A stretch of DNA of 35,219 nt from Ichthyobacteriaceae bacterium (lineage in GTDB: Bacteria > Bacteroidota > Bacteroidia > Flavobacteriales > JADGDT01): positions 1 to 35,219 of the forward strand of contig JAGLDK010000065.1 of assembly GCA_023145615.1 (NCBI GenBank), given 5' to 3'. The translations under genes and the position numbers were made by a program. Below are positions 1-35,219 of the stretch, one piece after another. Under the pieces are notes generated by a model. It did not search any database. It was not told the DNA's origin and worked only from the letters and a program-made list of their open reading frames with translations. Positions within the stretch are counted from its first letter, which is position 1. The number at the start of each line of letters is the position of its first letter.

Positions 1-234
1 GTTAAAGAAATAATGGAAGTTGGAGGTGTACACCGTATTATGCTCGACAATTTTAATTATAATGATACTCGTACTGCTGTAAAACTTATTGGAGATAAAT
101 TCGAAACTGAATCGTCGGGTGGAATTACCGAAAAAACTCTTAGAAATTATGCCGAATGTGGTGTAGATTATATTTCGGTTGGAGCACTTACCCACTCTGT
201 TTCATCAATGGATTTAAGTTTAAAAGCTATATAA
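1..234 (+). CDS. nadC: Nicotinate-nucleotide pyrophosphorylase (quinolinate phosphoribosyltransferase), C-terminal fragment truncated by window start
   Basis: Frame open from base 1 (VKEIMEVGGVHRIMLDNF...ETESSGGITEKTLRNYAECGVDYISVGALTHSVSSMDLSLKAI), matching the conserved C-terminus of NadC. The ATG at 13 is internal. Confidence 0.93.
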   Translation, partial: VKEIMEVGGVHRIMLDNFNYNDTRTAVKLIGDKFETESSGGITEKTLRNYAECGVDYISVGALTHSVSSMDLSLKAI

Positions 235-256
235 GTTTATAAAAAAACTATATAAA

Positions 257-297
257 ACAAAAAGAACCTATTTTAAAAAATAGGTTCTTTTTGTTTT
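257..297 (+). terminator. Rho-independent-type terminator after nadC
   Basis: Stem aaaagaaccta / taggttcttttt followed by a T-rich run; 25-60 nt after the nadC stop. Confidence 0.8.
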
Positions 298-334
298 TGA
301 TTTTAAGCTGAATAAAAACTATATAATAAACTAC

Positions 335-1438
335 TTAATCTATCCAATCAACATTTAAGTCTCTCCAAACATTGGCAGTAGGATAATTAGCTCCATTAGG
401 ATAATTTACCGTAGCATCGTTAGTTCCACTTTTTAAAGGAGTTCCTCCAAAAGCACTTGGTGCATTACCTAAATATCCTTCAATAATAACATTATCCGAT
501 TTTAAAGTTACCTCATTTAGTTTTATACAATCTTCAAAAGCTGCGTATCCAATAGATGTTAGTTTGCTCGAAAATACTACCGACGATAAATTAGAGCATC
601 CACTAAAAGCTCTCATTCCTATTTCTTCAATACTACTTGAAAATTTAATTGAATATAACGAAGTACAGTTTACAAACGAATTATCGTTTATAATAGTTAA
701 GTTTTTAGATTTTGTTAATGCTATTTTTTCTAACATTTTACAATTCTTAAAAACACCCTCTCCAATAAATTCAAGTTCAATTGAGTTTGATAAATCAATA
801 GTTGATAAACTTGTACATCCGTAAAATGCCTTTGCTCCTATTTGCTGTAATTTTATTGAATTTGATAAATCTAATGATTCTAAAGATTTACAACCATAAA
901 ATGCGTCTTCATTAATAACTTTCAAACCCGATGCTCCATCTAAATTAAAATACGTTAAAGCAATACATCCGCTAAATGCTCCATAGCCTATTTCTGATAA
1001 AAATTTTGGTTCTAATATTGATACTTTTTCTAACGCAGTACATCCATCAAAAGCATTTGCCTGAATAATTTTAATACTATCAGGAAGTATTACCGATTTT
1101 AAACTCTCCGACATTCTGAATGATACACCATTAACATAATGTGCATATTTAAAATCAACCGAAACTACATCGCTATTTGTTAAACTTACTTTTGTAACCC
1201 TAACACCATCTATTGTAGTAGGAATTTGTAAATCTCCTCTTCCTCCTTTATACTTTGTTATTTCTACCGAATTACTTAAAGTATTAACTACCCAATCATC
1301 AATTTTCCCATCAATATCAACAGGTTCTACAACCTCTTTTTTTTCATCTTTGGTACAATTAGTAGATATTGATAGCATTAAACCTGTGGCTAATACCAAA
1401 AATAATAAACGAGATACACTCTTAATTACATGTTTCAT
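335..1438 (-). CDS. BspA-like leucine-rich-repeat (LRR_5) surface lipoprotein
   Basis: Signal peptide with lipobox-like STNC; about 8 repeats of AF.GC.sL..i.L (AFDGCTALEKVSI, AFYGCTSLSTIDL, AFSGCSNLSSVVF and others). Confidence 0.88.
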   Translation of the reverse strand: MKHVIKSVSRLLFLVLATGLMLSISTNCTKDEKKEVVEPVDIDGKIDDWVVNTLSNSVEITKYKGGRGDLQIPTTIDGVRVTKVSLTNSDVVSVDFKYAHYVNGVSFRMSESLKSVILPDSIKIIQANAFDGCTALEKVSILEPKFLSEIGYGAFSGCIALTYFNLDGASGLKVINEDAFYGCKSLESLDLSNSIKLQQIGAKAFYGCTSLSTIDLSNSIELEFIGEGVFKNCKMLEKIALTKSKNLTIINDNSFVNCTSLYSIKFSSSIEEIGMRAFSGCSNLSSVVFSSKLTSIGYAAFEDCIKLNEVTLKSDNVIIEGYLGNAPSAFGGTPLKSGTNDATVNYPNGANYPTANVWRDLNVDWID

Positions 1439-1691
1439 ATTAAATATATTACGGTAAATAATTTATTAAATAATACAAACAAAAATGAGCTATTTATAAC
1501 TTTGAATAACATTACGTATAATTTGCTGTGTGGGGTTATGTAGTAATTATTTGGGTAAAGCAATATGTTATTAAAGGCTCATTTAGTTTTATATTTACAA
1601 ATCAAATTTAACTTACAACATACTATACACCAACCCATTATCGACATACTACATATTTAAAACTATAATTGCACAAACGGTACTAATAAAT

Positions 1692-1727
1692 AAAAAAACG
1701 CCTGCTTTTTACAAAACAGACGTTTTA
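1692..1727 (-). terminator. Terminator of the 1750-5403 gene
   Basis: On the minus strand aaaacgtctg-loop-caggcgttttttt; one G.U pair forms only in minus-strand RNA. Confidence 0.75.
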
Positions 1728-1749
1728 AACATAAACACAATAAAAAAAA

Positions 1750-4700
1750 TTATTCTACAATTAGTCTTTTTGTTGATGTATTATTATTATCAACTATTTT
1801 AACAAAATAAATTCCTTTCGATAAATACGCATCTACATGTTCAATTTCGGAACTTAAATATTGTTGATGAACTAAATGTCCTAAAATTGAATATATACTC
1901 ATTTTTGCATCTCTACTTAAGTTTGTATTCTGAATTGTAAATGTTCCGTTTGCCGATGGATTTGGATACATTGTAAACATTTCGTTTGTTGATTCTTCGT
2001 TTACCTTTTGGTACAATGCTTTTTTTCCTGAAGCAGTACTTGTTGATAATTGAAGTGTTGGACGATCTTGAGCTGTTGCATCATCTTGTGCAGCTATATC
2101 CCAAAAATTATAATTTCCATTTTCGTTAGTATCAATACTTAATCTAATAAAAACAAAATCTCCAGTTTTAGCTCCGTTACTAATTTCAGTATTAATATAA
2201 TTTGCCAACTCCACTCCTACCGAACTCGAATACCTTCCGGCAGTTGGCAACAACTCTAAAATATTATTTTGTAAAGCAGTTGCATTATTATCAGTTCCAA
2301 ATGCTCCTGCAAAATAATCAGTTGATAAAACAGTTGAAGTATTTCGGTATGGTAAACCATACATATCAATATTATTATTTAAGTTTCCTCCACTTTGTAA
2401 TACTGTAAAATTAAATTTAGCCGAAGTAATATTTTCTCCAACTCCTAATTCAGGAATTTCGAAAGGAATAATTACCGAAATATTTTTATCACTTCCAATT
2501 CTATGAGTATGGTAGCCTACCCACTGCATACCACCATTGTTAAATACCGAATTATCGGTTGCCGAAGCATTTATTGTAATATCCGATACACTAACACCTC
2601 CGTTTTCTGCAACTTCAATATTTACAATTTTAGTATCAGTTAATTCTCCATCGTTTACAACAACCTCAACAGTATAATTTCCATTATCGCCATCAATAGT
2701 ATTAATATTTAAAACAGCAGTACCATTATTGTTATCAGTAATTGAAACAAATTCGGCTTCGGTTGAAATTGAAAAATGCAAATCGTTATTTTCGGCATCG
2801 GTAGCCGATATATTTACAGCAGTTTCGTTTCCTTCTTGTAAAAAAACATCAGCAATAAAATTAATAACCGGAGCAGTATTAGAAACTACATAAGAATTAT
2901 ACTCATAACATCCAGCATCAACAACACCTCCAGCAACTCTATTGTTTCCATCTAAATCTTTCGATAAAACACTAGTATTTACACCTGCATCAATAGCTAC
3001 ACTATTTTGTTTTAGGTGGAAATCGTTTCCAACATAATCAACAAAATATGATTTGTAGTTTTCGTAATTACTCTCATCAATATCAACATTATTTTCTATT
3101 AAAGAAGTTGACGAATAAGTCCAAGGAGTATAAACACCACAAATGTTATTTCTAATAATGTTATCAAAATTCTTCTCTCCAGTTTTTTTCTGAATAGTAA
3201 GCATAATTTTAGGCACCGCATTAGTATCGGTAAATAATGCACTTTGTACTACTGTATTATTCTGAACTCTACAATTACGAGCACCGTATAACGATATTCC
3301 GTGTTCTTTATTACTAACAACTAAGTTGTTTTCTACAATCCAACTATCAGCAAAACCATCGGTAATAATAATTCCTTGCAATAAAGTTCCTATTAAATTA
3401 TTGTTTTTAACAAAATCAGTAACCGGATCATCAAATATTTTAAAGGTATTATTTCTAACAACAATGTTCGAAATCATTCTATCTCCACCTAATTTATAAG
3501 ATTGAAAAAAGTCATCGTGCTGAATATTATAATCATCTACATAACAATCTCTAACCAAGTTGTTCTCATATACACCATAACTTCCTAAAGCACGAATTGC
3601 ATCTCCACAAAAGTTATCAATCAAGTTATTATTCATAACAGTGTTTATACCCTGAAACTCAACTCCGTGGTATATATTGTATATTTTAGTATTTACAAGA
3701 GTGTTATTATCTCCTCTGAACTGAAAACCACTTGCCGAATGCTCGTACCAATCGGCCTTTGTCCATGTTACCGAACTTTCTGCCGATTGCATTATACAAT
3801 TATCAACAGTAATGTATTCTGATTGATTATCAGTAAAAAATATTGGAGATGTTGTAGCAAAATTTCCACCAGTAGCATCAAACTTAATTCCTTTAAAAGT
3901 TACATTCTTTACATTAACAGCCTGAAACTTTGTAAAAACAGCTTCGTAATTATTAACAGCTTTAATGGTTATTCCTTCAGCAAAAATTTGATTTGCAAAA
4001 TATGCACTACCATGATGACCATTTAATAAATTAATAACATCGCCATCAACCAAATTTACATTTCCCCAATTTACAGTAGCAAATCCTGCAAAAGGATTCT
4101 CGAAACTTCCATCGTTTGAATTACTTCCATTTATAGGATCGCAATAATATCCTTCTCCTACTACAACAACAATACTTTTTGTTACCTCAACCGTAATAGT
4201 TTCGTTTGCCGTAAACTCTCCATCGTTTACAGTAAACACAATATTATTGTAAACTCCAATATTGCTATTATTAGGCGATAAAATTAAATTGGCAGTACCA
4301 TTTCCGTTATCGTTTAAAGTTGCAAAACTTGGCAAGTTATTTGCAGTAATACTTAAATCATCATTATCAACATCGGTAGCCGATATTAATATATTGTTAG
4401 TTAAATCTTCTTCTAAAGTTACATTTCCAATACTTAATAACACTGGCGGTGTATTAGTTACCACAACATCTTCTGTAACTGATACCGAAAAAGTTTTATT
4501 TACCGAAAGCTTACCGTCGGTTACTGAAATTTCAATATTGTTATAAGTACCATTATTACCCGATACTGGATTTAATTGCAAAGTTGCAGTTGAATTATTA
4601 TTATCAACCAAAGTTGCAAATACAGGTAAGTTGTTTGCTGTAAAAGTTAAATCATCATTATCGGCATCGGTTGCAGTAATTATAAAAGACTTACTCTCGC

Positions 4701-5403
4701 CTACCTTAATATTCTTGTTTTCAATTACCGATAAAACTGGTGCAGTGTTAATATTCTGAGTTTCTACACTAATATTTAAAACTGGCTTATTACCTTCTGT
4801 AGTACTGTTTGCAGAAGCAATATCCCAATAATTATAGTTCGACGAATTGCTTTCATCGAAACTTAATCTAATAAAAACATAATCTCCAGCTTTAGCACCA
4901 TTTGCATACTGCTGATTAATAAAATCAATAAGTTCAACACTGTTTGCTAATTTATAAGCTCCAACTATTGATTGATTATTTAAAAACGAAGATTTTATTA
5001 AAGTACTATTAGTGTTATCAAATTCTCCTGCATAAAAATCGGCAGTATTAACAGTGTTTGTAGTACTGTATGGTAAAGCATATAAATCAATACCATTATT
5101 TAGTTGAGTATTTGCACCCAAAATTGTAGTTGTAAAATCGGCAGAAACAACACTTTCGCCCGAAAGTAACTCAGGTAATTTAAAAGGAATAACAGCACAA
5201 GTATTTTTTGATGTACCAAGTCTGTGTAAATGATACCCTGCCCACTGCATTGATAAGTTATTACTAATTGCAACATCAGCTCCATCGGCAACAACAGTAA
5301 ATGTTTTATTCTGAGCAAAAGTAGTAGTTGTAATAAAAGATAAAAGCAACATCAGCATTAATCTATTGATTAATAACTGATAATGAGTATAATTTATTTT
5401 CAT
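1750..5403 (-). CDS. T9SS-exported surface protein: DNRLRE/CBM96-like module, two cadherin/Ig-like repeats, right-handed parallel beta-helix (DUF1565/PL-like), third Ig-like repeat, second DNRLRE-like module, type A sorting domain
   Basis: Signal peptide ...TTTFAQ; YYCDPINGSNSNDGSFENPFAGF start of a beta-helix domain with many N/V/I rungs; terminal MYPNPSANGTFTIQ...LSKGIYFVKIVDNNNTSTKRLIVE. Confidence 0.85.
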   Translation of the reverse strand: MKINYTHYQLLINRLMLMLLLSFITTTTFAQNKTFTVVADGADVAISNNLSMQWAGYHLHRLGTSKNTCAVIPFKLPELLSGESVVSADFTTTILGANTQLNNGIDLYALPYSTTNTVNTADFYAGEFDNTNSTLIKSSFLNNQSIVGAYKLANSVELIDFINQQYANGAKAGDYVFIRLSFDESNSSNYNYWDIASANSTTEGNKPVLNISVETQNINTAPVLSVIENKNIKVGESKSFIITATDADNDDLTFTANNLPVFATLVDNNNSTATLQLNPVSGNNGTYNNIEISVTDGKLSVNKTFSVSVTEDVVVTNTPPVLLSIGNVTLEEDLTNNILISATDVDNDDLSITANNLPSFATLNDNGNGTANLILSPNNSNIGVYNNIVFTVNDGEFTANETITVEVTKSIVVVVGEGYYCDPINGSNSNDGSFENPFAGFATVNWGNVNLVDGDVINLLNGHHGSAYFANQIFAEGITIKAVNNYEAVFTKFQAVNVKNVTFKGIKFDATGGNFATTSPIFFTDNQSEYITVDNCIMQSAESSVTWTKADWYEHSASGFQFRGDNNTLVNTKIYNIYHGVEFQGINTVMNNNLIDNFCGDAIRALGSYGVYENNLVRDCYVDDYNIQHDDFFQSYKLGGDRMISNIVVRNNTFKIFDDPVTDFVKNNNLIGTLLQGIIITDGFADSWIVENNLVVSNKEHGISLYGARNCRVQNNTVVQSALFTDTNAVPKIMLTIQKKTGEKNFDNIIRNNICGVYTPWTYSSTSLIENNVDIDESNYENYKSYFVDYVGNDFHLKQNSVAIDAGVNTSVLSKDLDGNNRVAGGVVDAGCYEYNSYVVSNTAPVINFIADVFLQEGNETAVNISATDAENNDLHFSISTEAEFVSITDNNNGTAVLNINTIDGDNGNYTVEVVVNDGELTDTKIVNIEVAENGGVSVSDITINASATDNSVFNNGGMQWVGYHTHRIGSDKNISVIIPFEIPELGVGENITSAKFNFTVLQSGGNLNNNIDMYGLPYRNTSTVLSTDYFAGAFGTDNNATALQNNILELLPTAGRYSSSVGVELANYINTEISNGAKTGDFVFIRLSIDTNENGNYNFWDIAAQDDATAQDRPTLQLSTSTASGKKALYQKVNEESTNEMFTMYPNPSANGTFTIQNTNLSRDAKMSIYSILGHLVHQQYLSSEIEHVDAYLSKGIYFVKIVDNNNTSTKRLIVE

Positions 5404-5547
5404 ATATATAGTATTTAAAATTTAGCTTAACGTATTAAACACAATAAGGTGTACAAAGTACATCGCCAATCGATTGTACTAAACTATAAAATAAAACGTC
5501 TCAAATACACTTTACAAAGTATTTTAAACACTTAAACTCAACTCCTT

Positions 5548-5578
5548 AAACACTAACAACTTACATTAGTGTTTTTTG
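5548..5578 (+). other. Terminator-like hairpin in a divergent intergenic region (possible leader attenuator)
   Basis: aaacactaa-caacttaca-ttagtgttttttt-like stem-loop plus T run, with no + strand gene upstream of it. Confidence 0.4.
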
Positions 5579-5810
5579 TACTAAAATTGTATAAATATCA
5601 TAAATTGTAATATTTACACTACACTAATTTCACTATTAAGATAAACACTTACATTTTACGGTGTACTTTACATACACATAAATCTGAAATTTTCATACAA
5701 TACATACCATATAAAAACAAATATGTATATTAAACACTTAGCTAGTTATTTATTTTGATAAACAGATTCTAAACACTACGTTTGACGAAATAACCTACTA
5801 ATTAAACTAT

Positions 5811-6584
5811 ATGAAATTAATTTTTACTATTTCAGCAGCATTACTGTTTTCTATAAACAGCATGGCTCAAACTGTTACTATTAACAACCAAGGATTATAC
5901 GATACTACCGAAGAAGTTGACACTTTTCATGATTACGACGAAGAAGAGTACAACGGTTATAACGACGAAGATTGTGAATTAGTTGGTGGTTTTGTTTTTG
6001 CCAGCAATTTTTATTCTCCAAATATTTCAACCTCTGATAAAGAGTTTAAATCAGATATTTCGGGTAGCTTTTTTAGCTTACTTATCATGGAAAAATTAAC
6101 CGAAAACATATATTTAGGAGGTAAATTAAGTCTGTTTGATTTTAATTGGACAAGATTTGCTTCTAATGAAGCAGGTATTGATAAAAGAAGATACTTTGAA
6201 TGGTCGACAGCTATTTACTTAAATACCCGATTTGTTTTAACCAAAACCAAAGATCAAGATGGTTTATTCTTCGATATTGGAGTAGGATATAAATTACCTG
6301 TTTTATTATCTTATTCGGAGTTTAAAAAGCATGAAACCGAAGTTGTTTCTGAAACTCATAGAAAAATACACAACTTCAATAACTTTAATGCTACTGCAGC
6401 AATAGGTTATAAAAACATATCGATAATAGCAAGTTACAGAATTATTGAAGATAATTTAGAAGGTAATTACATTGAAAAACCAAGATTAAATATTGGTTTA
6501 GCATATAATTTTGGTTTTTCGGATAGTGAAGATTGTGAAAATTGTAGCGGTGGTTGCCATAACGATACTAACGAAACATTATAA
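5811..6584 (+). CDS. Outer-membrane beta-barrel protein with acidic N-terminus and Cys-rich C-terminal tail
   Basis: Signal peptide MKLIFTISAALLFSINSMAQ; alternating aromatic/hydrophobic strands; tail SDSEDCENCSGGCHNDTNETL. Confidence 0.75.
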   Translation: MKLIFTISAALLFSINSMAQTVTINNQGLYDTTEEVDTFHDYDEEEYNGYNDEDCELVGGFVFASNFYSPNISTSDKEFKSDISGSFFSLLIMEKLTENIYLGGKLSLFDFNWTRFASNEAGIDKRRYFEWSTAIYLNTRFVLTKTKDQDGLFFDIGVGYKLPVLLSYSEFKKHETEVVSETHRKIHNFNNFNATAAIGYKNISIIASYRIIEDNLEGNYIEKPRLNIGLAYNFGFSDSEDCENCSGGCHNDTNETL

Positions 6585-6640
6585 TAAGCCAAATTTAACA
6601 ACACTAAAAGCTTTCAACTTATATTCAACAAAAAAAACAT

Positions 6641-6682
6641 ACTAAAAAAGGAATCTATTTAATTTAATAGATTCCTTTTTTT
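6641..6682. terminator. Bidirectional terminator between convergent genes
   Basis: aaaaaaggaatctatt/aatagattccttttttt hairpin between the + gene ending 6584 and the - gene ending 6682. Confidence 0.82.
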
Positions 6683-7152
6683 TATTTCTTAACCTTCCAT
6701 TTAATTTTTACATTTCTAACACCCCATTTAAAAGCTTTATGACTATCAACTCCCATATAAATATCTATTCTTTTAGTCCACCTAGCAGCCATTTTATCTT
6801 TAACTAAATACACCCCATCCAAACCTTCAATAGTAACTTCAGTATTATGAGTTAATCCCATTTCAAGTAAATCTCTCGATACTGCAATACATTTCATTCC
6901 AGGTTTTAATTTATCTCCCCATGCAGCAATTGTTGGATTAGAGTCGGTTTGACTAACCAACGAATTATATGCAGTTGCTTCTACTTTTAAAACAACTATT
7001 GAATCTGGCGGTAATTTAGGTTGTAATTCTTGTTGTAAATTGTAATTATTACTAACTACTACTTTACTTTCAACAACAGTGTTACATATTGTATTTACAT
7101 AAAAACCACTAAATACAATGGGTAGTACAAAGTATAATATATTTAAACTCAT
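6682..7152 (-). CDS. 3D-domain (double-psi beta-barrel) protein
   Basis: VEATAYNSLVSQTDSNPTIAAWGDKLKPGMKCIAVSRDLL...GVYLVKDKMAARWTKRIDIYMG matches the 3D domain pattern (ATAY..., IAV...DL, D.M..R...IDI). Confidence 0.8.
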   Translation of the reverse strand: MSLNILYFVLPIVFSGFYVNTICNTVVESKVVVSNNYNLQQELQPKLPPDSIVVLKVEATAYNSLVSQTDSNPTIAAWGDKLKPGMKCIAVSRDLLEMGLTHNTEVTIEGLDGVYLVKDKMAARWTKRIDIYMGVDSHKAFKWGVRNVKIKWKVKK

Positions 7153-7347
7153 TTAGTTTTAGTTTAGTAGTGCTTATTAGTTCTTAAATTCAACCAATAA
7201 AAAAAACACTTGTTACAAATATTAATTTGCTGTTACAATAAACTTTGGGAGTTTAATTTTATGGTGTTATTTTAATAATACACCATTATTTATTAATATT
7301 ACTTTAAGTAAATAAATAGAATTTCAATAATAAATAACGTTTATTAA

Positions 7348-8241
7348 TTACAAATACTCATTATCTTTATGAGTGATAAACCTTACTGCCGATGGTATAA
7401 TTTTAACATTAAGACTATCAAATTTTCCTATTAATTCTCCATCAAGCTGAAGCATGTGTGGTTTATCAAAAGTTAAATCGGCTTCTTTACAACTTATTAC
7501 TTTCATATTATTATCGTCGTAAAACAAATTCGAGAATTTCGACAATCCAGTTTTCAACAAAGTATTTGCTCCTATATTTTCAACCACCACAATTTCAAAT
7601 TTTCCATCCATTGGGTTTCCTGTAATATTTAAAGGAATACCCGATCCGTATTTTCTAGAATTACAAATAGCCACCATTAAGCCTTCTCCTCTAATATTTT
7701 TGCCATTTGCTTTTATTGAGTATTTAAATTTTTTTTGATTCTTTAATTCCTCCCAAAAATATTTAGCATAAACTGCCATTCCTCTATTTTCATCATTTTC
7801 GTAAGCTTCAACAATTGCAGCATTTAAACCAACATCTCCAATATGTATTGAATAATGCTTATCATTAACCAAAACCATATCCAATCCTGCAATAACATCC
7901 GATACTATTGCATCTTTTAACGCCTCAATAGGGTTTGAGTTTACATACAACTCTAACGCCAAACCATTTGCCGACCCCAACGGGATTATCCCCATCGGTA
8001 TATTACTTCCCATTAACGCTATTGATGTAAACAATACAGTACCATCTCCGCCAACTGCAATTACCCTATTAGGATTTATTTCAATAATAGCCTGTTTTAA
8101 AACCTTAGAACCATCATCTTTTATAGTTTCAAAAATTTCATATTCCAAACCATACTTCGTACATAATTCTTTAGCCGAATCCATAAATGGTTTTTTATCA
8201 ACATCTCCTGAAATAGGATTAACAACAAATAATAATTTCAT
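7348..8241 (-). CDS. Diacylglycerol/lipid kinase family protein (DagK-like)
   Basis: MKLLFVVNPISGDVDKK, AVGGDGTVLF, IPLGSANGLALEL; start taken as the MKLLF Met four codons inside the listed ORF. Confidence 0.88.
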   Translation of the reverse strand: MKLLFVVNPISGDVDKKPFMDSAKELCTKYGLEYEIFETIKDDGSKVLKQAIIEINPNRVIAVGGDGTVLFTSIALMGSNIPMGIIPLGSANGLALELYVNSNPIEALKDAIVSDVIAGLDMVLVNDKHYSIHIGDVGLNAAIVEAYENDENRGMAVYAKYFWEELKNQKKFKYSIKANGKNIRGEGLMVAICNSRKYGSGIPLNITGNPMDGKFEIVVVENIGANTLLKTGLSKFSNLFYDDNNMKVISCKEADLTFDKPHMLQLDGELIGKFDSLNVKIIPSAVRFITHKDNEYL

Positions 8242-8351
8242 AATTGTAACCAAAATTTAGCATTACACACTTCAAGCAAGTATCTACTTGTATTTCAATA
8301 CTTTAATATACGAGATTAAATTTATTTATACTGATATTATAACAACCATTG

Positions 8352-10028
8352 TTATTTATCTTTTTTTCTACTAATTGCAAATAATAACTTAGCACCCATA
8401 AATGTTGCAACTACCATACCTAATAAACCCAAAACAGACAATTCTCCTATAAGTGGCTCTATACGTGCCGACATAATTAACGACGAACCCAAAAACAACG
8501 CTGCTGCCAACAAACCTGTAACCAAACTATTAACAGTAGTTTCTAAATTTTTATGCTCTAAATTTATTTTGAAATTTTCTTTATCGGCTGCGTTCAAAAG
8601 TTTAATAATTACCTTTGGAGTAAGTTCTACTATATTTTTCCACTTACTAACTTCACTACTAACTAATTTTAAAATTCGTTTTGGCGATAACTTTTTAATC
8701 ACCATTTTTATGTAGTAACCCTTTAATAGTTCAATTAAATTTACTTCCGGATCTAACTTTCGTACAGTACTTTCAAGCATTAACAAAACCCTCATTAGCA
8801 TTGATATATCGGCAGGTAATATTATAGCATGATCGTTTATAATTTCTCCTGCATCTTTTATTACATCGCCCATTACCACATCTTTTATCGACCCGTTTAA
8901 ATGATTGTTAATAAAATAATCAACCTGAGTAGAAAATAATTCTTCATTATAATCTTTCGGAACCGAACCAATTTCTAAAATACTATCTTTAATTTTAGCT
9001 GAGTTTTTTTCAACAAACCCAATTATCAAATTTTCAATTTTAAGTACACTATCATCACTTAAACTACCCACCATTCCGAAATCAATAAAAGCAACAACTC
9101 CTTTTTGTTGTACAAAAAAATTACCAGGATGCGGATCGGCATGATAATAATTATCTCTGAAAATCATATCTAAATATGCCTTTGCAATACGCTCGGCAAT
9201 AATTGCGTTTTGCTTACTTAATCTTTTATCATCTACAATTTCGTTAAGCTCCTTACCTTCAATAAACTGCATGGTAAGTATATTTTTTGTAGAATAATTT
9301 TCATAAACTTTAGGAAAAGTAATCCATTTATTATCATTAAAATTAACTTCAAATTTCTCAATATTTTCCAACTCTTTATCAAAGTCAAACTCATTTAAAA
9401 TGGTGCGTTTAAATTCCTTAACAAGCTTTACTGTTTGTAGTTGCTTTAATTTACTTAAACGGTTTTCCATTATTTGAGCCAAAGCTTCAAGAATTTCCAT
9501 ATCCTCTAAAACCTTTACTTCAATACCCTGATGTATAATTTTAACCACAACTTTTTCTCCGGTAAGTAATGTTGCACTATGTACTTGAGCCACCGAAGCC
9601 GATGCAATAGAGTTAATATTAAAATCAGCAAAAGCATCTTTTATATTATCTAAATCAAGCTCTGTTTTTATTATTTCTTCAATATAACTACTATTATCCG
9701 TTTTAGTTTTGGTTTGTAATTTTGTAAGTTCATCAGCTAAATCATCGCCAATAACATCGGGTCGCATACTCAACATTTGCCCCAACTTAATAAACGTTGT
9801 TCCAAGTTCGTCAATAGCCAATCTAATACGTATGCTTTCGGGTTGAGTACTTATTTTTTCAGGTTTATTTTTATGAATCCTTTTGTTTATCCAATCAATT
9901 TTAGACTCACTTAACCAGCTAGCCAAACCGTATTTTGATAAAGTAGAAACTATTTCCTTTACACGAGCCTTATTATTATTCAGCTTTTTCAAATTAGCAT
10001 TTCGTACTTTAATACTCATTATAAACAC
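8352..10028 (-). CDS. AarF/UbiB/ABC1 family atypical kinase
   Basis: KLGQMLSMRPD (KxGQ), IASASVAQVHSA, DPHPGNFF and FIDFGMVG motifs; two C-terminal TM segments. Confidence 0.92.
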   Translation of the reverse strand: MFIMSIKVRNANLKKLNNNKARVKEIVSTLSKYGLASWLSESKIDWINKRIHKNKPEKISTQPESIRIRLAIDELGTTFIKLGQMLSMRPDVIGDDLADELTKLQTKTKTDNSSYIEEIIKTELDLDNIKDAFADFNINSIASASVAQVHSATLLTGEKVVVKIIHQGIEVKVLEDMEILEALAQIMENRLSKLKQLQTVKLVKEFKRTILNEFDFDKELENIEKFEVNFNDNKWITFPKVYENYSTKNILTMQFIEGKELNEIVDDKRLSKQNAIIAERIAKAYLDMIFRDNYYHADPHPGNFFVQQKGVVAFIDFGMVGSLSDDSVLKIENLIIGFVEKNSAKIKDSILEIGSVPKDYNEELFSTQVDYFINNHLNGSIKDVVMGDVIKDAGEIINDHAIILPADISMLMRVLLMLESTVRKLDPEVNLIELLKGYYIKMVIKKLSPKRILKLVSSEVSKWKNIVELTPKVIIKLLNAADKENFKINLEHKNLETTVNSLVTGLLAAALFLGSSLIMSARIEPLIGELSVLGLLGMVVATFMGAKLLFAISRKKDK

Positions 10029-10276
10029 TTTGTTAAATTAAAAATTTCAAAAGTGAACCATTGAACAAAAACCTTAAGGTTTTAATGAACAGGTGAACAC
10101 TATTAATTCTAAATAAATTTATTTTATTACTTCAATACCTCATTAAATCATAAGCTTAACAATTTAAAACCAACAATATAAAGCATTAAATAATAGTGCA
10201 TTTTTCTATAATAGATATATTTTAAAAAACGATAATTAGTACTTAACCTTAATAAATTTAAACACATAATTAACAA

Positions 10277-11230
10277 CTATTCAATAAGTTTTAATTCTTC
10301 CGAAACACTTGTTTCGTTATTAAATAATACCGCATTTGGAAAAACTTCAATTAAACTATTCCATAATTTATGTTTTTTACTAGTCCATTTTAATTTTGTT
10401 TGTCTGATGTAAATTCTTGAAATATTATTGGGGAAATCTTTTACTATTTCGGTATAAACAGCCATATCTTTTTGGGTATCATCTCCTAACAAAACAAATT
10501 TTCGGGCACCCGACAATTCTATTATTTTTTTAATTGACGATACTTTAAAGTTCTTTCCTTTTTTATTTTTCAAAAGAGCATTTAAACTCAAATACGGAGT
10601 AAGTAACATTACACCATGCGGTATGTTAAGTGTATTAATTGCTGTACTTAAAATTTCGAATAAATTATACTCGCTTTTAGAAACGTAAAATATTGATGCT
10701 CTGCGTTGTTTTAAAAGCCGTAGCAACTCATTAGTAAAATTAACTCCCTTTCGTTTATTTGGTTTTGTAAGAGTTATTGTGCGTATTCGTTTTAATAAAC
10801 TATCGGTATACGAAACCAAAATTGTATCATCTATATCAGATATAACCCCCATTAAACAACTTGAATAATTAAATATTATAGGTTTATTTATAAACTTTAC
10901 AATATTTGAATTACTAAATACTTCAACTTTAAAATCAATATTATCTTCAACTTCATTAACAAAAAAATCAGTATAAATTATAAAAGCACCATTTTTATCG
11001 GTAGAAACTTCAAAGCTTTGTCCATTAATATTTAATTTAATTTTTTTATGTGCAAAAACAGGAGTTAAATAAGTTTTTACAACATTTCGAAAATTATGAA
11101 CCTTATTTTTTGATTTTGAATAATGCGGATATTCCGATAAAAGAACTCCATTAATTACAGTTTTAGTATCAAATTGCACGATATACAAATACCATACTAC
11201 AGGAACAATATGTTGTTTATTTTTATCCAA
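10277..11230 (-). CDS. APP1-type phosphatidate phosphatase domain protein (DUF2183)
   Basis: HAD-type GVISDIDDTILVS, FYVSKSEYNLF, FVLLGDDTQKDMAVY motifs in the APP1 catalytic arrangement. Confidence 0.87.
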   Translation of the reverse strand: MDKNKQHIVPVVWYLYIVQFDTKTVINGVLLSEYPHYSKSKNKVHNFRNVVKTYLTPVFAHKKIKLNINGQSFEVSTDKNGAFIIYTDFFVNEVEDNIDFKVEVFSNSNIVKFINKPIIFNYSSCLMGVISDIDDTILVSYTDSLLKRIRTITLTKPNKRKGVNFTNELLRLLKQRRASIFYVSKSEYNLFEILSTAINTLNIPHGVMLLTPYLSLNALLKNKKGKNFKVSSIKKIIELSGARKFVLLGDDTQKDMAVYTEIVKDFPNNISRIYIRQTKLKWTSKKHKLWNSLIEVFPNAVLFNNETSVSEELKLIE

Positions 11231-11431
11231 ATGAAAAATTTTCTTTTAAAGATTCATTATATATTAATTGTGTAGTTTAATAATTATAATAGTCCGTTAC
11301 TTTTTGCAGTAACACATTGTACACCCGTAAATTCAAGTATAAAAAATACTACCACTACTTAAGACTTTACATTATTTATTTTTTAAACATAATTTTATGA
11401 TTATCTAGCATATATAAAACATCAAACAAAG

Positions 11432-13642
11432 TTATTTAACCAACAAACACATTTGACGTATTAGAGTTACACTTTCAATATTATTAGTAAATACATGAAA
11501 GTACATTCTACTATTTTTGTAGTTATATTTATCGGCTGTTAAACCTTCAATTTGAGCACTAAAAGATTTATCCATTATTTTCTCTAGCAAATTATCCGAA
11601 TCGCTTATTGTAGAATTACTCGAAACTAAACTAGTTTCAATATTATCTAAAATTAAATTTATATTACCTTGAAATCTTCTAATTTCAAGCAACTGTTTTT
11701 CTTTTAAAGGACGGTGTAAATTAAGAATATGAGTACGTGTAATTTTGGCAAGCTCTTCAAACTCATTAAGTAAATCATCTTCTAAAGTATAAAATTTAAG
11801 AAATAACTTACCTGTATTAATATGTTCGGTATCCATTAACTTTAACTGCTCGCTTAACCTACTCGAATATTCAATATTAATTGTTTTAAGATGCTTTACT
11901 TTTTTTGTCATTTCCGAAATATTAGCTCTATTTTCGGTCTCTAACGATTCTATAACCAAATCAAACGATTTTCTATAAGCATTTAAAAGTTTAATTGTTT
12001 GCTCTCTCATAAAAGGTTTTACTTCCTCCGATGATAAATCAAACCAATTATCAGGAAACTCTAAACTTAAATCTAATTTTAAATCATTATTGGTAAGCTT
12101 ACTAATTAAATAAACCGATAAAATTACAATCAATAGTGCAATTCCTATTCCAATAAACTCGTATTTATAAACTAATATTGCCAAAAGAGATGAAATTGTA
12201 AATGCCGATAATCCGGTAATAAACCAACCTGCTACAACTGTTGCAACCCCCGAAACTCTGTACACTGCCGTGTCTCTATTCCATGCTTTATCGGCTAACG
12301 ATGTACCCATTAAAACCATAAACGAAACATAGGTTGTTGATAAAGGCAATTTATAAATTGTTCCTGTTGATATTAATAATGCAGCTACAATAAGGTTTAC
12401 CGATGCACGAACCATATCAAATGCAGGTTCCGACTGAGGATCAACATTAACTATATTTCTACGAGAAAAACGCAAATCAATTAATTTAACAAATGATTCT
12501 GGTAAAATAGCTGTAAACAAATCCGATAATTTTATAAAGAAACTAACAACCCAACGTACAAATATATTGCCCGAAAAACGCTCTACCCCATCTTTTTGTC
12601 TACTTAAATCAACCGATGTTTGAATTACATTTTTTGCTTTTTTAGATAAAAACAATGTTGCTGCCATAATTATTCCGGCAGATAATAAAATCCATGCACT
12701 TGTGGCTTCTCCTTCTCCTAAAAAAGCTTCCATAGTCATTTCATCGGCAGGTAATCCGCTTGCTTGCCACAAACCATAACCTTCTAATCCAGCAACCGAA
12801 ACTCCTATAAAATTTATTAAATCGTTACTTGCAAAAGCCATTGCTAAAGCAAAAGTTCCCATTAAAGTAACTATTCTGAATGGATCTATTTTTTTTCGGC
12901 TAACTAAAACATAAAACATAATAAATGCCAAAACAGCAACTACTATAAATAATATAACTGTATTACTATCAACATAATTTTTAATTTCAGGAGAAACATA
13001 CGAAGCACTTTTAAGCCCTACTCTATAAATAAAGTTTGCAACAATTGCTACCGAAACGCCTCCGAAAATTGAACCTCCTATTTTGTTATATTTTTCATAC
13101 TCGAAAGTTAAAATAGAACGCATTATAAACTGAATTAACCAACCTAAAATAAAAGCAGCAATTACCGAAAAGAAAATTGCGACTATCATTTGTACTGCTT
13201 TATTAGAATTTATATAGTTTCCAATTTCGGCCAACGCAATATTATTGTCGTAAATTTTAAGCATTGAAAATGCAAATGAAGCTCCAAGTAGTTCAAAAAC
13301 AATAGAAATTGATGTGGAAGTAGGTAGTTTTAATGAGTTAAATAAATCGAGTAATATAATATCGGAAACCATTACCACAACGTAAATAAATAGCAAATCC
13401 TGAAAAGTTAACTTATCAGGAAAAAATACCCCACTTTTAGCAACCTCCATCATTCCACCCGACGATGCTGCTCCAAAAATTATACCAATTGAAGCTACAA
13501 TCATTACAACCCTAAAAGGTGCAGCTTTACTACCTACCGAGGATGTTAAGAAATTTACGGCATCATTCGATACTCCAACAATTAAATCGAATACGGCAAG
13601 TCCGATCATTAAAATTATAATAGCCAAATACACATTATCCAT
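11432..13642 (-). CDS. Inorganic phosphate transporter (Pit/PHO4 family) with C-terminal PhoU-like helical domain
   Basis: Pit signatures VGVSNDAVNFLTSSVGSKAAPF and FASNDLINFIGV; about 220-aa helical C-terminal extension resembling PhoU. Confidence 0.88.
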   Translation of the reverse strand: MDNVYLAIIILMIGLAVFDLIVGVSNDAVNFLTSSVGSKAAPFRVVMIVASIGIIFGAASSGGMMEVAKSGVFFPDKLTFQDLLFIYVVVMVSDIILLDLFNSLKLPTSTSISIVFELLGASFAFSMLKIYDNNIALAEIGNYINSNKAVQMIVAIFFSVIAAFILGWLIQFIMRSILTFEYEKYNKIGGSIFGGVSVAIVANFIYRVGLKSASYVSPEIKNYVDSNTVILFIVVAVLAFIMFYVLVSRKKIDPFRIVTLMGTFALAMAFASNDLINFIGVSVAGLEGYGLWQASGLPADEMTMEAFLGEGEATSAWILLSAGIIMAATLFLSKKAKNVIQTSVDLSRQKDGVERFSGNIFVRWVVSFFIKLSDLFTAILPESFVKLIDLRFSRRNIVNVDPQSEPAFDMVRASVNLIVAALLISTGTIYKLPLSTTYVSFMVLMGTSLADKAWNRDTAVYRVSGVATVVAGWFITGLSAFTISSLLAILVYKYEFIGIGIALLIVILSVYLISKLTNNDLKLDLSLEFPDNWFDLSSEEVKPFMREQTIKLLNAYRKSFDLVIESLETENRANISEMTKKVKHLKTINIEYSSRLSEQLKLMDTEHINTGKLFLKFYTLEDDLLNEFEELAKITRTHILNLHRPLKEKQLLEIRRFQGNINLILDNIETSLVSSNSTISDSDNLLEKIMDKSFSAQIEGLTADKYNYKNSRMYFHVFTNNIESVTLIRQMCLLVK

Positions 13643-13726
13643 ACAATATTTTTAAAATAGCATTATCTATTTTCAATATACTAAACAATTATCAATGAAA
13701 TAATTACATAGGATTAATGGCAAAAT

Positions 13727-13774
13727 AAAACCTCATATCAACTATATTATAACATATAGTTGATATGAGGTTTT
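13727..13774 (-). terminator. Strong terminator hairpin downstream of the DUF1343/NamZ gene
   Basis: Perfect 20-bp stem aaaacctcatatcaactata / tatagttgatatgaggtttt with 8-nt loop. Confidence 0.82.
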
Positions 13775-13847
13775 AATAATGGTAAATTATATAGTTGCTA
13801 TAAATACTAATTAATTGTGTTTGCTTGTTTACAAAAAAATGTAAATA

Positions 13848-14987
13848 CTATTTATAAAGTAAGTATTTACTTCTAATTTTTTTAAATTTCTTCAAATCTT
13901 TTTTCCAAGATTTTCTGATTTTTTTTGCACTCATACCATCTTCAATTTGTTTTTGAAGTTTATCAGTACCCGCAAGTTTTACAAAAAATGCATTAAAAAA
14001 TTTATCTTTTTCAGGATAAGAATTGTATGCTTTAATTAACCATTCTAAATTCAATTCATCTAAATATTCTATTTCCGACAAATCTTCTCCAAAACATTTT
14101 TCTCCATTAAACTTAGGTTTCTTCGATCCGAAATTTGGCTGTGGAGTAAATTCAAAATCAAAACCTTTTAACTCAGGAGCTCCATAAATCTGAAACTGTT
14201 TTTCGGTACCTCTACCTGCCGAAACTGGTGTTCCTTCGAAAAAACAAATACTAGCATACAAGTTAATTGATTGAGCATTTGGTAAGTTTGGAGATGGACG
14301 AAATGGCAAATCATATTTCATTGAATGGTTATAGTTTTTATTTTCAATAACCGTTAAATCAGCTTTAATATTATTTTTCAACCAACCTTCTCCATTAATC
14401 ATTTTTCCATACTCTCCAATAGTCATACCATAAATAGTTGGTACAGGATGCATACCCACAAACGATTTATATGTTGTATCTAACATTGGTCCATCAACAT
14501 AATGAGCATTTGGATTTGGTCGATCTAACACAATAACAGGAATGTTATTTTCGGAACAAGCCTCCATTACATAATGCAATGTTGATATATACGTATAAAA
14601 ACGTGCGCCAACATCTTGCAAATCAAAAACCACAACATCAATACCTTTTAACTGATCGTTTTTAGGCTTACGATTTTTTCCATAAAGAGAAACTACCTGT
14701 AACCCCGTTTTTTCATCAATGCCATTCTTAATTTTTTCACCTGCATCAGCAGTTCCTCTGAAACCATGTTCAGGAGAAAAAATTCTAACAACATTCTGAT
14801 TCAAACTTATTAGAGTATCAACTAACGATACCCCATTAATTTCGGAAGTATGATTAGCAACAATACCAACTTTTTTTCCATCAATCAACTTAATATATTC
14901 TTTAACACTATAAGCTCCAGGCTTAATTTGCTGAGCAAAAGTGGTTACCGAAAATAATACGGCAAATAATAGTAATGTTTTTTTCAT
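13848..14987 (-). CDS. namZ: DUF1343 family exo-beta-N-acetylmuramidase (NamZ-like)
   Basis: KVGIVANHTSEINGVSLVDTL, IFSPEHGFRGTADAGEKI, VVFDLQDVGARFYTYISTL, VLDRPNPNA: DUF1343 hallmarks; signal peptide. Confidence 0.88.
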   Translation of the reverse strand: MKKTLLLFAVLFSVTTFAQQIKPGAYSVKEYIKLIDGKKVGIVANHTSEINGVSLVDTLISLNQNVVRIFSPEHGFRGTADAGEKIKNGIDEKTGLQVVSLYGKNRKPKNDQLKGIDVVVFDLQDVGARFYTYISTLHYVMEACSENNIPVIVLDRPNPNAHYVDGPMLDTTYKSFVGMHPVPTIYGMTIGEYGKMINGEGWLKNNIKADLTVIENKNYNHSMKYDLPFRPSPNLPNAQSINLYASICFFEGTPVSAGRGTEKQFQIYGAPELKGFDFEFTPQPNFGSKKPKFNGEKCFGEDLSEIEYLDELNLEWLIKAYNSYPEKDKFFNAFFVKLAGTDKLQKQIEDGMSAKKIRKSWKKDLKKFKKIRSKYLLYK

Positions 14988-15015
14988 GTTATGCTTGTTT
15001 GTTTGTAATTACATG

Positions 15016-15023
15016 CAAACATA
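15016..15023 (-). promoter_or_regulatory. Bacteroidota-type -7 element (TAnnTTTG) upstream of the NamZ-like gene
   Basis: Minus-strand TATGTTTG 28 nt before the start codon; no clear -33 element seen. Confidence 0.4.
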
Positions 15024-15063
15024 ACATTTGTACGGAAATGAAATGTGTATTATTTAAATAAAA

Positions 15064-15124
15064 AATTAAGGCGATATACTAAAAACAAGTAGCTAACTAT
15101 TTGTTTTAGTATATCGCCTTAATT
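15064..15124 (-). terminator. Long-stem terminator at the end of the surface locus
   Basis: aattaaggcgatatactaaaaacaa ... ttgttttagtatatcgccttaatt, about 24 bp with a single bulge. Confidence 0.8.
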
Positions 15125-15149
15125 ATAAATAAAATTATTACATAATTAA

Positions 15150-16706
15150 TTAAAAACGGTAACCAATAAAAAACATTATTTCAGATCCATTTACACTAAC
15201 AACGTTTCCTATAATTTCATCCGGAGTATTACCATAAGTTTCTTGAACATAATTACCAACATTAAACATATACTCAACACCCGTAATTATATGATTAAAA
15301 TTTGCCTCTATTCCAATAACTGGAGCAAAGCAATAATCTTGTCCTTTTTGATCAGCCTCTTTATACATACCCGTTAAAATTTCGGTATTATTTTTTATAG
15401 TCTGAAACTTTGCTTCGGCACCAACATAAGGATTTAAAACATCTTTTACTTTTAAGAACTTTGGATAATACAAAACACCAAGTTTATACTGAAGCATTGA
15501 TAATTTAAAGTTTTTAATAAGTATTTCTTCTCCGTTTTGCTCATCTATTTTAGATGAAAAATATGAAACTCCAAATCTTGCACGTAATTCCGTCATAATA
15601 TTTAACACAATATTTCCACCCCAAATTACATTTCCTCCTATTTCAGAACCAGTACCATTATTATCGGTAATATAATTATCTATAAAACCTAAATCCGGAC
15701 TGTAATATCCTGCACTTACATTTACGTTGTGCACATAAAACTTAAACAAAGACGAACCATTATTTATAGAATCCTTAATTTCCGAATTACCATCAGCATT
15801 TTCATTAATATCTAATACCGATTTAGTGTTTAAACTGTCATTATCAGATGTATATATAACAACTTTTTTACCGTTATTATCAAATTTATTAAACCCATTA
15901 TTTATACCCGTATTATTACCAGCATTGTTTTGGGTATTTACATCATTACTACCATTTTTTACAGATGTTTTATTATTATCATTATTTGAATATACATTAT
16001 TAGCATCGGTATTGTTTGGGGTATTTACATCATTACTTCTAGCATCGGTATTGTTTTGTTCATCTGAATAATTATTATTTACATTATTATTAGACGTATC
16101 GTTTTGGCTTACTTCATAACTATCATCATATACCGTATTATTATTTGAATAACCATCATTTCCCGATTCATTATTATTATCGTCATCTGAATTGTCATTA
16201 CTTCTACCTGAAGTATTTGTATTATCTACATTATTATTATAACTATTATTAACTCCACTATTTTCAGAATTATTATAGTTATTTTCTTCATCAGAAGAAC
16301 TATCATTTATACTAGTATTATTACCCGTATCATTTCGAGTATCTACATAATTTTCTTTGTTTTCCGATTCATCATAATCCGAATTGTTCTTATCATCAGT
16401 ATATCTATTATCAGATGTATTATCAGACGTATTACCATCTTTAATTACAATGTTATTTATTGAACCTTTTTTATTATTTAAATCATCATTACTGTTATTA
16501 GATGTTTTGTTATTTAATCCTATTTGCTTGTTATCAATGGCATTATTTTTATTAACATCATCGTCATCATCATAAAACCCGAATCTATTTTGAATATCTT
16601 GCAAAATTCCAGTATTTTGTGTTTCAGAGTCATTTTGTTGTTCATCCTGACAAGAAACTATCAACGACAGCAATATTATAAAGGCTGTTATATTTTTTAT
16701 TTTCAT
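15150..16706 (-). CDS. Lipoprotein with about 250-aa Asn/Asp/Ser-rich low-complexity region followed by an outer-membrane beta-barrel domain
   Basis: Lipobox LIVSCQDEQQ; N/D/S tract; C-terminal half VNVSAGYYSPDLG...FFIGYRF with terminal aromatic. Confidence 0.75.
   Translation of the reverse strand: MKIKNITAFIILLSLIVSCQDEQQNDSETQNTGILQDIQNRFGFYDDDDDVNKNNAIDNKQIGLNNKTSNNSNDDLNNKKGSINNIVIKDGNTSDNTSDNRYTDDKNNSDYDESENKENYVDTRNDTGNNTSINDSSSDEENNYNNSENSGVNNSYNNNVDNTNTSGRSNDNSDDDNNNESGNDGYSNNNTVYDDSYEVSQNDTSNNNVNNNYSDEQNNTDARSNDVNTPNNTDANNVYSNNDNNKTSVKNGSNDVNTQNNAGNNTGINNGFNKFDNNGKKVVIYTSDNDSLNTKSVLDINENADGNSEIKDSINNGSSLFKFYVHNVNVSAGYYSPDLGFIDNYITDNNGTGSEIGGNVIWGGNIVLNIMTELRARFGVSYFSSKIDEQNGEEILIKNFKLSMLQYKLGVLYYPKFLKVKDVLNPYVGAEAKFQTIKNNTEILTGMYKEADQKGQDYCFAPVIGIEANFNHIITGVEYMFNVGNYVQETYGNTPDEIIGNVVSVNGSEIMFFIGYRF
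15921..16058. repeat. Degenerate coding direct repeats in the Asn-rich region
   Basis: agcattgttttgggtatttacatcattact (15921-15950), agcatcggtattgtttggggtatttacatcattact (16002-16037), partial agcatcggtattgttttg (16041-16058). Confidence 0.7.
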
Positions 16707-16762
16707 AATCTTTCGTAATCTATTTTTAATTATATCAATTGCATTGTAAACTTAATTACCCA

Positions 16763-17686
16763 TTAATTACCACTTCCACCTTCGTGCTTGTCTATACCAC
16801 AATTAATAAATGTTCCATAATCGGCATTTAAAGATGTATTAAACATCATACGACTTTCATGATACGATCTATAATAAATTGCCAAACAATATACTCTGAA
16901 TGAAGCAACTCTAGTTTTAAAGTATTCGTCATTTTCAAAATAAATACTATTACTATCTGTATATAATTCTTCATAATAGTATTCATGATAGAATTTATAA
17001 TATTCTTCGTATTTACTATCACATTCTTTATACCTATCGTATACAATTTTATAAGCATTATAAAAAGCTTGAATATTTCTGTAATAGGCATAGTAATAAT
17101 TATCATAGCACTCTGGAGTATAAGAACTATTTCCAACCGGAACTCCCACCGGAGCAATAAGTTTAACAATATCAGTTAATTCATATTCGAAACCTGTAGG
17201 CATAAATTCTACAAATTCATCATTTTCAAACATTGCTTCAGCCGCAGCTAAAAATGCTTCATTATGCAATTCTTCTGGTTCTTTAGTAAATCTTTCAGCA
17301 ACTATATTCAATATTTGTAAATCATTATTGTCCATTGATGAAAATTCATCCGACGATATATCGTACATATACGAAAGTATTTCTTTGTCATTCATCAAAT
17401 TATTAGCGTCTAAACCATCTAAAAACACAAGTAACTCATCATCCGCAATATCCTCGAAATCATCCATGAAATCTTCAACTTCAGGGGTAATTTCTCCCGA
17501 TTCAAAAACATCGTCAAGTAAAGAACTAACCTTTTCTACATTAGAAAAATCTACATTTTCTATAAATTCTTTTAATGGTTTCTCTAAAGGTATCACCTCC
17601 ACATTTTTTTTACAACTAGTAAAAACACTCAATAACACTATTGATGTTAATACAATAAAGCTTAGTAGAAAATTTTGTTTTCTCAT
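16763..17686 (-). CDS. Lipoprotein with acidic N-terminal region and Tyr-rich C-terminal region
   Basis: Lipobox VFTSCKKN; the last 118 residues contain 25 Tyr (by hand count) and 4 Cys. Confidence 0.75.
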   Translation of the reverse strand: MRKQNFLLSFIVLTSIVLLSVFTSCKKNVEVIPLEKPLKEFIENVDFSNVEKVSSLLDDVFESGEITPEVEDFMDDFEDIADDELLVFLDGLDANNLMNDKEILSYMYDISSDEFSSMDNNDLQILNIVAERFTKEPEELHNEAFLAAAEAMFENDEFVEFMPTGFEYELTDIVKLIAPVGVPVGNSSYTPECYDNYYYAYYRNIQAFYNAYKIVYDRYKECDSKYEEYYKFYHEYYYEELYTDSNSIYFENDEYFKTRVASFRVYCLAIYYRSYHESRMMFNTSLNADYGTFINCGIDKHEGGSGN

Positions 17687-17850
17687 TTGGGTTGTTTGTT
17701 AATGTTATAATTTTTAGTTAGTTAATTTTATTTTCAGTAAATAATTAAAAATACTGAAGGATAATTGTTCTTATTAGTAGTTAAACATTATTTTAAAATG
17801 ATTGAAACCATTACTGCTGTATTTTGCATTACATCCTATAGCATAATATG

Positions 17851-19011
17851 TTATTTGTTAATTTGCTGTTCAATAAACAGTGGATTATTCCAATGTTCCG
17901 AACGATTTTGATTTGGTTTTATTTCATAACCCTTACCGTAGCTATTACCAGTAGTAGCACTATATTCCCAATCGAAATATTTAGGCAACCTTAACCTAAC
18001 CAAATTTCGTCTTCCAATTTTCTTTTTCGATAACGGTATTGCCACATGAAACCCTGCATTTAACTCTTCTTTTATTTCATTTTGAGAATACATTCCATAA
18101 AAGCCAAGTGTTACTTCTCCAAAATGCCTTGTTAAATCAAATCTTACACCATCATCGTTATTAAGAAAACGATGGTAGCCTAAATCAAACTGCAAATCGA
18201 AACGAGAATAGTAATACTGCATAACAACATTCCATGTTAGATAATTTAAATCTCCGGTTTGCCATTTATCACTATCATAAAACGACTTCCCCGTAATTCC
18301 GGTATTTATTATAAATGAGAAGTTTTTATTTATTGGTTTATTCAAAGTAAAATCTACACCATATCTATTATTACTAAAATTACCTGCTGTTATATTTCCG
18401 TACCAATTACTGGGCAACCTAAAATTCTGAGATAATGTTAAAAAACCAGGACGTACATAATCTTCCTCATAAGTATCATCAACATAAATAGGTAATATAA
18501 CCTGACCTGTTAGCATCATACCTTTCCAAAAACTAACTTCCATTGCAGGAGCTATATTAATCTGTATCTCATATATTTTACTTAATAATTTATTCTTTAA
18601 AATAAACTGCGGATACAAAACCAAATCTGTTTTATAAAACGATTTATTTTTCGGTTTTAACTCCTTAATTAAATTCCATTTTTCGTCATCAATATATTTT
18701 AAACTAACATTATTACTCTGCTTGTTTTCAACATTAAAATCAACCTGAAGCTCTGGAATACCTCTATCCATAATAAAAAGCTTATGTTGATTTAATGAAG
18801 TTGTATCTGAAATAATTTTCAATAACGATTTTATTCCGTTTACATTATATCTAAACAAATTATCTTCCGATGATATATACATTGTATTATCATGCTGATT
18901 TACTCTTATATTTTCGAAATCATTACTTTTAATTTCTTGTGCAAATACCTCAACAGAATACAACATAAAAAAATGCGTAATCATCAGTATAAAATTTAGT
19001 TGTTTACTCAT
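17851..19011 (-). CDS. YjbH C-terminal-half-like outer-membrane barrel protein (separate gene)
   Basis: Own signal peptide (...EVFAQ); small periplasmic-type domain, then barrel strands such as GNFSNNRYGVDF and AGFHVAIPLSKKK, resembling the second half of YjbH/GfcD. Confidence 0.6.
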   Translation of the reverse strand: MSKQLNFILMITHFFMLYSVEVFAQEIKSNDFENIRVNQHDNTMYISSEDNLFRYNVNGIKSLLKIISDTTSLNQHKLFIMDRGIPELQVDFNVENKQSNNVSLKYIDDEKWNLIKELKPKNKSFYKTDLVLYPQFILKNKLLSKIYEIQINIAPAMEVSFWKGMMLTGQVILPIYVDDTYEEDYVRPGFLTLSQNFRLPSNWYGNITAGNFSNNRYGVDFTLNKPINKNFSFIINTGITGKSFYDSDKWQTGDLNYLTWNVVMQYYYSRFDLQFDLGYHRFLNNDDGVRFDLTRHFGEVTLGFYGMYSQNEIKEELNAGFHVAIPLSKKKIGRRNLVRLRLPKYFDWEYSATTGNSYGKGYEIKPNQNRSEHWNNPLFIEQQINK

Positions 19012-19028
19012 AATACCTATAATTAAAA

Positions 19029-19823
19029 TTACATTTTAATACCTTCGGTTAATTCTACTTTCTTATTAACAGATACTTCATTTTTAGCAAACAACGAAAA
19101 CTTATATTGCAAACCAGCTGTAATATATTCTTGTTGATATAGTAAAGCGTGCAACTTAAAACCATTAAATATATTTAACGAAGCTCCAATATTTATATTC
19201 TGAGAATCGTATTCTGCAATAAACTCAAGCGATTTCCAATCTTTAGATTTTGCTCTAATTCCACCAAAAATACCATCTAACGAATTTCCACTAAACATAA
19301 AAGTAGTATACCACCCAAAAGTAGCTTCAACATTAAAATTATTAACATCAAATTTCTTTGTACCAGTAATGTACATTGATCTGTAATATTGATTGGAATG
19401 ATTCTTAATATTGTATTCTGATTTTTGTCTGAACTTAAAAAGGGTTGTCATTCCTGTTGATATAATATCATTTATTCCAACAGCTAAAGAAGGTGTATTA
19501 TCGTTTTCGTTAAGTATTTTAATTTTTGTAGATATAGATCTATCCTGATTAAAACTTCCATCAAATACTTTTAAAAAAGTTAAAGTATAAGCCACCTCAA
19601 TAAAAGGCAAGAAGGTTGCGTTTATGTAATAGTTACCTGAGTTATAAGAAAAAGCCTCAGGAGTAATTGCTTGTGGCAAAAAATTACCTCCAATCATAAA
19701 ATCTCCATCTTTATTAGTATCTGCCGATGGAATATTTAACAACCCAGTCATTCCTGATGTTGTTTGTGCATAAATACTTGGCACACTACACATTAGTAAA
19801 AAATAAAACATTTTATGTATCAT
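19029..19823 (-). CDS. YjbH N-terminal-half-like outer-membrane barrel protein
   Basis: TTSGMTGLLNIPSADTNKDGDFMIGGNF, DRSISTKIKILNENDNTPSLAVGINDIISTG match the YjbH domain start; signal peptide. Confidence 0.75.
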   Translation of the reverse strand: MIHKMFYFLLMCSVPSIYAQTTSGMTGLLNIPSADTNKDGDFMIGGNFLPQAITPEAFSYNSGNYYINATFLPFIEVAYTLTFLKVFDGSFNQDRSISTKIKILNENDNTPSLAVGINDIISTGMTTLFKFRQKSEYNIKNHSNQYYRSMYITGTKKFDVNNFNVEATFGWYTTFMFSGNSLDGIFGGIRAKSKDWKSLEFIAEYDSQNINIGASLNIFNGFKLHALLYQQEYITAGLQYKFSLFAKNEVSVNKKVELTEGIKM

Positions 19824-20346
19824 AACTGGGCTCGTTAATTAATAATAAAATAAACACAAATCACTTACTCAAAATATTAAAAGGCCTTTTATACAAAATC
19901 AATTTGCATATTTTACTAATTTTCAGTACTTTAGCAAAAGACATCTACAATATATAGAGTAATAACTATATCAAAAACAGCAATCTACTATTTACATAGT
20001 GGATTTTAATGCGTTCCCTACATTGAAAGTAAGAAATTACTTCATCTTAAACAAGTACTTATATGTCAATTATATAGGATTATCTACAAAACAATATTTT
20101 AAAACTAAATACAATCCCTTACATCATAAACTACAACTATCTTTTCGTAGTAAATATTATCATTTGGCAACACTCCGTTAAATTATAAATTAACAATGTG
20201 TAATTGTAATTATCAATTTAACACTCTAAAAATCAATAATATAAAACATTAAATAGCTATAGTGTTTCTTACACTTTACTTTATGACACTTCACTTTAAT
20301 CTACTTAACTGGCGTATAACGTGTTACGGAAAAAAATAAGGATTGT

Positions 20347-20354
20347 TAATTTTG
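20347..20354 (+). promoter_or_regulatory. Candidate -7 element (TAATTTTG)
   Basis: Exact TAnnTTTG 115 nt upstream of the DUF3109 gene. Confidence 0.25.
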
Positions 20355-20456
20355 GATACTTTACTAAAAAATAAACGTAAAATTTATTGAATCTAAAAAC
20401 ACTTTATTAGTATTTAAACAAGAAGCCACTATTACCTATAAAACACTACAATTAAC

Positions 20457-20464
20457 TATATTTG
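20457..20464 (+). promoter_or_regulatory. Candidate -7 element (TATATTTG) abutting the DUF3109 start codon
   Basis: Exact TAnnTTTG ending 4 nt before the ATG at 20469; would give a nearly leaderless mRNA. Confidence 0.35.
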
Positions 20465-20468
20465 CAAC

Positions 20469-21047
20469 ATGATACAAATAGGAAAAGCTTTGGTTTCGGA
20501 AAACATAATTGAAAAACAATTTGTTTGCGATTATGAAAAATGTAAAGGAGAATGTTGTGTTGCAGGAGATGCAGGTGCTCCGGTTGAAAAAAATGAATTA
20601 GAAATTTTAGACGAAATTTTTGATAAAGTAAAACCATACATCACTGAAAAAGGTATTAAATCTGTTGAGGAATTTGGTACTTGGACTAAAGATGATTATG
20701 GAGAATATGTAACTCCTTTAATTGATGGTAAGGAATGTGCATACACTGTTTTTGATGATAAAGGAAATGCCCGTTGCGGAATAGAAGATGCTTATAATGC
20801 AGGTGCAATATCGTGGCGTAAACCAATTTCGTGTAGTTTATATCCAATTAGATTAAGAGAATACTCTGAATTTACTGCTGTAAATTACGACAAATGGAGT
20901 ATTTGCTCTGATGCTTGTGTTTTAGGACGAAAACTAAAAACTCCAGTTTTTGAATTTTTAAAAGAGCCATTAACTCGATATTTTGGAGAAAAATGGTACT
21001 CTGAATTAGAATTAGTAGCATCCGAATACCTGAAACAGAAGAAATAA
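20469..21047 (+). CDS. DUF3109 family Cys-rich protein
   Basis: CDYEKCKGECCVAGDAGAPVEKNELEIL, RCGIEDAYNAGAISWRKPISCSLYPIRL, WSICSDACVLG. Confidence 0.9.
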   Translation: MIQIGKALVSENIIEKQFVCDYEKCKGECCVAGDAGAPVEKNELEILDEIFDKVKPYITEKGIKSVEEFGTWTKDDYGEYVTPLIDGKECAYTVFDDKGNARCGIEDAYNAGAISWRKPISCSLYPIRLREYSEFTAVNYDKWSICSDACVLGRKLKTPVFEFLKEPLTRYFGEKWYSELELVASEYLKQKK

Positions 21048-21117
21048 AACCACAAAAACATTACTAAGGTTTATATAAAACATTCCTTAATAATTGTAAA
21101 ATTAACAGAATATAATT

Positions 21118-22482
21118 ATGATGAATTGGGTTGATTTACTATCTCTTAAACGTTTTGGCGATAATAAAACGCGCTTAAGAAAAGATGAAGATGAAACTCG
21201 TTTGGGGTTTGAGGTTGATTATGATAGAATTATTTTCTCTACCCCATTTCGTAACCTTCAAGATAAAACTCAAGTAATACCTCTATCAAAAGGTGGATTT
21301 GCACACACTCGTTTAACTCATTCGTTAGAAGTATCGAGTGTTGGACGATCTTTAGGACGAAATATTGGAAAGGTAATTATTGAAAAATATCCCATTTTAA
21401 AAGAAAAAGGATACAAAGCCAACGATTTTGGAGCAATAGTTGCCGCTGCAGGTTTGGCACACGACATTGGAAATCCACCATTCGGACATTCAGGAGAGGG
21501 TGCAATTGGTCAATATTTTAAAACCGGAAACGGAAGTAAATTTAAAGATCAACTAACAGATGGAGAATTGGCCGATCTTACTCGTTTCGAAGGAAATGCT
21601 AATGGTTTCAGACTTATAACCGAATCAAATCAGGGTGTAAATGGCGGATTACGATTGTCGTATGCAACACTTGGTGCTTTTACTAAATATCCAAAAGAAT
21701 CAATTCCTAAATATGACGTTGTAAAATCGGTTGTTGAAAAAAAATATGGATTTTTTCAAACCGGAATTTCCGAATTCGAAGATATTGCCAACGAACTAAA
21801 GTTAAAGAAGTTCAGAAATAATGAATTTAAAAATTGGGTTCGCCATCCTTTGGCATTTTTAGTTGAAGCTGCCGATGATATTTGTTATTCAATTATTGAT
21901 TTCGAAGATGGTTTAAACCTTGGTTTAATTGACCAAGATAAGGCACTTGATATGATAATGCCTATTGTTAAGGATCGTATTATTTTAAAAAAATATGAGA
22001 GCATTAATTTAAATACCGACCGTAATAGTTACCTACGTGCCCTTGCAATTGGAGTGCTTGTTGGTGATGTTACCCAAATTTTTATTGATAACGAAACTGA
22101 TATTTTAAACGGTACTTTTACAAAATCGCTTCTTGATATAAGTAATTACAATCAATCGGTTGAAAATATTAAAAAACTAACCATGCAAAAGGTTTATAAA
22201 AACCGTAAAGTTGTGGAAATTGAAGCTGCTGGGTTTGTGGTTTTAGGTGGGTTAATGGATATTTTTATAGATACTGTAAATAATTTACACAACAATGAAT
22301 TAACAAGTTACGATATACACATTTTAGATTTACTTCCTACCCAATATATAGGAGTTAATAAAATACCTGAAGCAAGTATATATAAACGCATTTTAAATAT
22401 TTGTGCTTATTTATCAAGCATGACCGATACTTACGCTATATCGTTATACAAAAAACTAAAAGGAATTGAGTTGCCTACGTAA
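21118..22482 (+). CDS. dgt: dGTP triphosphohydrolase (HD domain)
   Basis: FSTPFRNLQDKTQV, FAHTRLTHSLEVSSVGRSLG, AAGLAHDIGNPPFGHSGE; start could be 21118 or 21121. Confidence 0.93.
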   Translation: MMNWVDLLSLKRFGDNKTRLRKDEDETRLGFEVDYDRIIFSTPFRNLQDKTQVIPLSKGGFAHTRLTHSLEVSSVGRSLGRNIGKVIIEKYPILKEKGYKANDFGAIVAAAGLAHDIGNPPFGHSGEGAIGQYFKTGNGSKFKDQLTDGELADLTRFEGNANGFRLITESNQGVNGGLRLSYATLGAFTKYPKESIPKYDVVKSVVEKKYGFFQTGISEFEDIANELKLKKFRNNEFKNWVRHPLAFLVEAADDICYSIIDFEDGLNLGLIDQDKALDMIMPIVKDRIILKKYESINLNTDRNSYLRALAIGVLVGDVTQIFIDNETDILNGTFTKSLLDISNYNQSVENIKKLTMQKVYKNRKVVEIEAAGFVVLGGLMDIFIDTVNNLHNNELTSYDIHILDLLPTQYIGVNKIPEASIYKRILNICAYLSSMTDTYAISLYKKLKGIELPT

Positions 22483-22514
22483 CTTAAAATTATAAAGAAA
22501 AAAAGACTAATAAC

Positions 22515-22760
22515 ATGGATAAGGCAATGAAAATAATTGCAGCTATTGTATTAACAACAATTGCTGCCGGAGGTATATTAAGTACATTTAACATACCAAA
22601 TGCAAAAATGGTTATAGGTTTCGGAATACTTGGATTAATGTTTGTATTAATGCCTTTTTTCTTGTTTTGGCGTTACGATAAAAAGCAACAACTTAAACAA
22701 GAACAAAATAATAACCTCAACTATTTTGAGCAATTACAAAATAAAAATGGAAGAAAATAG
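22515..22760 (+). CDS. Small membrane protein, two predicted TM helices
   Basis: Hydrophobic segments IIAAIVLTTIAAGGIL and VIGFGILGLMFVLMPFFLFW; overlaps the next gene. Confidence 0.65.
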   Translation: MDKAMKIIAAIVLTTIAAGGILSTFNIPNAKMVIGFGILGLMFVLMPFFLFWRYDKKQQLKQEQNNNLNYFEQLQNKNGRK

Positions 22761-22974
22761 TATTGAATGGATTGGATATTTGGCTTCGGCTTTAGCTGTA
22801 ATATCTTTTTCTTTAAAAAATGTAAAGCAACTAAGAATTGTAAACACAATAGCCGCAATAATTTTTACTTACTACGGATTTTTAATTGCATCTCGTCCGG
22901 TTATTTTTACCAACGTTTTTATAATTGCTTTTAACTTATATCATCTTAAATCAATATTAAAAACAAAAGTGTAG
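22747..22974 (+). CDS. YgjV-like small membrane protein
   Basis: MEENSIEWIGYLASALAVISFSLKNVKQLRIVNTIAAIIFTYYGFLI; ATG at 22747 preferred over the TTG at 22726. Confidence 0.7.
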   Translation: MEENSIEWIGYLASALAVISFSLKNVKQLRIVNTIAAIIFTYYGFLIASRPVIFTNVFIIAFNLYHLKSILKTKV

Positions 22975-22990
22975 CAATAATTTATTTATA

Positions 22991-23218
22991 CTAAATTCTG
23001 CTATCTGTTGTAGGCTTATTTACTACTCCCGAATCGTAAAATTTATCTGTAACTTTTTCAAACAAATAAGGTTTATTTTCTACCTCTACCCCATCAACAG
23101 TAAATTTGTTTACAACCAGTATTTTTAGTATAAAAACAACCATAATTAAAACTACTGCAAATGCATGATACTTTAAGTAAGGTTGGGGCTTTTTTTCGGT
23201 AATTATTTGCTTAATCAT
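22991..23218 (-). CDS. Hypothetical single-TM protein
   Basis: 75-aa ORF with one TM helix (FAVVLIMVVFILKILVV). Confidence 0.5.
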   Translation of the reverse strand: MIKQIITEKKPQPYLKYHAFAVVLIMVVFILKILVVNKFTVDGVEVENKPYLFEKVTDKFYDSGVVNKPTTDSRI

Positions 23219-23421
23219 ACATTTGTTTTATTGCCAATTACTTGTAAAAAATAGTGATAATATTTTATAAACTTCAACACTTTAAATGCTTTTTAATATA
23301 GTAATTACAATATTTACTTAAAAATAAACAACTGTTAATCAAATAATTTAGCTTTAAACTGATAAACAAATATAAATACAAAATTTAAACATGTATTCTG
23401 AATTTTTACCAAATACATACT

Positions 23422-23470
23422 TTAAATGATTTTATATTAAATAATATTGATTAAATATAAAATCATTTAA
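23422..23470. repeat. Perfect 17-bp inverted repeat in the divergent intergenic region upstream of prmC
   Basis: ttaaatgattttatatt (23422-23438) / aatataaaatcatttaa (23454-23470), 15-nt loop. Confidence 0.85.
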
Positions 23471-23522
23471 TTATTAACAAATAATTAAAATTGATTTAGT
23501 GCAATATTAAAACTCTATTTAA

Positions 23523-24380
23523 ATGAACTTAAAAGAAATTAAACTCCAATTCGAAACTGATTTATCAGAATTATTTGAAGATAAAAATGAATTATTGTCG
23601 ATATTTTGGATGCTTTCGGAAGAATACTTTAATATAACCCGATTAAATTTCGCATTAGATCAAAGTCTATCTCCTAATAATAATGAACTTTTAAAATTTA
23701 ACTCGGCATCGGTACGATTAAAAAATAACGAACCTATACAATACATTATTGAAAAAGCATATTTTAATGGTTTAGAGTTTAAAGTTAATTCGGATGTTTT
23801 AATTCCTCGTCCCGAAACTGAAGAATTAGTTGAATGGATTACAGAAAACAAACTCTCAAAACCATTGGATATATTAGATATAGCAACAGGTAGCGGTTGT
23901 ATTGCAATAAGTACTTATAATAATTTCAATAATACTAATGTTGAAGCAATTGATATTTCGGAAGGTGCTTTAATAGTTGCAAAATATAACAACAAGTTAT
24001 GTAACAATAAAGTTAAATTTCATAAAGCAGATGCTTTAAATCTTAAAAACAACTCATACTTTAACAACAAAAAATGGGACATAATAGTAAGTAATCCGCC
24101 TTATGTTAGGAATTTAGAAAAGACTGAAATAAAGCAAAATGTACTTAAATACGAGCCAGGTTTAGCTCTTTTTGTAGAAGATAAAAACCCTTTAATATTC
24201 TATAAAGAAATAATGCTTTATGCAAAACAAAACCTGAAACCTAAAGGCAAGTTGTACTTCGAAATAAATCAATATTTACCCGAAGAAATGAAGCAACTAG
24301 CAACCGAAATTGGTTTTAATAATTTCGAACTAAAAAAGGATTTTAAAGGAAATTATAGAATGATGATGCTTGAAATATAG
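23523..24380 (+). CDS. prmC: Peptide chain release factor N5-glutamine methyltransferase
   Basis: DILDIATGSGCIAI, NPPYV motif, IPRPETEELVEW. Confidence 0.93.
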   Translation: MNLKEIKLQFETDLSELFEDKNELLSIFWMLSEEYFNITRLNFALDQSLSPNNNELLKFNSASVRLKNNEPIQYIIEKAYFNGLEFKVNSDVLIPRPETEELVEWITENKLSKPLDILDIATGSGCIAISTYNNFNNTNVEAIDISEGALIVAKYNNKLCNNKVKFHKADALNLKNNSYFNNKKWDIIVSNPPYVRNLEKTEIKQNVLKYEPGLALFVEDKNPLIFYKEIMLYAKQNLKPKGKLYFEINQYLPEEMKQLATEIGFNNFELKKDFKGNYRMMMLEI

Positions 24381-24431
24381 TTTTTAGAGATGCCATTTAG
24401 TTAATAAAACGGTGTAGCTTAACAATTAAAA

Positions 24432-24800
24432 TTACTTACTCATTATCATTTTAATTGCAATAACTATCATTAAAACACCAAAGCCTTTTTTTAAATATTT
24501 AGGATCGATTGATAATGCAACTTTCGATCCAAAATAACTTCCTATTAAAAAGGTTAAAGAAATTACCGCAGCATATTTCCAATTAATATACCCTTCGTGG
24601 TAATATCCAATTGCAGCAGCTAAACCAATTGGAGGAATCATTGTTGCAATACTTGTACCTTGCGCTTCAAGCTGAGATAGCCCCATAACAAACACAAGCA
24701 TTGGTACTATTATAATACCACCTCCAACTCCAACAAGCCCACTTACCAAACCTGCAATTATACCTATAAATATCAGCCAAATTATTACGTTAAAGTCCAT
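24432..24800 (-). CDS. TauE/SafE (TSUP) family permease, half-length
   Basis: GIIAGLVSGLVGVGGGIIIVPMLVF and ...LIGSYFGSKVAL; only 122 aa. Confidence 0.85.
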   Translation of the reverse strand: MDFNVIIWLIFIGIIAGLVSGLVGVGGGIIIVPMLVFVMGLSQLEAQGTSIATMIPPIGLAAAIGYYHEGYINWKYAAVISLTFLIGSYFGSKVALSIDPKYLKKGFGVLMIVIAIKMIMSK

Positions 24801-27800
24801 TAGAAATCGAGGTTTAATGATAAATAAAAAGTTTTGGGAAGTTGCTTACCTGTATCAGTTCCCCATGCCCAATCGGCACGTATAAAATACCCAAACATTT
24901 GAGTTCTAGCTCCAATTCCATAACCATACACAAACGAATCATTATTTCTATCAATAGTAACTCGTATTGATTCTCGGTTAATTATTTCGTTATTAGTAGT
25001 ATTTTCTTCCGACCAAGGCGCCACTCCTACCCACGCAGTACCAACATCAAAAAATGGCACCACCTGAAAATGACGCAATACGCTCCAACTTATAGGAGTA
25101 TCAAAAAAGTACTGAATCATAGGAATTCTCACTTCCGAATTAAACAAAGCGAAACTTGTACCGTGGCGTACATTTTGTTTGAATCCCCTCATATTTGTCA
25201 TTAAAGTTTGAAAACCATAATTTATATCAGGCGATGCTGGAACAGTATTATCGAAATTAGATATGGCACTTGGTATAAAACTATTATCAACTCCTCCTAT
25301 ATAATACACCAGTCTTTGAGTTCCTAAAGAAGTACCCATTGCAAATCTGTTTGCCCAAATTACATTCCTATGTATTCGGGTATAATTACGAGCGTCAAAA
25401 CCTAAGTTAATCATTGTTTCGTCTGCACCATTAAATCCTTGATATAATTCGGCAAAGGTTTTTATACGAGTACCTCTATGCAGATTTAAACTATAATTTA
25501 TGGTATTATCAAAAGTATGATCAAGTCGTGTTGTAAAAAAATGATCGTAAGTTATTGGTGCCGATAAACTTTTTTCTTCATGATTTAACAACACATTTTT
25601 ATCTCTACGGTAACCTACCGATAACGAAGCTGACGAAACCGGACTAAAAGGGTAACTTAATTTATACTGAAACTTATTTGTTATTAAATTTACTCTATAA
25701 AAATTATCTCCCAATGGAATCCACTCTGGCTTATTTCCTTCTCCTGGTCCAATAACTCTATATTGACTTCTTCTATAAAACAAATACGATTTATTCCAAC
25801 GTTTTTTTCTAACATCGTATTTTAATTTAAACTCACTATTAGGACTCAATGACAAACCTGCAACCGGATAAAAATCGGTTCTAAAACCTCCAGTTAAAGA
25901 ATTATTATTAAACACATCGGTAAGCTTAACCTCAAACAAACCATTTACTCCCGAACTCATATAAACCGGACCACCTGTAAAAACCTGATAATCTAAATTA
26001 TCGCTCGATTGATCAATTTGCGTAGTTAATTCAGTTGCAAAATATATATTTCTATAAAGTCGTTTATACTTTTCGAACTTGTTTCTTTCTAAAATTTTTA
26101 TTTCAGGATTTAAACTATCAGGAGTAGTAATAAAATTATATCTATCATTAAACCTACCTTCTACCCCATACATATTATATATTTCGGGCTCAAAAACATA
26201 TTTACCAATATTTATAGGATATTGCTTTATATTTAATTTCAGTTCTTGTACCGAACCTTCGTTTGCTTCATTTTTGGTTGTATCAACTAAAGTATATTCA
26301 TGATTGTTTTTAGATATATTAACTAATGCTGATAAATTATCTACTAACTCAATCCTATCCTTATCATCATTATATTTTATAGTAGTGTTTTTATCATCAT
26401 TTATATCATGATTCAAAACAGATCTATTATCACTTTGTAATTTATAATTATCGAATGTAGTACGATAATGAACAATAGTATCAACATGACTAACAATGCT
26501 ATCCATATCAAATACATATTGATTTTGAATATTATGTTCGTCGGTAGCCAAATATATTACACTATTATCTTTATTAAGTTTAGGTATAATTTCGCTTGTA
26601 TATTCCGATTCTGTAGCCTTTTTTAACGTAATAGATTTGTTTTTATAATCATACACAAACAAGTCGGTATAATCTTTTCCTAATGCAAACTTTTTACTTT
26701 TAACAATTTTATTGTTGTATCTGTTAGAACTAAAAACTATATCATTATCTCCGTTTATAAATGCAGGATACAAATCGTCGTACGAGTCTTTTGTAAGATT
26801 TACAAAGGTGTTAGCTTTTAAATTCAATACAAATATATCGGTATATCCATTTTGAGTTGCAGACATAACCAACTTATCTCCCGATTTTGAAAAAGAAATA
26901 CTATTAATTTTTGATAAGCCTCTATACGATTTTTCAAACGAAACTTTCTTTAATTCAGTATCGTATATGTACAAATAAATAAGCCCTTTTTTTTCTGCAA
27001 CCATTGCAATATGTTTATTATCGGGATGCCAACTTATTATAGGATACGATAAATCTTCGTTTTGAGTAATTCTATATCCTCCTTTAAATACCTTTTCTCG
27101 TTTTTTAGTTTTCGTATTAAATGTATAAACATTAAATAGCCCCATACTATTTGTGGTATAGGCAATTAAAGAATTATCCGAATTTGTTGAAAGTTGAAAA
27201 ATCCGCTCTTCATTTCTCGATTTTGCAACTTCGTTTGGTAGATTTTCTATTTTTTCAGAAAGGTCTATTTTAAAAATTTCAGAATAGTAATCAAGCCAAT
27301 TTTCCCTGATAGTTTTGTAGTCAATTCCAAGTACCGATTCAAATCCAACTTTAATATCTCTGGTAGTGTAAGTCATTAACACCACCATAGGAATAATTTC
27401 TTCGCCGTATCTGTGCGATAAATAATTCCATATTGAATAACCTAAAACTTGAGATTTTTCAACTGAAAAAGAATTGAAATTATCAATATTTTCATAAATC
27501 AAACCATCTCTCATTCTAGCTTCAAGCTCAGCTTTGTTATCGGTTTCCGACATATATAAAATCAATCCATCGGCAAACCAAGTTGGTAACGATAAGTTTC
27601 TATAAGTTTCAAGTCCTTTTTTAAAATCACCGCCTGCAACCATATAATTAAGTAGCATTTCGGTAATTCCGGCTCTTAACTGTACTTTTAAATCTTTACG
27701 CAAACCAGTTCCATAAACAAAAAGTTTATTACCATTTATACTTGTAACTCCTCCTACATTATAAGCCTGACTTGAATTATCGTTTAAATTGCTTTGTTTT

Positions 27801-28126
27801 AATTCGGTAAGTGAGTTGTAACAAACAACCTGAAACCTCTCGGTAAAATCAACATGAAAAAAATCGGAAAGTTCTTTTAGTTCATCTTTTAATATTGCAG
27901 TAACATATTGGGCATTTCTATTTCCTCGATGATAATAAAAAACATCATATTGAGGCAAACGATAAAAATTCCAATTAAAATTTTGATAAACTACTCTGTT
28001 TTTTCCAAATTCTTGTTGAACTCCATAAAAAAACTGCCCCTTTGCAGGAGTGTATATCATTAACATAAACACTACAAGTGCCATATTAAATAATAATTTC
28101 GACTTTTTATCAGTATAGTTTTTCAA
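24800..28126 (-). CDS. Multi-domain outer-membrane protein: gluzincin-like N-terminal domain, TolB-type WD40/PD40 propeller, BamA/Omp85-like C-terminal barrel
   Basis: Signal peptide; YHRGNRNAQYVTAILKDELKELSDFF; propeller repeats (ISWHPDNKHIAMVAEKKGLIYLYIYD, ISFSKSGDKLVMSATQNGYTDIFVLNL); C-terminal barrel ending FYLSLNLDF. Confidence 0.82.
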   Translation of the reverse strand: MKNYTDKKSKLLFNMALVVFMLMIYTPAKGQFFYGVQQEFGKNRVVYQNFNWNFYRLPQYDVFYYHRGNRNAQYVTAILKDELKELSDFFHVDFTERFQVVCYNSLTELKQSNLNDNSSQAYNVGGVTSINGNKLFVYGTGLRKDLKVQLRAGITEMLLNYMVAGGDFKKGLETYRNLSLPTWFADGLILYMSETDNKAELEARMRDGLIYENIDNFNSFSVEKSQVLGYSIWNYLSHRYGEEIIPMVVLMTYTTRDIKVGFESVLGIDYKTIRENWLDYYSEIFKIDLSEKIENLPNEVAKSRNEERIFQLSTNSDNSLIAYTTNSMGLFNVYTFNTKTKKREKVFKGGYRITQNEDLSYPIISWHPDNKHIAMVAEKKGLIYLYIYDTELKKVSFEKSYRGLSKINSISFSKSGDKLVMSATQNGYTDIFVLNLKANTFVNLTKDSYDDLYPAFINGDNDIVFSSNRYNNKIVKSKKFALGKDYTDLFVYDYKNKSITLKKATESEYTSEIIPKLNKDNSVIYLATDEHNIQNQYVFDMDSIVSHVDTIVHYRTTFDNYKLQSDNRSVLNHDINDDKNTTIKYNDDKDRIELVDNLSALVNISKNNHEYTLVDTTKNEANEGSVQELKLNIKQYPINIGKYVFEPEIYNMYGVEGRFNDRYNFITTPDSLNPEIKILERNKFEKYKRLYRNIYFATELTTQIDQSSDNLDYQVFTGGPVYMSSGVNGLFEVKLTDVFNNNSLTGGFRTDFYPVAGLSLSPNSEFKLKYDVRKKRWNKSYLFYRRSQYRVIGPGEGNKPEWIPLGDNFYRVNLITNKFQYKLSYPFSPVSSASLSVGYRRDKNVLLNHEEKSLSAPITYDHFFTTRLDHTFDNTINYSLNLHRGTRIKTFAELYQGFNGADETMINLGFDARNYTRIHRNVIWANRFAMGTSLGTQRLVYYIGGVDNSFIPSAISNFDNTVPASPDINYGFQTLMTNMRGFKQNVRHGTSFALFNSEVRIPMIQYFFDTPISWSVLRHFQVVPFFDVGTAWVGVAPWSEENTTNNEIINRESIRVTIDRNNDSFVYGYGIGARTQMFGYFIRADWAWGTDTGKQLPKTFYLSLNLDF

Positions 28127-28451
28127 TTAGTAGGTAATTTTATTGGGTAGTATTGAAGATACTATCTATTACTGAAAAAACCTATTTAGCACAAATAAAA
28201 ACGCATTAAATAAATAGTTTTTAACACATTAGATAAATAATTAATGCTAAATTATGTTTTATAACACCTTATAACAAAACTTATTTAAAAAGAGTATTTA
28301 TTAGTTGAATATAAGTGTATTATAGTTTGTTTTTTTCAATAGTAATGTACAATTAAATGTAATGAAAACATGCAGTATTAAAACCCACAATAATTCAATA
28401 TATAACATTGTAAATAGTTAAGCAACTATTAATTTGTTAATCAAAAACTCA

Positions 28452-29324
28452 TTAATTTCTTCCTCTTTGATTTCTCGGTATAAATGGATCAGTTATTACT
28501 TCGGCACCAACAGGATTATTAAATTTAATTCCATTAAATCTCCATGAAAAACCTAACGATACATACCATTCTTTTTCTACTAAATTTGTATTAAGACCTC
28601 CAAAAACATCAAGTTGAAAATTTCTTTTTACCAAATAAGCCAAACCTCCATCAAAATAATTTCTGTATAAATTATCATCACCAAAATGAAGCTCTCCTTT
28701 ATTTTCAATAAACACTGATAAACGTGGCAATATTGTTTTTATTAATGTGAAGGTGTATGATAGGCTGGGCATATAAATTAATTTTTCGATGTTTATGTTT
28801 GAAATAAATACCCAGTTTTTTTCGAAATCGTGTTGAGTTAATACCGAAAAATTTACATCTCCAAAATAACGCACCTGTTCATAATCGTAATACATTGCAC
28901 TACCCTTAAATCCAATTGTTGGTATATATCCGCTACCTTCGTTTATTCGGTAAACAGCACCTACCATAATAGGTGTAGTAGAAAAATCAAACTTAGTAAT
29001 ATTTGTTTCATCATTTAAATTAATTGTCATCATACTTTCGGAAAGCCCAACACTACCAAAAAACTCTAATTGAGAGTTTCTTGTATATCTAAATAAAGTT
29101 TGCAAACCAATTTTTTTAAATGATCCAATAACAACATCATTAGCTAGTAAGTTTTTACTGTGATACATCAACCCCGATTCAACTTGCATCATACCAACCC
29201 CTGGATTGTAAGGAGAGAATGAAAAGCTAGGACGATTTGAATTTATTACATCGGTAAGTTGTTGAGAAAAAATATTAGTAGAAAATAAAAAAGCAAAAGA
29301 TGCCAATAATAAAAATTTATGCAT
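28452..29324 (-). CDS. Outer-membrane barrel protein of the transporter/MetA-pathway phenol-degradation-like type
   Basis: Signal peptide; INSNRPSFSFSPYNPGVGMMQVESGL start and barrel strands. Confidence 0.65.
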   Translation of the reverse strand: MHKFLLLASFAFLFSTNIFSQQLTDVINSNRPSFSFSPYNPGVGMMQVESGLMYHSKNLLANDVVIGSFKKIGLQTLFRYTRNSQLEFFGSVGLSESMMTINLNDETNITKFDFSTTPIMVGAVYRINEGSGYIPTIGFKGSAMYYDYEQVRYFGDVNFSVLTQHDFEKNWVFISNINIEKLIYMPSLSYTFTLIKTILPRLSVFIENKGELHFGDDNLYRNYFDGGLAYLVKRNFQLDVFGGLNTNLVEKEWYVSLGFSWRFNGIKFNNPVGAEVITDPFIPRNQRGRN

Positions 29325-29352
29325 TACAATAATGAGTTTGTTTAGTAAAAAG

Positions 29353-29360
29353 CAAAAATA
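29353..29360 (-). promoter_or_regulatory. Candidate -7 element upstream of the 28452-29324 gene
   Basis: Minus-strand TATTTTTG 28 nt before the start codon. Confidence 0.35.
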
Positions 29361-29361
29361 G

Positions 29362-29390
29362 AAAAAGCCACATATTAAATGTGGCTTTTG
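29362..29390 (-). terminator. Terminator hairpin downstream of the small ORF 29551-29658
   Basis: Minus-strand aaaagccacat-ttaat-atgtggctttttct; 11-bp stem with T run. Confidence 0.75.
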
Positions 29391-29550
29391 CGTGTATTTT
29401 TTTTATCGAAACTAATAAATAAATTTATAGTTTCTACAAAATATTTTATTGTTCATAGCAGACCTTCATTATTATATAATCTGGAGCATTAATAAGATGG
29501 AATGCTTTAATTAAGTGTAAAAGTATTACAAAATTTTGCTTATTAAATTA

Positions 29551-29658
29551 TTAAAATAAACCTGTGATTTTTAATACCACATATAAAAAATACATGAATA
29601 AACCACCTACTGCAATGTTTACTACTTTTACAACCACATCATCGAAAAAATTATGCAT
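29551..29658 (-). CDS. Candidate small single-TM protein, 35 aa (not in supplied ORF track)
   Basis: Manual translation MHNFFDDVVVKVVNIAVGGLFMYFLYVVLKITGLF-stop; lies alone in a 650-bp intergenic gap and is followed by a terminator. Confidence 0.55.
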   Translation of the reverse strand: MHNFFDDVVVKVVNIAVGGLFMYFLYVVLKITGLF

Positions 29659-29973
29659 AACTTTTGATTTATAGGTTAATAAAAAACACTAGAACTTACA
29701 TATTGTAACCTCTAATACTTCTAAGGTAGTAAAAAAAGATTACAATACTAAGTATTTAGTTATTAATATGTTGTACGTCATATTAACCTGATACTACACA
29801 CGTGTAAGTATCTGCAAACTAGATAATTACAATTGCAATCTCAATAAACACAACAGTTACAATCTAAAACACTCACTATTAAATTAACAAATATTCATAA
29901 GTTATTAAAAAATAAAATCACATTTAAAAACATATGCTTCAACATATTAACTTTAAAAATATAGTTAATTTAA

Positions 29974-30561
29974 TTATAGATTTAACTTTATATGCTCTTT
30001 CGAAAACTCTATTATCTCAGGAAAAAACTCATCAAAATCATTACTAAAATCGTTATAGTATTCTTCTAAATCTTCAACCGAATACTCTAAATTATCGGCA
30101 TATTTACTCCTATTAGATATACCTTTTAAATAACGAGTTAAATCATCTAAGTTTTTATAATTATAAAGCCAATTACCTTCTTTCATAAATTTAAATGCAT
30201 ACTGAAAATTAGCAGGCAGTATATTTATATTGTCTTCTAAAATAGAATACACATTATTTGTATAATCTAATAAATCAGTATCATGATACTTACTCCATTT
30301 TACCGCCAGTATATGATCGAAAAACATATCGTTAATAACAAAACGGTATTTATTGTATTTTGGATTTATACGATATACACTTTTTTTAAAAACCGGATGC
30401 TTATCGGTAAACTCATCTATTTTACGATGTAAAATTATACCCTCTTTTATTTCTGACGAAAAATTGTGCATAGCTTTTCCTTTTACAAAATCGCCTATAA
30501 AATTACCGATTAAAATACCTGGATTATTGAATGATAAATACGAATGTGCCAAAAAATTCAT
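29974..30561 (-). CDS. Acyl carrier protein phosphodiesterase family (DUF479/AcpH-like)
   Basis: MNFLAHSYLSFNNPGILIGNFIGDFVKG, GIILHRKIDEFTDKHPVFKKS, DMFFDHILAVKW. Confidence 0.9.
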   Translation of the reverse strand: MNFLAHSYLSFNNPGILIGNFIGDFVKGKAMHNFSSEIKEGIILHRKIDEFTDKHPVFKKSVYRINPKYNKYRFVINDMFFDHILAVKWSKYHDTDLLDYTNNVYSILEDNINILPANFQYAFKFMKEGNWLYNYKNLDDLTRYLKGISNRSKYADNLEYSVEDLEEYYNDFSNDFDEFFPEIIEFSKEHIKLNL

Positions 30562-30696
30562 TTGTTTTATTATTTTACAAGTTTAAAAATAAGTAAATGC
30601 ATTTATTAGTTTAATATAAGAGTAGTATTTATAGCTTTAGCAGACATTAGTAGAATACTAGTATAATAACTATTAGTAAGTTAAACACCGCTAAAA

Positions 30697-32886
30697 TTAT
30701 CTTTTAGCAGCATTTACCAACTCTAATCTATCTAAATTTACAATGGTTGTAAAACTTCCGTAATTTAAAGTTGCTTTTTTCCTTTCAATTCTTTCAATAG
30801 TTCCATAAGATACACTTCCGGTTATTCGGGCTGTATCACCAATTTTAAGAGTGTATTTAGGTTTTGGCGGATTTATAGCTTCTGCTTTTTTCTTTTCAAT
30901 TTTCTTTTCTCTAATTACTGCTATTTTTTCTTCCATTTCCTTAGCTACTTCCTCTTTCTTTTTTACAATAGCTACTTGCTTTTTCTTCGATTCTTTATTT
31001 ACCTTTAGTTGATCTCTTTTCTTTGCATTTTCCATTTCTGCAATTTTCAACGTTTCGGTAAATAATTTTTTCTTATTAGGTTTCTGAAAATACTCATCAA
31101 TTATTGAACCTAATTTTTTACCAAGAGTAATTGTTTTTGCTTGAGTATCGAATTGTTCCTGATAATTTTCGAGTTTATCGGCAATTTTACCACTTATGCT
31201 TTCGTACTTTTTTATTTTCTCGCTTGCTTCAATTTCTTTCGATACAAGACTATTGTTAGTAGTTTCCATTTTCGAACGCTCTTTCTGCAATTTGGCTATG
31301 GTTTTATCAAGCCTAACATTTTCGGTATTTACCTTTTTCTTTGCTCTGTTTATCAACCTAAATGGAATGCCATTTTTTTGAGCAACCTCGAATGTAAAAG
31401 AACTACCAGCCTGACCAACATGTAGCTTAAATAGTGGCTCTAAAGTTTTTTCGTTAAAAAGCATATTGGCGTTTATTGCCTCAGGCATTTCCTCAACCAA
31501 CACCTTTATATTTGTATAATGCGTGGTTATAACTCCGTAAGCACCTTTTTCGTAAAACTCCTCTAAAAACACCTCGGCCAAAGCTCCACCAAGCTCAGGA
31601 TCGGAACCTGTACCAAATTCATCAATTAAAAACAGAGTATTTTTATCTACATTTCTCAAAAAATGATTCATGTTTTTTAATCTGTACGAATAAGTACTTA
31701 AATGATTTTCTATTGATTGATTATCTCCTATATCAGTTAAAATTTTATCGAAAAAGCACATTGTTGATTTTTCATCAATAGGAACTAAAATTCCACTTTG
31801 CAACATTACTTGTATTAAACCCAATGTTTTTAAGGTGATACTTTTACCACCAGCATTTGGTCCGGAAACAACTATAATTCTTTGGTTTTCAGTTAATTTT
31901 ATACTCTGAGGAATGGTTTCGGATTTCGATGCTTTATTATTCAGAAATAAAATAGGGTGATAAGCATCAATCAATTCCATTTTTTTATCGGAATTAATTT
32001 TAGGCAAACAAGCATTTATTTCTTTTGCATAAACCGATTTCGATCGTAATACATCAAGCTTAACTAATAACACTAAATAGTTATTTAAAAGCTCTTTATG
32101 TGGACGTAGTAAATTGGTTAACAGCTTAAGTATTCTAACAACTTCTTTCTTTTCCTCGTATTGTAACGACGCTAATTCTCGGGTAAGATTAAGCACACTG
32201 TTGGGCTCAATAAAAACAATACTACCCGAACGTGATGATCCCATTAAATTACCATCAACTTTTTTTCGAAACTCGGCTTTTACAGCTAGCACCCTTTTAT
32301 TTTCAATAACCGACTCTCTAATATCATCTAAATATCCCGACTGTGAATATCGAGATAAGGCATGCTGAAAATTTTTATCAATGTTTTTTCTAACCTCTCC
32401 CATGCTTTTTCTAATACCATGCAGGGTTGTTGTTGCATTATCTTTTAACTCTCCAAACCTGTTGAATACTGTAAAAATAGCTTCCGTAATTTCTTTAGTA
32501 AAAATTACATTTTCGGAAAGTAATTTTAAGCTTGGATAATGATCTTTAAATTTTTCTAAAAACTTAATTAAATCGTTTACTGTTTCAGAAACAGAAGCAA
32601 TATTTAAATACGATTTTTCTTCTAAAAAAGTATTTTCAATACCTAATAATTTTATGTCGTTGGTAATATCCTCAAAATCATGATTAGGAATACGATTTTC
32701 GGTAGAGTATGATTTTAAATATTCATCAACTTGCTTTAACTCTATCTCTAGTTCTTCAATATCTAAAAAAGTAGTTATTTCTCTTGAAGCATTTTTACCC
32801 AATATCGAATGACATCTACTTTCTATTTGAGATATAATTTGATCAAATTCAAGATCTTTCAGAGTTTCTTTAGATATTTTTTTCAT
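30697..32886 (-). CDS. mutS2: MutS2 family ATPase lacking the C-terminal Smr domain
   Basis: Walker A VSGPNAGGKSITLKTLGL, LIDEFGTGSDPELGGALAEVFLEEF; protein ends after a KOW-like segment (IGDTARITGSVSYGTIERIERKKATLNYG). Confidence 0.9.
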   Translation of the reverse strand: MKKISKETLKDLEFDQIISQIESRCHSILGKNASREITTFLDIEELEIELKQVDEYLKSYSTENRIPNHDFEDITNDIKLLGIENTFLEEKSYLNIASVSETVNDLIKFLEKFKDHYPSLKLLSENVIFTKEITEAIFTVFNRFGELKDNATTTLHGIRKSMGEVRKNIDKNFQHALSRYSQSGYLDDIRESVIENKRVLAVKAEFRKKVDGNLMGSSRSGSIVFIEPNSVLNLTRELASLQYEEKKEVVRILKLLTNLLRPHKELLNNYLVLLVKLDVLRSKSVYAKEINACLPKINSDKKMELIDAYHPILFLNNKASKSETIPQSIKLTENQRIIVVSGPNAGGKSITLKTLGLIQVMLQSGILVPIDEKSTMCFFDKILTDIGDNQSIENHLSTYSYRLKNMNHFLRNVDKNTLFLIDEFGTGSDPELGGALAEVFLEEFYEKGAYGVITTHYTNIKVLVEEMPEAINANMLFNEKTLEPLFKLHVGQAGSSFTFEVAQKNGIPFRLINRAKKKVNTENVRLDKTIAKLQKERSKMETTNNSLVSKEIEASEKIKKYESISGKIADKLENYQEQFDTQAKTITLGKKLGSIIDEYFQKPNKKKLFTETLKIAEMENAKKRDQLKVNKESKKKQVAIVKKKEEVAKEMEEKIAVIREKKIEKKKAEAINPPKPKYTLKIGDTARITGSVSYGTIERIERKKATLNYGSFTTIVNLDRLELVNAAKR

Positions 32887-32910
32887 ATATAGCTACTTGT
32901 TAATTTCATG

Positions 32911-32918
32911 CAAATTTA
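32911..32918 (-). promoter_or_regulatory. Candidate -7 element upstream of mutS2
   Basis: Minus-strand TAAATTTG 24 nt before the start codon. Confidence 0.4.
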
Positions 32919-32980
32919 GTGTTTCTTTTTTATTTTAAATAACCAATAATTTATGGTTATTTAACTACACCATAAACCAT

Positions 32981-33020
32981 AAAAAAAGCCCATACAAAAA
33001 TATGTATGAGCTTTTTTTAT
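32981..33020 (-). terminator. Terminator of the 33062-35219 gene
   Basis: Minus-strand aaaaaaagctcataca-loop-tgtatgggcttttttt with one G.U pair specific to minus-strand RNA. Confidence 0.78.
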
Positions 33021-33061
33021 TTGATTCTAAGTTATAAAATAGTTTTGAGTTTCAATAAAAA

Positions 33062-35219
33062 CTATTCAATAATTATACTTTTTGTAAAATATAAATCTCC
33101 TGTTTTAATCTTTAAAAAATATACACCTTCCGAAATCTTAGTATCTAAATTAAGAGTTAATCCGTGGTTATATTTTAAGTTTTCAGCACTATAAACAAGC
33201 TTACCCGATGTAGAGTAGATGTATGCGTTTATAATCTGTCCTTGATTAATATTATCGGAATGAATACTTACCGAACCATCAGTTACAGGATTAGGATAAA
33301 TATTTATATTAGAATTTTCTATATCATCTGTTGACAATCCACCTTTTTTTCCAAATCGGATAATTAAAGTTGGTGCTGGTGTTCCATTTTTTTCAGCTCC
33401 ATCGGCAGATGTTATAGTAGTTCTAGCATACTGACTATTGTTAACATCATTAGTACTTAAACGTAGTAATGCAAACTTACCCTCTGCTAATTCTTTATAT
33501 TGATTATTTAAATATTTAACAAGATTTAATTCTCCAGCAGACGAAGTATTTTGTATACCAAGTGCTGTTGTTTTATTTGCAAAATCTTCTTGTATTACAA
33601 AACTGTTATCATCGCCAGTAAAATCACCAGCATATCCATCGGTTACAAGAGTATTTCCTTTTTCACGAGCATCTAAACCAAATAGGTTTAATTTACCTGT
33701 ATCTGAAGAAGCATTTGTTTCGATATTAACCGAAAATTTAGCTTCAATAACAACCATTCCTTCAGGTGCTTCTGGCAAAAGAAAAGGAAAAACTGCCGAC
33801 ATTTGCTCTCCTGTTTTTGTATAACTTCCACCAGCAATTATGTTATCTCTGTTATTAGGATCAACGTAACTAAATAATGGAGAATAAACAGCCCCATCTA
33901 ATTTTGATGCAACTATAGTTTGTATTGAAGCATCAGCAATAACATTAAGGTTAAAACTTTCAACCGCATCGCTTACTCCGTTATTTGCTACAACAGTAAT
34001 ATTATACAATCCAGCTCTATAAAGCTCTGGAGAAAATTCTAAAGTTCCAGTATTATCTCCATTATCTTTAAAAACACCAAAATCAGGTAAATTCTGTACC
34101 GAAAAACTAATATCACTATTAGCTGTATTTTTTGCTGAAAATCCCACTTTCAACGTAGTTTCTTCTTGCATTTCCTTATTTTCTATTGGAGTAATAATTG
34201 CAGGATCGGCATCTTCAATACCTTTAACTACAACTTCTCCAGCATCTGGTACTGCATTTACTAACACATAATTACTACCTTCATGAGAAATCATATCAGC
34301 ATCAATACTCTTTCCGTTTTGAGTTGCCGAAACATTAACCCATGTATTACTTACTCTTAATTTTACAGTTAAAGCCTGGTTATAAACCGAATTTAACATT
34401 TCATCAGTTAAATTAAATTTTATTTCTGAAGACTTAACATCTGTAACATTAAGTTTATGTGTTGCGTATGATTGAGAGTACATAGCTACACTTGTATATC
34501 CACCAACCCAAAAATCAGCATTTTTAAGCTCCTGAAGTAATGCCTTAGCACCATCTTTATCGGCTTGAGTATGTAAACTATGAAAGTGTGTACTACCCCA
34601 ACCTCTGTAATAATTACTATTATATAATGTAGAAGTTTTATTAAGTAAAGCAGGTAAGTAAGTTTGTGGTGCTTTTACTATATGTGGACTTGATACAGAA
34701 TTTACATTTAAATAATTAACCGTATTAGCATTATTTAAAACACCCTTAGTACCACGTATTGATATAAATTGTTTACGAGCCTCAGCATCGTTACCTTCAC
34801 CAAAAGGATAAGCATAAGTTAAACACTTGCCTTTAGTAATTTCAGCATTAATTTTATTTTGAGTAGCTTGTAAACGTGCTAAATAATCAGCATCCGTTGG
34901 GTTTGATTCTCCGTCAGGAATAGCAGTTGTAGAATACCAGTTTCTATCGTCATGCCCCTGTACTTCGTTACCCAAAGCTTGAAGTTCTACAAACGTAGCC
35001 CAATCTTTTACATTGTATTTATCTTCAGCCTCAGTAATTACAAACCAAGTAAAACCGAAATCAAATTCTTCCTGCATATTTTTCCAAAAAGGAATATCAA
35101 CAACAGGGTTATCGTCAATAGTAACTGTAAAAGCCGATAATTTATCGTTTTTCCACAAACTAACATCAGCATCACCATGATTAGCCGGCCATTGCTTGTC
35201 TTTTACTTCAAATCTTGGA
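33062..35219 (-). CDS. Polysaccharide-deacetylase-like T9SS surface protein with Ig-like and DNRLRE-like modules; 5' end outside window
   Basis: Frame stays open to the window edge (PRFEVKDKQWPANHGDADVSLWKNDKLSAFTVTIDDN...); the listed start at 35158 is an internal TTG. C-terminus INIYPNPVTDGSVSIHS...ISEGVYFLKIKTGDLYFTKSIIIE. Confidence 0.82.
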   Translation of the reverse strand, partial: PRFEVKDKQWPANHGDADVSLWKNDKLSAFTVTIDDNPVVDIPFWKNMQEEFDFGFTWFVITEAEDKYNVKDWATFVELQALGNEVQGHDDRNWYSTTAIPDGESNPTDADYLARLQATQNKINAEITKGKCLTYAYPFGEGNDAEARKQFISIRGTKGVLNNANTVNYLNVNSVSSPHIVKAPQTYLPALLNKTSTLYNSNYYRGWGSTHFHSLHTQADKDGAKALLQELKNADFWVGGYTSVAMYSQSYATHKLNVTDVKSSEIKFNLTDEMLNSVYNQALTVKLRVSNTWVNVSATQNGKSIDADMISHEGSNYVLVNAVPDAGEVVVKGIEDADPAIITPIENKEMQEETTLKVGFSAKNTANSDISFSVQNLPDFGVFKDNGDNTGTLEFSPELYRAGLYNITVVANNGVSDAVESFNLNVIADASIQTIVASKLDGAVYSPLFSYVDPNNRDNIIAGGSYTKTGEQMSAVFPFLLPEAPEGMVVIEAKFSVNIETNASSDTGKLNLFGLDAREKGNTLVTDGYAGDFTGDDNSFVIQEDFANKTTALGIQNTSSAGELNLVKYLNNQYKELAEGKFALLRLSTNDVNNSQYARTTITSADGAEKNGTPAPTLIIRFGKKGGLSTDDIENSNINIYPNPVTDGSVSIHSDNINQGQIINAYIYSTSGKLVYSAENLKYNHGLTLNLDTKISEGVYFLKIKTGDLYFTKSIIIE

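Follow-up and report, generated by a model that had tools for sequence, protein, structure and literature searches.

The GfcD and YjbH proteins of Escherichia coli are single polypeptides in which a 12-stranded barrel is followed by an α/β middle domain and a 13-stranded barrel (PMC8592465; PMC11494523), and the homologues of GfcD have been described as the most numerous multi-barrel proteins of the outer membrane (PMC11494523). In simulations, the C-terminal barrel of GfcD displays a stable lateral gate, with lipid A tails leaving into the membrane (PMC11494523). Among the Bacteroidota, BT0292 and BT0293 of Bacteroides thetaiotaomicron are both already annotated as 'YjbH domain-containing' (PMC10434189), while Natarajan et al. 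(2015) described Bacteroides DUF3869 lipoproteins with His-rich C-termini that have DUF940 (YjbH) and OmpA-like neighbours (PMC4387736). The locus analysed here, in a 35,219-nucleotide stretch of an Ichthyobacteriaceae genome (hereafter the window), encodes the same succession of barrel, middle domain and barrel, but in two genes rather than one, and, unlike in the gfcABCD and yjbEFGH operons, the partner gene codes for a lipoprotein with a His-Gly tail. No Pfam family corresponding to YjbF/GfcB-like or YjbG/GfcC-like neighbours could be identified among the window proteins scanned, and no capsule genes were found in the window.

Two genes encode the halves of a YjbH protein

The two adjacent ORFs (Table 1) match opposite ends of the 658-position YjbH model (PF06082), YjbH-N at positions 3-106 (46.8 bits) and YjbH-MC at positions 479-619 (32.5 bits), both above the curated cut-off of 24 bits. 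In profile comparisons, the N family aligns to residues 29-268 and the C family to residues 314-685 of E. coli YjbH. The two products thus do not share one YjbH region and the second does have YjbH similarity, in agreement with an earlier note on the sequence, which had read the pair as two YjbH halves. No other ORFs in the genome match PF06082. The AlphaFold2 model of YjbH-N (pLDDT 68) contains 12 strands and has FapF among its best PDB matches, while that of YjbH-MC (pLDDT 82.9) consists of an α/β domain, 13 long strands and a C-terminal helix. It is thereby confirmed that the two genes represent the halves of YjbH/GfcD, and that the split point is located at the boundary between the N-terminal barrel and the middle domain. 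A sequencing frameshift, already considered unlikely in the earlier note, is countered by the signal peptide of the C-half and the different frames of the two ORFs. Frameshift or assembly artefacts can furthermore be rejected because the same split occurs in dozens of genomes, and because natural fusions contain a hydrophilic linker at the junction where the split C-half carries its signal peptide.

Table 1. Features of the window and small tailed proteins encoded at other loci
Feature	Locus	Coordinates	Strand	Basis or remark
YjbH-N, 264 aa, own signal peptide	window	19029..19823	-	PF06082, E. coli YjbH alignment, 12-strand model
YjbH-MC, 386 aa: signal peptide, periplasmic middle domain, C-terminal barrel	window	17851..19011	-	PF06082, YjbH alignment, AlphaFold2
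Intergenic gap, 17 bp, N stop TAA to C start ATG, frame changes	window	19012..19028	-	sequence
Middle (M) α/β domain, C-half residues 33-112	window	18676..18915	-	model secondary structure
C-terminal barrel, 13 long strands, C-half residues 127-352	window	17956..18633	-	model secondary structure
Lipoprotein, 307 aa, lipobox SCKKN, next gene after C-half	window	16763..17686	-	found by tail and position
Lipoprotein C-terminal tail H-E-G-G-S-G-N, residues 301-307	window	16766..16786	-	tail type recurrent at C-half loci
Possible further member: lipoprotein-like protein, 518 aa, C-terminal small β-barrel	window	15150..16706	-	weak similarity, position
Mini-lipoprotein directly after C-half, 41-42 aa	L161	4402-4530	-	signal peptide, lipobox, His-Gly tail
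Mini-lipoprotein directly after C-half, 41-42 aa	L165	264-392	-	signal peptide, lipobox, His-Gly tail
Mini-lipoprotein directly after C-half, 41-42 aa	L168	5643-5768	+	signal peptide, lipobox, His-Gly tail
Gly/Thr-tailed small partner protein	L067	8440-8745	-	
Gly/Thr-tailed small partner protein	L066	1407-1649	+	
Gly/Thr-tailed small partner protein	L174	2200-2451	+	

Split and fused YjbH genes in the Bacteroidota

When Bacteroidota homologues were surveyed for fused and split forms, 81/92 of the Bacteroidota-type C-halves collected were encoded by separate genes and 11/92 were fused to N; the tree of the 92 C-halves requires no fewer than three transitions between the two states. The earlier note had regarded the locus as a naturally split version of YjbH, which is supported by the boundary and by the co-occurrence of the halves; it is, however, no curiosity, as separation is the normal state in the Bacteroidota and fusion has occurred repeatedly. 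A 'rare split' can be discarded, since most of the Bacteroidota C-halves collected are separate from N. Across 396 genomes of the phylum, two-part YjbH matches are always located in two ORFs. The C-half is carried by 66/201 genomes of one large-genome Bacteroidota family (f24), and the f24 loci fetched comprise eleven fused genes, the remainder being split. Fused N+C proteins of 530-687 aa (L114-L124) are nested among split relatives within one Bacteroidota family. In 189/194 plasmid records with a YjbH match, mostly from Proteobacteria, at least 80% of YjbH is matched at a single site, as is expected of fused genes.

A strong N-half is present in 20/21 genomes with a C-half, often far from it, and such co-occurrence even in the absence of linkage is expected of partners. 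Genes for N-halves that do not adjoin a C-half (L042, L056-L060) are found in polysaccharide clusters with Wzc, OPX and sugar transferases, while the C-half is located elsewhere in the same genome. In another locus (L170, 4246-8752, minus strand), both the C-half and N-half genes are duplicated.

A His-Gly tail on lipoproteins encoded beside the C-half

The lipoprotein encoded next to YjbH-MC, for which no Pfam family, NCBIfam family or PDB relative was found, ends in KHEGGSGN. Proteins ending in a tail of the pattern H-[NDES]-x(0-1)-G-G, nearly always lipoproteins, are encoded no more than 3 kb from the C gene in 80/91 C-half loci, a count that is inflated by phylogenetic non-independence, with one family providing half of the tailed proteins. 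In favour of the association, most loci were retrieved via the barrel gene after the tail had been noticed. Four further loci (L150, L155, L163 and L164) encode a degenerate tail. The tail is absent even in degenerate form from 7/91 loci, of which two are of a diverged Rhodothermia type (L044 and L047), two contain a fused YjbH (L117 and L123), two are cut by contig ends (L091 and L103) and one retains only HNA (L092). Of the lipoprotein-like ORFs up to 3 kb from a C gene, 73/180 are tailed, vs 2/99 of those farther away (Fisher p ~1e-14, an optimistic value given the relatedness of the sequences). Tails at other C-halves include CHEGGGGE, CHNSGGG, CHNQGNGG, HDQGG..., GHSGGSAQ, THNGGGGG and similar strings, and no exact mention of the commonest strings in this context was encountered in the literature searched.

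With their tails removed, the tailed proteins fall into approximately eleven clusters between which no similarity is detectable. Among these are transthyretin/PEGA-like families, a helical family rich in Ala, and orphans, of which the window lipoprotein is one. Three loci that seemingly lack a partner encode lipoproteins of 41-42 aa (Table 1), which comprise little beyond a lipid anchor and the tail, that of L168 reading CKDDDEPIPVEQHDGGQIK after predicted cleavage. Proteins of this size are overlooked by the usual gene-length cut-offs. A tailed lipoprotein (CHDQGSGGTGG) located between C and N in L043 was likewise missed by automatic gene calling. Fused YjbH proteins also adjoin tailed lipoproteins. 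The tailed gene may precede N, follow C, lie between C and N or, in L090, be divergently oriented, and this variable gene order excludes a DNA-level overlap signal as the origin of the tail. The tailed 155-aa proteins of L114 and L115 (HGPGGHH) probably represent chance His-rich ends.

The 518-aa protein encoded beyond the window lipoprotein contains a long Asn/Asp-rich linker before its small C-terminal β-barrel. Its last 200 residues show weak similarity to small outer-membrane proteins encoded at L036 and L040, and the gene in the equivalent place in other loci is OmpA-like. The small proteobacterial partner proteins GfcA (ending ...GDGGSHNTSTTTSTTR), YjbE and a Paraburkholderia counterpart, encoded at L067, L066 and L174 (Table 1), have Gly-rich and Thr-rich C-terminal tails, which are possibly analogous to the His-Gly tail.

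The tails were scored as three subtypes, HxQG, HxGG and HGG..GGG, which require three changes on the C-half tree vs approximately 25 with shuffled labels. The HEGG subtype is restricted to the window, L037 and L039; the lipoprotein bodies of the latter two are unrelated to that of the window, while the C-halves of all three group together with a branch support of 85. Judged from these sequence comparisons, the tail subtype follows the barrel phylogeny rather than the lipoprotein body. A barrel that reads the tail would be expected to give rise to such a pattern, which suggests that the His-Gly tail may be recognised by the barrel.

Genomic context of the window

No convincing C-half was found in the other genomes of the same order (398 genomes); hits in G613, where the matching protein has 413 aa and an OmpA-like terminal part, and in G522 were weak and were rejected. 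Two genomes of the same genus lack the lipoprotein and harbor a different gene, coding for a product of 192-193 aa, beside the DUF3109 gene. On the tree, the C-halves nearest to that of the window derive from Chloroherpetonaceae-type and Bacteroidales genomes, suggesting that the module may have been gained horizontally. Composition is unremarkable, and a viral origin was dismissed after a scan against IMG/VR returned no match. Two large proteins of the window, encoded at 1750-5403 and 33062-35158 on the minus strand, have C-terminal sorting domains for type IX secretion (Por_Secre_tail).

Proposed function of the split YjbH system

The C-half is constantly accompanied by a gene for a tailed lipoprotein, which points to a lipoprotein as either substrate or subunit of the barrel. 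The combination of a barrel with a putative lateral gate and a lipoprotein that is constant only at its C-terminus further suggests export that proceeds tail-first, with sideways exit of the lipid. As such, we propose, with a probability of roughly 0.4, that the window encodes a split YjbH/GfcD system in which the C-half recognises the tail of the lipoprotein and exports the latter to the cell surface. The C-half, with its middle domain and 13-stranded barrel, would act together with the separately encoded N-barrel and would bind the C-terminal His-Gly tail of the lipoprotein encoded beside it. The lipoprotein would then cross the outer membrane tail-first, and its lipid anchor would exit sideways through the lateral gate of the barrel, leaving the protein on the cell surface. 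The analysis shows the split and its boundary, the distribution of split and fused forms, the co-occurrence of N and C, the link between barrel gene and tailed lipoprotein and the tracking of the barrel by the tail subtype; that the tail is recognised directly, that the lipoprotein is translocated and reaches the surface, and that the lateral gate is used in the process, is inferred. Against export of the lipoprotein stand the link of the E. coli family to polysaccharide and the frequent occurrence of Bacteroidota members in polysaccharide clusters (L036 and L042). The Bacteroidota, furthermore, already export surface lipoproteins by means of another signal (PMC5080379), which leaves no a priori need for a second route. 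The literature searched yielded no experiment that demonstrates lipoprotein export by any YjbH/GfcD protein. The wider proposal, that YjbH/GfcD double barrels, whether split or fused, constitute an undescribed route of lipoprotein surface export via an H-x-(Q)-G-G tail in the Bacteroidota and related phyla, is put forward more tentatively; if true, part of the YjbH family would be recast from polysaccharide exporter to protein translocon.

The tailed lipoprotein could, although this appears somewhat unlikely, be a periplasmic exporter subunit like GfcB, the tail of which plugs or gates the M domain or the barrel lumen while polysaccharide is the cargo. GfcB, itself a lipoprotein, and GfcC bind GfcD in E. 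coli (PMC8592465), several loci are situated in clusters for polysaccharide export that contain OPX, Wzc and sugar transferase genes, and a docking peptide would equally explain why the tail subtype tracks the barrel. A subunit is, however, expected to possess a conserved body, yet the bodies are unrelated and the mature size decreases to approximately 20 residues, and no polysaccharide genes are seen in either the Ignavibacteria C-half loci or the window. The suggestion in the earlier note that the pair possibly exports polysaccharide lacks support at this locus, Pfam revealing no polysaccharide genes among the main ORFs of the window.

A distinctly less probable function of the tail is that of a covalent glycan attachment site, with the lipoprotein providing the lipid by which a surface polysaccharide, exported by the YjbH barrels, is anchored. 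The 41-42 aa lipoproteins, being almost only anchor and tail, would suit such a role, GfcD has been modelled to release a lipid-anchored polysaccharide (PMC11494523), and glycosylation of Ser/Thr-rich GfcA prior to export by GfcD has been suggested (PMC8592465). Ser and Thr are, however, seldom found at a fixed site in the tail, the constant residues of which are H, N/D/E and G, and no transferase is constantly linked to the loci. That N and C are independent porins, associated with the lipoprotein through an unrelated shared role, such as that of a metal-binding or adhesive surface protein under common regulation, is very unlikely, for while N and C are often unlinked, with N located in polysaccharide clusters and pyrimidine genes adjoining C, and the His-rich C-terminus has been proposed to bind metal or the cell wall (PMC4387736), the near-constant co-occurrence of N and C and their repeated fusion argue for joint action, and the tail subtype tracks the barrel instead of the body.

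Comparison with known systems

Part of the association between the tail and YjbH neighbours is already known from Bacteroides, where the DUF3869 lipoproteins BVU_4064 (3kog) and BF1687 (3g3l) share the His-rich C-terminal segment and the DUF940 and OmpA-like neighbours (PMC4387736), and one tailed protein from the loci collected here matches structure 3g3l. That study is, however, restricted to transthyretin-like proteins of Bacteroides and does not include tails shared by unrelated bodies, the correspondence of tail and barrel, lipoproteins of minimal size or the split and fused states. No description of a phylum-wide tail on unrelated lipoproteins, of barrel tracking, of mini-lipoproteins or of switching between split and fused states was found, a weak absence given the partial coverage of the literature. 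A tail that is carried by unrelated lipoproteins and co-varies with the barrel provides a concrete substrate candidate for GfcD homologues, and a possible role for 3kog and 3g3l, Bacteroides lipoproteins of known structure to which no function has been assigned. As the halves are naturally separate, each barrel can be purified and deleted singly.

By analogy only, the proposed export of the lipoprotein resembles the Slam translocon, an outer-membrane barrel that moves lipoproteins to the surface (PMC9090332); a C-terminal tail conserved across unrelated cargo does not feature in the Slam description consulted (PMC9090332). The two barrel families are unrelated, both halves in the window being matched by PF06082 only, with DUF560 not reported. 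The export signal of Bacteroidota lipoproteins is N-terminal and located beside the lipidated cysteine. The His-Gly tail is comparable to this signal (PMC5080379) in that it is short and is carried by lipoproteins of the same phylum, but it is located at the extreme C-terminus and is tied to one barrel gene.
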